A stretch of 64,000 nucleotides of DNA from an uncultured SAR116 cluster alpha proteobacterium (GTDB taxonomy: Bacteria; Pseudomonadota; Alphaproteobacteria; Puniceispirillales; Marisalimonadaceae): contig CACNEF010000003.1 of the NCBI GenBank assembly GCA_902619485.1, positions 1 to 64,000 of the forward strand. The letters are read 5' to 3'. Both the position numbers and the translations under genes were made by a program. Below are positions 1-64,000 of this stretch, piece by piece. The notes under the pieces were generated by a model. It was not told the DNA's origin. It was given only the letters and a program-made list of their open reading frames with translations, and did no database searches. Numbering within the stretch: the stretch's first letter is position 1; each line of letters starts with the position of its first letter.

Positions 1-1
1 A

Positions 2-328
2 CAAATCAAAAAGGATAAAATAAAAGATAGGAATAAGCTAATTAATATTAATAAAGAGTTAAATGAGATTGAAACTGTAGTTGAAGAACACAAAAATGAT
101 TTGAAAATCTTACCATTAATAAAAACTCTTAAAAATACTAATTTAAAATTATGGGAAATTGAAGATAAAATTAGGGTAAAAGAAAGTTTAAAAGAGTTTG
201 ATAAGGATTTTATACAATTAGCTAGGTCAGTTTATATAGTAAATGATAAACGAGCGGAAATTAAAAAAGATATTAATTTGAAAACAAACTCAAATTTAAT
301 AGAAGAAAAGTCTTATAAACAATATTAG
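2..328 (+). CDS. DUF6165 family protein, C-terminal part (5' end outside window)
   Basis: The reading frame is open from base 2 to the TAA at 328, giving the last 108 residues of a gene that begins upstream of the window. The visible part is highly charged and helical, with no membrane segment. Its end carries a run that I recognise from memory as DUF6165: LWEIEDKIR, then LARSVY, then NDKRAEIKKDIN and a final EEKSY. The biochemical role of DUF6165 is unknown. The gene is co-oriented with the flagellin that starts 85 bases downstream, but a candidate promoter lies between them, so co-transcription is not required. The family assignment is a recollection of motifs, not a search result. Confidence 0.65.
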   Translation, partial: QIKKDKIKDRNKLININKELNEIETVVEEHKNDLKILPLIKTLKNTNLKLWEIEDKIRVKESLKEFDKDFIQLARSVYIVNDKRAEIKKDINLKTNSNLIEEKSYKQY

Positions 329-346
329 TATAAATTATATTTTTCC

Positions 347-372
347 TAAACATTTTTTCGTTAGGTCGTAAA
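347..372 (+). promoter_or_regulatory. Candidate FliA (sigma-28)-like promoter of flagellin 1
   Basis: TAAACA (347-352), 12 bases, then GTCGTAAA (365-372) resembles the FliA consensus TAAA-N15-GCCGATAA, with spacing one base short and imperfect -10 bases. The same arrangement stands at the same distance before flagellin 3. No sigma-54 site is present here. Inference only. Confidence 0.4.
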
Positions 373-413
373 CAAATGTAACCCTTTGGGGGAAACAAAT
401 TGGAGAAAACCTA

Positions 414-3400
414 ATGACAAGTATAAATACAAATGTTGGAGCTTTAAAAGCTCAAAACAACATGTTAGATCAGTCTTCTAAAATGGAAGATGCGATGACA
501 CGCCTTTCAAGCGGATTAAGAATTAACTCAGCAGCAGATGATGCTGCCGGTTCTGCTATTGCAAGTAAAATGGAAGCTCAAGTGAGAAGCCTTGGTGTTG
601 CAATCAGAAATTCATATGACGCTATATCAATGACGCAAACAGCTGAGGGTGCTCTAGGTGAGATGGAAAATATCTTGCAAAGAGTTCGTGAATTAGCTGT
701 TCAGGCAGGAAATAGTACATTAAGTGCTGTTGATAGAAGTATGATACAGAATGAAGTTGATGCACTTTTAAAAGAAGTCGATGCTATAGCAGGCGATACT
801 AATTTTAATGGTGTTAATTTATTAAGTGGTGCAAACGCAAATGTAAATTTTCAAATTGGTATAGAAGCAGATGACTCATTAGAAGTTAATCTAGAAAAAT
901 CTGATACTCAGGCATTAGGTTTAGCTGGATCAAAAGGTGTTTCTACGCTAACTAGTGAGAGAATTTCAAAAACTAATTATGCTGCAACTGGTGCAAGTAT
1001 TGCAAAAGCAGATGTTAAGATTAATGGTTTTGACGCATTAAGTACTGCGTTTTCAGATAACTTATCAAGTAACTCAAATGCAGCTAAAGCTGTTGCTGAT
1101 GCAATTAACTTACAAACTGGTGTTCACGGAGTAACAGCAGACGCTTTCAATACTCTGCAATCAGTAGCAAAAGGTCCTTTTGCGCAAACTAGTTCTTTTA
1201 CAATCAATAGTAACACAGTTGCTTTAGCTACAAGCTATTCAGGATTAGTTGATAATATAAACGAGGCTGTTTCAGGTATTGTGGCTGTTTTAAATAGCGA
1301 TAATACTATAACTTTATCAAATAAAACTGGCGCTGAGATTGTTATTGCTGAAGGTTCTGGAACAACTGGAGCTGCTGACGTAGGTTTTACAGCTGGTACA
1401 TATACTGGAATGATTTCTCTTGAGAATAATGACGGTAGTAAAGTACGTATTGAAGCAGGAAATAGTACTAATGGATACGCTAAGGGACTTGGTACAATAG
1501 CTGACGTTAATGCACTTGGATTTAACGAATCAAGTGACGGCAATGTTGTAGAGTCAGCTGTAGTTAGTGGAGCTGCCATTGTAGCAGATGAACTTTCTCT
1601 TAATGACGTATTAGTAGGACCATCTGATAATGGAACAGCTTTTTCTATTGCTAAAGCTATCAATGAAAAAACTGCTGAACATGGTGTTACTGCCAATGCT
1701 AAAACACAAGCTGAATTAAGACTTAATACAACATCAATACCTTCTCAAATGAGCATTAACGGTAATAATGTTAATTTAAGTACTGCTGTCGATGTTGCTG
1801 GCGTAGTAAGTGCGATCAATACTGCTAACATTGGTGATATTAGGGCTACTACTAACTCTGATGGTAAACTTGTACTAACAAGTGAATCTGGAGTTGATAT
1901 TAAAGTATCTCATAATACTTCAAGTGACTTTATAGAATCTTATAAAGATATCAATGGCACAGAATCATTCTATGGTTTACAAAAAGGCATAACTGATAAA
2001 GATTATGTTGTAGCAGCTGCAACAATAAATACTACAGCAACTCTTACTGCGGCTGTTCAAGCAAATACTAATTTAAATTCATTTGTAACAATTAATGATA
2101 TAGCTGGTAATGCACAAACAGGTGTAGTATATACAATTGTAGGAACTGACATGGATGGTAACTCTCAAACTGAAAATATTACTGGTCCTGTAGCTTCAAA
2201 AAGTGTTATTGGTACAAAAATATTTAAAACTATTACAAGTGTGACAACAGACGGAACTACTACTGGTAATGTGTCCGTTGGTCTAGCTAAAGCTAGTACA
2301 GACATTGACAGCTTGGTAACTTCTACAGATATTGGTGCTGCAGGTGCTTACGTATTAAATGGTACATTAGCAAACAATACTGATTTAGATGCATTTGTTA
2401 TGATATCTTCTGCAGCTAATGATTCTGGTAACACTTTTACAATTACTGGTACTGACAGATTTGGTAATGTGATTTCTGAAAGTATTGCTGGTGGTAATAT
2501 TGCTCCAGTTCAAACAAGTAAGCGATTTGGAAGTGTAACTGCAATTAGTGCTAATGCTGACATGGGCTCTGTTCAAATTGGAACAACAAGAGAGTTTGCT
2601 GCATTACAAGGTGCTGCAGCAGTTACTACTACAGAGACTTATGCTGCACAGGGCTTATTAACTGCAACTGACATTAATGCTGCCGGTGCATACACACTAA
2701 ACGGAGCTCTTAAGGATTTTACAGATCTTGGGGCAGTTGTTAGTATTGTAAGCACTGGTAATGATAGTTCTGGTACATTTACAGTCACAGGAACTGACAT
2801 GAATGGCCAGACACAAACTGAAACAATTGCAGGAGCTAACGCAGGTACAGCTACAGGTACTAAAATATTTAAAACTGTAGGTGGTGTAAGTGTAGATATT
2901 GATGCTGGTTCTGTCACAATTGGAGCGATTTCAGTATATGACAGTTTTAATGTAAGAGGTAATTTGTCTCTTTCAACAGACAAAAATTCTACCATTAAAA
3001 TTGATACTGTTGCAGCAGATAATGTGACAGCAATGACTGCAGGTTCAGGTGGTGTTGAAGCTTCTCTTCAGAAAATAGGTCTTCAAAAGCAGGGTCAAAG
3101 CTTTGAAGTCACAGGAGCAGGTCTAGACATGCTTACTGAAGCAGGCGCTCTTAAATCATTAGCTGATATTGATGCTGCAATAACTCAAGTTTCTAGTTTT
3201 AGAGCATCTTTTGGTGCTGTTGAAAATAGAATTGATGCAGCTATCAATAACTTAAACACTTTGAAGTTAAATACTGAGGCTTCTCAGGCTAGAATTCAAG
3301 ATGCAGATTTTGCTGCTGAGACTTCTAGAATGACAAAAGCTCAGATTTTGTCGCAGGCAGCTACATCAATGCTTGCACAAGCAAACGCTTCAAAACAAAA

Positions 3401-3425
3401 CCTTTTAGCTCTTCTTCAAGGATAA
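414..3425 (+). CDS. fliC: Giant flagellin (flagellin 1, 1003 aa)
   Basis: Filament subunit exported by the flagellar type III system. The conserved N-terminal D0/D1 region spans residues 1-140 (INTN near the start, TRLSSGLRINSAADDAAG at 29-46). The conserved C-terminal region spans about 915-1003 and ends ANASKQNLLALLQG. Most flagellins have 300-550 residues; the excess here is in the exposed middle. Residues 199-244 and 389-430 look like Flagellin-IN-type motifs (VKING, SLNDV). Residues 533-837 hold three diverged tandem modules, each with a GTDxxGN/GQ core. A GGAG ribosome site precedes the ATG. Its promoter looks FliA-like, unlike flagellin 2. A strong hairpin terminator follows the stop. 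The paralogues downstream are not close copies, so a multi-flagellin filament is likely. Confidence 0.93.
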   Translation: MTSINTNVGALKAQNNMLDQSSKMEDAMTRLSSGLRINSAADDAAGSAIASKMEAQVRSLGVAIRNSYDAISMTQTAEGALGEMENILQRVRELAVQAGNSTLSAVDRSMIQNEVDALLKEVDAIAGDTNFNGVNLLSGANANVNFQIGIEADDSLEVNLEKSDTQALGLAGSKGVSTLTSERISKTNYAATGASIAKADVKINGFDALSTAFSDNLSSNSNAAKAVADAINLQTGVHGVTADAFNTLQSVAKGPFAQTSSFTINSNTVALATSYSGLVDNINEAVSGIVAVLNSDNTITLSNKTGAEIVIAEGSGTTGAADVGFTAGTYTGMISLENNDGSKVRIEAGNSTNGYAKGLGTIADVNALGFNESSDGNVVESAVVSGAAIVADELSLNDVLVGPSDNGTAFSIAKAINEKTAEHGVTANAKTQAELRLNTTSIPSQMSINGNNVNLSTAVDVAGVVSAINTANIGDIRATTNSDGKLVLTSESGVDIKVSHNTSSDFIESYKDINGTESFYGLQKGITDKDYVVAAATINTTATLTAAVQANTNLNSFVTINDIAGNAQTGVVYTIVGTDMDGNSQTENITGPVASKSVIGTKIFKTITSVTTDGTTTGNVSVGLAKASTDIDSLVTSTDIGAAGAYVLNGTLANNTDLDAFVMISSAANDSGNTFTITGTDRFGNVISESIAGGNIAPVQTSKRFGSVTAISANADMGSVQIGTTREFAALQGAAAVTTTETYAAQGLLTATDINAAGAYTLNGALKDFTDLGAVVSIVSTGNDSSGTFTVTGTDMNGQTQTETIAGANAGTATGTKIFKTVGGVSVDIDAGSVTIGAISVYDSFNVRGNLSLSTDKNSTIKIDTVAADNVTAMTAGSGGVEASLQKIGLQKQGQSFEVTGAGLDMLTEAGALKSLADIDAAITQVSSFRASFGAVENRIDAAINNLNTLKLNTEASQARIQDADFAAETSRMTKAQILSQAATSMLAQANASKQNLLALLQG
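2010..2924 (+). repeat. Three diverged tandem modules within flagellin 1
   Basis: Residues 533-623, 636-723 and 748-837 align by eye. Each starts with an alternating hydrophobic strand region (NTNLNSFVTI, NTDLDAFVMI, FTDLGAVVSI). A core follows (IVGTDMDGNSQTENI, ITGTDRFGNVISESI, VTGTDMNGQTQTETI). Each then has a K-x-F segment and ends in a short VxxG/IG strand. The modules are diverged at DNA level, so they are old duplications. Flagellin 2 carries related units. Confidence 0.8.
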
Positions 3426-3442
3426 TTTGGAGAGATAAAGAG

Positions 3443-3472
3443 AAAAAGGCCACCTTGAGGTGGCCTTTTTTT
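3443..3472. terminator. Bidirectional intrinsic terminator between flagellin 1 and the TPR gene
   Basis: A perfect 12-bp stem (AAAAAGGCCACC, 3443-3454) with a TTGA loop pairs with GGTGGCCTTTTT (3459-3470) and runs into further T residues. A-runs and T-runs flank both sides, so it can terminate flagellin 1 on the + strand and the TPR gene arriving on the - strand. It is the only strong G+C-rich terminator I found in the window. Confidence 0.92.
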
Positions 3473-3598
3473 ATTAAATATTAAAAAATAAAAGATCCTT
3501 AAAATTAACTTTTTTACTTTTAAATCTCTATTTTATGAAAAATATCCAGTAAAAATAATGCAACTTTTATTTCATTTTAAAGTTTTATTTTTGTTAAC

Positions 3599-5083
3599 TT
3601 ATGCAGGTAATAAGTCAAATGCGATTACACATCTTTCAACATTTTGTTTTACTGGAATTGTTTTATGAAATAAAGAAGATGGGAATAATATCAAATCTCC
3701 AATTTTTGGTTGATGCATAATTCTTGGATAATCATGACTAAGGACTTTATAATTATATCCATGTTGGCTAAGTTCAATAGCACCTTCAAATTCAGTGGGA
3801 TTTTGAACTACTTTCAAATAAAACACACCACTTACCAATCCATCTGGATGAATATGACTTTCTTGATGGCCTTCTTGCAAAAGTTTTACATACCATCCAT
3901 TTAATTTTAAATTCGTTGGCCAGTTTTTAAACAAGCTGTAACTTGGGTTATAATATTTTTTAAAATATTTCTCTAATTGATTTGTTATAATTTTTTCTAA
4001 TATTTTTAAATTTTTACTACAATCTGAGAATAAATTCCCTGTAGTTTGAAAGCCATTCCGTGTTGTAGTATGAGGTGTTTCCCAAATATTGTCTAAACTT
4101 TCAACCTCATTAGATAAATTTTGTATGTATGTCTGGTAATCTTGAATATAGTTTTCTAAATTATCAACCAAAAATAATTTTTCAGGTTTATGGCAAAAAG
4201 GATATATGTCTTTTATTTTAAATTGATTACACCCAAATGTACTTACAGCAGCTACTCTTACATTGCATTCATTTTTTAATTTTACTTTGTTAATTTCTGT
4301 GACGAAATCATTTATATTTCCATTTTGATATGAACACTCTATTACTTTTGCGACTGATTTTGCATCATTAAATTCTTGAAAACATTTTTTTGCTTTTTCA
4401 TAGTCTTCCAATGAATAATAAAGTTCACCTAGATTTTTTTTTGTATTTGATAAATTTGGGTTTATTTCAAGAGCCAAAAGGTAACATTTAAGAGACATTT
4501 TATAATTTTTAATATCCTTATAAACATTTCCTAAATTGTTAAAAGAATCAAAATGATTTGGTATTAATTCAATGGCTTTATTGTAGTTTTTAATTGCTAA
4601 ATCATATTCTTTTTTTTCATAATGAATATTTCCAATGTTGTAATATGAATCTCCAAGATTTGGTTTAATTTCCAGTGATTTAGAAAAATTTCTAAATGAG
4701 GCATCGTAATCTCGTTTGATAAAATTTGTAATACCCAAATTATAATATGCCTCTGCATAATTAGGGTTAATGTTTATTGCATTCTCAAAACTCTCTATTG
4801 AAGCATTTAGATCTCCATTATTTTTTTGTGCATTTCCTAAATTATTATATATTGTTTCAGCTGTTGGATTTATTGCGATTGCCTCTTTATAAGCATTAAT
4901 TGCATGATCAAACAATTTTAAAAAATTTAAGGAAGCACCCAAAATATTATAAAGATTGACTGATTTGGGATATATTTGAAGAAGTTGATTAGCTTTTTCT
5001 ATAGCTTCTTGGTATTTATTAGAATTACAAAGATTAAATAAGATATTCAATTGATCCATTGATGGTTCATTAGAATTATTCAT
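3599..5083 (-). CDS. TPR protein with C-terminal 2OG-Fe(II) oxygenase-like domain
   Basis: Residues 1 to about 245 are about seven tetratricopeptide repeats (recurring A-x-x-x-Y-N-x-x-I-x-x-x-P-N pattern). The C-terminal part, about 320-494, resembles the putative 2-oxoglutarate/Fe(II) oxygenase fold: an H-x-D pair at H412 and D414 (HIHPDG), a distal H473 (LFHKT) and R484 (ERCVIAF), spaced as iron ligands and the 2-oxoglutarate-binding arginine. It starts 28 bases after the flagellin 2 stop on the same strand, with no terminator between, so the two are probably co-transcribed. That suggests a job on flagellin, such as hydroxylating a side chain, with the repeats holding the substrate. The substrate is inference. 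It could also be a more general modification enzyme. There is no signal peptide, so it acts in the cytoplasm. Confidence 0.8.
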   Translation of the reverse strand: MNNSNEPSMDQLNILFNLCNSNKYQEAIEKANQLLQIYPKSVNLYNILGASLNFLKLFDHAINAYKEAIAINPTAETIYNNLGNAQKNNGDLNASIESFENAININPNYAEAYYNLGITNFIKRDYDASFRNFSKSLEIKPNLGDSYYNIGNIHYEKKEYDLAIKNYNKAIELIPNHFDSFNNLGNVYKDIKNYKMSLKCYLLALEINPNLSNTKKNLGELYYSLEDYEKAKKCFQEFNDAKSVAKVIECSYQNGNINDFVTEINKVKLKNECNVRVAAVSTFGCNQFKIKDIYPFCHKPEKLFLVDNLENYIQDYQTYIQNLSNEVESLDNIWETPHTTTRNGFQTTGNLFSDCSKNLKILEKIITNQLEKYFKKYYNPSYSLFKNWPTNLKLNGWYVKLLQEGHQESHIHPDGLVSGVFYLKVVQNPTEFEGAIELSQHGYNYKVLSHDYPRIMHQPKIGDLILFPSSLFHKTIPVKQNVERCVIAFDLLPA

Positions 5084-5111
5084 TTTAGCCTTCTAAATCT
5101 TACCATTTAAC

Positions 5112-7637
5112 TTATTGTTGTAATAGTTGTAAGACGTTCTGTTGAGCTTTTCCAGCTTGTGCTATCATTGCCATTGCAGATTGTTGTAAAATTTGTGCCT
5201 TAGTCATCCTTGCAGACTCTTTTGCAAAATCAGCATCTTCAATTCTACCTCTTGAAGCTTTTGTGTTTAGGGCTACGTTTGACAAATTATCAATAGCTTT
5301 TTCCATTCTACTCATTAAAGCACCAAGCTTTGCTCTTTCTTTATGAATTCTATCAAGGGACCTATCTAAAACACGTAAAGCATCAACAGAAGATTGTCTT
5401 GTTAATAGGCTTACACCTGATAACTTATCTAATGATGCTGCGCCAGGTGATGCCTCAAATAGGCCTTTTCCATCTTCACCGACTACAGTGAAACTGTTGC
5501 TAGATGACATTTCTAGTTGTCCAGTAACAATTACAGAATCTGCTGGCTTTAATCCAATTTTAATTTCTCCAGTGGTTGCACCTGAATTAACTACAGTATG
5601 AATTGTTTTAAATATACGTCTTCCAGTAACAGTTTTATTAGCTTCTGGTCCAGTAATAACCTCTACTAGAGTATTTCCAGACATGTCTGTACCAGTAACT
5701 GTAAAGGTTTTGCCGCTCTCATCACTTGCAGAACTTGTGATAGTTATAAGGGCACTTTGGTTTACTATGGTATTTAAAACACCTACACTAACACTAGCAT
5801 TACTGTCAGTTTGAGACGGTATTACAGACGTAACTGTACCAAATACGTTAGTTGTTTGTTGGGTTTGGTTCTGTGCAGAAAATGCAGGTACAGTTTCTTG
5901 AAGTTGATTTCCATAAACATCAGTACCTGTCACTAAAAAGGTTCCATCTGTGATTTCAGTTGAAGTTAATGTAACAATAGAATTATGAACTGTTGCTGTG
6001 TTAGTCAAAGCATAAATAGGGTTTTTAGTACCTACTATGATACTAGCATTTGAATCAGTTGCTAGAGGTATTACAGCCGTAACGGTTGCAAATGTATTAG
6101 TTGTTTCTTTGGTTTGGTTCTGTGCAGAAAATGCAGCTATAGTTTCTTCAAGCGCATTTCCAAAAATATCAGTACCAACAACTTTAAAACCTTGATCTGT
6201 GACTTCAGTTGAGGTGATTGTTATAACAGAATTATGTAATGCTGTTGAATCAATTATAGTCAAGCTTTCTGTACCTGTAAATCCTGAATTAATAGCCTGA
6301 GTTGTAACAATTCTATTATTATCATCGGTGTTAATAGCCTGAGATCCAGCTATAGCAGTGGCATTTGTTGCTGCACTACGTGGGCCAGTTGATGTAAAAG
6401 CTCTAGGGTTTGTGGTCCCAAGTCTACCACCAATTGTTTCAACTTGTGTTAGCGTTCCAGTATAAATACCATCATCATCAGTTGTCGTTACATTTGTATC
6501 TCCAAGAGATACTGCGTCACCAGCTACAACTTCATTATTGTCCAAACTAGTGACTAATAAAGTTCTTCTAGAACCTGTCGTTGTTGTATCTCCTGCAAAA
6601 TTTACATCACCTAGTTTAATGTCAAAACCTTCGTTTTGCACTAAAATCATTGATGATTTGTCTGTAGAAAGGGTTGCTGTTACACCTGTAGTAGTTGTGT
6701 AATTATTAATTGAATCTCTTAATTCAGATAATACGGAACTTCCTTCATTGTTATTCAGTGTAACATTTGCAGCTATTGTAACAGCCGTTGTATTTTTACC
6801 TTGTATACTAAATGAAAGACTTGTTTGGCCATTATAAGCTTTATCTAAAGTTTTAGCTTGAATTTTAAGTTGAGTAGAAGCTAAAGCTGAAACTCCTGTT
6901 GAGTCAAAAACCGCATTAACAGAAGTAGCTATGTCTCTTACGTTAGATCCAGCTGCTGCTGTAACAGATGAACTTCCAAGAATACCGTGAATTGTAAATG
7001 ATTCCGCCTGTACCAAATTTGTTTCAGATGTATCTGAAACTGCGTATGCATTTAATGCTAAATTATCATTATCAACAGCGCTATTAGCAATATCAGTAGT
7101 TTCTGTTCCTTGTGATGTTGCTTTATATGCTCCTAAACTATCTAATCTCATTGATGAAATTGATAATTGAGCAAATTCACGCTCATGTGTTCCAATTTGG
7201 AAACGTCTATCAGCAAATGACCCATCTAATACAGCTATTTCATTAAAAGTTGTATCTCTAGTTACACGATCTAATTCAGCCAATAATTGGTCAACTTCAG
7301 CGTCAATATATGCACGTTCTTCACCATTATAAGTGTCTGATGCTGATTGAATAGCTAGTTCTCTAATTCTTTGTATAATTGATGAAGATTCATCTAATGC
7401 ACCTTCAGTAACCTGTGCCATAGAAATAACGTCAGCAGCATTCCTTACTGATTGCTCCAATCCTCTAATCTGTGCGGTCATCCTGTCTGCAATTGCAGCA
7501 CCAGCTGCATCATCACCAGCATGATTAATACGTTTTCCTGATGACAAACGCTCCATCGAAGTTGTCATTTCACGTTCTGTTGCATTTAACTTATTAAGTG
7601 CAAACTGAGCTGCGGAGTTAGTATTTACTGTTGGCAT
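5112..7637 (-). CDS. Large flagellin (flagellin 2, 841 aa)
   Basis: Filament subunit. The N-terminal flagellin region is residues 1-140 (MPTVNTNSAAQFALNKLN, RLSSGKRINHAGDDAAGAAIA). The C-terminal region is about 745-841, with DADFAKESARMTKAQILQQS and ending NVLQLLQQ. The frame extends 11 codons further upstream, but MPTVNTN is the canonical start and a GGAG site sits ahead of that ATG (7637). The middle holds three modules (458-536, 541-619, 626-696) related to those of flagellin 1. A near-perfect sigma-54 promoter lies 34 bases upstream of the start, so this flagellin should follow the sigma-54 cascade, unlike flagellins 1 and 3. The TPR-oxygenase gene follows in the same orientation. Confidence 0.92.
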   Translation of the reverse strand: MPTVNTNSAAQFALNKLNATEREMTTSMERLSSGKRINHAGDDAAGAAIADRMTAQIRGLEQSVRNAADVISMAQVTEGALDESSSIIQRIRELAIQSASDTYNGEERAYIDAEVDQLLAELDRVTRDTTFNEIAVLDGSFADRRFQIGTHEREFAQLSISSMRLDSLGAYKATSQGTETTDIANSAVDNDNLALNAYAVSDTSETNLVQAESFTIHGILGSSSVTAAAGSNVRDIATSVNAVFDSTGVSALASTQLKIQAKTLDKAYNGQTSLSFSIQGKNTTAVTIAANVTLNNNEGSSVLSELRDSINNYTTTTGVTATLSTDKSSMILVQNEGFDIKLGDVNFAGDTTTTGSRRTLLVTSLDNNEVVAGDAVSLGDTNVTTTDDDGIYTGTLTQVETIGGRLGTTNPRAFTSTGPRSAATNATAIAGSQAINTDDNNRIVTTQAINSGFTGTESLTIIDSTALHNSVITITSTEVTDQGFKVVGTDIFGNALEETIAAFSAQNQTKETTNTFATVTAVIPLATDSNASIIVGTKNPIYALTNTATVHNSIVTLTSTEITDGTFLVTGTDVYGNQLQETVPAFSAQNQTQQTTNVFGTVTSVIPSQTDSNASVSVGVLNTIVNQSALITITSSASDESGKTFTVTGTDMSGNTLVEVITGPEANKTVTGRRIFKTIHTVVNSGATTGEIKIGLKPADSVIVTGQLEMSSSNSFTVVGEDGKGLFEASPGAASLDKLSGVSLLTRQSSVDALRVLDRSLDRIHKERAKLGALMSRMEKAIDNLSNVALNTKASRGRIEDADFAKESARMTKAQILQQSAMAMIAQAGKAQQNVLQLLQQ
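5550..6266 (-). repeat. Tandem modules within flagellin 2, two units recently duplicated
   Basis: Units at 6030-6266 and 5781-6017 are offset by exactly 249 bp (83 codons). They keep DNA stretches such as CTGTGCAGAAAATGCAG identical (starting at 5871 and 6120), which points to fairly recent tandem duplication. At protein level both read TSTE.TD, then GTD.(F/Y)GN.L.ET, then AFSAQNQT. The third unit (5550-5762) is diverged and resembles the flagellin 1 modules (VTGTDMSGNTLVEVITGPEA). Confidence 0.85.
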
Positions 7638-7669
7638 TTTAATCTCCAAATTAATTTCGTAGGAAATCA

Positions 7670-7686
7670 CTGCAATTGTTATGCCA
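7670..7686 (-). promoter_or_regulatory. Sigma-54 promoter of flagellin 2
   Basis: On the - strand the site reads TGGCATAACAATTGCAG. GG and GC are separated by exactly ten bases, as the -24/-12 elements require. The expected transcription start is about 12 bases past the GC, leaving a short leader before the ATG at 7637. Confidence 0.85.
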
Positions 7687-7704
7687 AAATTTAACGAATT
7701 TTAC

Positions 7705-8061
7705 TTAAGCTAATTTTTCAAAAGATTTTTTTAATTGTGTAATATTATTAGGAACGGCACTTATCATGTTATATCGCGTAATTATTTCATTGTGGAAATA
7801 TGAAGGAGATAAAGAAGCCCGTGATCTAATAAAACTTTCAGTAAGTGAGCCATTGCTCGCACTTTGATTATTAACATATACATGCCTTATGAAATTAGGA
7901 GGTTCATTATTTAAAGCTCTTTTTGGAACGCCAGTTTCGGTTACAATTCTATTTTTAGTTGGCATACTGTTTGCAGTTAAACTAGAGCTTTCATTCCTTA
8001 GAGGTCTAGAAGCATAAATCTCATTAATAGCATATGGGTTATGTAAATTATTATTAATCAT
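7705..8061 (-). CDS. Hypothetical protein of about 118 aa upstream of flagellin 2
   Basis: Not recognised. The reading frame lies on the - strand between fliS (divergent) and the sigma-54 promoter of flagellin 2. I chose the ATG at 8061 (MINNNLHNPYAIN); an ATG five codons earlier (8076) is equally possible, as neither has a clear ribosome site. The product is polar, with many Asn and Ser residues, no membrane segment, and a possible short C-terminal helix (ITQLKKSFEKLA). No overlapping gene explains the frame, and it fills a gap in a dense flagellar locus, so it is probably real. A small secreted or regulatory flagellar protein would fit the position, but nothing in the sequence proves it. 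Confidence 0.5.
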   Translation of the reverse strand: MINNNLHNPYAINEIYASRPLRNESSSLTANSMPTKNRIVTETGVPKRALNNEPPNFIRHVYVNNQSASNGSLTESFIRSRASLSPSYFHNEIITRYNMISAVPNNITQLKKSFEKLA

Positions 8062-8132
8062 AATGTAGATAAACATAAAAACTATGAAAAATCAAATTTT
8101 TGACAATTATTTTATAGAGTTGAGACTGTATC

Positions 8133-8570
8133 ATGACTAATAGCCAATATATTGATGCATACAAGAAGACACAACAATCATCAAACTCGGTTACATCTTC
8201 TCACGAAATAGTAAGAACTTTGATGAAAGAATTAGTAAACTCAATGCAGAAAATAGTTTTAGATATTCAAGATGAAAGAAAAAGAAAACAAGATCAATTT
8301 TCAGTTGATAAAGATTTTGAAGAAAAATACGCACGTCAAAAATCAAAAAATCTAACTAAATCACTTTCGATCATTTATGGTCTACAAACTAGCTTGGATT
8401 TTGATAAAGCTCTAGAAATTGCCAATAATTTATTTCAATTATATGAGTACTGTCGTCACGAAATTATCAAAGGCTTTAGTCAAAAAATTGATGACGGTAT
8501 TATCAAAGCTATTGATGTAATTAAACAAATTATGGAAGGATGGGAAGAAATACCATCTTTAGAGAAATAA
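8133..8570 (+). CDS. fliS: Flagellin export chaperone FliS
   Basis: Small helical protein of 145 residues, the usual FliS size. FliS binds the disordered C-terminus of flagellin in the cytoplasm, prevents premature polymerisation and hands it to the export gate. Recognisable features are YIDAYKKTQ near the N-terminus, a YGLQTSLDF segment around residues 83-91, LFQLYEYCRHEI around 105-116, and the closing pattern IKQIMEGWEEI. Many Alphaproteobacteria use FlaF/FlbT instead of FliS, so its presence here is informative. The FliT-like gene overlaps its ribosome site with the fliS stop, so the two are translationally close. Flagellin 3 follows. Confidence 0.82.
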   Translation: MTNSQYIDAYKKTQQSSNSVTSSHEIVRTLMKELVNSMQKIVLDIQDERKRKQDQFSVDKDFEEKYARQKSKNLTKSLSIIYGLQTSLDFDKALEIANNLFQLYEYCRHEIIKGFSQKIDDGIIKAIDVIKQIMEGWEEIPSLEK

Positions 8571-8572
8571 AG

Positions 8573-8869
8573 ATGGATAATCTTAATTCAGATCTAGATT
8601 TATTAGAAAATCTATCAAAAAAAATTTCAGATTTAATTTATAATAATGAATTTACTCAGGTATCTTTTATTGATGCTCAACGAAGAGCATTAATAAAAAA
8701 AATTATAGAAAGCGAAAGTAAAAAGAATGCTATCAAAAAAAGAATTGACAAACTATTAGAAAATAATATTGAAAATATAAAAGCTACAGAAAATAAATTA
8801 CAAAATCTTTCAAAAAATCATAATAAATTTAGTAAAAGACTTAAAGCATATTCATCAATTAAATATTAA
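8573..8869 (+). CDS. FliT-like flagellar chaperone
   Basis: A 98-residue, all-helical, highly charged protein without membrane segments, placed directly after fliS. The start is the ATG at 8573 just past the fliS stop, with the purine-rich AGAGAAATAA as ribosome site; a longer frame from 8540 would overlap fliS and is less likely. Length, helical content and a C-terminal NKFSKRLKAY segment fit FliT-type export chaperones, which usually escort the cap protein FliD or regulate the flagellar cascade. No fliD is present in this window. The assignment is mainly by position and general shape. Confidence 0.55.
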   Translation: MDNLNSDLDLLENLSKKISDLIYNNEFTQVSFIDAQRRALIKKIIESESKKNAIKKRIDKLLENNIENIKATENKLQNLSKNHNKFSKRLKAYSSIKY

Positions 8870-8904
8870 TTATATAGTTAATTATATTTTTTTTAAAAAA
8901 AAAT

Positions 8905-8931
8905 TAAACAAATTCCATTTTCAGTCGTAAT
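8905..8931 (+). promoter_or_regulatory. Candidate FliA (sigma-28)-like promoter of flagellin 3
   Basis: TAAACA (8905-8910), 13 bases, then GTCGTAAT (8924-8931). TAAA to GTCG spacing is 15, as in the FliA consensus, though the -10 bases are imperfect. It ends 42 bases before the ATG, against 41 for the matching element of flagellin 1. Inference only. Confidence 0.4.
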
Positions 8932-8973
8932 TACTGCCGTAATATTAATATAATTCGTGGAGGAATTTTTTTT

Positions 8974-10968
8974 ATGTTTAATATTGGTAGTTTGTCTGCT
9001 TCTCAATTTATTCAAAGAAATATGACTAATCAAATAAAGGAGATAACTGAAAGCACAGAAAGGTTGTCATCGGGTAAAAGAATTAACAATGCCTCAGATG
9101 ATCCATCATTAATTGGTCCAATTTCAAGGCTTAATGCACAAATTTTATCACTTCAAGAATCAATTTCTAACGGAGGAGAAGGTAAATTACTTTCTCAAAC
9201 TGCAGATAGTGGACTGAGTTCAATAAATAATATACTTGCCCGAATAAGAGAATTAGCTGTTCAAGGCGGAAGTACTACTCTAACAACTGCAGATAGAAAT
9301 ACCTTACAAGTTGAAATAGATGCTTATTTAACTGAAATTGACGCTTTAACTAAATTAATAAAATTTAATACTATCAAATTGTTAGATGGAACTAAAGATA
9401 AGGTAAGTTTTTTAGTCGGAGAAACTAAAGATGATATAGTTTCTATTGATTTAGTTAAATCAGACAGTACAGCCCTGGGTTTATCTGGCTCATCGGGTGT
9501 AAAAGAGTTTACCGGTGGACGAGTAACAGGATTTACTTACAATAGTAATAATCTTGCAGCAAGTGATATCAAAATTAATTCACAAAACGCTTTAGCAGCA
9601 AACTTAACTGATAACTTATCATCAGGAAACAATACAGCAGCTGCACTGGTTACTGCTATTAATGCTAATTCTAATACCCACGGTGCTACTGCAACAGGTT
9701 TCAATAAACTTACATCAGCTGCAAAAAGCTCTCTTACTATGAGCAATAGTTTTACAATTAATACTAATGTGATATCAATTCAAACAAGTTTAGAAAATTT
9801 AGTAACTGAAATTAATCAAGAAGCTGGCGGTGTTACAGCCACGTTAAATTCTGATAATACAATTACATTATCAAATACTACTGGTAATGACATTGTTATT
9901 GGTGGAAATGCACCAACTGATGCAGGTTTCACGGCAGGTACTTATTTGGGATACATTAAGTTAGAAAATGTTGATGGTACATTTGTTAAGATTGAAGCCA
10001 TGACAAAAGCCAACGGATACGCATCCAATAGTGGAAATATTGATGACTTAGCAAGATTTGGATTTAATGAAATTGACTCAAGTACAGTGATTAGATCAGA
10101 TTTAGTCTCAACTAATGCTCTTACAGCTTCTCATGATATCAAAATAAATGACGTTGCAATTGGTGCATCTGATAGTGCATCAGCTGCAGCAAAAGCTATT
10201 TCGATTAATGCTGTTTCATCATCAACTAACGTAACCGCATCTGGAGATAATTTAGTAACATTAGATTTGAATTTTTCTGAAGCCTCAACAGCTGCTTCAA
10301 ATATAAGTATTAATGGAAATACAATTAATTTTGGAAGTGTTACTAATGAAACTGAAACAATTACTGCAATTAATAATGCGTCAATAGGGGATATTGTTGC
10401 CTCAGCTAACTCAAGTGGAGAAGTTCAACTTACGAGTGCTAGTGGAGCTGATATTGTAATAGCACACGCGGGAACTGCTGGTGTTTTTATTGACGGTCAC
10501 ACTGACGCAACTGGAGCGACTATTACAGTAGATAGTTCAGTAACATTTAAGGGCCAAATACTTCTTACTCATACAGCAGGCGATGTAATTAAGATCTCTG
10601 GTGATGATATAAGTGAACTTGGATTTCAGGCACAGGCTTCAAGCAGTGCCTCTACACCTGGATCAATAATTTCTGTATCAAGCTCTTCAAATGCGACTTC
10701 TGCTTTAACTACTATCGATAGTGCAATTGATACAATTGCCAACACAAGGGCAAAATTTGGAGCAAGTGAAAATACAATTGACCATAGATTAAATTTTTTA
10801 CTAGATGCAAAAAATAATTCTTCTTCAAGATTATCTAAAATAGAGGATGCAGATTTTGCTCTAGAAACAGCAAGACTTACAAAAGCGCAGATAATGTCTA
10901 AAGCTGCTTCTTCTATGCTTGCTCAAGCTAACGCAAGTGGTGAAGTTTTTTTAAGATTAATCAATTAA
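8974..10968 (+). CDS. Divergent flagellin (flagellin 3, 664 aa)
   Basis: Filament-type subunit with both conserved ends: residues 1-140 (RLSSGKRINNASDDPSLIGPIS) and about 580-664 (IEDADFALETARLTKAQIMSKAASSMLAQANASG). The extreme termini are unusual: it begins MFNIGSLSASQF rather than the common IxTN form and ends VFLRLIN rather than LLxLLQ, which could mark a minor or specialised filament segment. Residues 197-240 form a Flagellin-IN-like motif, and the region 160-430 aligns by eye with the middle of flagellin 1 (IVSIDLVKSDSTALGLSG, TLNSDNTITLSN, GFTAGTY). The GTD modules of flagellins 1 and 2 are missing. A strong GGAGG ribosome site lies upstream. It is convergent with the next gene, 4 bases away. 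Confidence 0.9.
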   Translation: MFNIGSLSASQFIQRNMTNQIKEITESTERLSSGKRINNASDDPSLIGPISRLNAQILSLQESISNGGEGKLLSQTADSGLSSINNILARIRELAVQGGSTTLTTADRNTLQVEIDAYLTEIDALTKLIKFNTIKLLDGTKDKVSFLVGETKDDIVSIDLVKSDSTALGLSGSSGVKEFTGGRVTGFTYNSNNLAASDIKINSQNALAANLTDNLSSGNNTAAALVTAINANSNTHGATATGFNKLTSAAKSSLTMSNSFTINTNVISIQTSLENLVTEINQEAGGVTATLNSDNTITLSNTTGNDIVIGGNAPTDAGFTAGTYLGYIKLENVDGTFVKIEAMTKANGYASNSGNIDDLARFGFNEIDSSTVIRSDLVSTNALTASHDIKINDVAIGASDSASAAAKAISINAVSSSTNVTASGDNLVTLDLNFSEASTAASNISINGNTINFGSVTNETETITAINNASIGDIVASANSSGEVQLTSASGADIVIAHAGTAGVFIDGHTDATGATITVDSSVTFKGQILLTHTAGDVIKISGDDISELGFQAQASSSASTPGSIISVSSSSNATSALTTIDSAIDTIANTRAKFGASENTIDHRLNFLLDAKNNSSSRLSKIEDADFALETARLTKAQIMSKAASSMLAQANASGEVFLRLIN

Positions 10969-10972
10969 TACT

Positions 10973-12103
10973 TTAATTTACGTTTATTGAATATTTTTTC
11001 ATTTTTTCAATTAAGGTAGTTCTTCTAAGTTTTAATTTATCTGCTGCAAGAGCTACCTTATTATTTGTTTTCTCAAGTGCCTCTTCAATTAAAACAATTT
11101 CTACATCTTGAAGATGTCTTCTTATGTCAATCTCGTCGTAAAAAGAAAACCAATTTTTATAATTCTTTGGATGTGGTAAATAATCCTCTAGGTTATTGCT
11201 CAAGTTATTTTCTTCTAGATTTGTTATACCACTTAAATCAGAAGTCATGTCCCACAACGCTTCTTGTTCTTCAGCAACAGTTGGAACTTTCAGTCTTAGT
11301 AAATTTTCATAAATATTAGTGCTGGTGATTTCTTTTCCAGGAAAGATAATACAAGCTCTTTCAATTACATTTTTTAACTCACGAACATTACCAGGCCAGT
11401 TGTGTTTGCATAAAGCAGTTATAGCATCTGGAGTAAAGATTGGCTTTTGTGTTTCATCTACATTTAGATTACTTAAGAGTGTTTTTTGCAAACTTGGTAT
11501 GTCAGTTCTTCTCTCAGCTAGTGAGGGTACATTGATTGGAAGGACATTGATCCTAAAAAATAAGTCAGCTCTGAATTCACCGTTTTCTACTTTTTTTTCA
11601 AGATCTCTATGTGTTGCACAGATCAATCTTAAATCTATTTTTATATCTTGTGCCCCGCCAACTCTCTGTATAGTTTTGCTTTCAATAGCTCTTAAAAGTT
11701 TAGCTTGAAGGGGTAAGGGCATATCGCCAATCTCATCAAGAAAAAGAGATCCTCCACTAGACTGTTCAAATCTTCCTTTTCTTTGCTTGTCTGCACCCGT
11801 AAATGATCCTTTTTCATGTCCAAAAAGTTCTGATTCAAGTAACTCAGATGGAATTGCAGCACAATTTACAGTAATGAAGGGACCTTGTTTATTTGAACAC
11901 TTGTGAATAGCTTGAGCAACAATATCTTTACCGGTACCAGTTTCGCCTAAAATTAATGCTGTACTATCTGTTTGAGAAACCATTGCTATTAGGTTTTTCA
12001 TTGATTTTGTCTCAGGACTTTCGCCATCAATCATTTTATTCAGTTTATCTAATGTAGATTGATTTTGTTCTGATGGATTTGTTGATTTATCGACAACATT
12101 CAT
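10973..12103 (-). CDS. FleQ/FlrA-like sigma-54 activator without receiver domain
   Basis: AAA+ enhancer-binding protein expected to open sigma-54 promoters of flagellar genes. From the chosen ATG (376 aa; a TTG five codons earlier is possible) it shows Walker A GETGTGKD (53-60), the sigma-54-contact loop as GSFTGA (99-104) rather than GAFTGA, Walker B SLFLDEI (119-125), HNWPGNVRELK (234-244), and a C-terminal Fis-type helix-turn-helix (about 336-371). The phrase ADKLKLRRTTLIEKMKKY is very close to FleQ/FlrA. The N-terminal FleQ/receiver domain is absent: only about 30 residues precede the AAA+ core. It is divergent from the flbD-like gene across a 190-base regulatory gap. Confidence 0.85.
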   Translation of the reverse strand: MNVVDKSTNPSEQNQSTLDKLNKMIDGESPETKSMKNLIAMVSQTDSTALILGETGTGKDIVAQAIHKCSNKQGPFITVNCAAIPSELLESELFGHEKGSFTGADKQRKGRFEQSSGGSLFLDEIGDMPLPLQAKLLRAIESKTIQRVGGAQDIKIDLRLICATHRDLEKKVENGEFRADLFFRINVLPINVPSLAERRTDIPSLQKTLLSNLNVDETQKPIFTPDAITALCKHNWPGNVRELKNVIERACIIFPGKEITSTNIYENLLRLKVPTVAEEQEALWDMTSDLSGITNLEENNLSNNLEDYLPHPKNYKNWFSFYDEIDIRRHLQDVEIVLIEEALEKTNNKVALAADKLKLRRTTLIEKMKKYSINVN

Positions 12104-12143
12104 AAAAACAACCGTCAAATAATTGAAAAAGTAGTGTTAATTA

Positions 12144-12159
12144 TGTCATAACAATGACA
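12144..12159. promoter_or_regulatory. Perfect palindrome between the two sigma-54 activators
   Basis: TGTCAT-AACA-ATGACA is a perfect 6+6 inverted repeat. It sits 41 bases upstream of the fleQ-like start and 86 bases upstream of the sigma-54 promoter of the flbD-like gene. That is a suitable place for a dimeric activator site (FleQ/FlbD family) acting as enhancer and autoregulatory operator. The binding protein is inference. Confidence 0.5.
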
Positions 12160-12244
12160 CTTTAATTAAAAAAATCAACATAATTAGTCAAATAATAGCT
12201 TATCTTAATTTAAAATTACTAATAAACTCTTATCAAATAGAGTT

Positions 12245-12260
12245 TGGCAAGCTTCTTGCT
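12245..12260 (+). promoter_or_regulatory. Sigma-54 promoter of flbD-like/fliE-J operon
   Basis: TGGCAAGCTTCTTGCT: -24 GG (12246-12247) and -12 GC (12258-12259) with exactly ten bases between. It lies 33 bases before the ATG at 12293, and the leader contains the AGGAG ribosome site. Confidence 0.88.
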
Positions 12261-12292
12261 TCTAAGATTTATGATAATTTTAGGAGTATATT

Positions 12293-13489
12293 ATGAGCCA
12301 GGTTATTGTTGTAAATAACAGTCTAAAGATCGCTAATAATTTATGTGATATTTTAGAACAAAGAGATATCACAGTTATTAAAGCAGGAGTTGGTAGTTCA
12401 AAGCCAGATTTTTTTGGAATTGATCTTGTTGGCTACCAAGCTGATACAATTGTTTGCTCCGATATTTTTGAAAAAGAAATTGGTGGTTCATCGAAATTAG
12501 TTTCAATTGCAAGACAGGCTAAATTGACAAAAATTATTATTATTGCTGATGATAATAATTGCAATGGTATAGAAATAAAAGACGAGTTAGGTGGTGCTGT
12601 AAAAAGAATAAATATTGCAGATTATACTGATCAATATTCTTTAGAATTAATATTTAATACATGTTGTCCCAACATATCTTTTTCAGCAGGCGATGCAAAA
12701 ACATATGAGTTATTATCATTAGCTAGAAGAGTAGCAAGTACTGATGTAACAGTTTTCATAAATGGTCCGACAGGTTCAGGTAAAGAAGTTCTTGCAAACT
12801 ACCTTCATGAAAACTCTAATAGGAAAGAAGAACCATTTGTTGCAGTGAATTGTGCAGCAATACCAGAAAATATGTTAGAAGCCATTCTTTTTGGCCATGA
12901 AAAAGGAGCCTTTACTGGTGCCTCAAATGCAAATAAAGGTATTTTTAGAGCTGCAGACAAGGGCACTTTACTTTTAGATGAAATTTCAGAAATGCCTCTA
13001 TCTTTACAGGCAAAATTACTTAGGGTATTGCAAGAAAGAAAAGTAACACCAGTTGGTGGTCAAAGGGATATCGATGTAGATGTTAGGGTTTTGGCAACAT
13101 CTAATAGAGATATGGCTCATGAAGTAAATCAGTCTAGGTTCAGAGAAGATTTATATTACAGGCTTAATGTATTTCCACTACAAACACGTAATTTATCATC
13201 AAGGAAAGATGATATATTACCAATTGCAATAAAAATTTTAGATAAGCACAGTCAAGAAAGTAAGACATCACCTTACCTAACTATTGAGGCAAGAGAATTA
13301 TTATTAAGCCATAATTGGCCAGGTAATGTAAGGGAGCTTGAAAACACCCTTCAAAGAGCTCTTGTTCTAAGTAATGAGAATATCATAGATGAAAAATCAA
13401 TTATGATAGACAAATCATTATCAAAAATTAATGAAAGTTCGTCAGTTGATACTTTTGCAGATCAGTTAGCTTTTGCAAAAGTAACTTAA
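12293..13489 (+). CDS. flbD: FlbD-like sigma-54 activator lacking the DNA-binding domain
   Basis: Sigma-54-dependent flagellar regulator of 398 residues. Residues 1-125 form a receiver-like domain without an obvious phospho-acceptor site, as in Caulobacter FlbD. The AAA+ domain follows with Walker A GPTGSGKE (158-165), GAFTGA (205-210), Walker B LLLDE (226-230) and SHNWPGNVRELE (339-350). After about residue 375 only a short polar tail remains. The Fis-type helix-turn-helix that usually closes these proteins is missing, and fliE begins 15 bases after the stop, so there is no room for a frame-shifted one. It may work from solution, like Helicobacter FlgR, or together with the divergent FleQ-like protein. 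It heads the basal-body operon and is itself behind a sigma-54 promoter. Confidence 0.85.
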   Translation: MSQVIVVNNSLKIANNLCDILEQRDITVIKAGVGSSKPDFFGIDLVGYQADTIVCSDIFEKEIGGSSKLVSIARQAKLTKIIIIADDNNCNGIEIKDELGGAVKRINIADYTDQYSLELIFNTCCPNISFSAGDAKTYELLSLARRVASTDVTVFINGPTGSGKEVLANYLHENSNRKEEPFVAVNCAAIPENMLEAILFGHEKGAFTGASNANKGIFRAADKGTLLLDEISEMPLSLQAKLLRVLQERKVTPVGGQRDIDVDVRVLATSNRDMAHEVNQSRFREDLYYRLNVFPLQTRNLSSRKDDILPIAIKILDKHSQESKTSPYLTIEARELLLSHNWPGNVRELENTLQRALVLSNENIIDEKSIMIDKSLSKINESSSVDTFADQLAFAKVT

Positions 13490-13503
13490 AAGGAAAATAG
13501 ATT

Positions 13504-13815
13504 ATGAAGATTGCAGATCAAAATATAAGTTCAGGAATGCTAAGGCAAAATATTTTAGAAAAAGCAAATGAAGCTTTTTCAGGAAATAAAACAACTGAAG
13601 AATTCTCAAAAAAGATAAATGATGCCATTAATTCTGTAGCCGACAGTCAGAACAAGGCATCAAAAATCACTAAAGATTATGAACTTGGAAAAGAAACAGA
13701 CCTTACAAAGGTTATTATGCAACAGCAAATTTCAAATATTGCATTCCAAATGACATTAAATGTAAGAAATAAAGTTCTAAGTTCTTACAAAGACATCATG
13801 AATATGCCCGTTTAA
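13504..13815 (+). CDS. fliE: Flagellar hook-basal body protein FliE
   Basis: Rod-junction protein of 103 residues that links the MS ring to the proximal rod in the periplasm and is among the first type III export substrates. The C-terminal half is typical: a helical segment, then DLTKVIMQQQISNIAFQMTLNVRNKVLSSY, which keeps the family's pattern of V...Q.....F....VR.K....Y..I. The N-terminus is the usual less conserved, exported leader. An AAGGAAA ribosome site precedes the ATG. In many Alphaproteobacteria fliE follows flgB-flgC; here it stands directly after the flbD-like gene, and flgB/flgC are not in the window. fliF follows after 23 bases. Confidence 0.92.
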   Translation: MKIADQNISSGMLRQNILEKANEAFSGNKTTEEFSKKINDAINSVADSQNKASKITKDYELGKETDLTKVIMQQQISNIAFQMTLNVRNKVLSSYKDIMNMPV

Positions 13816-13838
13816 TTTAGAATTGTTAGGAAAAGATT

Positions 13839-15551
13839 ATGGCAGAAGCAACAACAGGAAATGATATTACAGGTTCAACTCAAAGTACTGGTATTATAAG
13901 TAGGATTTCTACATCAATTTCAAATGTAAGAAGAATGACAGCAGATCCTGCAGTACAAAAATCAATTCCATTGATGTTTGGAGTAATTGTTGCTTTTGCT
14001 GGACTAGTAGTATTTTTTACTATGCAAAAGTCTGATATGACAACACTTTTTGCCTCACTTCCAGAAAATGAGAAAGCTTTGGTAGTCCAAACTTTAAAGC
14101 AGAATGGTGTCAGTGCATCACTTAATCCAGCTACTGGAGAAGTTGTTGTTCCAGTAAAAGATTATCATGAATCTAGAATGTTGCTTGCAGGTGAGGGTCT
14201 ACCATCATCAGTTCCTGATGGTTATGATAGTTTAGGTGATATGCCAATGGGAACAAGCAGATCTGTTGAAGCTATTAAAATTAAACAATCTTTGGAAGCA
14301 GAATTAGCGCGGTCAGTCAATCACATATCTGGAGTAAGCTCTGCAAGAGTTCACTTAGCCATTCCTGAAAAAACAGTATTTGCAAGAGAGATAGCTCTAC
14401 CTTCAGCATCTGTATTTGTTAAATTAGCTAATGGTAGATCTCTTGGAAGGCAGCAAGTACAGTCAATAGTTCATCTTGTTGCATCTTCAGTTCCAAATTT
14501 ACCCTCAGAAAACATAACTGTGGTTGATCAATTTGGTGAACTTTTATCAAAACCATCAAACGATGCGTCTGCTTCAATTTCTAGTGAACAAATGTCACAG
14601 ACAATGAGGCTTGGCGAAATATATAAATCTAGAATTATTTCATTGCTTACACCGATGGTAGGAGCAGGTAATTTAAAAGCTGAAATAAATGTAGATATGA
14701 ATTTTACTCAGAGAGAAATCACAGAAGAATCCGTAGATCCTAAAGGTAACGCACTTAGAAGTGAACAAAGTTCATTAGATGAGAGTGCCAATCCTGAAGC
14801 TAGAGGTATTCCAGGAGCTCTTTCAAATGCTCCTCCTCTAGCCCCCGATTTAAAAACAGAAGCCCCTGAAGGTCAAGGTGCTAGCAATACTCTTAAACAG
14901 AGAAGTCAAACATCTGTTAAAAATTATGAGGTAAGTAGAAAAGTTGAAACTACTAAGGCTCAATATGGAGAAATTAAAAAAATTAAAGCAGCTGTAATTA
15001 TTCGTGAAAAGAAAATCATCTCTCCTGAGGGTGTTGAAACATTTGAAAAGTTTAGTGATGAAAAATTATTAGAAATAAAATCTCTTGTTCAAGAAGCTCT
15101 TGGTTTTGATGAAGCAAGAGGAGATAGTGTTACAGTTACAAGCAGTCCCTTCGTAGATATTTTAGAAGCAGAAGTAGCTCCATGGTATGAAAATGCGTCT
15201 GTAAAGGAACTTGCTCAACAATTAGCAACCGTATTAATTTTAGCAATTGTTATATTCGGAGCATTTCTTCCTTTATTAAAAAGAGTTCTTGTTCCTGCTG
15301 GGTACCAATCTGGTCCTGGTGCAATGGCTTCTGATTCAGAAGATGAGGAAGACGATAAAATTGAAGTTCAAGAGGGTGAATCTCTTGAAGATATAAAAGC
15401 AAAGTTGAAACCTAAAAAGGCAGCTATATCTGCTGAAATGTTGGATACAGCTAATACATATGATGATAAAGTTGCTGTAATTCGAATGATAGTTGGTGAT
15501 GAGGCAGGTAGAGTTTCCAGTGTCTTTAAAAATATGATGGAAAAAGAATAA
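13839..15551 (+). CDS. fliF: Flagellar MS-ring protein FliF
   Basis: Inner-membrane ring protein, 570 residues (normal length). It has a first membrane helix at about 43-62 (FGVIVAFAGLVVFFTMQ), the large periplasmic ring-building region, and a second membrane helix at about 458-484. The acidic cytoplasmic tail (SDSEDEEDDK) ends in a FliG-binding segment (VAVIRMIVGDEAGRVSSVFKNMM, split here as residues 544-566). Motifs such as LPSSVPDGYDSL and RVHLAIPE are characteristic. It is followed 21 bases later by fliG, its rotor partner, which fits the operon order fliE-F-G-H-I-J. Confidence 0.96.
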   Translation: MAEATTGNDITGSTQSTGIISRISTSISNVRRMTADPAVQKSIPLMFGVIVAFAGLVVFFTMQKSDMTTLFASLPENEKALVVQTLKQNGVSASLNPATGEVVVPVKDYHESRMLLAGEGLPSSVPDGYDSLGDMPMGTSRSVEAIKIKQSLEAELARSVNHISGVSSARVHLAIPEKTVFAREIALPSASVFVKLANGRSLGRQQVQSIVHLVASSVPNLPSENITVVDQFGELLSKPSNDASASISSEQMSQTMRLGEIYKSRIISLLTPMVGAGNLKAEINVDMNFTQREITEESVDPKGNALRSEQSSLDESANPEARGIPGALSNAPPLAPDLKTEAPEGQGASNTLKQRSQTSVKNYEVSRKVETTKAQYGEIKKIKAAVIIREKKIISPEGVETFEKFSDEKLLEIKSLVQEALGFDEARGDSVTVTSSPFVDILEAEVAPWYENASVKELAQQLATVLILAIVIFGAFLPLLKRVLVPAGYQSGPGAMASDSEDEEDDKIEVQEGESLEDIKAKLKPKKAAISAEMLDTANTYDDKVAVIRMIVGDEAGRVSSVFKNMMEKE

Positions 15552-15572
15552 GGTAGAGAGTAGGATAATAAA

Positions 15573-16610
15573 ATGGCAGAAGCAGAAAAAAAACCAAATG
15601 CTGATGAGATTTACGAGGGTCTTACTGGCACTCAAAAATGTGCAATTCTTATGATGTTAATTGGTGAAGACGAAGCTGCAGAAATAATGGGCAACCTCGC
15701 ACCTAAGGAAGTTCAAGTTTTAGGGTCTGCAATGTATTCTGTTCAAGGTTTAGGACAAGATACAGTTAATTTAGTCTTAGATGAATTTTTAGCAATTATT
15801 AAAGCACAAACTAGTCTTGGTATATCAGGAGGTGGCTATATTAAAAATGTTCTGACTAAATCACTAGGTGAAGATAAGGCACAAACTGTTTTAGGAAAAA
15901 TAACCCCATCAGATAGTAATAAAGCAATAGAAATACTTGACTGGCTAGACGCTAGATCAGTTGCTGACTTAATAATTGACGAGCATCCTCAAATTATAGC
16001 GCTAATTATTTCTTACTTAGATCCTTCTACTGCGTCAGATGTTTTGACATTTATGCCTGAAAAAAGTCAATCAGACATAATTAGAAGGATAGCAACATTG
16101 GAAACAGTTCAGCCTGAAGCATTAAAAGAGTTAGATAGAGTAATGCAAAAAGTCTTTTCTTCCAATGCAAGTTTGAGAGCTAGCAAAGTAGGTGGAGTTC
16201 CAGCTGCAGCTAAAATCATGAACTTTTTGAGTCAAGATGGTGAAGCGAAAATAATGAAAGAAATCTTAAAAGATGATAAAAAGTTAATGCAAGATATTCA
16301 AGATAGTATGTTTGTATTTGAGACATTATTATTATCTGATGATAAATCGCTTCAAACACTTCTTCGTGCTGTAGAAGATGATTTAATTATTCTAGCCCTT
16401 AAAGGTGCAGATGAAGAATTAAAAACAAAATTATTTGGATGTATGTCACAACGTGCGGCAGCAAATATTCAAGATGAAATGGAAGCACTTGGTCCAGTTA
16501 GATTGACTGAAGTTCAAGAAGCACAAAAGCAGATAATTGCTGTAGCAAGAAGAATGTCTGATGAAGGTACAATAGTATTGGCGGGTCGTGGTGGAGATGA
16601 TTACGTATAA
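15573..16610 (+). CDS. fliG: Flagellar motor switch protein FliG
   Basis: Rotor protein of the cytoplasmic C ring that takes torque from the stator and binds FliF and FliM. Its 345 residues fit the family. Features visible include the N-terminal FliF-binding helices (TGTQKCAILMMLIGEDEAAEIM, residues 18-39), the EHPQ motif at 137-140 (FliM contact), and the C-terminal charged-ridge helix region from about 250 (LILALKGADEELKTKLFGCMSQRAA). It lies in the operon between fliF and fliH. Confidence 0.96.
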   Translation: MAEAEKKPNADEIYEGLTGTQKCAILMMLIGEDEAAEIMGNLAPKEVQVLGSAMYSVQGLGQDTVNLVLDEFLAIIKAQTSLGISGGGYIKNVLTKSLGEDKAQTVLGKITPSDSNKAIEILDWLDARSVADLIIDEHPQIIALIISYLDPSTASDVLTFMPEKSQSDIIRRIATLETVQPEALKELDRVMQKVFSSNASLRASKVGGVPAAAKIMNFLSQDGEAKIMKEILKDDKKLMQDIQDSMFVFETLLLSDDKSLQTLLRAVEDDLIILALKGADEELKTKLFGCMSQRAAANIQDEMEALGPVRLTEVQEAQKQIIAVARRMSDEGTIVLAGRGGDDYV

Positions 16611-16624
16611 TTTATTTTAATATT

Positions 16625-17662
16625 ATGAATTTAGCAATGAACCAAGAACAGGAAAATCGTGATACTCAAAACATTGTGCCTTTAAGCAGTGATGAGATCA
16701 AATCTATTTTAAAATCTCAATCTGAGTCTGTTTTTGAAGAAAAGAATATTTCAAATAATTCTAATTTTGTAAAAAAATCATTAATTGATATTGCCCTTGA
16801 TTTCGAATCTAAACAAAATATTAGAGAAAAATCAGATAATGAAGTAATAGACGACGTTCCAGAAAATAATAATTTAAAAGAAGGAAATGATGTTCCTAGC
16901 GACGAACAAAAAGCTGAGGAGCCAGCTTTAGTTGAAAATCCAGAGAGTGATATTATAAAAGACACTCAATCTGAGGCAGAGCAATCTAACAATGATAAAG
17001 AAATAAATATAAATACTGACGCAAACCAGGATGATGTCAAAGGAGATATAGAACCCGAAAATTTGTCACAAGATGCAAGTCAAGATAACGCCATAAGTGA
17101 CGAACAAAAACAACAAGAAGAAACTTCGGCTAATACAAAGTCTGACGAAGTTATAAAGACTGATAATGAAACACAACAAGCTTTAGAATCTGTTAGAGAT
17201 GCTGTTTCTCAATCAATGAATAAAAGTGAAAATGAAACCCAAAACTCTCCAGAGGAGAACAAAGAATTATCTAACAAACAAACTGAAAAAATTAATAACG
17301 ATCTTGAAGATTTTAAAAATATTTTATCATCTCTTCCAACATTAGCTGAAGAAGCAATATACGAAATATTTCAAAATAAAATTCTTGAAATTTCTTATGA
17401 GCTAGCTGGTTATCAAATAGATAAAATGCCAGAAAAATATGAAAAGAAAATTAAGTCATTTCTAAAAAATATAAATTGTTATGAAGATAAAATTACAGTT
17501 GAGATTAATGACGAAGATTTTGAAGCACTCTCAAAAATCAAAACTTTTAATAAAAATGAAGATAAAAAAATCTTTATTTCTAACAAAGAACTTTCAAGAG
17601 GTGACATAGTCTTAAATTGTGACGGAATGCGTTATTCAGAAAAAAACAATTACAATGTTTAA
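16625..17662 (+). CDS. fliH: FliH-like flagellar assembly protein with long acidic N-terminus
   Basis: Expected to be the negative regulator and peripheral stalk of the export ATPase FliI. Identification rests on position between fliG and fliI and on the C-terminal domain (about 230-345), which has the FliH-type ending with alternating strands (FISNKELSRGDIVLNCDG). The protein is 345 residues, against the usual 200-250. The excess is a disordered stretch at about 60-225, very rich in Glu, Asp, Asn, Gln and Ser. An alternative ATG lies four codons in (16637). Such stretches evolve fast, so similarity searches may miss it. fliI starts 18 bases downstream. Confidence 0.78.
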   Translation: MNLAMNQEQENRDTQNIVPLSSDEIKSILKSQSESVFEEKNISNNSNFVKKSLIDIALDFESKQNIREKSDNEVIDDVPENNNLKEGNDVPSDEQKAEEPALVENPESDIIKDTQSEAEQSNNDKEININTDANQDDVKGDIEPENLSQDASQDNAISDEQKQQEETSANTKSDEVIKTDNETQQALESVRDAVSQSMNKSENETQNSPEENKELSNKQTEKINNDLEDFKNILSSLPTLAEEAIYEIFQNKILEISYELAGYQIDKMPEKYEKKIKSFLKNINCYEDKITVEINDEDFEALSKIKTFNKNEDKKIFISNKELSRGDIVLNCDGMRYSEKNNYNV

Positions 17663-17680
17663 AAATATTGGAAGTAACTC

Positions 17681-19006
17681 ATGAATTTTGAGACAAAATT
17701 AATAGATAAAATTTCCCAAATAAAAAGACCTAAATCAATTTTTAGTTCGGGAAGAGTTAATCATTTTGATGGAAATATTATTTACTGCGATCCTTTTCCA
17801 GCTCCTATAGGAAGTCTTTGTATTGTAAAAGATCAAATGGGCAAAGAAATCCTAGCAGAAGTTATTCGTTTTAACGAAAAGTATAACATGCTTGCAATTT
17901 TAGAACATTCTTCACATATAGTTTCTGGATGTGAGGTCTCGTTGTACGATGATGGCAGATATATTGAAGTAGATAATACTTTGCTGGGAAGAGTAACCGA
18001 TGCCTTTGGGAAACCATTAGATGAAAAACTCTTAGGTAAAATAAAAAATAAATGGCCTCTTATGGGTAAAGTTATGAACCCACTGAAAAGAAGTTTAATC
18101 AAAAAACCATTAGATGTGGGAGTAAGAATTATAAATGCTTTATTAACTGTAGGTCAAGGTCAAAGGCTTGGCATCATTGCTGGTTCTGGAGTTGGTAAGT
18201 CAATATTGCTTGGAATGATGAGTAAATATACAGAGGCAGATGTTGTAGTAATTGCACTAATTGGTGAACGAGCTAGAGAAGTTGGAACTATGGTCAATGA
18301 ATTATTTAAGGATGACTCAGCTAAAAAAATTACTGTAGTTGCTGTGCCAGCGGACAGATCCCCATTAATGAGAATTAGGGGGGCTAACAGGGCTACTGCT
18401 ATAGCAGAATATTTTAGAGATCAAGGTAAAAATGTATTACTAATAATGGATAGTTTAACCAGAATTGCACATGCTAAAAGAGAAATTGGATTGTCATTAG
18501 GTGAAGTTGCTACTTCCAAAGGTTATCCTCCATCTGTAATTTCTATGATCCCTAATTTGATTGAGAGAACAGGAACAAGTGATCAAGGAGTTGGCAGTAT
18601 TACTTCGTTTTATACAATTTTGGCTGATGGAGATGACAATAATGATCCAGTGGTTGATACAGCAAGAGCAATACTTGACGGCCATATCGTGCTTAGCAGA
18701 TTAAATGCACAAATGGGTATTTATCCAGCAGTTGATATTCCAAATTCAATTAGTAGAGTTATGAATGATCTAATTGCAGATGATCAATTAAATGCTTCAA
18801 AACTTTTTAGAAAACATGTAAGTGCTTACTTAGAAAACAAGGACTTATTATTAATGGGGGGATATACTCCTGGACAAGATAAGGATCTTGATGATGCCAT
18901 AGCTATGTGGCCAAAGTTAATTGATTTTATTTCACAAAGCAGTTCTGAAAAAGCAAACTTTGAGAGTTCAAGAATGGCATTATTAAAATTATATGAACAG
19001 GTATGA
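17681..19006 (+). CDS. fliI: Flagellum-specific export ATPase FliI
   Basis: Hexameric cytoplasmic ATPase that unfolds and loads export substrates at the FlhA/FlhB gate. It is homologous to the F1 ATPase beta subunit. Its 441 residues are typical. The N-terminal beta-barrel domain precedes Walker A GSGVGKS (168-174) and Walker B LLIMD (253-257). The family signature around RIAHAKREIGLSLGE follows directly, and the C-terminal part contains the TLLADGDDNNDPV-type segment (here TILADGDDNNDPV). It is followed four bases later by the fliJ start, so the two are tightly coupled. Confidence 0.96.
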   Translation: MNFETKLIDKISQIKRPKSIFSSGRVNHFDGNIIYCDPFPAPIGSLCIVKDQMGKEILAEVIRFNEKYNMLAILEHSSHIVSGCEVSLYDDGRYIEVDNTLLGRVTDAFGKPLDEKLLGKIKNKWPLMGKVMNPLKRSLIKKPLDVGVRIINALLTVGQGQRLGIIAGSGVGKSILLGMMSKYTEADVVVIALIGERAREVGTMVNELFKDDSAKKITVVAVPADRSPLMRIRGANRATAIAEYFRDQGKNVLLIMDSLTRIAHAKREIGLSLGEVATSKGYPPSVISMIPNLIERTGTSDQGVGSITSFYTILADGDDNNDPVVDTARAILDGHIVLSRLNAQMGIYPAVDIPNSISRVMNDLIADDQLNASKLFRKHVSAYLENKDLLLMGGYTPGQDKDLDDAIAMWPKLIDFISQSSSEKANFESSRMALLKLYEQV

Positions 19007-19009
19007 TAA

Positions 19010-19399
19010 TTGCAAAAAAAAATAAAAAGATTTCAAAGACTTGCTACAATTAGAAAAAAAGATGTTTCAAAAGAAATTAATAATTCTAATTTATTACAAA
19101 ATGAAATTACTAAAAATGAAGGTCTAATTGAACAGATAAACACTATTATGGAGAGCAGCAATAACTCTTCAAACAAAATAATTAATTCTGGATTTTTTAA
19201 AAATAATGCTCAATTGTTAACTACACTTCAAAGTCAAAAAGATATTGCTTCAAATAGAAACAAATATTTAATTTCTGAAAAAGAGATAATCAGAAAAAAA
19301 ATTATTGAGAACAACTTCAAAAAAATGAAAGCTGAAGAAAAAGCTAAAGATTATAAAAGACATTATATCAGTCAATTGGAAAACAAAAATTATCAATAA
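19010..19399 (+). CDS. fliJ: FliJ-like flagellar protein
   Basis: A 129-residue lysine-rich, fully helical protein beginning with TTG three bases after the fliI stop. FliJ inserts as a two-helix coiled coil into the FliI hexamer and couples ATP hydrolysis to the export gate. The N-terminus (KIKRFQRLATIRKKDVSKEI) and the basic C-terminal helix (KKMKAEEKAKDYKRHYISQLE) match the family's shape. Sequence conservation in FliJ is low, so the call depends mostly on position and coiled-coil character. It ends the first basal-body operon; a sigma-54 promoter for fliK follows. Confidence 0.75.
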   Translation: MQKKIKRFQRLATIRKKDVSKEINNSNLLQNEITKNEGLIEQINTIMESSNNSSNKIINSGFFKNNAQLLTTLQSQKDIASNRNKYLISEKEIIRKKIIENNFKKMKAEEKAKDYKRHYISQLENKNYQ

Positions 19400-19427
19400 A
19401 GTATTTTCAAATTACATATTTTAATAA

Positions 19428-19444
19428 TGGCATCGTATTTGCAG
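19428..19444 (+). promoter_or_regulatory. Sigma-54 promoter of the fliK-L-M-N operon
   Basis: TGGCATCGTATTTGCAG, with GG (19429-19430) and GC (19441-19442) exactly ten bases apart. The predicted transcript starts near 19453, which leaves too little leader for the ATG at 19458 and favours the ATG at 19470. Confidence 0.86.
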
Positions 19445-19469
19445 ATAATTTTGAAATATGGAATTTAAA

Positions 19470-20831
19470 ATGAAAATTACAAATGATGTAAATAACAATT
19501 CTGACCTTTTGTCTATTGCAAATAAAGGTGAAGACGACACTTCTTTAATTGGATCCTTGTTTTCAATGAACATTAATAGTAATGAAGTTAAATCAAAAGA
19601 TATTTCTGATGATTTTGAATTTGTTTTTAAAAAAGAAGATATAGAAATTCTAGATTATTTATCTAATATTCTTCCTAACTTAAACATTATTAATTTAGGC
19701 TTAGCAGATTTCAAAAAAATTCAAAGTGAAATTGAAACAGATCAAAATCTTAAAACTGAAGTCAAAGACAAATTATTAAGTTTATTAAATATAGTAAAGG
19801 GTTTTAATAAAAATTTCTTCATTAATTTACCTGAATATCAAAAACTTAAAGCATTAAATAATAAAAGTGTTGTTGATAATAAAATTGATCCTAGAATTAA
19901 AAAAGAAAGTTCAAAGGATTTACCATCTGTTTTAAAAAATATGGAACATGAAATTAATCAAAGTAAACAAAAATCTAATAAATCAAACATTAATAATAAA
20001 AATACCGGTGATATAAAGTTTGAAAATAACTTAGAAAATCAAAAAACTATAAATTCAAATAATACAAAACTAAATTTTGTTAAAAAAATTAACAAAAATG
20101 ATCATCCTAATAAATTATATCAGATATCAAATTCTAATTCTTTTAAATATAAAGAAAAACTAGATACAACATCCTTATTAGACTCAAAATTGACGAACAA
20201 CACAAATTTAAATTATATGAATAATCAATTTGGTGGCGATTTAAAAAAGAATAATATGAATGAAATTAAAGCCAATGATAAAGTTTTCAACATTCAAAAC
20301 TCATCTGACTCTAGCAATAAGGGAAATCAATTTGCTCAACAAAACAGCACTTCCTTTTCAAACAGTGGAGCGAATTCCATCTTAGAAGGTCTATTAGATA
20401 GTCTTGATTTAAGTCAAAAAGGCTGGACTACAAAACTTGTTTCTAGAATAGAAAATGCTCTAGAAAATGGCGGTGAAGAAATAGAATTTAATCTTAAGCC
20501 AAAAAATTTAGGAAGATTAAAAGTATCCATAAGTTTAAATAATGGAACAGGTCATGTAAAAATTATTGCAGAAAATTCATTTGTTACTAATGCATTAACT
20601 CAAAATGAAAATCATTTGCAAAAACTATTTAATGATCAAGGAATAAATTTAGAATTTTCAGCTCACGACGATACAAAATATTTTGGCTCAAAAAATAATT
20701 TTAGCAAAAATTCAAATAATAATGACCAAAACAATATTCTAAAGTCTGAAAATGAAAAAGAAAAACAAAACGAAATAACAGGTTTAGATGATAATGTTTC
20801 ATCTAGACATATTGTAAACGTAATAGCATAA
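19470..20831 (+). CDS. fliK: Flagellar hook-length control protein FliK
   Basis: Molecular ruler that stops hook growth and triggers the FlhB substrate switch. The start is set at 19470: a GGA lies ten bases upstream, and the sigma-54 transcript would begin only about five bases before the alternative ATG at 19458. The 453-residue product has a long Asn/Lys/Ser-rich, probably unfolded N-terminal region (the ruler) and the conserved FliK C-terminal domain at about 335-405. That domain shows the family pattern L-x-P-x-x-L-G-x-L-x-V (LKPKNLGRLKVSI) and HVKIIAEN. fliL follows 25 bases downstream. Confidence 0.85.
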   Translation: MKITNDVNNNSDLLSIANKGEDDTSLIGSLFSMNINSNEVKSKDISDDFEFVFKKEDIEILDYLSNILPNLNIINLGLADFKKIQSEIETDQNLKTEVKDKLLSLLNIVKGFNKNFFINLPEYQKLKALNNKSVVDNKIDPRIKKESSKDLPSVLKNMEHEINQSKQKSNKSNINNKNTGDIKFENNLENQKTINSNNTKLNFVKKINKNDHPNKLYQISNSNSFKYKEKLDTTSLLDSKLTNNTNLNYMNNQFGGDLKKNNMNEIKANDKVFNIQNSSDSSNKGNQFAQQNSTSFSNSGANSILEGLLDSLDLSQKGWTTKLVSRIENALENGGEEIEFNLKPKNLGRLKVSISLNNGTGHVKIIAENSFVTNALTQNENHLQKLFNDQGINLEFSAHDDTKYFGSKNNFSKNSNNNDQNNILKSENEKEKQNEITGLDDNVSSRHIVNVIA

Positions 20832-20856
20832 TCAATAACTGAGTAGTGAGAGAAAA

Positions 20857-21456
20857 ATGGCAGAAGAAGTAGAAGAAGAACCAAAAAAAAGTAATTTATT
20901 AAAAATAATTATTTTTGTAGTAGGCGGCATTTTGCTAATAGCTGTTGGTCTAGGAATTGGTTATTTTTTATTTGGAGGTGAGTCTGAGCCAGATCCTTCT
21001 GCAGAAGTTAATCAAATCATCGAAGGCAAAGAAGCTGAAAAGAAAAAAACCGAAGATGCTGAAAATAAAGAAGGTGAAGAAGAAGGTGAAGATGGGATTA
21101 TAAAAAAGAATGTTAAAGCAATTCCAGAGGTTGATAGTTATGAAACTACTTATTTTGAATTCCCAGGAGATTTCACAACAAACTTAAAAGGTAGTAGGAA
21201 ATTTTTACAAGTAAGTGTTGGTGTGTCTACTCAGTATGATGAGAAAGTAATGGAAGTAGTTGACTCTCATCAATTAGCTTTACGTTCTGAAATATTGTCA
21301 ACTATAAGTGATTTTACAGAAGAAGATATTTCAGGAAGTGAGGGTAAGAAAAAACTATCTGAAAGATTGATAGTAGTGCTGAATAAAAAATTAGAATCTC
21401 TTGATGAATTTCCAGGTATAGAAGATGTATATTTTACTGCATTCATTTTACAATAA
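20857..21456 (+). CDS. fliL: Flagellar basal body-associated protein FliL
   Basis: Inner-membrane protein that surrounds or stabilises the stator units near the basal body. Its 199 residues have a short acidic cytoplasmic start, one membrane helix at about 15-38 (LKIIIFVVGGILLIAVGLGI) and a very acidic linker (residues 45-85, rich in Glu and Lys). The periplasmic FliL domain follows (FEFPGDFTTNLKGSRKFLQVSVGVSTQYD, split as residues 102-130). The length is slightly above the usual 150-180 because of the linker. The gene is followed by fliM in the standard order fliK/L/M/N. Confidence 0.92.
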   Translation: MAEEVEEEPKKSNLLKIIIFVVGGILLIAVGLGIGYFLFGGESEPDPSAEVNQIIEGKEAEKKKTEDAENKEGEEEGEDGIIKKNVKAIPEVDSYETTYFEFPGDFTTNLKGSRKFLQVSVGVSTQYDEKVMEVVDSHQLALRSEILSTISDFTEEDISGSEGKKKLSERLIVVLNKKLESLDEFPGIEDVYFTAFILQ

Positions 21457-21474
21457 GTTAGGATTTATAGATTA

Positions 21475-22443
21475 ATGTCCAATACATCTAGAAAATTATC
21501 TTCTGATGAAGTATCAGCTTTAATGGAAGGACTGCAATCTGGTGAAATTACTGCAAACTCAGGATTGAATAATGATGTTGAAGTAACAGATTTTACCTTC
21601 GGTTCTGATAACTTAGAACTTCTTGGTGATTACTATGCATTACGGTTAATTAATGAAAGATTTGCTAGATTAGTAAGAAGTATATTTTTACCTATGATAA
21701 GATTGCAACCAAAAATCAACCCATTTCCTCCAGAAGTAAAAACATATGATGAATATAGTGCTGGTCTAAATAGTTTTATGAGCTTAAGTACAAGTAGAAT
21801 TGATGAACTTAGAGGGTCAATGTTACTTGTACTTGAACCGTCTTTTATCAGTGTTTTAACAAATTGTTACTATGGTGGTAAGTTAGCTAATTTTCCCTCA
21901 GCTAAGGCAGAGTTCACTGCTACTGAAGATAGAATAATTGAAATAGTATCAGATGGAATTACTCAATGCCTTGAAACTGCTTGGAAAGATTTAATGCCAA
22001 TATCTATAAAGCATCAAAGTAGAGAAATTAATCCTCAATTTGCAACTTTAGTTGAATCATCAGATTCAGTAATAATATGTTCTTTTGTAGTTCAACTTCC
22101 AAATGTTGATTCAGCATCATTTGATATAATCTATCCTTTACAAACTTTAAAGCCAATTGCTTCTTTATTACGGTCTAGAGTTCAAAGTGATGTAATTAAT
22201 GACGATATAAGCTGGAGAGAGCGCTTAGAAAAATCGGTATTGAACATTCCACTACCTGTATCAGCAATTTTGAGTGAACCATCTGTTTCATTATCCAATC
22301 TCGTTCAATTTAAAGAAGGAGACGTAATGAATTTACCTCCAGTTGATGGTGTAGATTTTTTTGTAAATGATAAAATTTTGTTCAAAGCAGAAATTGGCGA
22401 AACAAATGGACAAGTTGCAGTCAGTTTAAAAAATAGATTATAA
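21475..22443 (+). CDS. fliM: Flagellar motor switch protein FliM
   Basis: C-ring protein that receives phospho-CheY and controls rotation sense. Its 322 residues show an N-terminal LSSDEVSALMEGLQSGE segment (the usual LSxDEIDALL motif), a middle CheC-like domain (about 45-235, with RINERFARLVRSIFLPM written here as LINERFARLVR) and a C-terminal SpoA domain (about 245-322, ending GQVAVSLKNRL) that pairs with FliN. The ATG lies 18 bases past the fliL stop. No chemotaxis genes are in the window. Confidence 0.95.
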   Translation: MSNTSRKLSSDEVSALMEGLQSGEITANSGLNNDVEVTDFTFGSDNLELLGDYYALRLINERFARLVRSIFLPMIRLQPKINPFPPEVKTYDEYSAGLNSFMSLSTSRIDELRGSMLLVLEPSFISVLTNCYYGGKLANFPSAKAEFTATEDRIIEIVSDGITQCLETAWKDLMPISIKHQSREINPQFATLVESSDSVIICSFVVQLPNVDSASFDIIYPLQTLKPIASLLRSRVQSDVINDDISWRERLEKSVLNIPLPVSAILSEPSVSLSNLVQFKEGDVMNLPPVDGVDFFVNDKILFKAEIGETNGQVAVSLKNRL

Positions 22444-22462
22444 ATATTGAGGAGTAATTACA

Positions 22463-22777
22463 ATGGCAGAAAACGAAGCTGAAGCTCAAGTTGATGAAAC
22501 AGTAATAGATAAAACAGGACTAGATAATCTCAAGGTTCTAGAAAATATTGAAGTAAAACTTACTGTTGAGGTTGGTTCTACTGAACTTAAGATAAAAGAC
22601 CTTTTAAAACTCAATGAAGGATCTGTAGTAGAACTCGAAAGATTAGCAGGTGACCCATTAGATATTTTAGCAAATGGAGTTAAAATTGCTAAAGGAGAAG
22701 TGGTTATGGTTGGTGAAAGATTTGGTATCAGATTCACAGAGGTTACAAATCCAGAAAATCGAGTGCAAAAACTATAA
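22463..22777 (+). CDS. fliN: Flagellar motor switch protein FliN
   Basis: C-ring base protein of 104 residues that forms the lower torus with FliM and docks FliH during export. Residues 30-104 are a SpoA domain with the usual pattern: VKLTVEVGSTELKIKDLLKL, LNEGSVVELERLAGDPLDI, and a closing VMVGERFGIRFTEV. The acidic N-terminus is short and variable. A GAGGAG ribosome site precedes the ATG. It closes the fliK-N operon; the next 109 bases hold the sigma-54 promoter of fliO and no terminator hairpin. Confidence 0.96.
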   Translation: MAENEAEAQVDETVIDKTGLDNLKVLENIEVKLTVEVGSTELKIKDLLKLNEGSVVELERLAGDPLDILANGVKIAKGEVVMVGERFGIRFTEVTNPENRVQKL

Positions 22778-22841
22778 TTTACAAAAAATTGACAAAAAAT
22801 TAATATATTAAAAACAATGACTTAATATAGAAATCTATTGA

Positions 22842-22858
22842 TGGCATATTTTTTGCTT
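22842..22858 (+). promoter_or_regulatory. Sigma-54 promoter of the fliO-P-Q-R-flhB operon
   Basis: TGGCATATTTTTTGCTT, with GG (22843-22844) and GC (22855-22856) ten bases apart, 30 bases before the fliO ATG. The leader contains an AAGGAA ribosome site. Confidence 0.88.
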
Positions 22859-22886
22859 CCCTATCTGAAAAATAAGGAAAGTTTAA

Positions 22887-23303
22887 ATGTCACAGTCAGT
22901 ACCAGATTTTACTACAGTTATTATTGTAATTTCATTTTTATTATTATTAGGTTTTGTTGCTTTTATTGTTAAGAAAAAAAGTAGACATCTAAAAAAAATT
23001 ATTAAAAAAGAAAATAGTTTTGATGTTATGCATCAGATACCTCTTAATAATGGTTTCCTAGCTTATGTTTTTAAAGTTGATGATGAAAAATTTTTCTTTG
23101 TAGGACATAAGTCTGGCAGGGGATCGCTAACACAAATTGAACAACTTAAAAGAAAGACAATTAATTCAAATTACAAAGCTTCTGAACAGTTATCAATTAA
23201 AAACACTTCTGTAAAAGAAAAAGCTAAAATTTCTAAACCTCTTCAACATGTAAATATCTCTGATTTATTAACAGCTCATAAAAAAGGTAATGAAAATGCG
23301 TAA
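22887..23303 (+). CDS. fliO: FliO-like flagellar biosynthesis protein
   Basis: Small inner-membrane assembly factor that helps the FliP pore form. Its 138 residues have one membrane helix at about 9-29 (VIIVISFLLLLGFVAFIV), then a Lys-rich cytoplasmic part with a strand-rich FliO-type segment (MHQIPLNNGFLAYVFKVDDEKFFFVGHKSG, residues about 49-78). FliO is poorly conserved; the call combines topology with its place immediately before fliP, which it overlaps by 14 bases. The gene begins the operon for the export gate, under a sigma-54 promoter. Confidence 0.8.
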   Translation: MSQSVPDFTTVIIVISFLLLLGFVAFIVKKKSRHLKKIIKKENSFDVMHQIPLNNGFLAYVFKVDDEKFFFVGHKSGRGSLTQIEQLKRKTINSNYKASEQLSIKNTSVKEKAKISKPLQHVNISDLLTAHKKGNENA

Positions 23304-24138
23304 AGCAATTTGCCCACAACCCATTAAAAGGCACTATTTTTTAAATACTAAAGAAGAAATTTGTAAAATTATAATAAGTTTACTAAAAAAATTATCTTTT
23401 TTTGTGGCTTTAGTTTTAATAAGCGGATTTCCTGTTCAAGCTATAGGAGAACCTATTGCTTCTGGGTTTCCTGCATTAAATGTATCAACTAACGGTAATT
23501 CAACTGAATACTCATTTCCATTACAAATTTTATTATTAATGACAGCATTAACAGTTTTACCTTCTTTAGTTCTTGGAATGACTAGCTTCACAAGGATAAT
23601 TATTGTCATGTCAATTCTCCGTCAAGCTTTAGGAACACAACAAACTCCTCCTAATCAAGTATTAATCGCAATATCTCTTTTTTTAACTTTTTTTATTATG
23701 GCTCCAACATTCAATAAGGTTTATGAAAACGCTGCGGTTCCTTATATGGAAAAAAGTTTACCTGCAGAACAAGCTATTGAAACAGCAAGTAGTGAAATGA
23801 AACAGTTTATGGTTAAAAATACGAGAAAAACAGACTTAATTATGTTCACTGAATTAGCTGGCCTAGAAAAATTTGATAAAGTATCTGACATTCCCTTTAG
23901 AATAGCCCTTCCTGCATTTATGACTAGTGAGCTTAAAACTGCATTTCAAATAGGGTTTCTTTTATTTTTACCTTTTTTAGTAATTGATATGGTTATTTCA
24001 TCCATTTTAATGTCACTTGGAATGATGATGTTGTCTCCAATGTTAGTTGCACTTCCATTTAAATTATTATTATTTGTTTTAGTTGATGGATGGAGCATGA
24101 CAGTTGGATCTTTAGTAAGCACTTTTTCGGCAGGATAA
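23290..24138 (+). CDS. fliP: Flagellar type III export gate protein FliP
   Basis: Core subunit of the FliP5-FliQ4-FliR1 export channel. Its 282 residues include a cleavable signal sequence ending near 50 (FFVALVLISGFPVQAIG) preceded by an unusually long N-terminal extension of about 30 residues. Four membrane helices follow, with the conserved family stretches TSFTRIIIVMSILRQALGTQQTPPN (residues about 97-121) and FLPFLVIDMVISSILMSLGMMML. The start could be the ATG at 23290 or the one two codons later, which is better spaced from AAGG. fliQ begins four bases after the stop. Confidence 0.96.
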   Translation: MKMRKAICPQPIKRHYFLNTKEEICKIIISLLKKLSFFVALVLISGFPVQAIGEPIASGFPALNVSTNGNSTEYSFPLQILLLMTALTVLPSLVLGMTSFTRIIIVMSILRQALGTQQTPPNQVLIAISLFLTFFIMAPTFNKVYENAAVPYMEKSLPAEQAIETASSEMKQFMVKNTRKTDLIMFTELAGLEKFDKVSDIPFRIALPAFMTSELKTAFQIGFLLFLPFLVIDMVISSILMSLGMMMLSPMLVALPFKLLLFVLVDGWSMTVGSLVSTFSAG

Positions 24139-24142
24139 AAAA

Positions 24143-24415
24143 ATGAACTTTGATGAAAATATTAGTATGTTAAGTATGGCTTTTTATCAAGTTTTGCTTG
24201 TTTCTGGACCTATCTTAGCACTAGCACTAGGTATAGGTCTTTTGATAGGTATTATTCAAGCTGCAACATCAATTAATGAAATGACACTTAGTTTTGTGCC
24301 CAAAGTTATTGTAGTAATGTTAGGCATAGGATTATTGGGTAATTTTTTCATGATGGGACTTGTTGATTACTTTAATTTTATTTTTGATCAGGTTGCTGGT
24401 GTAGGACAAAATTAA
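24143..24415 (+). CDS. fliQ: Flagellar export gate protein FliQ
   Basis: Membrane protein of 90 residues with two transmembrane helices (about 12-38 and 50-74), the standard FliQ layout. Four copies wrap the FliP/FliR channel. Recognisable pieces are GLLIGIIQAATSINEMTLSFVPK across the loop and helix 2 start, and the short Phe-rich C-terminus. It lies between fliP and fliR with gaps of 4 and 18 bases. Confidence 0.95.
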   Translation: MNFDENISMLSMAFYQVLLVSGPILALALGIGLLIGIIQAATSINEMTLSFVPKVIVVMLGIGLLGNFFMMGLVDYFNFIFDQVAGVGQN

Positions 24416-24433
24416 ACACGAAAGAAATTTATT

Positions 24434-25246
24434 ATGAATGGGATAGAGTTTGCTTTACCAGGAGTTAATTTATTTAACTTATACCAATATATGGTAATTT
24501 TTTTTGTGTCATCTCTGCGTATTTCATCCTTTTTAATAAGTGCACCATTTTTTTCATTAGGAGGGATTCCCTTACAGGTAAGAATTATTGCAAGCATAAG
24601 CTTAACTGCGTTTTTATTTCCAGTGATTAAAGTACCAGAAATCCAAAATATGCAAGGTTTTAACTTATTTTTACTTATATTGTCTGAAATTGGTATAGGA
24701 CTTTCAGTAGGGTTGATTTTAAATATAATTTTTTCTGCAGCCGCAGTTGCAGGTGAGAAAATAGCATCTACAGCTGGATTATCAATGTCAAGCATGATTG
24801 ATCCTCAATCTGGAGGGCAAACACTTGTTTTGAGTACTGTCTTAACCTTATTTCTTATATCTTGTTTTTTATCGTTAGACGGTCATTTATATTTACTAAA
24901 ATTACTTATTGAAAGCTATGTCTATCTACCAATTGGCCTAATTCTTGATTTTTCTGAGGTTACCAATGTTGCTGTCAATACCTTTGGAGATATGTTATAT
25001 CTAGCTGCTTTAATCAGTTTGCCAATTGTGGGTGGATTATTATTAATACAATGTTCAATTGGTGTAATTACTAGATCTGCACCATCATTAAATCTATTTT
25101 CATTTGGTTTTCCAATTGCGTTAATAAGTGTTTTTATCTTTTTATATTTAGGGGTTGGGCAAATTTCAAATGCTTTTTCTGATTTAACGGCTACGGCAAT
25201 TAATTTAATTGACGAGGTTCTTCATTCTTATAAAGAAGGAAATTAG
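24434..25246 (+). CDS. fliR: Flagellar export gate protein FliR
   Basis: Channel-closing subunit of the FliPQR export gate, 270 residues with about six membrane helices. Typical segments are the aromatic N-terminal helix region, SSLRISSFLISAPFFSLGGIP around 26-46, and the central GEKIASTAGLSMSSMIDPQSGGQ segment (residues about 107-129) that matches the family's most conserved stretch. The C-terminal half has the usual GVITRSAPSLNLFSFGFP. flhB starts two bases after the stop, so translation is coupled. Confidence 0.95.
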   Translation: MNGIEFALPGVNLFNLYQYMVIFFVSSLRISSFLISAPFFSLGGIPLQVRIIASISLTAFLFPVIKVPEIQNMQGFNLFLLILSEIGIGLSVGLILNIIFSAAAVAGEKIASTAGLSMSSMIDPQSGGQTLVLSTVLTLFLISCFLSLDGHLYLLKLLIESYVYLPIGLILDFSEVTNVAVNTFGDMLYLAALISLPIVGGLLLIQCSIGVITRSAPSLNLFSFGFPIALISVFIFLYLGVGQISNAFSDLTATAINLIDEVLHSYKEGN

Positions 25247-25248
25247 TA

Positions 25249-26394
25249 ATGGCTGAAGAAGATAATTCACAAGATAAAACCGAAGAACCTTCCCAAAGAA
25301 AATTAGATAAAGCGGCTGAGGACGGTCAGGTATTATCGTCTAAAGAAATGTTTGTGTTTACATCATTAATAATTGGTTTAATGGTTTTGTCTTCAATACC
25401 CTTTTTTGCTAGAGATTTTTTAGCAATCTGGAAGACATTTTTCTTATTTGATTTTGATTATATAACAAATGTTTCCCCAGCCTATGGTATGCATAAATTG
25501 ATTAAATATGTAATTAATATAACTCTAATTGTTGGTGTTCCTTTAATATTAATTATTTTAATTACGCAAATGGCTGTTGGAGGTATTAATTTTGCTCCAA
25601 AAGCTTTTCAATTCAAATCTAATAGGATTAACTTATTATCAGGTTTAAAAAGAATATTTTCTTCTAAAGGTCTGTTTGAACTTATCAAGTCTTTATTCAA
25701 AGTTGGATTATTAGGTGGAATTACATTCTTTGTAATTTATTATAATTTAAAAGATATAATAAATTTATCTGAACGTAATTTATATTCCGCTTTATCAAAC
25801 TTACTTTACAACTTCCCGCAACTCACAATTGCCCTGTTAATTGTTCTTGGTTTCATAGCAATTTTTGATTTTATTTGGCAGAAATACCAACATGTAGAAA
25901 AATTAAAAATGACAATTAAAGAAGTAAAAGATGAACATAAAGATACAGATGGATCACCAGAGGTTAAACAAAAAATTAGAAAATTACAAAATGAGATTGC
26001 AAATAGAGCTGCCACTCAATCTGCTGCTCTAGATGATGTAAAAGATGCATCAGCTGTAATTACAAACCCAACTCATTTTGCAGTTGCAATAAAATATGAA
26101 GTTGGTTCAGAAGGTGCTCCGATAATATTAGCAATGGGAAGAGGAATGATAGCAGAAAAAATAATAAAATTAGCTGATGAAAATAAAGTTACAGTATTTC
26201 AAAGCCCTTTACTTGCCAGGGCTCTTTATTTTACAGGAGAAATAGGAAAGGAAATTTCTGAAAATCTTTATTCAGCTGTTGCATCTGTATTAGCTTATAT
26301 CTTTAAAATTGAAAGAGGAGAGGAAACTGATTATCCTGAATTTGAGATACCTGAAAATATGAGTTTTGATGAATATGGAAAAACAATTAAATAA
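25249..26394 (+). CDS. flhB: Flagellar export switch protein FlhB
   Basis: Export-gate protein that changes specificity from rod/hook to filament substrates after self-cleavage. Its 381 residues hold a charged N-terminus (KTEEPSQRKLDKAAEDGQVLSS), four membrane helices (about 35-210) and the cytoplasmic FlhB_C domain with the self-cleavage site N-P-T-H at 273-276. All of these are intact, so the switch should work with the FliK encoded upstream. flhA, usually nearby in other bacteria, is not in this window. Confidence 0.96.
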   Translation: MAEEDNSQDKTEEPSQRKLDKAAEDGQVLSSKEMFVFTSLIIGLMVLSSIPFFARDFLAIWKTFFLFDFDYITNVSPAYGMHKLIKYVINITLIVGVPLILIILITQMAVGGINFAPKAFQFKSNRINLLSGLKRIFSSKGLFELIKSLFKVGLLGGITFFVIYYNLKDIINLSERNLYSALSNLLYNFPQLTIALLIVLGFIAIFDFIWQKYQHVEKLKMTIKEVKDEHKDTDGSPEVKQKIRKLQNEIANRAATQSAALDDVKDASAVITNPTHFAVAIKYEVGSEGAPIILAMGRGMIAEKIIKLADENKVTVFQSPLLARALYFTGEIGKEISENLYSAVASVLAYIFKIERGEETDYPEFEIPENMSFDEYGKTIK

Positions 26395-26409
26395 ACCTTT
26401 GTTGACAAT

Positions 26410-26640
26410 ATGAAAAAAAGAAAAACATTTGGACAAATAATTATTACAGCGATGTTTATTTGGTCTGCTCTTTTATGTCATTTTGAAGCAAGTACTCTTC
26501 GTGAAGAAGGTGATTTTTCAAATGCTGCTCTTTATTGGTTTTTTGGTTTTACAGCAGTTTTAGGGGCCTTTAGATTTAAAATTGCTGAATTAATATATGG
26601 AATAATTGAATTCAAAAACAAATATAAAAATAGAAAATAA
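26410..26640 (+). CDS. Small two-helix membrane protein of unknown function
   Basis: Not recognised. This 76-residue protein has a basic N-terminus (MKKRK), a first membrane helix at about 8-25, a short acidic loop (TLREEGDFSN), a second helix at about 38-56 and a basic tail (KNKYKNRK). By the positive-inside rule both ends face the cytoplasm. It starts 15 bases after flhB on the same strand with no promoter or terminator between, so it is probably the last part of the flagellar transcript. Codon usage is like its neighbours. It is the first of four unknown co-oriented genes here. Confidence 0.7.
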   Translation: MKKRKTFGQIIITAMFIWSALLCHFEASTLREEGDFSNAALYWFFGFTAVLGAFRFKIAELIYGIIEFKNKYKNRK

Positions 26641-26651
26641 AGTTAGTAACC

Positions 26652-26843
26652 ATGATTAAAAACATTATAAGTGATAAAAAAAAAGTAACTTGCCATGGAT
26701 GTAACTATTTCTTCATTACTCATAGAAAACAAAGGCCATGGGGATGTAAAAAGTTTGGTTTTATTTCTAAATTTATACCATCATTAGAAGTGTTTAGTAC
26801 AACTGGTATGGAATGTGCATACAGAAAAGATAAGAATTTATAA
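26652..26843 (+). CDS. Small four-cysteine protein, likely metal-binding
   Basis: A 63-residue soluble protein with C14-x2-C17 (TCHGC), C32 (PWGCKKFGF) and C55 (GMECAYR), a spacing that fits one zinc or iron site. The pattern CxxCxxFxxT, P-x-G-C-x-x-F-G-F, then PS-x-x-V and G-x-x-C is one I recall from a widespread uncharacterised bacterial small-protein family; the function is not known to me. It starts 11 bases after the previous gene and shares its orientation, so it belongs to the unknown cassette behind flhB. A regulatory or assembly role is possible but not shown. Confidence 0.7.
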   Translation: MIKNIISDKKKVTCHGCNYFFITHRKQRPWGCKKFGFISKFIPSLEVFSTTGMECAYRKDKNL

Positions 26844-26882
26844 TTTTATGTTTGTTTAGTTTAAAACTATAGGAAAAATAAA

Positions 26883-27596
26883 ATGGATACTAAAATGGAG
26901 GCTGTTCAAGAAAGCATCAAATTGGCTTTAGACGCAGCAGATGCAGCAACTGATGTAACATCAGAATACAATAAAGTTAAAAAAGCGCATGAAAAATTGG
27001 AGGCTAAAGTGAAACAAATCCATAAATATACCACAATCGTATTTTTATCTTCAATCATATCAGGTTTAGTGGTTATAGTTGTTAGTGCCTTTTTATTTAT
27101 GCAATCCTCTGACAAATTAACAAATATGACAGAAACAAGTAGAGAGGCTTTAGTTGTGTTTGCAGAGAATGTCGATGGGGTTAACTCCTCTTTAAAAAAT
27201 TTAGATACGGCTATAAAAAAACAAGGAGATTTACTCGAGATTAACAAGAAATTAGTTGTTACCCTTGATAAAATTGAAAAAAGAGTTCAAACATCTAACG
27301 AAAATACAATTGCTGAATTACAGTTAATTACAAACACTCTTGTCAATGAATTGAACAAAAACTCTCAAGCAAGTATAAAAAATAATAACAAACTTGTTTC
27401 GAATATTGAAAAGTTAAATAAATCAAATAACAAATCTATTTCAAAGGCTATTCAACAAATTAGTAATAAAGCTATCTACAAAAAAATTGTAGCAAACCAA
27501 GCAATTCAAGCACAGCAAATTTCAAAGCTTTTAAAACAAAACAATAATGTACTGAGTAAGATTGCAGATAAAACAAGTAGGATTAAATATCCATAA
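26883..27596 (+). CDS. Membrane-anchored coiled-coil protein, unknown function
   Basis: Not recognised by family. Its 237 residues have an Ala/Glu-rich helical start (1-48), one membrane helix at about 50-73 (TIVFLSSIISGLVVIVVSAF), then a helical region to the end with heptad-like hydrophobic spacing and many Lys, Asn and Gln residues. Two similar segments (INKKLVVTLDKIEKR, NNNKLVSNIEKLNKS) suggest an internal repeat. It looks like a spacer or tether projecting from the membrane. AGGA nine bases before the ATG supports the start. Third gene of the unknown cassette after flhB. Confidence 0.7.
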   Translation: MDTKMEAVQESIKLALDAADAATDVTSEYNKVKKAHEKLEAKVKQIHKYTTIVFLSSIISGLVVIVVSAFLFMQSSDKLTNMTETSREALVVFAENVDGVNSSLKNLDTAIKKQGDLLEINKKLVVTLDKIEKRVQTSNENTIAELQLITNTLVNELNKNSQASIKNNNKLVSNIEKLNKSNNKSISKAIQQISNKAIYKKIVANQAIQAQQISKLLKQNNNVLSKIADKTSRIKYP

Positions 27597-27628
27597 TTTA
27601 AACTTGCACATTTAGTGAGTCTAGTAAA

Positions 27629-28336
27629 ATGAACGAAGAAATTGTAACTGAAAAATCATTTTTACAGATTAAATCAATAAGAACATCTTCAAATGCATTT
27701 ATGATGAAGCTTAAAGAGGGTGATGTCATAATAGCACTTGATGGTGAAATGGTTCATAAAAGTTATGAAGAACTATCTAAGGAATTATCTGGAATAAAAG
27801 AAAAAAAAGTAATTACTCTATTTAGAGATGGAGTTTTTTTTAATACGTTTATTTATGGTTCTTTAGGAGTGATTTGCGAAAGCATAACACCTGAAAAAAT
27901 ACCAGAATTAGAAATTTTAAATATAAATGAACATTTCGATAAAGATGAATTTTATTTTTTATTTGAAATTTATAAAAAACCTGGGAAATTTGCTATATTA
28001 CTAAATACAATTCCTTCAGTTCTTGCAAGTATTGCTCCACCTTTATGGATGTTACAGAACAGGTTATGGAACTTGTTTTTATTTACCATGGTCTTTTACA
28101 TCATGCTATTTATAATTTCTCCGTGGTTGTTTTTCATAGGTTGGATATTAAAATCTTGGTATGTAGGTAATAGTCAGATAGAACTTCTACGATTTTTTTA
28201 TAGGTTAAACAATTATAGATTAAGTTTGAGTTTTTGTGCTCGAACCGATAAAGAGGCTCAAGAGATTGCTAGAAAATTTGATGAAAAAATTGATTTTCAT
28301 TTCTCTTATTTGGAGCCAGTGTTAATTGAAGATTAA
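27629..28336 (+). CDS. PDZ-domain membrane protein, unknown function
   Basis: Residues about 8-75 form a PDZ-like domain with the characteristic LKEGDVIIALDGEMV turn (27-42). Residues about 122-180 are hydrophobic and aromatic (PPLWMLQNRLWNLF, then two membrane helices), and a cytoplasmic-looking tail follows (FFYRLNNYRLSL). The arrangement of a W-rich helix pair after PPLW loosely recalls DUF2628-type membrane proteins, but that is a weak resemblance. No protease domain is present, so the PDZ unit probably acts as a binding module. It overlaps the 3' end of the convergent SDR gene by four bases. Last member of the post-flhB cassette. Confidence 0.7.
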   Translation: MNEEIVTEKSFLQIKSIRTSSNAFMMKLKEGDVIIALDGEMVHKSYEELSKELSGIKEKKVITLFRDGVFFNTFIYGSLGVICESITPEKIPELEILNINEHFDKDEFYFLFEIYKKPGKFAILLNTIPSVLASIAPPLWMLQNRLWNLFLFTMVFYIMLFIISPWLFFIGWILKSWYVGNSQIELLRFFYRLNNYRLSLSFCARTDKEAQEIARKFDEKIDFHFSYLEPVLIED

Positions 28337-29049
28337 TCTAAATTAAATCTAATTAAATCAATTACTTCACCTTTATAAATTTTATTTGAAAAAATAATAT
28401 CTTTTATTTTTTCTGCCACCTCCTTTGGTTTTTGTAAATTATTACTATTTTCACCAGGCATTGCCTGTTTTCTCATCTTAGTATTTGTCTTTCCAGGATT
28501 TATTATTGAAATTGACAAATTATTATTTTTATTCTCCATAGACCATATTTTGACCATATGTTGAAGTGATGCCTTAGATACAGCATAAGCACCCCAGAAA
28601 GGTCTTACTTCAACAGCTACTGTCGAAGATAGAAAACAAGCTTTAGGTTGGTCACTATTTTTTAACAGTGGCTCTAAAGATCTAATTAGTCTGTGATTGC
28701 TTACTAAATTTATGTTAAGTACTTCTATGAACTCATCATTACTTTGATGATGTATAGGTCCGAGAGTCCCAAGAATTGCCGCATTTGATATTAATAAATC
28801 TAATTTTTTCCATCTTTTAAATATTTCTAAACCCAATTTGTCAACACCAATAAAATCATTCATATCGAGTTTAACTAAAGTACATGAACCACCATTATCA
28901 ACAATTGTTTTTTCGGTTTTTTCAAGACTAGATAAAGATTTTCCGGTAATAATTGTATGGTAATCATGTTTTGCAAGTACGATGGCTGTTTCAGCTCCAA
29001 TGCCACTTCCTGCTCCTGTAATAAGAGCAATTTTTTTATTATTATTCAT
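28333..29049 (-). CDS. Short-chain dehydrogenase/reductase
   Basis: NAD(P)-dependent oxidoreductase of 238 residues with the classical fold: G-A-G-S-G-I-G cofactor loop (12-18), a variant NAAI (89-92) for NNAG, and a catalytic serine near 141-142 with Y155-x3-K159 (YAVSK). The substrate is unknown. A gene of this type after purF is a recurring alphaproteobacterial arrangement, often labelled YciK-like oxidoreductase. It begins four bases past the purF stop and is likely the last gene of the radA-cvpA-purF transcript. Its stop overlaps that of the convergent PDZ gene. Confidence 0.85.
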   Translation of the reverse strand: MNNNKKIALITGAGSGIGAETAIVLAKHDYHTIITGKSLSSLEKTEKTIVDNGGSCTLVKLDMNDFIGVDKLGLEIFKRWKKLDLLISNAAILGTLGPIHHQSNDEFIEVLNINLVSNHRLIRSLEPLLKNSDQPKACFLSSTVAVEVRPFWGAYAVSKASLQHMVKIWSMENKNNNLSISIINPGKTNTKMRKQAMPGENSNNLQKPKEVAEKIKDIIFSNKIYKGEVIDLIRFNLD

Positions 29050-29053
29050 TCGT

Positions 29054-30466
29054 TTATCTATTAAGTTTCAGAATTTCAGTTACGTCTATTGGGTATTCAC
29101 CAGTAAAACAATGATCAGTAAACTGAGGTGTCTTAGAATCTCTTTTTTCACACCCCATTGCTTTATAGGTGCCATTTAATGAAAGAAAAAATAATGATTT
29201 AGCTCCAACTAATTTTGTTATTTCTTTTAAACTAAATTTAGAAGCAATCAATTGATTATAGTTAGGTGTATCAATACCATAGAAATCTGGGTGCAAAATT
29301 GGAGGGCATGAGATTCCTAAATGAACTTCCTTTGCGCCTGCTTCGTAAACCATTTTTACAATTTTGCTCGCTGTAGTCCCTCTAACTATTGAGTCGTCAA
29401 TTAATATAACTTTTTTATTTTGAATACATGATTTATTGACACTATGTTTCAGTTTTACCCCAAATTGTCTTATAGTTTGGGAGGGCTCAATAAAAGTACG
29501 ACCAACATAGTGACTTCTAATTATACCAAGTTCAAATGGAATTTTTGATTTTTGTGAAAATCCTATAGCTGCTGAAACTCCTGAATCTGGGATTGGGACA
29601 ACTACATCCGCAATTATATCATTTTCAATAGCTAATTGTTCACCAAGAGCTTTTCTATATGTATAAACTGTTTTATTTCCTACTATACTATCAGGGCTCG
29701 CAAAATATATTCTCTCAAAAATACAGGGTCTTTCGGGAATTTTTTTAAAAGGTTTAATAGACTCCATTCCACTTTCAGTAATCACAATCATCTCACCATT
29801 TTCTATGTCACGTAAATACTTTGCTCCAATCATATCTAATGCACAGGTTTCTGAAGCTAAAACAGGAGAACCATTTTTATCACCTAGAACTAACGGTCTT
29901 ATCCCAAAAGGGTCTCTTACACCAATAAGTTTTTTATTTGTCAAGATTACAAGTGAATAAGCTCCTTTTATTTGATTGAGTGTATCAATTAGTTTATCAA
30001 TTATTTTTTTCTTTTTTGATCGCGCAACTAATTGAAGAATAATTTCAGTATCTGACGAAGTTTGGAAAATTGAACCACTTTCAACTAATTGTTTTTTTGT
30101 TGAATAAGTATTTGTTAAATTTCCGTTATGTGCGCATGCAAAGCCTCCAATAGCTAAGTTTGCAAAAAAAGGTTGTAGATTTTCAGGTTTAGATTCCCCA
30201 GTCGTAGAATATCTTACATGCCCTATAGCTGTGTTGCCAGGAAGTTTAGACAAAATATCCTTATTATTGAAATTGTCTCCTACTAAACCTTGTTTACGTA
30301 CTGAATGAAAAGCTTTTCCATCAAAGCTAACTATACCTGCTCCTTCTTGACCTCGGTGTTGAAGTGAATGAAGCCCTAAAGTCGTTAGAACAGAGGCTTC
30401 TTTAGTTCCAAAAATACCAAATACTCCACATTCTTCTTTAAACTTATCATTCATTTTACAGTACAT
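29054..30466 (-). CDS. purF: Amidophosphoribosyltransferase PurF
   Basis: First committed step of purine synthesis: PRPP plus glutamine gives phosphoribosylamine. Its 470 residues comprise an N-terminal class II glutaminase domain and a C-terminal phosphoribosyltransferase domain with the PRPP loop VILIDDSIVRGTT. The glutaminase nucleophile is C13 in EECGVFG, so a 12-residue propeptide must be removed. The start at 30466 is preferred over the ATG four codons later because AGGA lies eight bases before it. It follows cvpA, its regular partner. purM lies elsewhere in the window. Confidence 0.96.
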   Translation of the reverse strand: MYCKMNDKFKEECGVFGIFGTKEASVLTTLGLHSLQHRGQEGAGIVSFDGKAFHSVRKQGLVGDNFNNKDILSKLPGNTAIGHVRYSTTGESKPENLQPFFANLAIGGFACAHNGNLTNTYSTKKQLVESGSIFQTSSDTEIILQLVARSKKKKIIDKLIDTLNQIKGAYSLVILTNKKLIGVRDPFGIRPLVLGDKNGSPVLASETCALDMIGAKYLRDIENGEMIVITESGMESIKPFKKIPERPCIFERIYFASPDSIVGNKTVYTYRKALGEQLAIENDIIADVVVPIPDSGVSAAIGFSQKSKIPFELGIIRSHYVGRTFIEPSQTIRQFGVKLKHSVNKSCIQNKKVILIDDSIVRGTTASKIVKMVYEAGAKEVHLGISCPPILHPDFYGIDTPNYNQLIASKFSLKEITKLVGAKSLFFLSLNGTYKAMGCEKRDSKTPQFTDHCFTGEYPIDVTEILKLNR

Positions 30467-30490
30467 TATATATTCCTAGAGTTCTTTGTT

Positions 30491-31027
30491 TCAAAATTCT
30501 TTTGTGTTATCGTTATCAAATTTTAATTCTTTATTATTAAAAAACTCTATCAATAATTCAGAAGAAAAATTTATATATTTGAATGAATATGCTTCAAGAA
30601 GAGTATTAGGTAATTTTTTATCTTTGCCAATTAAATATAGAAATCCTAAATAGAACAAAAGAATTAGTAAAAAACCTCTTACAGCACCAAAAACAAACCC
30701 ACAAATTTTGTCAAAAATTAAAACCCCATTTACATCAAACTTTGGAGATAACCAATTTGAGATAATACTAGATAAAATTAGAGTTCCTAAAAATGGAAAA
30801 CCAAAAGCAAGAAAATCTACAATAATTTCTTGTGATATATGATCTAACAATTTCAATTTAAACTTTTCAAAGAAATTAAATGCTACAATCAATGACAAAA
30901 TCCAAGAAATAATGCTAAAGAATTCTTTAACAAATCCTCTGAAAGTGGCTACTATGCACGATGTAAGAATAACTCCAAAAACTATAATATCAATTATATT
31001 AAAATACATATTATTTAGGTATTCCAT
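30491..31027 (-). CDS. cvpA: CvpA family membrane protein
   Basis: Inner-membrane protein of 178 residues with four predicted helices (about 10-30, 33-52, 68-90 and 106-130), the standard CvpA layout. The family is needed for colicin V export in E. coli and is linked to envelope homeostasis; its exact activity is unsettled. Recognisable pieces are FNIIDIIVFGVILTS at the start and GFVFGAVRGFLLILLFY. The ATG overlaps the radA stop by one base (TGATG), so translation is coupled, and purF follows after 24 bases, as in many proteobacteria. Confidence 0.88.
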   Translation of the reverse strand: MEYLNNMYFNIIDIIVFGVILTSCIVATFRGFVKEFFSIISWILSLIVAFNFFEKFKLKLLDHISQEIIVDFLAFGFPFLGTLILSSIISNWLSPKFDVNGVLIFDKICGFVFGAVRGFLLILLFYLGFLYLIGKDKKLPNTLLEAYSFKYINFSSELLIEFFNNKELKFDNDNTKEF

Positions 31028-32394
31028 CAGTCTCTAATATCTTTATTAATTAATTCTACCAGATCATTCAAAACGCTTAGTTTGTTATAACGCATATCTT
31101 CATTAATTATAACTTTTTGTTTAGTGGGAAGATTAATTTTATTGAAACCTAATTTAAATGCTTCTTTAATTCTTAATTCTGGCTGGTTAACTTTCCGGAT
31201 TTCTCCTGAGAGGCCAACTTCACCAAAAAAAACACTGGAAAATGATAAGGGAATATTTTTAATAGAAGAAATTATAGCTGCTGCTACAGCTAAATCTGCA
31301 GCTGGTTCAAATAATTTTATACCTCCCGCAATATTCAAAAAAATGTCCATATTTGAGAGATGAATTTTACATCTTGCCTCTAAAACAGCACATAACATTG
31401 CAAGCCTTGATATGTCCCAACCTACTATTACTCTTCTTGGTGTCGCTAATGTAGAATGAGTAACTAATGCCTGAATTTCTACTAAAATGGGTCTAGTACC
31501 TTCTAATCCGGCAAAAATTGAAGTTCCTGATATATTTTTTTGTCTATCTGACAAAAAAATTGCGGAGGGATTTACAACTTCTTTTAGACCATTACCTAAC
31601 ATTTCGAATACACCGATTTCATTATTAGCCCCAAATCTATTTTTAAAACTTCTTAAAATCCTATATTGAAAATTATTGTCGCCTTCAAAGTATAAGACAG
31701 TATCAACCATATGTTCTAAAACTTTAGGGCCAGCTATAGCTCCATCTTTTGTAAGATGGCCTATTAAAATTAGCACTGTATTTGTTTTTTTTGCAGCTAT
31801 TATTAATTCATGGGCACTAGCTCTTACTTGTGACACCGTTCCAGGTGAACTGTCCAATTGTGGTAAATACATAGTTTGTATAGAATCAATTACTAATACA
31901 CATGGTTTTTTTTCTAAATTTATAGTAATGGCAATGTCAGAGGCATTTGTGATTGAAGCAAATTCTATGTCATTATTATCAACACCTAAACGATCAGCTC
32001 TCATTTTAATTTGAGAAAAACTTTCTTCCCCGGAAACGTAGATACATTTTTCTTGTTTATCAGACAGTTTGCCTACTAATTGCAATAATAAAGTAGACTT
32101 CCCAATACCAGGATCTCCACCAATTAGAGTGACCGAGCCTGGAACAAATCCACCTCCAATAACTCTATCTAGCTCATTAAGATTAGTTTTAATTCTTGAA
32201 TAATCGTAATTTACATCATTCAGCTTTTCAAAGTTTATTCTTTTTCCTGTTGATCTAGATAAAATACCAGAGGGTTTAGAATTATTTTCTTCTACTATTG
32301 TATTCCATTGATTACATTGTTCGCATTTACCTATCCATCTTGAGTAAATATTTCCACAAGATTGACAAATAAATTGTTTTTTTTGTTTTATCAT
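31027..32394 (-). CDS. radA: DNA repair protein RadA
   Basis: Branch-migration helicase acting in recombination and repair. Its 455 residues show an N-terminal zinc finger (C10, C13, C24, C27), Walker A in GGDPGIGKS (92-100), the RadA-specific KNRFG motif near 250 and a C-terminal Lon-protease-like domain (about 290-455) without the protease serine-lysine dyad role. The ATG overlaps the mlaF stop in ATGA form, and cvpA overlaps its end by one base, so mlaF-radA-cvpA are translated as a coupled set. Confidence 0.95.
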   Translation of the reverse strand: MIKQKKQFICQSCGNIYSRWIGKCEQCNQWNTIVEENNSKPSGILSRSTGKRINFEKLNDVNYDYSRIKTNLNELDRVIGGGFVPGSVTLIGGDPGIGKSTLLLQLVGKLSDKQEKCIYVSGEESFSQIKMRADRLGVDNNDIEFASITNASDIAITINLEKKPCVLVIDSIQTMYLPQLDSSPGTVSQVRASAHELIIAAKKTNTVLILIGHLTKDGAIAGPKVLEHMVDTVLYFEGDNNFQYRILRSFKNRFGANNEIGVFEMLGNGLKEVVNPSAIFLSDRQKNISGTSIFAGLEGTRPILVEIQALVTHSTLATPRRVIVGWDISRLAMLCAVLEARCKIHLSNMDIFLNIAGGIKLFEPAADLAVAAAIISSIKNIPLSFSSVFFGEVGLSGEIRKVNQPELRIKEAFKLGFNKINLPTKQKVIINEDMRYNKLSVLNDLVELINKDIRD

Positions 32395-33164
32395 TTAAAT
32401 AAGAATTCAGAATTAATTGGTTTTATAAATTTTTGAATTTTTTTATTAGCTGAATTAAACATTTCTTTTGGTGTGCCTGACCATGAAATAGTTTGATTAT
32501 CTATTAATATGACCTTGTCAGCAATTCTACATACAGATGCCATATCATGAGTAATTGTAATAGCACTTCCACCAACTGTTCTCACAGCAGTTTTAATTAA
32601 CTGATCAATTAAACTGCCTGTTACAGGGTCTAATCCAGAAGTAGGTTCATCAAATAATAAAATTTTTGGATTACCACAAATTGCTCTAGCTATAGCAACT
32701 CTTTTTTGCATTCCACCTGAAATCTCAGAAGGATATAAATCTAAAATTTCAGGTTGAAGTCCTAGTTGTTTAATTATTGAAAATGCTAATTTTTTACCAT
32801 TTTTGTTATTCATTTTTTCTTTGTTAGCTATTTTAAAAATTATATTTTCCCAATTTTTAAGAGAATCAAATAAAGCCCCGTGTTGAAAAGTAATCCCTAG
32901 ATCTAGTAAAATTTTTTCTTTTAAATTTCTTGGTAAGTTTACTATTTCCGTATCATTGATCTCAATTGAACCTTTATCAGGTTGTAATATCCCAATAATA
33001 TTTTTTAAAAGCACTGATTTTCCCGAACCAGAAGCACCAATAATTGCTAAAGATTCCCCTTCAAGTAATTGAAAATTAATATTTTTGAGGACAATATTGC
33101 TATTAAAGCTTTTTGACAAATTACTTACTTTTATTATGATTTTTTTATTTTTTCTTTTTTCCAT
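32391..33164 (-). CDS. mlaF: MlaF-like ABC transporter ATPase
   Basis: ATPase of the MlaFE-type phospholipid transporter that maintains outer-membrane lipid asymmetry. Its 257 residues have Walker A GASGSGKS (43-50), signature SGGMQKR near 149-155, Walker B ILLFDEP and the GLDP D-loop. The SGGM signature and the TSGLDPVTG phrase are typical of the MlaF group. It starts two bases after mlaE. The partner MCE protein MlaD and the periplasmic MlaC are not adjacent. Confidence 0.9.
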   Translation of the reverse strand: MEKRKNKKIIIKVSNLSKSFNSNIVLKNINFQLLEGESLAIIGASGSGKSVLLKNIIGILQPDKGSIEINDTEIVNLPRNLKEKILLDLGITFQHGALFDSLKNWENIIFKIANKEKMNNKNGKKLAFSIIKQLGLQPEILDLYPSEISGGMQKRVAIARAICGNPKILLFDEPTSGLDPVTGSLIDQLIKTAVRTVGGSAITITHDMASVCRIADKVILIDNQTISWSGTPKEMFNSANKKIQKFIKPINSEFLFK

Positions 33165-33166
33165 AT

Positions 33167-33952
33167 TTAACCAAAAAATAATGCTGTTATAATATATGTA
33201 CTTGTTAAAATCATTACAGATGAAATAACTACTGACGATGTTGTTGCAAATCCAACACCTTCAGCTCCTTTGCTTGCATTATATCCAAAATAACAACTTA
33301 CCATTGAAATTATCAAACCAAAAACAGCAGCTTTGACAGTACCTTGTATAATGTCAATTAACTGCAAATATTCCATTGTTGCATTTAGATATAGACTTGG
33401 ATTAAAATTAAGTTTGTAAATAGCTATTACATAACCTCCTAAAATGCCAATGGTATTTCCGATTAAAACTAAAAGCGGTATACAAACTAAGGACGCAATA
33501 ATTTTAGGTGCAATTAAATATTGCATAGGTCTAGTGCCTAATGTTCCTAATGCGTCTATTTGTTCAGTAACTCTCATTGTTGCTATTTCTGCAGCCATTT
33601 TTGCTCCCACACGACCTGCTACCATCAAACCTGTCAAAACGGGTCCTAATTCTCTAGTTATGGAAGTTAAAACAATTCTTGCAACCGTAGATTCTGAATT
33701 AAAATCAGTAAAGCCATTATAAGTCTGTAGAGCTAAAACCATACCTGAAAAAAAAGTAGTTAGACCTACAACAGGTAGTGAGAAATATCCGATATCTAGA
33801 ATTTGTTGAAAAATCTTTTTAAAATACCACGGTGGTTTAAATGTCCAATAGAAAGCACTTCCAAAAAAAATAAAAAAATGTCCAATATTTGCTACAAAAT
33901 TAATAAATTTTTTTCCTGTTGTGCCAAGAATATCTAAAAAAAGATAAACCAA
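33167..33952 (-). CDS. mlaE: MlaE-like ABC transporter permease
   Basis: Membrane subunit paired with MlaF. Its 261 residues have five or six hydrophobic helices and the MlaE-family core (residues about 95-140) with LTGLMVAGRVGAKMAAEIATMRVTEQIDAL (split: 105-119 and 120-134) and GTRPMQYLIAPK. The ending VVISSVMILTSTYIITALFFG is the usual last helix. Insertion of this pair between alr and radA is a recurring alphaproteobacterial order. Confidence 0.93.
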   Translation of the reverse strand: MVYLFLDILGTTGKKFINFVANIGHFFIFFGSAFYWTFKPPWYFKKIFQQILDIGYFSLPVVGLTTFFSGMVLALQTYNGFTDFNSESTVARIVLTSITRELGPVLTGLMVAGRVGAKMAAEIATMRVTEQIDALGTLGTRPMQYLIAPKIIASLVCIPLLVLIGNTIGILGGYVIAIYKLNFNPSLYLNATMEYLQLIDIIQGTVKAAVFGLIISMVSCYFGYNASKGAEGVGFATTSSVVISSVMILTSTYIITALFFG

Positions 33953-33984
33953 AGTTAATCACCTTTATTAAAAATTGATAAGAA

Positions 33985-35067
33985 TTAATAATTTCTATGT
34001 AAACGATCACCCATAAGTGTTAGTAGTTCATAGCTTATAATGTTATTGTTTTTGAGAATATGTTCAATATTAGAATTATCTAATAAACAAATATGATCTC
34101 CTTCTTTTAGCTTGTTTTTTTTAATATCAGTAATATCTAAAACAAAACTGTCCATGGTTATATTACCAACAATTTCACACTTTTCATTTCCAATTAAAAA
34201 AACACTATTTGTTTTTAATATTCTGAGCCATCCATCAGCATAACCTACTCCAACTGTTGCAAGTATTGAATCTCTTTTTAAAACATCAACTCCACCATAT
34301 GAGACTTTTTCGCCAGCATTTACTTTTTTTATTTGAATAATTGGGGCATATAATTTTAGGGGTAACTTTAATTTTTTTGATTTAAAACATAAATTTTTAC
34401 CAAAATTGTCTATTCCATATAAACCAATTCCAGGTCTGGTTTGATCAAAACAAAAATTGGATCCAAGTTTTATTCCATGACTATTTGCAAAACTAACTCT
34501 TTTATTTGGAAAGTTGATAGAAAAATTTTTAAGTTCATTAAGTTGAAGCAAATTAATTTTACTTTCATTTTCATTTGCATTTGAAAGATGAGACATTATG
34601 TAATCAATTCTTACATTATTTAATAAATCTTTATTATTAATTAGAAAATCTCTCTCTTTCTTACTTAAACCTAACCTATTCATTCCAGTATCAATATTTA
34701 TAATAGCTTTTTGTTCTGTTCCTGGTGTTGAAAAATTATTTAATCTTTCCAGTTGTTCAAGGTTATTTAATATTGGAGTTAAATTATTTTCAGCATAAAT
34801 TTTTTGATTCCCTTCCAAATAACCTTCAAAAATAGCAATTGATATTTCACTAGAGCTGAATTTTTTTCTAAGTTTTAATCCTTCAAAAATATTTGCTACA
34901 TAAAAATAATTACAACCACATTCTAATAATGCACCAGCTACTTCTATCATACCCATTCCATAAGCATTAGCTTTTACAACTGCAGCAGCTTTTCCATTAG
35001 AGGCGGCATTAATTAATTTCCAGTTATATTGAATATCATCAAGAGAAATTTTTAGAATAGATTTCAT
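33985..35067 (-). CDS. alr: Alanine racemase
   Basis: PLP enzyme that makes D-alanine for peptidoglycan. Its 360 residues have the PLP-binding K32 in AVVKANAYGMG, the N-terminal TIM barrel, and the C-terminal beta domain with the catalytic tyrosine in GEKVSYGG. GYADGWLR and GNITMDSFVLDIT, which follow, are further family landmarks. It stands between dnaB and mlaE on one strand with gaps of 32 bases on both sides. Confidence 0.96.
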   Translation of the reverse strand: MKSILKISLDDIQYNWKLINAASNGKAAAVVKANAYGMGMIEVAGALLECGCNYFYVANIFEGLKLRKKFSSSEISIAIFEGYLEGNQKIYAENNLTPILNNLEQLERLNNFSTPGTEQKAIINIDTGMNRLGLSKKERDFLINNKDLLNNVRIDYIMSHLSNANENESKINLLQLNELKNFSINFPNKRVSFANSHGIKLGSNFCFDQTRPGIGLYGIDNFGKNLCFKSKKLKLPLKLYAPIIQIKKVNAGEKVSYGGVDVLKRDSILATVGVGYADGWLRILKTNSVFLIGNEKCEIVGNITMDSFVLDITDIKKNKLKEGDHICLLDNSNIEHILKNNNIISYELLTLMGDRLHRNY

Positions 35068-35099
35068 ATAAAGATAATAAACAAACTTAAATAATTTTA

Positions 35100-36593
35100 C
35101 TAATAGATTTGGTCTGGTAAACGCTCACTTTGGACTAAATCCATAAACCTTGTAAGTTTAGCCTCAAATTGGACTTGGATAATACCTGTTGGGCCATGGC
35201 GTTGTTTAGAAATAATAATTTCTGCCTTTCCTTCAGCAGCACTTCTTCTATCCTGCCATTTTATAAACCGTTCATTAAAGCTTTCTTGATTTTCATTATC
35301 TCTTTGATTTGGTTCACTCTTATCAAGATAGTATTCTTCTCTATAAACAAACATTACTACATCAGCATCTTGTTCAATAGATCCTGATTCTCTTAAGTCA
35401 GCAAGTATAGGCCTTTTGTCTTCTCTTTGTTCAACAGCTCTACTCAACTGAGATAAAGCCAGTATAGGAACATTTAATTCTTTTGCTAATGATTTTAAGC
35501 CTCTAGTAATATATGATATTTCTTGAACTCTACCTTGATTTTCACTATTTTTTGACCCTTGTATTAATTGAATATAATCAATTATAATTAAGCCCAATCC
35601 ATTTGTCCTCTTTAACCTTCTTGCTCTTGATGCGATTTGACCAACGGAGATTGCAGGAGTATCGTCAATAAAAAAGGGTAAGCTATGTATGTTATTTTGA
35701 GTAACAACAAGTTTTGAAAATTCATCATCATTGATATCACCATTTCTTAATCTGTGAGAATCTATAGTGGACTGCTCCGCTAGTATTCGTTGAGCTAATT
35801 GTTCAGCTGACATTTCTAAAGAGAATATCAGTATTGCTTCATTTTTTTCTAATTTACTGCTTTTAGCTGCATTAAAACCAATATTGGTAGCCAAAGCTGT
35901 CTTTCCCATTGCGGGTCTTCCAGCTAGAACAATAAGATCTGATTTATTCAAACCTCCCAAATGACGATTTATTCCAGAAAATCCAGTGTCAATTCCAGAT
36001 AATTTCCCTTTTCTATTGTAGGCTGAATTAATTTGTTTAGTTGTGCTAGCTAGAACTGTTTTAAAATCTGATGGTCCTGAATTAATTTGATCCTTTTCAG
36101 CTAGATTATATAATTTTTCTTCTGTATTCGATATCTCTTGATCAGGAGTAGTTTCAATTGTTGGATGATTTGCATTATGAATTAATTCATCACCTATAAC
36201 TATTAAACATCTTCTGACATAACAATTTCGTATTTCTTCGGCATAAAACCCAGCTTTGCTAAGAGATAAAACACCATCTCTTAGGTCTATAAGATATTGC
36301 TCAATATCTATATCTAAATTGTGTTTGTTATCACTAAGATAGTTTTTTAATGTTAGTGGATCCGCTAAACGTCCCTTATCTATCAATGAAATACTCGCAT
36401 CATAAATACTAGAATGTAGAGGATCAAAAAAATAATTAGAATTAAAATTCATAGGTAGATCCTCTAAAATCTTATTATCAAATAGTATTGAACCTATAAG
36501 GCTTTGTTCAGCTTCAAGATTTTGAGGCATTACGTTTTTATTTTTTATATTGTCATTAGAATTTACGTAGTCATCAACTAAACTATCGTCCAT
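35100..36593 (-). CDS. dnaB: Replicative DNA helicase DnaB
   Basis: Hexameric fork helicase. The start is set at the ATG at 36593 (497 aa): a GGAG sits eight bases ahead of it, inside what would be coding sequence if the frame's earlier TTG (36614) were used. The N-terminal domain runs about 20-125 (MPQNLEAEQSLIGSIL). The RecA-like C-terminal domain has Walker A GRPAMGKT (225-232), IIIDYIQLI for Walker B, and LSQLSRAVEQR. It lies in the ribosomal-protein run rpsF-rpsR-rplI, an arrangement common to Proteobacteria. Confidence 0.96.
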   Translation of the reverse strand: MDDSLVDDYVNSNDNIKNKNVMPQNLEAEQSLIGSILFDNKILEDLPMNFNSNYFFDPLHSSIYDASISLIDKGRLADPLTLKNYLSDNKHNLDIDIEQYLIDLRDGVLSLSKAGFYAEEIRNCYVRRCLIVIGDELIHNANHPTIETTPDQEISNTEEKLYNLAEKDQINSGPSDFKTVLASTTKQINSAYNRKGKLSGIDTGFSGINRHLGGLNKSDLIVLAGRPAMGKTALATNIGFNAAKSSKLEKNEAILIFSLEMSAEQLAQRILAEQSTIDSHRLRNGDINDDEFSKLVVTQNNIHSLPFFIDDTPAISVGQIASRARRLKRTNGLGLIIIDYIQLIQGSKNSENQGRVQEISYITRGLKSLAKELNVPILALSQLSRAVEQREDKRPILADLRESGSIEQDADVVMFVYREEYYLDKSEPNQRDNENQESFNERFIKWQDRRSAAEGKAEIIISKQRHGPTGIIQVQFEAKLTRFMDLVQSERLPDQIY

Positions 36594-36697
36594 TATATCA
36601 TCTCCTGAGGGCAATGGAGATTAATTTTTATTAATCTATTAATAAAAAACAAGATTATAATTTATTCTTTTTCTTAATCTTCTTTTTCTTTCTTATT

Positions 36698-37351
36698 TTA
36701 ATCTTTATCTTTATTTTCTAATTTCTTTGAAATCTTAGTATTGTCTGTTTCTAAAACTTCCTTTGGTGCTTTTTCAATTTTAATATCATTATTTTTCTTT
36801 TCTAACCGTTTTGCATCTTTTTGGGCTCTTTCTGATCTTATATCCCCTCCGGATATTTCTGTTGTAATAATAGCTTTACCGGATTTTGATTGTTCTTTTG
36901 CTTCCTCAGTTGATCTGGCTATATTTAATTTTAATTTTACATACACTTCTGGATGAAGTTTTATTGACACATCTTCAAATGATAAGGTTTTAAGAGTTTT
37001 GTTTAAAACAATTTGTGACTTATTAATTGATAAACCTAAGTTAGTAACTTCTTGAGCAATATCTTTAGCTGAAACAGAGCCATATAACTGACCAGACTCA
37101 CTTGCAGCTCTTATTATAATTATTTCTTTAAAATTTAGGTTGTTAGCTAAATTTTGAGCCTCTTTTTTTCTTTCTAAATTTTCACCTTCCAGTTGCAATT
37201 TCTTATCTTCAAACATTTTAATGTTTTCTTTAGAAGCAAATACTGCTTTGCCTTGTGGTAAAAGGAAATTTCTTGCATATCCAGACTTAACTGTAACCAA
37301 ATCACCTATTTGACCTAATTTTTCAATACGTTCTAATAATATAATGTTCAT
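36698..37351 (-). CDS. rplI: 50S ribosomal protein L9 with long C-terminal tail
   Basis: Large-subunit protein of 217 residues, against about 150 in E. coli. Residues 1-150 hold both L9 domains: the N-terminal strand-rich part (MNIILLERIEKLGQIGD, VKSGYARNFLLPQGKAV), the connecting helix and the C-terminal domain with IKLHPEVYVKLKLNI. The rest is a Lys/Glu-rich, probably unfolded tail; extended tails are common in Alphaproteobacteria. It follows rpsR after 13 bases. Confidence 0.95.
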   Translation of the reverse strand: MNIILLERIEKLGQIGDLVTVKSGYARNFLLPQGKAVFASKENIKMFEDKKLQLEGENLERKKEAQNLANNLNFKEIIIIRAASESGQLYGSVSAKDIAQEVTNLGLSINKSQIVLNKTLKTLSFEDVSIKLHPEVYVKLKLNIARSTEEAKEQSKSGKAIITTEISGGDIRSERAQKDAKRLEKKNNDIKIEKAPKEVLETDNTKISKKLENKDKD

Positions 37352-37364
37352 TTATTTCTCCGAT

Positions 37365-37619
37365 TTAACCAACAACATAAGGCATTAAAGCTAAAAACCT
37401 AGCTCTTTTAATGGCTTTAGAGAGCTCTCTTTGTCTTTTAGATGAAACTGCAGAAATCCTAGATGGTATAATTTTTCCTCTTTCGGACACGTATCTTGTT
37501 AATACTTTTAAATCCTTATAGTCGATTTCAGGAGTATTAGGAGCTGCAAATGGGCAAGATTTTCTTCTTTTTTGATTAGGCTTTCTAAGTGCTTCTCTTG
37601 TTATGTTTAATTGTGTCAT
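37365..37619 (-). CDS. rpsR: 30S ribosomal protein S18
   Basis: Small-subunit protein of 84 residues that pairs with S6 on the platform. The conserved blocks are [19 protein letters not shown] (18-36), [12 protein letters not shown] written here as [12 protein letters not shown], and [26 protein letters not shown] (split: residues 57-69 and 70-82). It lies between rpsF and rplI as in most bacteria and shares their leader. Confidence 0.97.
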
Positions 37620-37631
37620 ATTTTTATTCCT

Positions 37632-38018
37632 TTATTGTTCCTTATCAAATGCTGCACTGTTTTCATCTACAACTGATTCATTCTTTGATCTGTCAGATTT
37701 ATTAATCATTAAAGGTGAAGGTTTATCATCGATAGATTTAACTTTAATTGTAAGAAATCTAATAATATCTTCATCCAATCTCATTAAACGTTCATATTCT
37801 TGAACAGCTTCCGGAGGCCCATCAATATTTAAGAGCATATAATGCCCCTTCCTGTTTTTATTGATTTTGTAAGCAAGGTTTCTAACTCCCCAATTCTCTC
37901 TTTTTACAATTTCGCCTTTAAAAGATTGAATAACTGCTATAAATTTTTCTAATAATGTTTCAAATTGACCAGGAGTTAGGTCTTGTCGTCCAATAATTAC
38001 ACTTTCGTATAATGCCAT
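37632..38018 (-). CDS. rpsF: 30S ribosomal protein S6
   Basis: Small-subunit protein of 128 residues; binds 16S rRNA with S18. The frame runs 35 codons further upstream, but MALYESVIIGRQDL is the family's start and AAGGAG sits seven bases before this ATG (38018), so the extension is rejected. The Glu/Asp-rich tail after residue 95 (DRSKNESVVDENSAAFDKEQ) is a common variable end. The gene opens the - strand operon rpsF-rpsR-rplI-dnaB and is preceded by a structured leader. Confidence 0.96.
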   Translation of the reverse strand: MALYESVIIGRQDLTPGQFETLLEKFIAVIQSFKGEIVKRENWGVRNLAYKINKNRKGHYMLLNIDGPPEAVQEYERLMRLDEDIIRFLTIKVKSIDDKPSPLMINKSDRSKNESVVDENSAAFDKEQ

Positions 38019-38030
38019 CGTTTTCTCCTT

Positions 38031-38079
38031 CTGGCTTTTGGGTGTTAATACCCAGGTTATCCAACAAGTAATTTGCTGG
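38031..38079 (-). promoter_or_regulatory. Structured leader of rpsF-rpsR (possible S6:S18 autoregulatory element)
   Basis: Reading the - strand, CCAGCAA-ATTAC-TTGTTGG (38079-38061, one G-U pair) is followed by TGGGT-loop-ACCCA (38054-38039) and then CCAG before the ribosome site. Two hairpins directly ahead of rpsF fit a ribosomal-protein feedback element such as the S6:S18 motif. I cannot match the published consensus base by base. Confidence 0.4.
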
Positions 38080-38200
38080 AAAGGAGTACATAAATAATAA
38101 TAATATTTATGCTGGTATTTCATTTATTTGTGGAACATAAATGTTTATAAAAATTATGCAATAAATAATTATAAATTTTAATAATTTATGAGGAATAAAT

Positions 38201-39130
38201 ATGAACTTTATAGTTTTCCCTGGACAAGGTTCCCAAAAAATTGGGATGGGTAAAATGTTATCTGAAAATTTTCCTGAAGCAAAAGAAGTTTTTGACGAGG
38301 TTAATGATGCTTTGAACTTAAACTTAACTAAAATTATGTGGGAAGGATCAGATAATGAAATCTCATTAACTATTAATGCACAACCTGCTCTTATGGCATG
38401 TGGAGTAGCCGCTTTTAGGGTTTTAAGCAAATTAAAAGATAAAAATTTAAATCAATTAGCTGATTTTACAGCAGGACATTCATTAGGTGAATATACAGCT
38501 ATGACAGTTGCGCAAGTTTTTTCTCTCAAAGAATGCTCAGTTCTACTTAGATTAAGGGGTGAAGCTATGCAACAGGCAGTCCCTGTTGGTAAAGGGGCTA
38601 TGGCAGCTTTGATTGGTGCAAGTATTAATCAAACAATTGAAATTATTGAAAAAGCTCAAATTCATGGAATTTGTGATATTGGAAATGATAATGCAGATGG
38701 TCAAATAGTAATAAGTGGGGATGCAAAAGCTATTGAAAACGCAATTGAAATTGCAAAAAATAAAGGTGTCAAAAGAGCAATTTTACTTCCAGTCAGTGCG
38801 CCTTTCCATTGTAGATTGATGCAGCCCGCTCGTGAAATTATGCAAGAAGCCTTAAATAACTTAAAATTTGATGCACCCTTAATTCCAATAGTTTCTAACA
38901 TTACAGCTTTACCTCATACGGATCCTTCAACATTAAGAAAAAATTTAATTGACCAAGTTACTGGAACTGTTAGATGGCGAGAGACAATGAACTTTGCAAA
39001 AAATAAAGAAGTTAAAAAAATAACTGAATTGGGAAGTGGAAAAGTTCTTACAGGAATCGCAAAAAGGATGATAAAAGATATTACAAATGAAAGTTTTGAA
39101 AATCCAGAAGATTTTGATATTTTCCTTTAA
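38201..39130 (+). CDS. fabD: Malonyl-CoA:ACP transacylase FabD
   Basis: Transfers malonyl groups from CoA to acyl carrier protein, feeding fatty-acid elongation. Its 309 residues hold the GQGSQ oxyanion loop (8-12), the nucleophile S94 in GHSLGEYTA, and the histidine of PFHCRLM near 200. A GAGG ribosome site precedes the ATG. It is divergent from rpsF, and fabG follows after 20 bases; fabD-fabG-acpP-fabF is a classical cluster. Confidence 0.96.
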   Translation: MNFIVFPGQGSQKIGMGKMLSENFPEAKEVFDEVNDALNLNLTKIMWEGSDNEISLTINAQPALMACGVAAFRVLSKLKDKNLNQLADFTAGHSLGEYTAMTVAQVFSLKECSVLLRLRGEAMQQAVPVGKGAMAALIGASINQTIEIIEKAQIHGICDIGNDNADGQIVISGDAKAIENAIEIAKNKGVKRAILLPVSAPFHCRLMQPAREIMQEALNNLKFDAPLIPIVSNITALPHTDPSTLRKNLIDQVTGTVRWRETMNFAKNKEVKKITELGSGKVLTGIAKRMIKDITNESFENPEDFDIFL

Positions 39131-39150
39131 ATTAATAACGGAGTACAGAA

Positions 39151-39888
39151 ATGTTTGATCTAACAGATAAGGTTGTTTTATTAACTGGAGCGACAGGAGG
39201 TATTGGTAAATCTATAGCAAAAAAGATGAAAGAAAAAGGCGCTAAGCTAATTCTTTCGGGAACACGACAAAATATTCTTAATGAACTTTCTGAAGAATTA
39301 GGAGATGATACTAAAGCAATAACTACAGACTTAACCTCTAAAGAAAGTATTTTATCTTTAGCAAAAGAGGCTGAAACTTCTTTTGGTCATATAGATATTC
39401 TTATTAATAATGCTGGTATTACAGCAGATAATCTTTTTTTAAGGATGAAAGATGAAGAATGGGAAAATGTTTTAAATGTTAACCTATCAGCCAGTATGAG
39501 ACTTACAAGGCAAGTTATAAAAGGTATGCTTAAGAGAAAATATGGAAGAGTTATTTTTATTAGCTCAATTGTAGGATTTACTGGTAATCCAGGACAAGCT
39601 AACTATTCTGCTTCTAAATCAGCTTTATCAGGTCTTACAAAATCTATCGCTTTGGAAGTGGCAGCACGAGGTATAACTTGTAATCTTGTTGCTCCAGGAT
39701 TTATATCAACACCAATGACAGATAAACTTACAGAGGATCAAAAAAATAAAATAATTGTAAATATTCCTGCTAATAAGTTAGGTAATGCAGAAGATATATC
39801 AAATGGCTGCATTTATTTAGCTAGTGATGAAGCAAGTTTCATAACTGGTACTACTTTACATATAAATGGTGGAATGAGCATGATATAA
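39151..39888 (+). CDS. fabG: 3-oxoacyl-ACP reductase FabG
   Basis: NADPH-dependent first reduction of the elongation cycle. Its 245 residues show the cofactor loop TGATGGIG (12-19), NNAG (86-89), the catalytic serine near 139 and Y152-x3-K156 (YSASK). The end, GTTLHINGGMSMI, is the typical FabG finish. It lies between fabD and acpP, so it works on the ACP encoded next. A second SDR (28,333) is less similar to FabG. Confidence 0.96.
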   Translation: MFDLTDKVVLLTGATGGIGKSIAKKMKEKGAKLILSGTRQNILNELSEELGDDTKAITTDLTSKESILSLAKEAETSFGHIDILINNAGITADNLFLRMKDEEWENVLNVNLSASMRLTRQVIKGMLKRKYGRVIFISSIVGFTGNPGQANYSASKSALSGLTKSIALEVAARGITCNLVAPGFISTPMTDKLTEDQKNKIIVNIPANKLGNAEDISNGCIYLASDEASFITGTTLHINGGMSMI

Positions 39889-39982
39889 TTTTTTGCGCAT
39901 CTGTTCATTATATGCTTGGCATGATTACATATTTATGTTACTCGAAGTCAAAAATAATAATTAAATACTTAAGGGGATCTTA

Positions 39983-40216
39983 ATGAGTGATATTGCTGGC
40001 AGAGTGACTAAGATTGTAGTTGAGCATCTTGGTGTAGATGAATCAAAAGTCGTAGAAAGTGCAAGTTTTATAGATGATCTGGGTGCTGACAGCTTAGACA
40101 CTGTAGAGTTAGTTATGGCTTTTGAAGAAGAGTTTGAATGTGAAATTCCTGATGACGCAGCTGAAAAGATTCAAACTGTCAAAGATGCAATAGACTTTAT
40201 AGCTTCAAATAGCTAA
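39983..40216 (+). CDS. acpP: Acyl carrier protein
   Basis: Carrier of growing acyl chains, 77 residues. The phosphopantetheine attachment serine is S37 in the [12 protein letters not shown] motif. The protein is acidic and four-helical, as expected. An AAGGGGA ribosome site precedes the ATG. The gap of 94 bases after fabG, larger than its neighbours' gaps, suggests that acpP has its own promoter, although I could not define one. Confidence 0.97.
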
Positions 40217-40259
40217 TCTACCTAATATTGTTTGCTCGAGTTATAATTAGGAGTTTTTT

Positions 40260-41522
40260 ATGCGTCGGGTTGTTGTTACTGGATTAGGATTATTAACACC
40301 TTTAGGTTTAGGAACAGATACTAATTGGAAAAGACTTGTATCTGGTTTAGTTGGTATAAATAAAATCGATAACTTTGACGTTTCAGACTTACCTTGTAAA
40401 ATAGCTGGTCAAATACCAAAAAAAAGCGATGATCCTGAAGGTGGTTTGAGTATTGATGAGTGGATAGAACCAAGAGAATACAAGAGAATAGATAGATTTA
40501 TTGCTTACGGTCTTGTTTCAGCAACCCAAGCTGTTGAAGATTCAGGTTGGATACCAAATAATGAAATTCAAAAGAATAGAACGGGTGTAATACTTGGTTC
40601 TGGCATTGGAGGTCTTGAAACTATATCCAACACTACTGAGCTTTTAAACTCTAAAGGACCAAGAAAAGTTAGCCCTTTTTTCATACCGTCTGCACTTATA
40701 AATTTATTATCAGGTCAAGTAAGTATCAAATATGGTTTTAAAGGTCCAAACCATTCTGTAGTTACTGCTTGTTCAACTGGAGCTCATGCTATTGGGGATG
40801 CATCAAGAATTATTCGTTATGGTGACGCAGATGTAATGATTGCAGGAGGGGCTGAAGCAGCTTGCTGTAGAATTGGTATGGCAGGGTTTGCTGCCGCGAG
40901 AGCATTAAGTACTAACTTTAATAATAATCCTAAACAAAGTTCAAGGCCTTGGGATGAAGATCGAGATGGCTTTGTTATGGGAGAAGGTGCTGGAGTACTT
41001 GTTCTTGAAGAAAAAGAACATGCTCTTGCAAGAGGTGCAAAAATATACGCAGAAATAAAAGGCTATGGTTTATCTGGCGATGCTCATCATATAACAGCAC
41101 CTGCTGAAAATGGAGATGGTGGTTACAGAGCGATGTTATCAGCAATTAAAGATGCAGGTATAAGTCCTACAGACATTGATTATATCAATGCACACGGCAC
41201 TTCTACACCTTTAGGTGATATAATTGAATTGAAGGCTATTGGTAAACTTCTTGGAGATAAAATAGAAAATACTAGTATTAGTTCGACTAAATCCGCAACA
41301 GGACATTTATTAGGTGCAGCTGGTGCTATAGAAGCTATTTACTCAATACTATCAATTGTAAACCAAACTGTTCCTCCTACAAATAATCTAGTAAACCCCG
41401 ATAAAGATTCAGCAGGTTTTGACTTGGTACCGAACAGATCGAAAAAAAGAAACATAAAAAATGTGCTTTCAAATTCTTTTGGTTTTGGAGGCACTAATGC
41501 AAGTTTAGTGATTGGTAGCTAA
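40260..41522 (+). CDS. fabF: 3-oxoacyl-ACP synthase II FabF
   Basis: Condensing enzyme of fatty-acid elongation. Its 420 residues carry the thiolase-fold triad C171 (VTACSTGAHA), H312 (NAHGTSTPLGD) and H349 (KSATGHLLGA). The ending SFGFGGTNASLVI is the family's glycine-rich loop. A TAGGAG ribosome site lies upstream. It follows acpP, its substrate carrier, and is followed two bases later by mltG, another conserved alphaproteobacterial neighbour. Confidence 0.97.
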   Translation: MRRVVVTGLGLLTPLGLGTDTNWKRLVSGLVGINKIDNFDVSDLPCKIAGQIPKKSDDPEGGLSIDEWIEPREYKRIDRFIAYGLVSATQAVEDSGWIPNNEIQKNRTGVILGSGIGGLETISNTTELLNSKGPRKVSPFFIPSALINLLSGQVSIKYGFKGPNHSVVTACSTGAHAIGDASRIIRYGDADVMIAGGAEAACCRIGMAGFAAARALSTNFNNNPKQSSRPWDEDRDGFVMGEGAGVLVLEEKEHALARGAKIYAEIKGYGLSGDAHHITAPAENGDGGYRAMLSAIKDAGISPTDIDYINAHGTSTPLGDIIELKAIGKLLGDKIENTSISSTKSATGHLLGAAGAIEAIYSILSIVNQTVPPTNNLVNPDKDSAGFDLVPNRSKKRNIKNVLSNSFGFGGTNASLVIGS

Positions 41523-41524
41523 GA

Positions 41525-42484
41525 TTGAGTTTGAAAAATAAGTCTGTCCTAATATTTGTACTGTTTTTTTCAATTTTATCTTCAATCTACATATATGTTA
41601 ATTTAATAACTAAAAAAGTTGTTATTTTTGACGAGACTTACTATTTATTAAACAAAAACACTAGCCAAAAAAAAATAATATCTGAACTTAGAACAAAAAA
41701 TATAGATATTTCTTACATAAACTGGAAATTGGTATCATTTTTCCATAAAAAATCTTTTATTCCCAAAGCAGGGGAATATTTAATTCCTAAAAATCTTACG
41801 CTTTTTCAAATTCAACAAATCTTACAAGCAGGTAAAACATTAACTAGACATTTTACACTAATAGAGGGATCTACAGCTTTTGATTTAAAAAATAATTTAC
41901 TAAAGAACCAGTACTTGACTGGAGAAATTAGTGAGTTAGAAGAAGGTATTTACAAACCAGACACATATTTTTTTAAATTAGGTTTTTCTAGAAGCAAACT
42001 CTTAAATCAAATGAAAATAGCTCAGGAAAAAATTTTAAATTCTGTTTGGAAAAAAAAGCCAAAAGACTTTGTTTTAAAGAATAAAAGAGAGTTACTAATA
42101 CTTGCTTCAATAGTCCAGAAAGAGGCTGGAAATATTGATGATAGTAAATTAGTAGCAAGTGTTTTTATCAATAGACTTAAAAATAAAATGAAACTTCAAT
42201 CAGATGTAACACTTGCATATGGTTTCAAAGTTAATGGTAAAAATATTACAAGAAACATGTTAAGATCAACTAATCCATACAATACTTATAAATTTCATGG
42301 TTTACCTCCAACACCAATTTCCTACCCAGGTGAAAATGCATTGAACACATTAAGGAATATACAAAAAACTGATTATATTTATTTTGTTAGCGATGGGAAT
42401 GGTAGGCATAGATTTTCTAAAACGTATAGTTTACATAAGAAAAATATTAAGTTATGGAAAGATACATTGAATAAGGATAAATAA
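41525..42484 (+). CDS. mltG: Endolytic transglycosylase MltG
   Basis: Inner-membrane murein enzyme that cuts nascent glycan strands and sets their length. Its 319 residues begin with TTG, two bases past fabF. One membrane helix (about 8-28) is followed by the periplasmic YceG domain with the catalytic glutamate E200 in ILASIVQKEAG, LQSDVTLAYG and YNTYKFHGLPPTPI. Every family landmark is present. The stop overlaps the gmk start by one base (TAATG). Confidence 0.93.
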   Translation: MSLKNKSVLIFVLFFSILSSIYIYVNLITKKVVIFDETYYLLNKNTSQKKIISELRTKNIDISYINWKLVSFFHKKSFIPKAGEYLIPKNLTLFQIQQILQAGKTLTRHFTLIEGSTAFDLKNNLLKNQYLTGEISELEEGIYKPDTYFFKLGFSRSKLLNQMKIAQEKILNSVWKKKPKDFVLKNKRELLILASIVQKEAGNIDDSKLVASVFINRLKNKMKLQSDVTLAYGFKVNGKNITRNMLRSTNPYNTYKFHGLPPTPISYPGENALNTLRNIQKTDYIYFVSDGNGRHRFSKTYSLHKKNIKLWKDTLNKDK

Positions 42485-43107
42485 TGCCCAAAATGGTAAA
42501 CAAAGGCTTATTGCTTATTATTTCATCACCTTCTGGTGCAGGCAAAACAACAATATGTAAAAAATTAATCAATGAAGTTGATGATATTGATTTATCAGTT
42601 TCGGTTACCACACGAAAAAAAAGGAAAGATGAAATTGAAGGAAAACACTATTTTTTTAAAAATGAAGATGATTTCAAAATGTTATTAAAGGAAAACAAAT
42701 TCTTAGAGCACGCTAATGTTTTTGGGTGCCTCTATGGAACGTTAAAAAAAGAGGTTGTGTCAAAAATCAATAAAGGAATTGATGTTATTGTAGATATTGA
42801 TTGGCAAGGAACAAGACAGATTGAAAAACAATTGCCAGAATATGTCGTTAAAGTTTTTATTTTACCACCATCAATGAAAGAACTTGAAAATAGACTCGGC
42901 AAAAGAGCAAGTGAAAACAAAAAGAATTTTAAAAAAAGAATGTCGGAGGCTAAAAAAGAAATAAGTCATTACAAAGAATATGACTTTGTTATAGTTAATA
43001 ACGATCTTCAGTTAGCTGTAGATCAAATTAAAATAATTTTATTTTCTGAAAGACTTAGAAGATGCAGACAATTAACACTAAATAACACGATTGAAAAACT
43101 TATTTGA
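42484..43107 (+). CDS. gmk: Guanylate kinase
   Basis: Phosphorylates GMP to GDP. Its 207 residues have the P-loop SPSGAGKTT (15-23), the GMP-binding TTRKKRKDEIEGKHYFF region and DIDWQGTRQIEKQ. The start could also be the ATG three codons later. It overlaps mltG by one base, ends the fabD-to-gmk run, and is convergent with rsmA only four bases apart. Confidence 0.96.
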   Translation: MPKMVNKGLLLIISSPSGAGKTTICKKLINEVDDIDLSVSVTTRKKRKDEIEGKHYFFKNEDDFKMLLKENKFLEHANVFGCLYGTLKKEVVSKINKGIDVIVDIDWQGTRQIEKQLPEYVVKVFILPPSMKELENRLGKRASENKKNFKKRMSEAKKEISHYKEYDFVIVNNDLQLAVDQIKIILFSERLRRCRQLTLNNTIEKLI

Positions 43108-43111
43108 TTAT

Positions 43112-43936
43112 TTAATTAAATGATTTTTCAGCTATCCTACAGAAGTCAATAACAGACAAATTTTCTGGTCTTAAATTTGGAGAAATATTTAGATCTTCTA
43201 ATATTTTTTCGCCATTAATTTTTTTTAAACTAGATTTTAGCATTTTTCTTTTCTGACTAAAAGCCATTTGAGTTATTTTTTCAAGGGATTCAAATGAGAC
43301 ATTATAAAGTGGTTTTGACATTGGTTTCAATTGTATTACTGATGATTTAACTTTAGGTTTGGGTATAAAAGCTTCACTTGGAATATCAAATAATTTTGAA
43401 CTTTCAGTTAACCAATTTGTCAGAATTGATAACCTTCCATAGTTTTTTGAACCAGGCTTTGCAACTATTCTTTCTGCAACCTCTTTTTGAAACATTAAAG
43501 TTAATAAATCAAAGTTTTGTATGTATTTTAACCACGTTACCAACATTTTTGTTCCCACATTATATGGAAGGTTTGCTATTACTTGTCTTGGGGCTTGGCC
43601 TAAATTCCAAATAGGATAATTGATAGCGTCACCAATAATTATTTTGAGTTTATCTTTGTAAATCGTTTTTAATTCTCTTAACATTTTCTCAGATTGAATG
43701 TCTTTATCTATCGCATAAACAATTGCAGATTTATTTTTTAGAATAGATCTTGTTAAACTACCTGGTCCAGAACCAATTTCTATAATAGTTGATGCTATCG
43801 GTTTTGATTGTTTAACAATCTTATCGGTTAGATTTAAGTCAAATAAAAAATTCTGACCCAAAGCTTTATTAATTTTTACTTTATTTTTTTTTAAAGTTTC
43901 TTGTATGGTAGGTAAATTTTCAATTTGATCATGCAT
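43112..43936 (-). CDS. rsmA: 16S rRNA dimethyladenosine transferase RsmA
   Basis: Dimethylates two adjacent adenines near the 3' end of 16S rRNA during 30S maturation. Its 274 residues show GQNFLFD near 27, the SAM-binding loop GSGPG (55-59) and the catalytic NLPYN (122-126). It overlaps pdxA by eight bases; surA-pdxA-rsmA is a widely conserved run in Proteobacteria. Confidence 0.96.
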   Translation of the reverse strand: MHDQIENLPTIQETLKKNKVKINKALGQNFLFDLNLTDKIVKQSKPIASTIIEIGSGPGSLTRSILKNKSAIVYAIDKDIQSEKMLRELKTIYKDKLKIIIGDAINYPIWNLGQAPRQVIANLPYNVGTKMLVTWLKYIQNFDLLTLMFQKEVAERIVAKPGSKNYGRLSILTNWLTESSKLFDIPSEAFIPKPKVKSSVIQLKPMSKPLYNVSFESLEKITQMAFSQKRKMLKSSLKKINGEKILEDLNISPNLRPENLSVIDFCRIAEKSFN

Positions 43937-44942
43937 TTTTTTTGTTGTAACTCATTTCATAAGCAAGGTTAATTGCAGAAATTAAACTTCCAGGGTTAGC
44001 TAAATTTTTACCAGCTATGTCAAATGCAGTACCATGATCTGGTGATGTTCTTATGAAATCCAAGCCCAATGTAACGTTAACTCCATTTTGAAAGTCTAGA
44101 GTTTTGATTGGGATAAGTGCTTGGTCATGATACATACAAACTGCTAGGTCATAATGAAATCTCTTTTCAGTTGTGAAAGCAATATCCGCTGATATTGGCC
44201 CTGTGATAGATATATCAATAAGTTTTTTTAATTCATCTATAGCTGGTTTTATTACTTTTATCTCTTCATCACCTAAATCACCATTTTCTCCTGCATGTGG
44301 ATTTAAACCTGTGACGATAATCGAAGGTTTATTTATATCAAATAAAATTTTTAAATCATCAACTGCAATTTTTACTTTGCTGTAAATAAGTTCTTTAGTA
44401 ATCATTTGTGAAACATTTTTTAGAGGAACATGAATTGTTAATGGCAAGGTTTTAAGTCCATTAGTTACTAAAATCATAACTGGCTTCTTTTTTTTTGTGG
44501 AGAGGGACCCTAAAAAATCAGTATGACCCTCAAAATTAAATCCAGATTTATACATTAGATATTTATTTATGGGGTTAGTAACAATTGCAGAAGCAATGCT
44601 TTTATTATATATTTTTACAGTTTTTAATATTGAAGATTTCGTAAATGAAAAATTTTTTATATCTGGTTTTCCATATTCAACTTTATTCAACAGTTTTATA
44701 GGAATTACATTTAGTTGATTATCTTTATAATCAGAAAATTTGATTTTATCTTTAATCTCATTAATTTTTATATCACTTCTAATTAATTTTTTATATTCAT
44801 CAACTAAAACAGGATCGGTTATTACAACTAAATTAATATTTTTATTAATTCTTTTAGATTCTAGAGCTTTTATAGTTATTTCCGTGGATATGCTGGCCGG
44901 ATCTCCAGCGGTAAGTAGTATTACTTCTTTAAGATTACTCAT
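43929..44942 (-). CDS. pdxA: 4-hydroxythreonine-4-phosphate dehydrogenase PdxA
   Basis: NAD- and metal-dependent oxidation in the DXP-dependent vitamin B6 pathway. Its 337 residues contain TAGDPASISTEI at the start, GHTDFLG near 137, TGLNPHAGENGDLGDEE near 210 and MYHDQALIPIK, which carries a metal-ligand histidine. The ATG overlaps the surA-like stop (ATGA), and the end overlaps rsmA, so all three are translationally coupled. Confidence 0.96.
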   Translation of the reverse strand: MSNLKEVILLTAGDPASISTEITIKALESKRINKNINLVVITDPVLVDEYKKLIRSDIKINEIKDKIKFSDYKDNQLNVIPIKLLNKVEYGKPDIKNFSFTKSSILKTVKIYNKSIASAIVTNPINKYLMYKSGFNFEGHTDFLGSLSTKKKKPVMILVTNGLKTLPLTIHVPLKNVSQMITKELIYSKVKIAVDDLKILFDINKPSIIVTGLNPHAGENGDLGDEEIKVIKPAIDELKKLIDISITGPISADIAFTTEKRFHYDLAVCMYHDQALIPIKTLDFQNGVNVTLGLDFIRTSPDHGTAFDIAGKNLANPGSLISAINLAYEMSYNKKNA

Positions 44943-46195
44943 TTTATTTTTTCAACAAATAAAATGTTTGCTTCATTATTAAGTCGTTTAAGTAATTTTT
45001 CACTATACATTAAAAAGTATTGATTAAGTTTTTTTTCTTTTAATTTTTCATAATTAATTTTTTCCAATTTAGCTGCTCTTTTATCACATTTAACATAGGT
45101 ATATCCATGATTTCCAAGAAAAATAGGCTTAGATATTTCAAAAAGATTAATTTTTTTGATTATATTTTCTATTTTAGGACTTAAATCTGCTATTCTTGAA
45201 TTAATTACTTTCAAGTCTATGTTTTTACTATTTTTATTTTCAAAAATTTTTATTACATCGCAAGATCTTTTATTTGATAAAAAATTGTTTAATTCATTTT
45301 TTATTTTTTTGTATGCTATACTTTTCTTTTGAAAATTAATTGGAAACTTTACTTGAACAAGTAAAACTATGTCTTCTTTTTTACTTATTCTTCCTTTATC
45401 ACGTTTAGCTAGAACTTTTATCATTCTTATTTTATCTTTTTCAGCAAAAGTAAAAATTTCACCTTCTTTAACTATGATCCCTTTATTTTTAATGAAACGT
45501 GGGAGATCCTGATAGTTCTTCCACCCAATTTTACCACTAAATTTAGCTGAACTACTTATTGAAATCTGTCCAGCAATTTCCAGAAAGTTAGCACCTTGTT
45601 TAAGAGCAACATTAATTTTTTCTAATAATTTATTATTATAATTATTTATAATAATCTCAGCTAAGTCATATAAATCTTCATTGCTTTTATACTCTTTTGA
45701 ATCAATTGTTTTTTTAATGTTTTTTTCTATCTTTGAAAATTGTCTTTTATATTTGTTTCTTAAAACAATTCCCCATATCAATTGTGCTTTATATTTTTCT
45801 AACAACGTTGATTTTGGAATAGAATATATTTTTATAAATTGATCTAATTTTTGTTTTGAATTTTCAAATTCAGCTAAAAGCATCTGGTTTGCTTGATTTG
45901 AAACAATTGAAGATAAATTTTTATTTATTTTTTCCCCAGCTGAAAAAATAATTTTTTCATTTATTAAGGTTTGATGAGATTGACTGTAAAAGTTTTCTAA
46001 ATTTTTTCCTTCAGAGTTTTTATCAATAGATAAAGAAATCAACTTAGCCCTGTTAAAAATATCAACCTTTGTAATAGGTATTTTATTAACAATAGTGACA
46101 ATATAATTTTCTTCACTGAAAGCATTTTTAAATATACAGACTAAAGATAAAATAATAAGAAATAAAAGTTTTAAGTTTAAAAAATTAATAGTCAT
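44939..46195 (-). CDS. surA: SurA-like periplasmic peptidyl-prolyl isomerase
   Basis: Outer-membrane-protein chaperone. I chose the ATG at 46195 (418 aa), since it gives a compact signal peptide (about 1-27, LLFLIILSLVCIFKNAFS) and avoids overlap with lptG; in-frame ATGs at 46234 and 46222 are possible. A SurA N-terminal domain is followed by a parvulin-like domain at about 165-265 (NFLEIAGQISISSS, GKIGWKN, GEIFTF). Sequence divergence is high, so isomerase activity is uncertain. Position between lptG and pdxA supports the call: the run lptF-lptG-surA-pdxA-rsmA is well known. Confidence 0.85.
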   Translation of the reverse strand: MTINFLNLKLLFLIILSLVCIFKNAFSEENYIVTIVNKIPITKVDIFNRAKLISLSIDKNSEGKNLENFYSQSHQTLINEKIIFSAGEKINKNLSSIVSNQANQMLLAEFENSKQKLDQFIKIYSIPKSTLLEKYKAQLIWGIVLRNKYKRQFSKIEKNIKKTIDSKEYKSNEDLYDLAEIIINNYNNKLLEKINVALKQGANFLEIAGQISISSSAKFSGKIGWKNYQDLPRFIKNKGIIVKEGEIFTFAEKDKIRMIKVLAKRDKGRISKKEDIVLLVQVKFPINFQKKSIAYKKIKNELNNFLSNKRSCDVIKIFENKNSKNIDLKVINSRIADLSPKIENIIKKINLFEISKPIFLGNHGYTYVKCDKRAAKLEKINYEKLKEKKLNQYFLMYSEKLLKRLNNEANILFVEKIK

Positions 46196-46205
46196 ATTTA
46201 ATTTA

Positions 46206-47351
46206 TTACCTATTTTTAACATATTTAATTTCATCTATATCACTAATTAAATAACACCCTGAAAACAAACCAATTAATGTTGGTCCAAATCCGGCGAGAA
46301 GTGGAGGTATTTTTTCTGAAAAACCCAATGCGAAGATAAAATCTCCTATAAAGTATAAACTAAAACCAACAACTAAAGAAAGTGAAACTATCCCTACCTC
46401 AATCTTTCTTTCATTACTCCTTAACATTAAGGATGCAGAAAGTAAAATCATTGAAATTATCAAGAATGGTTGGCATAACAGTTTGAAAAAATGGACTAAA
46501 TGTTTAGATATATTAAGACCATAAGATTTCATTTTTATTAGGTAATATGGAAAGTCTAGTAAAAATATTTTGTCAGGTTTTTTTGTAGCCACACTTAACT
46601 GACTAGAATCAAAATTAATTGAATAAGAAAATTTTTTTAAACTGGTCATTTTATAGTTTTCATCAATTGATTGTACATTATAAAGTAATAATTTTTGGGA
46701 AGTAAACTTACCTTTTTTTGCTTTAACTTTTTTTCTAAAAATTTTGTCATCATCATATTCAAAAATATTTAGATCGAATAAAGTATTTGTTTTTTCATCT
46801 ATTTTATTAGCATTAATTATTAAATTTCTTTTTCCAGATAAATGTTTTATCCAAAATCCTTTAGTATCAAATGATAATTCTTGGATATTCACTTTTCCAA
46901 AAAATATTGTTTCTAAATTTTCATACTTTTTATTCATTAACGTTGAAAATGGATTTAAAATTATAATTGAAAAAAGTCCAACAAAAAAGAAACACAATAA
47001 AATAGGTGAAAGAATTTTCCATAATGAAACACCAGAAGCTTTGGAGATAACATAATAGTTTTTTTTTCTCCACTGGTTAAAACATGCAATAGACCCAATA
47101 AGTGCTGCAAATGGTAAAATTTTTTGAATATTACCTATTATTTTTAAAGAAGCCATGCCAGCTAAGTCAATAAAATCTGCCTTTAATAGATGATTTACTC
47201 CTATTTTATTTGAAGATCTTCTAAATAGTTCAATTAAATCAATAAAAAAAATTAAAATTATTAAAAAAAATAATGAAAAAAGAAAGAATTTAAATAGATC
47301 CTTTGTAAAATATTTATATATTATTATTGGATGATTTATAAGTTTTAACAC
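46206..47351 (-). CDS. lptG: LPS export permease LptG
   Basis: With LptF it forms the membrane part of the LptB2FG transporter that extracts LPS from the inner membrane. Its 381 residues have membrane helices at about 15-37, 55-75 and 98-125 on the N side, a periplasmic beta-jellyroll region (130-270) and three C-terminal helices. Translation begins with GTG, which overlaps the lptF stop by one base (TAGTG). Confidence 0.9.
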   Translation of the reverse strand: MLKLINHPIIIYKYFTKDLFKFFLFSLFFLIILIFFIDLIELFRRSSNKIGVNHLLKADFIDLAGMASLKIIGNIQKILPFAALIGSIACFNQWRKKNYYVISKASGVSLWKILSPILLCFFFVGLFSIIILNPFSTLMNKKYENLETIFFGKVNIQELSFDTKGFWIKHLSGKRNLIINANKIDEKTNTLFDLNIFEYDDDKIFRKKVKAKKGKFTSQKLLLYNVQSIDENYKMTSLKKFSYSINFDSSQLSVATKKPDKIFLLDFPYYLIKMKSYGLNISKHLVHFFKLLCQPFLIISMILLSASLMLRSNERKIEVGIVSLSLVVGFSLYFIGDFIFALGFSEKIPPLLAGFGPTLIGLFSGCYLISDIDEIKYVKNR

Positions 47352-48460
47352 TACTTATTAACCTTATTAGTAAGATAGTAAAATATATCATATTTCTTCT
47401 TATTATAAATTATAAAAAAACATGTTATTAATATTAAAATTGGAAAAATATACATTAAAGGTAAAAAATTTATATTTGAATGAACATTATTTTTTATAAT
47501 CAAAACAAGACTCTGAAAAAGAACAAGAAATCCAATGCCAATTGTTTTTCTATAAATTGAAAAAAATCTTGAATAATTATCCTTAAGTATTACTACCATA
47601 ACAATCAAACAAAAAACTAAGGGCATAAAAGCAATTGTGTTTCTGCTATGTGCTTCTGCTAATAACTTACCTTTCTTTTCTTTTGCAGTTTTAGATTTTT
47701 TCAATAACTCAAAAAAATTATATTCATTATACTCGATAACTCTTGAGGATGTTTTTTTATCACTTTCCTGTTTTATTTCAATATCGTAACTTTTAAAACT
47801 TAATATAGTTGACTTACCTTTTGAATCAGTTGAAATCCTAGTTCCATTTTGCATGCTCAGCATTATATTACTTTCAAAATTTAGATTTCCTTTTTTTGCA
47901 AAAAACTCAACTAGGAAATTAGGGTCACTTCTGTCTTGAATAAAAATCTCTTCAAGCTGATTATTTTCATATAAATTATTGATGTAAATAGTTTGAAATT
48001 TGTTTAAATCAATAAATACATTATCTTTAATAATTAAGCTTTCTGAACTATTTCTAATATCATTTTGTAAAATTTTAAAATTTTTATAAGTCTTGGGCAT
48101 AATAAAGTGTGAAATTATTAATAAAATTACTGAAACCAAAATTGAAATAAAAAAAGCAGGTTTGCTCAAATTTAAAGGATTAATGCCAGCTGATTTCATA
48201 ACTATAATTTCTTTGTCATTTTGAAGTTTTAAATATGAAATCATGCATCCTGCAAATGTACCAAATGGCAGAGCTATTAAAAGCCAACTTGGAAGACTAT
48301 ATGCAGATAAAATAAAAAATTCTAAAAGACCAGCCCCTTTGTTGATTATTAATTTTATAGTTTTGAAGGATTGACTTAACCATATAATGCCAACAAAAAC
48401 CAAAGAAGAAATTAGGACGTTACTTAATGTTTGTCGAAAAATGTACCAAGTTAAAATCAT
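47351..48460 (-). CDS. lptF: LPS export permease LptF
   Basis: Partner of LptG, 369 residues from the ATG at 48460; a TTG five codons earlier is open but less likely. The start ILTWYIFRQTLSNVL and the phrase LPSWLLIALPFGTFAGCMISYLKLQNDKEIIVMKSAGI (split: about 54-70 and 71-91) are family landmarks. A periplasmic region and three helices follow. It is divergent from pepA, an arrangement found across Proteobacteria. Confidence 0.92.
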   Translation of the reverse strand: MILTWYIFRQTLSNVLISSLVFVGIIWLSQSFKTIKLIINKGAGLLEFFILSAYSLPSWLLIALPFGTFAGCMISYLKLQNDKEIIVMKSAGINPLNLSKPAFFISILVSVILLIISHFIMPKTYKNFKILQNDIRNSSESLIIKDNVFIDLNKFQTIYINNLYENNQLEEIFIQDRSDPNFLVEFFAKKGNLNFESNIMLSMQNGTRISTDSKGKSTILSFKSYDIEIKQESDKKTSSRVIEYNEYNFFELLKKSKTAKEKKGKLLAEAHSRNTIAFMPLVFCLIVMVVILKDNYSRFFSIYRKTIGIGFLVLFQSLVLIIKNNVHSNINFLPLMYIFPILILITCFFIIYNKKKYDIFYYLTNKVNK

Positions 48461-48564
48461 TAAAGCTTTTCTCAAAGATTTATATTGAATTTTTTTAAAA
48501 TATTAATAGTACTATAACTAAATTATATTATTACAATAGTTCTATTTGAATTTAAGGAAACAAA

Positions 48565-50028
48565 ATGTTTAATGATAAAAGATACATAAAGTTTAAGTCA
48601 GAAAAACACACTGATAGTATTAAATTTAAAGATAACGAGATTAATGTCTTGTTTTATTCTGAGAATAACATTTTGTTATCTGAAAATTTTAAATCACAAA
48701 AAAATTTATTAAATTTATTTAAAAAAATTATTAACGATGATTCATCAAACACAATTTTAGTAAGATCAGAAAAAGGTAATTTTCTTTTAGTAAAAAGGAA
48801 AACGTTAGATAAAGATTTAACATATAAATATTTAGAGGAGTTAGGTGGCAAAATTTATAACAAAATTAAAACTTTAGGCTCTTCTCAAGTCAAGATATAT
48901 GAAAATGTTATTTCTATCAATGAACGACTAGCTCTTGGAATTTTATTAAGCTCATATAAATTTGAAAATTACAAAAAAAACAAAAAAAAACAAATAACAA
49001 ATTTTAAAAATGTTGTGTTTGTTTGTAACGAACCAAGTAAAAATTCAAATAAAATTTCTGAAATACAAAACCTTGCTAAAGGTGTATTCACTGCGAGAGA
49101 TTTAGTGTGGCAACCACCAAATATTTTATATCCTTCATCATTCGCTGACGAATGTAAAAAATTAAAGAAAATAGGAGTTAAGGTAACAATTTATAATGAG
49201 AAACAACTTCAAAAAATTGGAATGAATGCTTTGCTTGCAGTTGGTCGAGGATCAAGAAAAGATAGTCGTGTAGTTGTTATGGAATGGTTAGGGGGTAAAA
49301 ATGATAATAAACCAATGGCGTTTATTGGAAAGGGAGTTTGTTTTGACTCTGGAGGGCTTTCTTTGAAGCCAGCAAAGTCAATGGAAGATATGAAATGGGA
49401 TATGGGGGGTGCAGCAACTGTAACTGGTATTATAGAAGCAGCAGCACTCTCAAAGTTAAAATATAATTTAATAGGTGTTATAGGTCTTGTTGAGAATATG
49501 CCAGATGGTGATGCACAAAGACCAGGAGATGTTGTTAAATCATTTTCTGGTCAAACCATAGAGGTTTTAAATACAGACGCAGAAGGTAGACTTGTATTAG
49601 CTGATATACTTTCTTGGACTGAAAAAATATATAAACCTAAATTTATGATTAATTTTGCAACGTTAACTGGAGCTATGATTGTAGCATTAGGAAATATTAG
49701 GGCTGGATTATTTTCAAATAATAAAGAAATTTCTGAAGCCATTTTTAATTCAGGTGAAATTACAGGTGAAAAAGTTTGGGCAATGCCAATAGATGATGAT
49801 TATGATCAATTGATAAAAACACAGATTGCAGATATGAAAAATATTGGAGGTCCTGGTGCGGGATCAATAACTGCTGGATGTTTTTTAAAAAGACATGTTG
49901 AAAAAACTCCGTGGGCTCATTTAGATATAGCCGGAGTCACTTGGCAAAATAAATCTACGCCATCTATTCCTTCTGGGGGTGTTGGATGGGGTGTTAGAAT
50001 GATATACCATTTAATTAAACAATATTAG
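48565..50028 (+). CDS. pepA: Leucyl aminopeptidase (M17 family)
   Basis: Cytosolic two-metal aminopeptidase, 487 residues. Metal ligands and catalytic residues are visible: K256 and D261 in FIGKGVCFDSGG, D279 in KWDMGG, D338 and E340 in NTDAEGRLVLAD, with R342 beside them. The N-terminal domain (1-160) is Lys-rich and diverged. E. coli PepA also binds DNA; nothing here tests that. It has its own promoter region facing away from lptF. Confidence 0.95.
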   Translation: MFNDKRYIKFKSEKHTDSIKFKDNEINVLFYSENNILLSENFKSQKNLLNLFKKIINDDSSNTILVRSEKGNFLLVKRKTLDKDLTYKYLEELGGKIYNKIKTLGSSQVKIYENVISINERLALGILLSSYKFENYKKNKKKQITNFKNVVFVCNEPSKNSNKISEIQNLAKGVFTARDLVWQPPNILYPSSFADECKKLKKIGVKVTIYNEKQLQKIGMNALLAVGRGSRKDSRVVVMEWLGGKNDNKPMAFIGKGVCFDSGGLSLKPAKSMEDMKWDMGGAATVTGIIEAAALSKLKYNLIGVIGLVENMPDGDAQRPGDVVKSFSGQTIEVLNTDAEGRLVLADILSWTEKIYKPKFMINFATLTGAMIVALGNIRAGLFSNNKEISEAIFNSGEITGEKVWAMPIDDDYDQLIKTQIADMKNIGGPGAGSITAGCFLKRHVEKTPWAHLDIAGVTWQNKSTPSIPSGGVGWGVRMIYHLIKQY

Positions 50029-50111
50029 TTATTAAATTAATATTAAGTATTAAATCAATCATGATTATTTTTATCAATGAATTTAATTAACCTTTAATTG
50101 GAGTAAAAAAG

Positions 50112-50534
50112 ATGTCTGTTGAAAAAACATTATCAATAATTAAACCTGATGCTACTAAAAGAAATTTAACAGGTTTAATTAATACTAAGTTTGAAAAAGC
50201 TGGTCTAAGAATCATTGCACAGAAAAGACTACAATTAACTAGATCTATGGCAGAAAAATTTTATGAAGTTCATAAAGATCGTCCTTTTTATAATGACTTA
50301 GTGGATTTTATGATATCAGGTCCTGTTGTTGTTCAAGTTTTGGAAGGTGATAATGCTGTAAAATTAAATAGAGACGTTATGGGGGCTACTAATCCAGAAG
50401 ATGCTGAAGAAGGTACTGTAAGAAAAGAGTTTGCTGAAAGTATTGAAGCAAATTCTGTTCATGGATCTGATAGTCTTGAAAATGCTCAAAAAGAGATATC
50501 TTTCTTTTTTGCAAATATTGAGTTAGTTACCTAA
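50112..50534 (+). CDS. ndk: Nucleoside diphosphate kinase
   Basis: Balances nucleoside triphosphate pools by ping-pong transfer through a phosphohistidine. Its 140 residues have the active H117 in [18 protein letters not shown] at the start and the P[14 protein letters not shown] region. TTGGAG precedes the ATG. It is convergent with the small oxidase subunit gene, eight bases apart. Confidence 0.97.
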
Positions 50535-50541
50535 ATCTTTT

Positions 50542-50670
50542 TTAAACTAGAAAAATTGCCATTAACGCAACAATAGCAATAACTATGATTGTGCTATAGG
50601 TCGTGAATTTTAAGAAATTTTCATAAAATTGTTTATGTTCTTGAGTTTCTTTATCGATTTTGTTTGCCAT
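50542..50670 (-). CDS. aa3-type cytochrome c oxidase subunit IV, 42 aa
   Basis: A very short gene on the - strand with AGGAC before the ATG. The product begins MANKIDKETQEHKQFYENFL, then one membrane helix at about 26-41 (TIIVIAIVALMAIFLV). This layout, a short charged amphipathic start with a [YF]-x-x-F-[LI]-K-[FW]-T-T turn and one helix, matches the small bacterial aa3 oxidase subunit IV family (COX4_pro_2) typical of Alphaproteobacteria. In Paracoccus and Rhodobacter it packs beside the oxidase core but is not needed for activity. No other oxidase gene is close. Confidence 0.75.
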   Translation of the reverse strand: MANKIDKETQEHKQFYENFLKFTTYSTIIVIAIVALMAIFLV

Positions 50671-50751
50671 TTTTTGTCCTATTAATTTTATTGTAACAAA
50701 TAATTATAATTTTAAGTAATAAATTTATTTATACTCTAAAAAGTTAAATTT

Positions 50752-51828
50752 TCAAAAATTCCAACCATCAAAAATAACATTTTTTTCATAATTTTTTTCA
50801 ATCATTGATCCGATTAAAAAAGCATTATAACCAATTTTATTAATATCATTAATAATTAATGGAGCATCTTTTTTATCTACAAAGATTAAAAATCCAATAC
50901 CACAATTAAAAGTTTTAGCTAACTCAAATAGAGATATATTTGCTTTTTCCTTTAGCCATTTAAAAAGAGGAGGGAGTTTAAAGTTTTTCATGTCGAACTT
51001 AAGAGTTAGGTTTTTATTGAAAGCTCTTGGAGGATTGTCAATCAAACCACCGCCAGTTATGTGACTTATAGATTTAACTTTATAGTTCTTGTTTGCTGCC
51101 AGAAATGCCTTTGTATACAGAAGTGTTGGTTTCATTAAAATTTCAGCAAGAGTTTTGTTTTTGTCAAATTTAGGATTTTTATATATATCTATAGAGTTAA
51201 TCTCTATTATTTTTCTTACAAGAGAAAAACCATTAGAATGAATTCCACTACTTGATAATCCTATTACACAATCTCCCTTTTTAACTGAATTTGTTTTTAA
51301 TACCTTATCCCTCTCTACGGCCCCTACACAAAACCCAGCAACATCAAAATCATTTTTTTTATAATGCCCAGGCATCTCTGCTGTTTCTCCTCCTATCAGT
51401 GCACAACCTGATTGTTTGCAACCTTCTGCAATTCCTTCTATTACTCTAAGAGCCACGGATTTGTTTAATTTACCAGTTGCAAAATAATCCATAAAAAATA
51501 AGGGCTGTGCTCCCTGAGCTAAAACATCATTTGCACACATAGCAACTAAATCTATACCTACATTAAAATATGATTTTGTTCTAATTGCTAATTGTAATTT
51601 GGTACCAACACCATCAGTACTTGAAACGAGGATAGGATCCTTAAAATGATGTTTTTTAAGATCAAATAATCCTCCAAATCCACCTAACTCACCAATTGAA
51701 CCTTTATTTGATGTTGTCTCTGTAATTTGAGCGATATCTGTTATAAGCTTGTTACCTTCGTCAATATCAACACCTGAGTCTTTATAAGTAATTTCTGATT
51801 TATTTAAGTTTTTTATTTTTTTTACCAT
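50752..51828 (-). CDS. purM: Phosphoribosylformylglycinamidine cyclo-ligase PurM
   Basis: ATP-dependent ring closure to aminoimidazole ribotide, the fifth purine step. Its 358 residues show YKDSGVDIDEGNKLI near 15, STDGVGTKLQLA, GGETAEMPGHY and SSSGIHSNGFSLVR. In many Alphaproteobacteria purN follows directly; here the next gene is the 42-aa oxidase subunit. It is divergent from the DUF2066 gene across a gap with a nested inverted repeat. Confidence 0.96.
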   Translation of the reverse strand: MVKKIKNLNKSEITYKDSGVDIDEGNKLITDIAQITETTSNKGSIGELGGFGGLFDLKKHHFKDPILVSSTDGVGTKLQLAIRTKSYFNVGIDLVAMCANDVLAQGAQPLFFMDYFATGKLNKSVALRVIEGIAEGCKQSGCALIGGETAEMPGHYKKNDFDVAGFCVGAVERDKVLKTNSVKKGDCVIGLSSSGIHSNGFSLVRKIIEINSIDIYKNPKFDKNKTLAEILMKPTLLYTKAFLAANKNYKVKSISHITGGGLIDNPPRAFNKNLTLKFDMKNFKLPPLFKWLKEKANISLFELAKTFNCGIGFLIFVDKKDAPLIINDINKIGYNAFLIGSMIEKNYEKNVIFDGWNF

Positions 51829-51882
51829 ATTTTTGTGGTTTCTGATTTTGAAGTATTTATGAGTTAGATTTATCTATAATAT

Positions 51883-51921
51883 TTACAACAAAAGATATAT
51901 ATTGATATATCGATGTTGTAA
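51883..51921. promoter_or_regulatory. Nested perfect inverted repeat in the purM/DUF2066 divergent gap
   Basis: Outer arms TTACAACA (51883-51890) and TGTTGTAA (51914-51921) enclose inner arms GATATAT (51894-51900) and ATATATC (51905-51911) around ATTG. All 15 pairs are perfect Watson-Crick pairs. It could be a two-layer operator for a dimeric repressor, or a hairpin in the leader of either gene. Confidence 0.5.
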
Positions 51922-51954
51922 GCACATATCAAATAAAAAAGTAAGGAAAATTTT

Positions 51955-53295
51955 TTGTCTATAGAAGTTGCTAAATTAACTCTTTTAATAATTTTTAAAA
52001 TCAGTTTGATATCTTCAACACTATTGGCATCAGTAGATCAAGATTGTTTAAATTCTTCTTTTTACATCAAAAACATAAGCGTAGATCTAACAAAAGAATC
52101 AATCAATGAAGCAAGATCTCAGGCAGAACAAAAAGCTAAATTAATGGGCTTTAAAAGACTAGCAAATAGGTTAATTGTAAAAAATCAAAAGTTTAATTTT
52201 AACATAATTGATATTTCTTTATTGGTTGATTATTTAAAAATAAATAAAGAAGCTAACAGTGACAAGAGATATTTAGCGAATTTTGATATTTGTTTTAATA
52301 GAAATTTAGTTATTAAATTTTTTAGAAAAAATAAATTTCAATATGCAGAAACATACAGGGAACCAATAGCAGTTTTACCTATTTTTAAGGGTCCAAGAGG
52401 GTTTGTTCTATGGGACGAAAAAGATGATTGGTATTTAAATTGGCAAAACCAACTTAAAGTTATCGATGGGCTAGTTAAATTAAAACTGGCTAAAGGTAAT
52501 TTCAGTTTAAATAGAAACTTAAAAGCTAACCTTCTTTTAAAATCAAATGAAGATCAAATTAATAAATTATTAAATAATGAAAATACTAATGCACTGATAT
52601 TAGTTGTTGCCGAACCAATTTTAATGAGAGATGGTAAAACTTACTTATCAACTTATGGAAAATTCTACAACAAAAGTGGAAAATTACAATCAACCATATA
52701 TAGAAATTCAATCCCTCTAAAGAAAACTTCGTCATTTTATAATGTTGATAAAGCTCTATTGGAAAAAGAGGTTTCAAATATGATAAAATCGATTGAAACT
52801 AGCTGGAAAAAAAATAATTTAATTGATACCAGAATTTATAATGAAGTTGATCTCATAATTCCCATAACTCATATTAAATCTACTATATTATCAAAAAATT
52901 TATTATTTAATGATAAATCAATTAATGTAAAATCAACCTCTGATTTTAAGGATCAGGGTTTTTTAAAAATTAAAAATGAAATAATTTTCTATAATAAAAG
53001 AACTAAAAACACTTTTGAGAATATAAAAAGAAATGTATTTAATTCTTCAAAAGAATTGAAATACGAAAAAAATGTTAATGTAATTCAAAAGGATACTGAC
53101 GTTTGGCCAAATATTTTACATATTTTAGAAAAATTACCTTTTGTAATCGAAGTGAAAATTATTTCTATTACAAGCTCACAAGGTAGAATAATTGCCAAAT
53201 TCATGGGAAATAAAAAAACATTTTTTCAAGCTATTTATGAAAAAAAACTTAAATTTAAGGATTTTAACTCCCAACAATACATACTTGCTAACTAA
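51955..53295 (+). CDS. DUF2066 domain-containing envelope protein
   Basis: Exported protein of unknown function, 446 residues starting with TTG (AAGGA lies nine bases ahead). Residues about 5-24 form a signal peptide (LTLLIIFKISLISSTLLA). The DUF2066-like region follows: SINEARSQAEQKAKLMGFKRLANRL near 50-74, AVLPIFKGPRGFVLWDEKDDWYLNW at about 142-166 and ALILVVAEPILMRDG. The C-terminal part (about 270-446) is Lys/Asn-rich and diverged. Its position between purM (divergent) and an AI-2E permease is conserved in Alphaproteobacteria, usually with hdaA downstream, as here. Confidence 0.82.
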   Translation: MSIEVAKLTLLIIFKISLISSTLLASVDQDCLNSSFYIKNISVDLTKESINEARSQAEQKAKLMGFKRLANRLIVKNQKFNFNIIDISLLVDYLKINKEANSDKRYLANFDICFNRNLVIKFFRKNKFQYAETYREPIAVLPIFKGPRGFVLWDEKDDWYLNWQNQLKVIDGLVKLKLAKGNFSLNRNLKANLLLKSNEDQINKLLNNENTNALILVVAEPILMRDGKTYLSTYGKFYNKSGKLQSTIYRNSIPLKKTSSFYNVDKALLEKEVSNMIKSIETSWKKNNLIDTRIYNEVDLIIPITHIKSTILSKNLLFNDKSINVKSTSDFKDQGFLKIKNEIIFYNKRTKNTFENIKRNVFNSSKELKYEKNVNVIQKDTDVWPNILHILEKLPFVIEVKIISITSSQGRIIAKFMGNKKTFFQAIYEKKLKFKDFNSQQYILAN

Positions 53296-53316
53296 GTTAG
53301 AATTGAGGTTTAATAA

Positions 53317-54345
53317 ATGTCAACCAAAACAAAAATATTTACTGAAAGAAATTTAAATATTGTTCTTTTTTCTCTGGTTATCATTTTTACTACTTTGTAT
53401 TTATTTGAAGTTTTAATTCCTTTTTTGATTGCATTTATTGTAACTTATTTAACGAACCCTCTTAAAATCTATCTTGATAAATATGTAAATGAAACCTTTG
53501 CAAGCTTCATCTCAATAATTACATTCATTTTATGTTTTTTATCAATTTTGGTATTAATTTTACCAATTCTTATTTATCAAACACAAAATTTTCTTCTTTT
53601 GTTACCAGAGTATTTAGAGGAAATTGAAATATTTTTGAGAGAGATTAATTCTAAGTATTTATTTACCGAAAAAATTAAAAAAGTTGACTACACAACTTTA
53701 ATAAAACCTGTAACTGATAGTTTAATTAATTCAAGCAACAATATTATAGATAATAGTATACAATTTATTAGTAGTTTTTTTAATATTATCTTAATTTTTG
53801 TTATTAGTTTTTATCTAAGTATAGAATTTAATAAAATCAAAAATTTTGTTTATAATATAGCTGATAAATCCCATTTTACTGACTTCCATTACTTAGTAAG
53901 AGAAATAGATGTTGTTTTATCTAAATTTATCCGAGGTCAAGGTCTTGTTTGCCTAGTCTTGTCAGTCATTTATAGTTTAGGGCTAATTTTAGTTGGTTTA
54001 AAATTTGGAATATTATTAGGTATTTTTGCTGGTATAATTTCATTTGTACCTTATCTAGGTTCCTTTATAGGAGGCGGATTAACCTTAATTCTGAGCTTTT
54101 CTCAATTTGGTATTTCACCTCAATTATTTTTTGTGTTTGTTATATTTATTTTTGGCCAGTTATTTGAGAGTTATTTTTTAACCCCAAAATTAGTTGGGGA
54201 AGCAATAAATTTGAATCCTATATGGATAATTTTTGCTTTAATGACGGGCGCTTATTTATCTGGATTTGTTGGTGTTCTAATTTCTTTACCTATTGCAGCT
54301 ATTATAGGAGTAGTGGTTAGACATTATTTTACAAAACTTTTTTAG
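53317..54345 (+). CDS. AI-2E family (PerM-like) membrane transporter
   Basis: Inner-membrane protein of 342 residues with about eight helices. It has the family's helical hairpin at the start (LNIVLFSLVIIFTTLYLFEVLIPFLIAF), a soluble segment at about 95-140, and a C-terminal core with KFIRGQGLVCLVLSVIYSLGLILVGL and GIISFVPYLGSFIGGGL. Members transport varied solutes or act as exporters; the substrate here cannot be read from sequence. It is followed by hdaA after seven bases. Confidence 0.9.
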   Translation: MSTKTKIFTERNLNIVLFSLVIIFTTLYLFEVLIPFLIAFIVTYLTNPLKIYLDKYVNETFASFISIITFILCFLSILVLILPILIYQTQNFLLLLPEYLEEIEIFLREINSKYLFTEKIKKVDYTTLIKPVTDSLINSSNNIIDNSIQFISSFFNIILIFVISFYLSIEFNKIKNFVYNIADKSHFTDFHYLVREIDVVLSKFIRGQGLVCLVLSVIYSLGLILVGLKFGILLGIFAGIISFVPYLGSFIGGGLTLILSFSQFGISPQLFFVFVIFIFGQLFESYFLTPKLVGEAINLNPIWIIFALMTGAYLSGFVGVLISLPIAAIIGVVVRHYFTKLF

Positions 54346-54352
54346 TGATTAA

Positions 54353-55078
54353 TTGATGTTTTATAAATTAAGAAACATTAATAAGTTAACTATTAATAAA
54401 CAAATGGCTTTACCATTAAAATTCAAATCTATAAAAAATAGGGAAAATTATCTTGTTTCTAAATCTAATATAAAAGCAATCAAATTAATTGAAAATTTTG
54501 AGTTTTGGCAAAATAAAAATACCAACTCTATTCCAGGAGCAATCATTTATGGTCCTAAAGGTTCAGGAAAAACTCACTTAAGTTCAATTCTAAAACAGAA
54601 AATTGACTGTGTTTATTTAACATCTTTATCTACCAATTGTCTCGAGCAAGTGACTGAGGGAAGAAATTTTATACTTGATAATTTTATTCCTGGAGAGAGT
54701 TTTCCCTCAGAATTAGTAATGCATTTCATCAACCAGGTTACTTATAAAGATGGCTCTATATTACTTTTATCAAGGATGGCACCTTTTGAGATGAATTGGG
54801 ATCTTGATGATTTGAATTCAAGAATAAGAAGTCTAATATCAAGTGAAATAAAATTACCAGATGATGTGCTTCTTTATTCATTTATTGTAAAATATTCTAA
54901 TGACAAAAAACTATTAATTAATGACAAAAAACTTATATACATTTTGGAGAGACTCGATAGAAATTTCGAGAGTGTTATAAAAGTTATTGATAGATTAGAT
55001 ACCTTTTCTTTTGAAATTAAGGAAAAAGTAACTTACAAAAGCATTAAAATAATATTAGACAGTTTAAATGAAGATTAA
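54353..55078 (+). CDS. hdaA: DnaA-related regulator HdaA/Hda
   Basis: Short AAA+ relative of DnaA, 241 residues, lacking the DnaA N-terminal and DNA-binding domains. Hda/HdaA with the sliding clamp promotes ATP hydrolysis on DnaA and so limits re-initiation. QMALPLKF at 17-24 resembles the clamp-binding motif at the Hda N-terminus. Walker A is GPKGSGKTH (67-75), and a Sensor-1-like region is around 110-140. The frame opens with TTG-ATG; an ATG at MALPLKF (codon 18) is possible but would shorten the clamp motif. Its end overlaps the convergent rnd by four bases. Confidence 0.82.
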   Translation: MMFYKLRNINKLTINKQMALPLKFKSIKNRENYLVSKSNIKAIKLIENFEFWQNKNTNSIPGAIIYGPKGSGKTHLSSILKQKIDCVYLTSLSTNCLEQVTEGRNFILDNFIPGESFPSELVMHFINQVTYKDGSILLLSRMAPFEMNWDLDDLNSRIRSLISSEIKLPDDVLLYSFIVKYSNDKKLLINDKKLIYILERLDRNFESVIKVIDRLDTFSFEIKEKVTYKSIKIILDSLNED

Positions 55079-56226
55079 AATTCTATTTTTTTTATTTTAT
55101 TATCTTTAATTGTAAATGCAATTTTCCCTTCTAACAATAGATTTACAAATTTACCAAATATTGCGTATCGCCACCCTCTAAAAACCGCTAAACCATCCTT
55201 TTGTCCATCTAGTATTAATCTTAGTTCATCAGCGTCTGCAATTAATTTTTCTGCTAGGCCACTCTTTTGTGAACAATATGACAATAAAAGTTTTAATAAA
55301 TCTAGGCTTGCTTTATTCACATTTATTTTTTTTGAATGTTTAGGAATTCTAGGCCATTTTATTGGTTCAATTTTACAAGAAATTTTAATTATTTTTAAAA
55401 TTTCATTTAAATCTTTATCGCAAATATTTTTTTGTATACCTCTTATTTTTTTTATTGAAAAAATATCACTTGGTTTTAGTTGAGATATATTTACTAAAAT
55501 CTCATCTCTAATAAGCCTGTTTCTTGGTAAGTTTCTTTTTTTACACTCAATTTCTCTCCATTCGGCAAGATATTTCAATATATTTAAATCTTCCCTTTTA
55601 GCATTTTTTATCTTAATTTTTTGCCAAACTTCGTTTGGATTTATGTTATAGATTTTTTCATTTGTAATATATTGAAATTCTTTTTCAACCCACTCTTCTC
55701 TATTAGTTTCTCTAATCATTTTTTTTATTAATGGGAAAATTTTAATTAAATAATTTACATCTGAAAGAGCATATTGTAATTGCTTATTTGTAAGTGGTCT
55801 CTGTAACCAATTAGAAAATTGACTTTCTTTACTTATTGTCAAGCCTAGAAATTTATTAACTAGCCCATCATAACTGACTTGGTCTCCTAAACCACAAAAC
55901 ATTGCGGCTATTTGAGTGTCATAAATTGGTGTAGGAATTTTGCCAGTTATATTAAAGAAAATTTCTAAGTCTTGTCTTCCAGCATGAAAAACTTTCAAAA
56001 TTCTTTCATTAGAAAGTATTTCCCAGACTGGTTCCATTTCAATATCAGAAAGTGGATCAATAACTGCGGAAAAAGAAGCGCTTGCAATTTGGACTAGACA
56101 TAAAACTGGATAATAAGTATTTTCTCTTATAAATTCAGTATCAATGGCTAAAACTTTTTCTTTAATACATTTGTTACAAAATTTTTTTAATGTACTATTA
56201 TCTCTAATAATATTTACTTTATCCAT
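55075..56226 (-). CDS. rnd: Ribonuclease D
   Basis: 3'-to-5' exonuclease of tRNA maturation, 383 residues. The DEDDy active site is complete: D29 and E31 (AIDTEFIREN), D86 (GRQDLEIF), Y152 and D156 (YALSDVNYL). HRDC-type helical domains lie downstream (about 205-290 and 300-360). It is convergent with hdaA and divergent from eipB. Confidence 0.95.
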   Translation of the reverse strand: MDKVNIIRDNSTLKKFCNKCIKEKVLAIDTEFIRENTYYPVLCLVQIASASFSAVIDPLSDIEMEPVWEILSNERILKVFHAGRQDLEIFFNITGKIPTPIYDTQIAAMFCGLGDQVSYDGLVNKFLGLTISKESQFSNWLQRPLTNKQLQYALSDVNYLIKIFPLIKKMIRETNREEWVEKEFQYITNEKIYNINPNEVWQKIKIKNAKREDLNILKYLAEWREIECKKRNLPRNRLIRDEILVNISQLKPSDIFSIKKIRGIQKNICDKDLNEILKIIKISCKIEPIKWPRIPKHSKKINVNKASLDLLKLLLSYCSQKSGLAEKLIADADELRLILDGQKDGLAVFRGWRYAIFGKFVNLLLEGKIAFTIKDNKIKKIEF

Positions 56227-56298
56227 TTTACTATCTTATTTTTAAATTTTCAGAGGATGTTTTCTTAAATATTTAGATTTTAATTTAGAGGTCCAATT

Positions 56299-57096
56299 AT
56301 GTCGATTATTAAGTATATCTATTTTATAATTATTATTTCTATTTTTAACGCTTGTCCTACTTTAAGTGCACAACTTTTATCACATAAAGCTACTTATACT
56401 CTCAACATTCAAAATATTAAAGACAATACTTTTTTACAAGGAGGGCAGGGACAAACATTTTTTGAAATTATAGAAAATTGTAATGGATGGAATATAAAAG
56501 AAGATTATGTTCTTATTTATGAATTACCTAATAACAAGACATCAAATAGTTTTTCAAGTTATTCTACCTTTGAAAATTTTTCAGGGACAAAGCATAGCTT
56601 TGAATTAAACGAAGATAGTCAACTTAGTGGGAAGAAATCATATCAAGGTTTTATTGAAAAAAATAAAAGAGAAATTACTGGGTCTATAATTAATAATTCC
56701 ATTCAAAAATTAACTTTTAATAATGATATTATGTTTCCAATTGAACATTTATTAGAATTAATTAAAACAGCAAAGATTGGAAATAAAATATTAACTAAAA
56801 AGGTATTTTTTGGAAATGAAGATAAAGAATTTATTAAAATTGTCTCGGCATTTATAGGTCAAATTAGAGTCTCAAAATCGGAAGATATTGAATATTTAAA
56901 GGGTAAAAAAATTTGGCCAATAAAAGTAGCTTTCTACAAAGAAAAATCTAAACAAGAAAATCCGGAATACGAAATTCATTTAGAGATTGATGAGTTAGGT
57001 GTTGTACACACTTATAAAGTTGATTATGGAAGCTTTGAGATAAGCGCCTTGTTAAAAAAATTTGAAGTATTACCTAATAAAATATGTAAAAAGTAA
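56299..57096 (+). CDS. eipB: EipB/DUF1849 periplasmic envelope protein
   Basis: Periplasmic beta-spiral protein required for envelope integrity in Brucella. Its 265 residues have a signal peptide (1-24), then LLSHKATYTLNI. C61 (ENCNGWNIKEDY) and C263 near the end (NKICKK) match the two cysteines that form a disulfide closing the structure in Brucella EipB (knowledge of the family). Pieces such as FPIEHLLELI and ELGVVHTYKVDYG fit DUF1849. It is convergent with rpmG. Confidence 0.85.
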   Translation: MSIIKYIYFIIIISIFNACPTLSAQLLSHKATYTLNIQNIKDNTFLQGGQGQTFFEIIENCNGWNIKEDYVLIYELPNNKTSNSFSSYSTFENFSGTKHSFELNEDSQLSGKKSYQGFIEKNKREITGSIINNSIQKLTFNNDIMFPIEHLLELIKTAKIGNKILTKKVFFGNEDKEFIKIVSAFIGQIRVSKSEDIEYLKGKKIWPIKVAFYKEKSKQENPEYEIHLEIDELGVVHTYKVDYGSFEISALLKKFEVLPNKICKK

Positions 57097-57100
57097 AAAA

Positions 57101-57268
57101 TTATTTAATCTTAGCTTCTTTAAACAAAACGTGCTTTCGAACTTTAGGATCGTATTTTTTTAATTCTAATTTTTCTGGTTTAGTCCTAGGATTCTTTTTG
57201 GTAACATAAAAAAAACCTGTGTCTGCAGTACTTAATAATTTGATTTGCAATGTAGCTGGTTTTGCCAT
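57101..57268 (-). CDS. rpmG: 50S ribosomal protein L33
   Basis: Large-subunit protein of 55 residues: [20 protein letters not shown], then [20 protein letters not shown] and [15 protein letters not shown]. This is the L33 form without the zinc cysteines (no C-x-x-C), common where zinc-free paralogues are used. GGAG lies eight bases ahead of the ATG. It is convergent with eipB, four bases apart. Confidence 0.95.
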
Positions 57269-57323
57269 TGTATACTCCAATATGTTTTGTCATAAATTAT
57301 TCTTTTTTTTTTTAAAGTCAAGT

Positions 57324-59405
57324 TTATGAAAATTTATTTTTTCTTTTATATTTATTTTTTAATTTTCCATTTTTTGAGTCAATTGTTATATCATCATGAA
57401 ATTTTACTATGATACTTCCTGTTAAAGGTTCAACTTCTATAATTTTACCTTTAAATTTCATCCCAATTATAAATTTGTAACCCCTATCTACTCCATTAAG
57501 CATTTGTTTTTTTGGATTATAGTCATACCAATCATAAGGTAAATTTCTTAAAGGTAATAAAGCGTCAGCTAATCCATCTTCAATATATACAAAAATTCCA
57601 AATTTATGAATTGAAATGATGGTACAATCAACTAAATCATTAATTTTTTCTTTGAATAACAGTGATATTAGCCTGTCTACAGTCTTTCTTTCCGCGGCTA
57701 CTGATTTTCGTTCGGTATTTGAGATATGCTCACTAATTATTTTAAACTTTTCATTATTATTTTTGAAAGTTTTTAAATTATTTTTTCTTTTATTTTTGTT
57801 AATTATTATTTCAATAATTTGTCTATGGATTATCAAATCTGAATATCTCCTTATAGGAGAAGTAAAGTGAACATAGTTTTTTAATGCCAAACCAAAGTGG
57901 GATTTATTTTCATTATGATATTTTGCTTGAGACAGACTTCTTAAAATAGACTGATTTATCATATCATATTCTGATGTTTCTTTTGTGTTCTCTAAAATTT
58001 TATTCATTAACAATGGATGTGGTACTTTCCCTATAAGTAAATTAGCTAGGGGTTTACCAATCATATCAATCAAACTTTTATATTTTTCAGGGGATGGTGG
58101 TTCATGTACCCGATATATTCCAGGGTAACCATATTTAATTATTTCCTCTGCTGCGGATACATTGGCAAGTATCATTAGTTCTTCAATAATTTTATTACTT
58201 GTTAGTCCATAAATCTTTTTGATTTGAGTTGGCCACCCTGAGTCATTGAATAATATTTTTCTTTCAGTTAGTTCAAGATTTAAGGCACCTCTTTTATTCC
58301 TTAAAACTTCTAAGATTAAATATACTTCATTTAACGAGTTTATAACTTTAATAATTTTATCATCAAAAATCTTATCTGTAGTTTTTCTATTAATAATATT
58401 TTCTACTTGTTGATAAGAAAGGCGTTTTTTAGAGTTAATTACAGATCTAAAAAAAGAATGTGATTTCTTTATTCCTTTATTGTCTAATATAATCTCTACT
58501 GTTAAACACAATCTATCTTCATTAGGTTTAAGGGAACATTTATCGTTAGATAACTCTTCAGGGAGCATTGGAATAACAAAATTTGGAAGATATACTGAAT
58601 TTCCTCTAATTTTAGCTTCTTTATCTAAAGCTGAATTTGGTGTCACATAATATGAAACGTCAGCTATTGCAACTAAGACACGCCATTCTTTTTTTTTGTC
58701 AACATATTCTGCATAAACAGCATCGTCAAAATCCTTAGCATCTTCACCATCAATTGTAATTAGAGATAAGTCTCTTAAGTCAACACGTCCATTCTTTTCA
58801 AAATCAATTAGATCACTAATTTCACTTTTGATTTCTTGATTGAAGTTAGTTTTTAAACTGTATTCTTTTATCGCTAGGTAAGAATATATATTAGGATCGA
58901 GAACATTACCTACAACTTCTAATATTTCTGCATAATCTTGATTATTATTTATTCTAGATTTTTTATTATTGTTATTTTTTAATTTTTTTATTTTAAGTTT
59001 TTTTAAAACTTCATAAGAAGCTCTCTGAGCCTTTACTACGTCACCTTTATTAATTTTTATACCATCTATAAGAATTGGTTGAGTTTTTACTCTTTTTTGA
59101 GAACCTCTTTCTAATTCATAAAGGTAAAACTTTCCTTTTGATGTTAATTTCACTTCTGCAAAGAAATAGTTTTTCTCAAATTCAATTTTTTTAATAATTT
59201 TTTTAAATTTGTATTTTTTTCCAACAAATTCTAATTCTACTAAAAGATGATCACCAATTTCGATTTCTATATTTGTTTTATCGAATGGAATTTCAATTTC
59301 TTGATCCAATCTATTTTTATTTAAAATACGACCTATAGCAAAACCATCATCATCAATAAAAATTATTTTTAAGTTTGAAATTTGTATTTTATTACTAGGT
59401 TGCAC
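57324..59405 (-). CDS. rnr: Ribonuclease R, short form
   Basis: Processive 3'-to-5' exoribonuclease that degrades structured RNA. Its 693 residues, against about 800 in E. coli, hold cold-shock-type domains (about 1-135), the RNB domain with the catalytic acidic motif GEDAKDFDDA (220-229), and a C-terminal S1 domain (about 590-675). The N-terminal helix-turn-helix region and most of the basic tail are reduced, so structured-RNA unwinding may be weaker. It is followed by rpmG after a 55-base gap. topA lies upstream on the same strand, a frequent order. Confidence 0.93.
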   Translation of the reverse strand: MQPSNKIQISNLKIIFIDDDGFAIGRILNKNRLDQEIEIPFDKTNIEIEIGDHLLVELEFVGKKYKFKKIIKKIEFEKNYFFAEVKLTSKGKFYLYELERGSQKRVKTQPILIDGIKINKGDVVKAQRASYEVLKKLKIKKLKNNNNKKSRINNNQDYAEILEVVGNVLDPNIYSYLAIKEYSLKTNFNQEIKSEISDLIDFEKNGRVDLRDLSLITIDGEDAKDFDDAVYAEYVDKKKEWRVLVAIADVSYYVTPNSALDKEAKIRGNSVYLPNFVIPMLPEELSNDKCSLKPNEDRLCLTVEIILDNKGIKKSHSFFRSVINSKKRLSYQQVENIINRKTTDKIFDDKIIKVINSLNEVYLILEVLRNKRGALNLELTERKILFNDSGWPTQIKKIYGLTSNKIIEELMILANVSAAEEIIKYGYPGIYRVHEPPSPEKYKSLIDMIGKPLANLLIGKVPHPLLMNKILENTKETSEYDMINQSILRSLSQAKYHNENKSHFGLALKNYVHFTSPIRRYSDLIIHRQIIEIIINKNKRKNNLKTFKNNNEKFKIISEHISNTERKSVAAERKTVDRLISLLFKEKINDLVDCTIISIHKFGIFVYIEDGLADALLPLRNLPYDWYDYNPKKQMLNGVDRGYKFIIGMKFKGKIIEVEPLTGSIIVKFHDDITIDSKNGKLKNKYKRKNKFS

Positions 59406-59441
59406 TTAATTTTTTTGTTTCAAATATTATTGAAATTGAAT

Positions 59442-61955
59442 TTATTTTTTCTTGGTTTGTTTCTTTTTCGATCTTTGTGGTTTTGCAGCTTTAGCTACAA
59501 TTAGCTCTATAGCTTTATCTAAGTCAATCTCTTCTAAAGACATTGATTTGGGTAAAGTTGCCCTTATTTTGTTGTATTCAACATATGGACCAAATCTCCC
59601 AGATTTAGCGAAGACCTTCCCATTTCCATCTGGATGATCTCCTAGTACTTTTCCGAGTTTTTGGCTGTTTTCACCTATTAAAACCACAGCATGATTAAGA
59701 CCAATGTTAATAACAGTTTCATCAGCTGGTATGCTTATAAAATTTATATCATATTTTAAATACGGTCCATATCTTCCTATTCCTGCTGAAATATCTTGAC
59801 CTGTTTCCGGGTGTTTACCTATTAATCTAGGTAATGATAAAAATGAAAGGGCTTTTCCTAGGTCGATGGTAGATGCCTCTACCAGCTTTGGTAGGCTTGT
59901 TCTTTTTGGTTTTTTCTCTTCGCCCAACTGAAGATATATACCATATGGGCCTTTTTTGATTATAACTTTTAGACCTGTTTCTGGATCAACTCCCAAAACA
60001 CCGTCATTTTTAGGTAAAAAAGTTTCATTGGTACTATTTTCTTCCTTATTTTCATTTTTTGCAATTTGCTTTGTGAATTTACATTCTGGATAATTAGAAC
60101 AACCTATAAAAGCACCATATCTTCCAAGTTCTAAACCTAAATTGCCATTTAAACATGTTGGACATTTCCTATTTGGTTGAGTATTAGTATCCTCTTCATT
60201 TTTAGGAAAGAATAAATCAGCTAATTCTTTTTCTAGTGCTTCAAGAATCTTTTCTCTCTCAAGTTCTGACATTTTGTTTAGATGTGGTTTAAAACCATTC
60301 CAAAACTCTTCTAAAAGCTTTTTATAGTTTAATTTTCCGTCTGAAACTTTATCTAATTTTTTTTCCAAGTCAGCCGTAAAATCATATTCAATATATTGTC
60401 CAAAAAAATTATTTAAAAATGCTGTCAGAATTCTTCCTCTTTCTTGAGGAATATGCTTGCCTCTGTCTTTCTCAACATAATTTCTATTAACAAGCACTTG
60501 TAATATCGAGGCATATGTTGATGGTCTTCCAATGCCAAGTTCTTCCATTTTCTTTATAAGACTTGCGTCAGTATACCTTGGAGGTGGTTGAGTAAAATGT
60601 TGTTCGCCATCAGCTTTTTCTAATTCAACATTTTCATTTTCAACTAAATTAGGTAAAATTTTATCATCATTTCTGTCTCTATAAATAAAAAATCCAGGAA
60701 AGCGTACTTGTGATCCGTTTGCTCTAAAAACGATAGTTTTATCCTTGTTTGAAATATTAGCAGATGTTTCGTCTAATTCAGCTGATTGCATTTGACTTGA
60801 TATAGTTCTTTTCCAAATAAGTTCGTAAAGTTTAAATTGTTCATCATCTAAGAACCTAGACATGCTTTCTGGATGACGAGATATTTCAGTTGGTCTTATA
60901 GCTTCATGTGCCTCTTGTGCATTTGCTGCTTTAGATTTGTAAACTCTATGTGTTTGAGGAATATATTCTTTACCATGAAGGTTTGTAATTTCATTTCTTA
61001 ATTCATCTATTGCCTGAGTGCTTAATTGGACACCATCAGTTCTCATATATGTTATCAGGCCCGTTGTCTCGCTACCAATATTTATACCTTCATATAATTT
61101 TTGAGCTATGCGCATAGTTCTTGATGCACCAAAACTTAATTTGTTAGAGGCCTCTTGTTGTAATGTGGAGGTTGTAAAAGGAGGTAATGGGTTCCGCTTA
61201 ACTCTCTTGGTTGAAATTTTAGTTATATTAAATGACGAATTTCTTATTTTTTTTAATGCTGAATTTGCTTCTTTTTCATCTTTTAAATCCAATTTGGCTA
61301 ATTTGTTATTATCAAGAACAGATAACTTAGCTGTGAATTGTTGTTTATCATTTTTTGAAAAAATAGATGTTATTGACCAATATTCTTTAATATTGAATTT
61401 TTCAATTTCAATTTCTCTTTCGCATATAAGTTTAAGTGCAACAGATTGAACTCTGCCTGCAGATTTTGAACCTGGAAGTTTTCTCCATAAAATTGGAGAA
61501 ATGGAAAAGCCAATTAGATGATCTAAAGCTCTTCTTGCCAAATATGCCTCAACTAATTCAGAATTAATTTGTCGAGGTGTTTTCATAGCATGCAAAACAG
61601 CATTTTTAGTAATTTCGTTAAAAACAACTCTCTCAACTGGTTTATCTTCTATCATTTTTTTTGAATTCAATATTTCTTGTAGATGCCAGCTAATGGCTTC
61701 ACCTTCTCTATCAGGATCTGTAGCTAATATTAATGATTCAGCTGATTTAAGTTCTCCAATTATTTCTTTAACAACTTTTTCTTTATCTTTATGCATTTCC
61801 CAAGACATTTTAAAATTATCATCAGGAAGAACAGCACCATCCTTAGATGGTAAATCTCTTATATGACCTACTGAAGCCATAACTTTATAATCATTACCGA
61901 GATATTTATTAATAGTCTGAGCTTTTGCTGGGGATTCAACTATTACTAACTTCAT
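59442..61955 (-). CDS. topA: DNA topoisomerase I
   Basis: Relaxes negative supercoils. Its 837 residues have the Toprim domain with the acidic DPDREGEA motif (80-87), the active tyrosine Y303 in GLITYMRTDG, one four-cysteine zinc segment (CPTC...CSNYPEC) and several C-terminal repeats ending in basic KKQTKKK. It is preceded directly by plsY; in many Alphaproteobacteria dprA lies between them, but here only a 91-base gap remains. Confidence 0.97.
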   Translation of the reverse strand: MKLVIVESPAKAQTINKYLGNDYKVMASVGHIRDLPSKDGAVLPDDNFKMSWEMHKDKEKVVKEIIGELKSAESLILATDPDREGEAISWHLQEILNSKKMIEDKPVERVVFNEITKNAVLHAMKTPRQINSELVEAYLARRALDHLIGFSISPILWRKLPGSKSAGRVQSVALKLICEREIEIEKFNIKEYWSITSIFSKNDKQQFTAKLSVLDNNKLAKLDLKDEKEANSALKKIRNSSFNITKISTKRVKRNPLPPFTTSTLQQEASNKLSFGASRTMRIAQKLYEGINIGSETTGLITYMRTDGVQLSTQAIDELRNEITNLHGKEYIPQTHRVYKSKAANAQEAHEAIRPTEISRHPESMSRFLDDEQFKLYELIWKRTISSQMQSAELDETSANISNKDKTIVFRANGSQVRFPGFFIYRDRNDDKILPNLVENENVELEKADGEQHFTQPPPRYTDASLIKKMEELGIGRPSTYASILQVLVNRNYVEKDRGKHIPQERGRILTAFLNNFFGQYIEYDFTADLEKKLDKVSDGKLNYKKLLEEFWNGFKPHLNKMSELEREKILEALEKELADLFFPKNEEDTNTQPNRKCPTCLNGNLGLELGRYGAFIGCSNYPECKFTKQIAKNENKEENSTNETFLPKNDGVLGVDPETGLKVIIKKGPYGIYLQLGEEKKPKRTSLPKLVEASTIDLGKALSFLSLPRLIGKHPETGQDISAGIGRYGPYLKYDINFISIPADETVINIGLNHAVVLIGENSQKLGKVLGDHPDGNGKVFAKSGRFGPYVEYNKIRATLPKSMSLEEIDLDKAIELIVAKAAKPQRSKKKQTKKK

Positions 61956-62046
61956 TTATTTTTAATCCTGGACTTATTTATTAATCTTTAAAGCATTATT
62001 TTAGTGCAGATAACATTACTTTGATGAAATAACAATAATAATGTTT

Positions 62047-62673
62047 TTATATTTTAGGCTCAGATCGATTAATTAAGCGTTTTATATTTTCTCGGTGCTG
62101 AACAAAACATATTAATGAAATTACGAAGGAACTTAAAAAATATATCAATTCAGTTTCATAATAATACATCAAAAGAGGTATTAAAAAATACGCAATTAGG
62201 GCAGACATAGAGCTTATTTTAAATACTTGTGCAATAATTGCCCATAGCAATAATGCAATTATACCAATATTTAGATTAAGTGATAAAATAACACCAAACC
62301 CAGTTGCAACTCCCTTGCCACCTTTAAATTTGAGCCAAATTGGGAAACAGTGACCTACAACAGCTGATATTGCGACTGTGCATTGATAAAATTCAAGCAT
62401 ATAATAATTATTATCGAAAACTCTAGGTAAAATAATTGTAATTAGATAAATTGCTACTGCACCTTTAGCACCGTCAAGAAGAAGAGTGAAAAGGGCTATT
62501 TTTTTATTTCCGGTTCGTAAAACATTTGTAGCACCAATATTTCCACTGCCAATTTTTCTAATATCTCCTAATCCTGATATTTTGGTTAATATTAATCCAA
62601 AAGGAATTGATCCTAAAAAATATCCAAATATAAATATTAAGCAAAAAACTAAATAATTTAAATCATATGTCAT
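62047..62673 (-). CDS. plsY: Acyl-phosphate glycerol-3-phosphate acyltransferase PlsY
   Basis: First acylation step of phospholipid synthesis, using acyl phosphate made from the ACP pathway. Its 208 residues have five or six helices and three conserved cytoplasmic motifs: GSIPFGLI near 21, SGNIGATNVLR near 42 and KFKGGKGVATGFG near 113. It overlaps pyrC by four bases (ATGA) and belongs to the topA-plsY-pyrC order typical of Alphaproteobacteria. Confidence 0.96.
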   Translation of the reverse strand: MTYDLNYLVFCLIFIFGYFLGSIPFGLILTKISGLGDIRKIGSGNIGATNVLRTGNKKIALFTLLLDGAKGAVAIYLITIILPRVFDNNYYMLEFYQCTVAISAVVGHCFPIWLKFKGGKGVATGFGVILSLNLNIGIIALLLWAIIAQVFKISSMSALIAYFLIPLLMYYYETELIYFLSSFVISLICFVQHRENIKRLINRSEPKI

Positions 62674-63995
62674 TTTATTATTTTATTTTTGAAAATCTGA
62701 TTCATAAAGGCAGCTTGCCCATTAATATAAGTTGCTAAGATTTTGCCATAAATTTTTTTCCCATCAAACGGAGTTGGGCCAGTCTTTAAATTTTCTTGTT
62801 TAATAGTATTAGGCTCATTTTCATTAAAAACTATAAAGTCAGCTAATTTTTCTTCCTCCAAGCTTGGGCTATTAATTCCAAGAATTTTTGCTGGGTTAAT
62901 AGTTAAAAAAGAGATTGCTTTGTTAATATCAATGATTTTTTTATGTACTAAATCTAAGGTAAGTGAAAACAAAGTTTCAATTCCAGACGCGCCAACTGAA
63001 GCGGCAGAAAAAGGTTGAGCTTTTGTGTCCTTTGATCTAGCTCTATGATCAGATGCTATAGCATCAATTGTTCCATCTTGAATTCCTTCAATAATTGCTA
63101 GTCTATCATCTTCGCTTCTTAGAGGAGGAGATAATTTGAATGCTGTGTTGTATGTTAATAATTTACTTTCGTTTAATGAAAAATAAGGTGGAGCAGTATC
63201 ACATGTAATGTATAAGCCTGACCTTTTGGCTTCCCTAATTACGTTTACTGCATCTCTTGTAGACACATGTGCTACGTGATAATGTGCCCCAGTCAACTTA
63301 GCTAACCTGATATCTCTTTCAATCATAATAACTTCAGCACAAGCTGGAATTCCAATTAATCCTAAACGAGTAGATATTTCTCCTTCGTTCATTTCACCTC
63401 TTATAGAGGTTGTTGAAGCTTGATTTAAACCTGATAAATCTTCATCTTCTGCATGTTGTATTATGGGGCGATTGATCATTGTTGCATAACTCATTAATCG
63501 CCTCATAACTAGACTATTTTTAATACTCTTATTCCCATTAGTGAAACCTATTGCCCCCATTTCTGACATTAGCCCAATTTCACTGATTTCCAGACCGTTT
63601 AGATCTTTCGTCGCGGCACCATAAACTATTACTTTTGGAAGATTTATATCTTCTGATTGTCTTTTAATATGATCAATTATAGATGGATTGTTTAACTTTG
63701 GAGTTTGGTTAGGTAGAATTGCCATAGAAGTAATTCCGCTTTCGGCAGCAGTAATTTGAGTGAATTTTAGATTCTCAGTCTTTCCAATATTTACTCGCAT
63801 ATCAAATATACCAGGTGACATTGTAAGACCCTCACAGTCATAAATTATAGTTTGATTATTTTTATTAAATTTTTCTAAATGTAAATCTTTGGATATATTA
63901 GTAATAGTTTCATTATGGATCACTACATTTACTTTTTGATTAAAATTTGTAGCAGGATTTATAAGTTTGATAGATTTAAAAATTGTATGTGTCAT
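62670..63995 (-). CDS. pyrC: Dihydroorotase-like protein (PyrC fold, metal ligands lost)
   Basis: Amidohydrolase-fold protein of 441 residues beside plsY; pyrB probably lies just beyond the window end. In an active dihydroorotase a DxHxH motif binds two zinc ions. Here the position reads DMRVN (65-69), N153 stands where the class I enzymes have Asp, and PPYF (269-272) replaces PHHL. H181, H243 and D316 are kept. This matches the pseudo-dihydroorotase seen in many Alphaproteobacteria, which supports or stabilises aspartate transcarbamoylase instead of catalysing. An active enzyme should be encoded elsewhere; none is in the window. Confidence 0.88.
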   Translation of the reverse strand: MTHTIFKSIKLINPATNFNQKVNVVIHNETITNISKDLHLEKFNKNNQTIIYDCEGLTMSPGIFDMRVNIGKTENLKFTQITAAESGITSMAILPNQTPKLNNPSIIDHIKRQSEDINLPKVIVYGAATKDLNGLEISEIGLMSEMGAIGFTNGNKSIKNSLVMRRLMSYATMINRPIIQHAEDEDLSGLNQASTTSIRGEMNEGEISTRLGLIGIPACAEVIMIERDIRLAKLTGAHYHVAHVSTRDAVNVIREAKRSGLYITCDTAPPYFSLNESKLLTYNTAFKLSPPLRSEDDRLAIIEGIQDGTIDAIASDHRARSKDTKAQPFSAASVGASGIETLFSLTLDLVHKKIIDINKAISFLTINPAKILGINSPSLEEEKLADFIVFNENEPNTIKQENLKTGPTPFDGKKIYGKILATYINGQAAFMNQIFKNKIIK

Positions 63996-64000
63996 TGAAT

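Follow-up and report, generated by a model that had tools for sequence, protein, structure and literature searches.

Gene arrangement at the flagellin locus

The window analyzed here is a stretch of 64,000 nucleotides that forms the start of contig C3 in a 1.62-Mb, 78% complete assembly of an uncultured SAR116 cluster alphaproteobacterium (GCA_902619485.1; genome G000 in our survey). Near its beginning, two flagellin genes converge, and the gene of flagellin 2 is followed on the same strand by a gene for a protein that combines tetratricopeptide repeats (TPRs) with an oxygenase-like domain (Table 1). Flagellin 2 has both domains expected of a bacterial flagellin, PF00669 (E 1.4e-41) and PF00700 (E 3.5e-25), according to Pfam.

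Table 1. Features of the flagellin 2/TPR-oxygenase locus (positions in the window)
Feature	Positions	Strand	Description
Flagellin 1	414..3425	+	1003 aa; convergent neighbour
Hairpin terminator	3443..3470	-	end of flagellin 2/oxygenase transcript; just behind convergent flagellin 1
TPR/PF13759 oxygenase-like gene, whole	3599..5083	-	494 aa, ATG start
C-terminal region, aa 236-494	3602..4378	-	helical linker, then PF13759 double-stranded beta-helix; invariant H410, H412, H473, R484
N-terminal domain, aa 1-235	4379..5083	-	seven TPRs, superhelix like that of O-GlcNAc transferase TPRs
Spacer between flagellin 2 and oxygenase gene	5084..5111	-	28 bases; ribosome-binding-like AGAAGG; no terminator
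Flagellin 2	5112..7637	-	841 aa; PF00669 + PF00700; presumed co-transcribed partner, candidate substrate
Sigma-54-type promoter site TGGCATAACAATTGCA	7671..7686	-	upstream of flagellin 2; oxygenase gene by read-through

The initial annotation placed the oxygenase-like gene 28 bases behind flagellin 2 and expected the two to share a sigma-54 transcript. The spacer is exactly of this length, and no terminator-like site was found within it, the sole one nearby on the minus strand being the hairpin at 3443-3470. Together with the TGGCATAACAATTGCA site upstream of flagellin 2, this agrees with a shared transcript. The oxygenase gene lacks a sigma-54-type site of its own, as expected if it is read through from flagellin 2.

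Domain architecture and predicted structure

At least six TPR matches (E down to 3e-44) were mapped by Pfam in the 494-residue protein, together with PF13759 (2OG-FeII_Oxy_5) at residues 397-490 (67.9 bits, curated cut-off 27 bits, E 1.1e-18). The related NCBIfam model TIGR02466 scored 44.9 bits, below its curated cut-off of 62.5 bits. No Pfam match to the AspH-type oxygenase family was obtained within E 0.1, and PF13759 was assigned instead. The AlphaFold2 model of the whole protein (mean pLDDT 91.5) consists of seven TPR helix pairs (residues 9-235), more helices and beta-strands at residues 392-493, in line with the count of about seven TPRs in the initial annotation.

Since whole-protein searches returned mostly unrelated TPR proteins, the C-terminal domain was used as the query instead. 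Its separate model, based on a 35-row alignment (pLDDT 94.8, pTM 0.91), is a double-stranded beta-helix, the fold anticipated from sequence. The closest fold matches are 3bvc (Z 19.6, rmsd 3.7, 185 aligned residues) and 2rg4 (Z 19.2), both unnamed PF13759 structures. They are followed by prolyl hydroxylases, namely that of Pseudomonas putida (Z 17.0) and PHD2; cyanophage oxygenase-like proteins and HygX, the latter solved with a bound aminoglycoside, are also among the matches. For the whole model, VIA-align matches were taken up by TPR proteins. Foldseek matched it to the TPR domains of O-GlcNAc transferase and to human AspH, the latter over 508-518 columns (7yb9, 6yyu and 5jqy; TM 0.40-0.44 by query length).

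Putative active site

An H-x-D...H...R set suitable for iron and 2-oxoglutarate had been read from the sequence, but its aspartate is not conserved. The window protein does contain H412-P-D414; however, D414 varies freely among the 35 aligned relatives, whereas H410, H412, H473 and R484 are invariant in all of them. The conserved motif is therefore H-x-H...H...R, built on H410-x-H412...H473, and not the canonical H-x-D/E...H facial triad. In canonical enzymes a basic residue for 2-oxoglutarate stands roughly 10 residues behind the last His; R484, 11 residues after H473, is close to this position. Judged from conservation, the metal is likely bound by the H-x-H...H set and 2-oxoglutarate by R484. 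As the H-x-H motif is unlike that of canonical 2-oxoglutarate oxygenases, the chemistry is uncertain. In human AspH the metal is bound by two histidines only, His679 and His725 (PMC6817910), and by this analogy the departure from H-x-D can be compatible with hydroxylation.

Distribution of the oxygenase domain

A single-sequence scan of genome contigs gave no matches, and 79 PF13759-type loci, many of them from Prochlorococcus and SAR11, were kept in an alignment-based scan. Flagellins occur within the fetched flanks of only three of these loci. Two (L141 and L176) belong to the SAR116 family; in the third (L101) the flagellin is about 4.4 kb from the gene and was taken as a chance neighbour, since the similarly arranged L102 has no flagellin match. 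Relatives of the oxygenase domain are also present on contigs filed as viral.

In a class-wide sample, the domain was detected in 41 of 385 genomes (E 1e-30), 22 of which have no flagellin match. Eighteen domain-holding genomes other than G000 also encode flagellins, and in none of them are the two close together. The alphaproteobacterial relatives in G073-G075 lie near TPR-GT41 genes and apparent sugar-nucleotide genes. Widespread occurrence in marine bacteria, often in the absence of flagellins, and the lack of linkage outside SAR116 indicate a general enzyme family that is not specific to flagellin. The use of a PF13759 enzyme at flagellins thus looks like a recruitment within SAR116.

Linkage to flagellins in the SAR116 family

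Within the SAR116 family (58 genomes), 53 PF13759 genes scored above the cut-off, 7 of them TPR-fused and 46 unfused. Five of the seven fused genes (in G000, G015 and G018, and two in G034) have a flagellin at a distance of about 6 kb or less, and a single unfused gene (1/46, G024) is linked. The difference is pronounced (Fisher p 4e-5), although this value is only a guide because related genomes are not independent. The linkage to flagellins that the initial annotation proposed to check in relatives is therefore upheld within the SAR116 family, but it does not extend to other alphaproteobacteria in which both genes occur. The linked PF13759 genes of G015, G018 and G034 adjoin TPR-GT41 or TPR-methyltransferase genes.

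For two of the seven fused copies no flagellin locus was seen, and we count them against a role in flagellin modification: the copy in G039 is on a 7.8-kb contig without a flagellin, and that in G008 is remote from flagellins and has other TPR enzymes around it.

Interchangeable catalytic ends

The window gene belongs to a larger repertoire. At least one TPR-type modification gene is present at 26 of the 39 flagellin loci surveyed in the SAR116 family. Counted by genomes, the types at these 39 loci are GT41 (9), L060x (9), methyltransferase (8), TPRy (7), PF13759 (5, including the unfused gene of G024) and other TPR genes (8). The C-terminal domains of the TPRy and L060x types have no Pfam identification, and that of L060x gave no PDB profile match. 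Faint heptosyltransferase-like matches of the L060x type (NCBIfam E 0.03-0.04) are a lead only.

In G007 a TPR-GT41 glycosyltransferase gene takes the corresponding place, with a spacer of about 28 bases after flagellin 2, and in several relatives with an empty slot a terminator-like hairpin directly follows flagellin 2. Comparison of TPR domains did not place that of the window gene clearly nearer to those at flagellin loci than to others. In G000 a second TPR gene, with weak similarity to an unassigned type that may be a glycosyltransferase, adjoins fliD on contig C5. A search of the assembled part of this genome detected no GT41 gene. Since this second gene is present and the stretch between flagellin 1 and fliD is missing, interrupted by a contig end, the absence is neutral for the earlier suggestion that the enzyme prepares a handle to which a sugar is added later. 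Overall, SAR116 flagellins are often accompanied by a modular, exchangeable set of TPR enzymes, of which the window gene is one part.

Sigma-54-type sites

Sites were defined by at most two mismatches to TGGCAC-N5-TTGCA, with GG and GC obligatory. Such a site precedes 28 of the 53 TPR-type genes at SAR116 flagellin loci, whereas the rate in dinucleotide shuffles, run on 19 of the upstream regions, is 0.5%. PF13759 genes elsewhere have a site in 2 of 81 cases; for the remaining genes at these flagellin loci, which include flagellar ones, the figure is 40 of 234. In the window alone, sites with at most one mismatch occur no less often than chance would predict (5 found, 2.28 expected). The argument from TGGCATAACAATTGCA rests on its position and on the relatives.

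Proposed function and alternatives

Several lines of evidence support considering the TPR-oxygenase as a candidate flagellin-modifying enzyme: the transcript that it appears to share with flagellin 2, the preferential linkage of fused over unfused genes to flagellins, the slot exchange seen in G007 along with the frequency of TPR-type genes at flagellin loci, the enrichment of sigma-54-type sites before these genes, the whole-model match to AspH, and a C-terminal fold nearest to PF13759 structures and then to prolyl hydroxylases. That it is a hydroxylase of flagellin is unproven. Our best explanation, which we hold with slightly better than even confidence, is a cytoplasmic flagellin-modifying TPR-oxygenase, built on an adaptor like that of FlmG and acting before export. 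By analogy with FlmG, the TPR domain would grip flagellin, most probably flagellin 2, soon after its synthesis. Side chains of the bound flagellin would then be oxidized, most simply by hydroxylation, by the C-terminal Fe(II)/2-oxoglutarate-type domain prior to export. Catalytic activity, hydroxylation, the substrate residue and timing are the parts of this scheme that we infer. The TPR-oxygenase would represent one of several TPR-fused catalytic ends in exchangeable slots around SAR116 flagellin genes, with the slots probably under flagellar sigma-54-type control. Given the FlmG precedent, the window gene is read most simply as a version in which an oxygenase has replaced the glycosyltransferase. 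A broader proposal, a mix-and-match system of TPR adaptors with swapped heads, in which the oxygenase version hydroxylates the filament protein and the modification is new, is in our view slightly less likely than not.

The enzyme might instead oxidize a sugar on, or destined for, flagellin, with the TPR domain holding a glycoprotein or a partner glycosyltransferase. The TPR-GT41 and TPR-methyltransferase neighbours in G015, G018 and G034, the surroundings of the relatives in G073-G075, the TPR gene at fliD in G000 and the presence of HygX among the fold matches all fit this idea. However, among the fold matches whose substrates are known, the best are protein hydroxylases, and GT41 is missing from the assembled part of G000. 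Judged by fold, protein hydroxylation is therefore favoured, and we regard sugar oxidation as unlikely. Somewhat less likely still is a different protein or surface structure as substrate, in which case the position behind flagellin 2 would be incidental or would only lend the gene a promoter. This would account for a family that occurs commonly in bacteria lacking flagellins and is unlinked outside SAR116, but chance is hard to invoke for five linked genes in four SAR116 genomes, exchange of slots and sigma-54-type sites.

TPR proteins can serve as secretion chaperones, and the metal motif has H-x-H in place of H-x-D; both points would suit a TPR chaperone for flagellin that is catalytically idle or sensory, with a fold that senses 2-oxoglutarate, iron or oxygen. 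The invariance of H410, H412, H473 and R484 in 35 diverse relatives argues for an active site that is in use, and we consider such a chaperone very improbable.

Known flagellin modifications are mainly glycosylation, with some methylation. If the proposed function of the TPR-oxygenase is correct, its place in a flagellin transcript would add oxidation to this list, and slot exchange would illustrate the reuse of a single adaptor design for different chemistries. Changes of the filament surface could affect phage attack and predation in the sea, where SAR116 is widespread. No report of flagellin hydroxylation or of a flagellin-linked TPR oxygenase was found in the open literature searched, such absence being weak evidence.

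Comparison with known systems

Among solved structures, 3bvc and 2rg4 (PF13759/TIGR02466) belong to the same domain family as the window protein, provide the best fold match and have the HIH motif in common with it in the sequence alignment. However, they are stand-alone proteins of about 200 residues without TPRs, in contrast to the TPR-fused window protein. Prolyl hydroxylases (P. putida P4H with EF-Tu, PHD2 and P4H) have the double-stranded beta-helix as well (Z 15-17) and act on protein substrates. They use H-x-D...H, whereas the window protein has H-x-H...H, and sequence identity is only about 15%.

Human AspH likewise joins a TPR superhelix to a 2-oxoglutarate oxygenase fold, as reflected by the whole-model match of about 510 columns. 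It hydroxylates EGF-like domains and needs its TPR domain for this (PMC6817910). Yet its oxygenase belongs to another family, and it works in the ER lumen.

In its biological setting, the window protein resembles FlmG of Caulobacter crescentus, a flagellin glycosyltransferase composed of TPR and GT-B domains, in which the TPR domain binds flagellins and modification takes place in the cytoplasm (PMC7591256). Both proteins are alphaproteobacterial and flagellin-related, and both combine N-terminal TPRs with a C-terminal catalytic-type domain. The difference lies in the C-terminus, which in the window protein is a PF13759 double-stranded beta-helix and not GT-B. By analogy with FlmG, the TPR domain of the window protein may also bind flagellin, and the enzyme would be expected to work in the cytoplasm before export.

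Sequence motif of the flagellins and FliD

Flagellins 1 and 2 of the window each contain three copies of a repeated motif built on GTDxxG, and FliD from this genome has two; flagellin 3 lacks it. The motif would be a module common to filament and cap.

Genes accompanying the flagellin loci

An additional TPR gene, cut by the contig end, probably occupies the flagellin 1/fliD slot of the window's own genome (Table). The small ORF upstream of flagellin 2 matched no Pfam family and has a similar ORF upstream of flagellin 2 in genome G018; the DUF6165 match next to flagellin 1 scored 31.8 bits (cut-off 27).

In genome G024, FliD and a TPR-fused glycosyltransferase (TPR-GT41) gene flank an unfused PF13759 protein. 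A Magnetovibrio contig, on which no flagellin was seen (L131, 2-12803), carries six TPR genes in a run, two of them methyltransferases and one a PF13759 gene.

Two further genomes have a CysN-CysC-type fusion gene, composed of an EF-Tu-like GTPase and an APS kinase according to Pfam domains read on the G025 copy; the G039 copy was matched through its near-identical end. Such fusions are typical of PAPS synthesis; their position between flagellins 2 and 1 hints at sulfation at these loci.

Table. Positions of the features discussed
Feature	Location	Strand	Remark
DUF6165 protein, C-terminal end	window 2-325	+	adjoins flagellin 1, contig edge
Flagellin 1	window 414-3425	+	
Flagellin 2	window 5112-7637	-	
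123-aa ORF	window 7705-8076	-	directly upstream of flagellin 2
Similar ORF	L039 15054-15416		G018
TPR gene, 427 aa	L180 1-1283	-	adjoins fliD
FliD	L180 1307-3937		
Unfused PF13759 protein, 221 aa	L080 8977-9642		G024, flagellin locus
CysN-CysC-type fusion	L064 8751-10649		G025
CysN-CysC-type fusion	L067 9565-11463		G039
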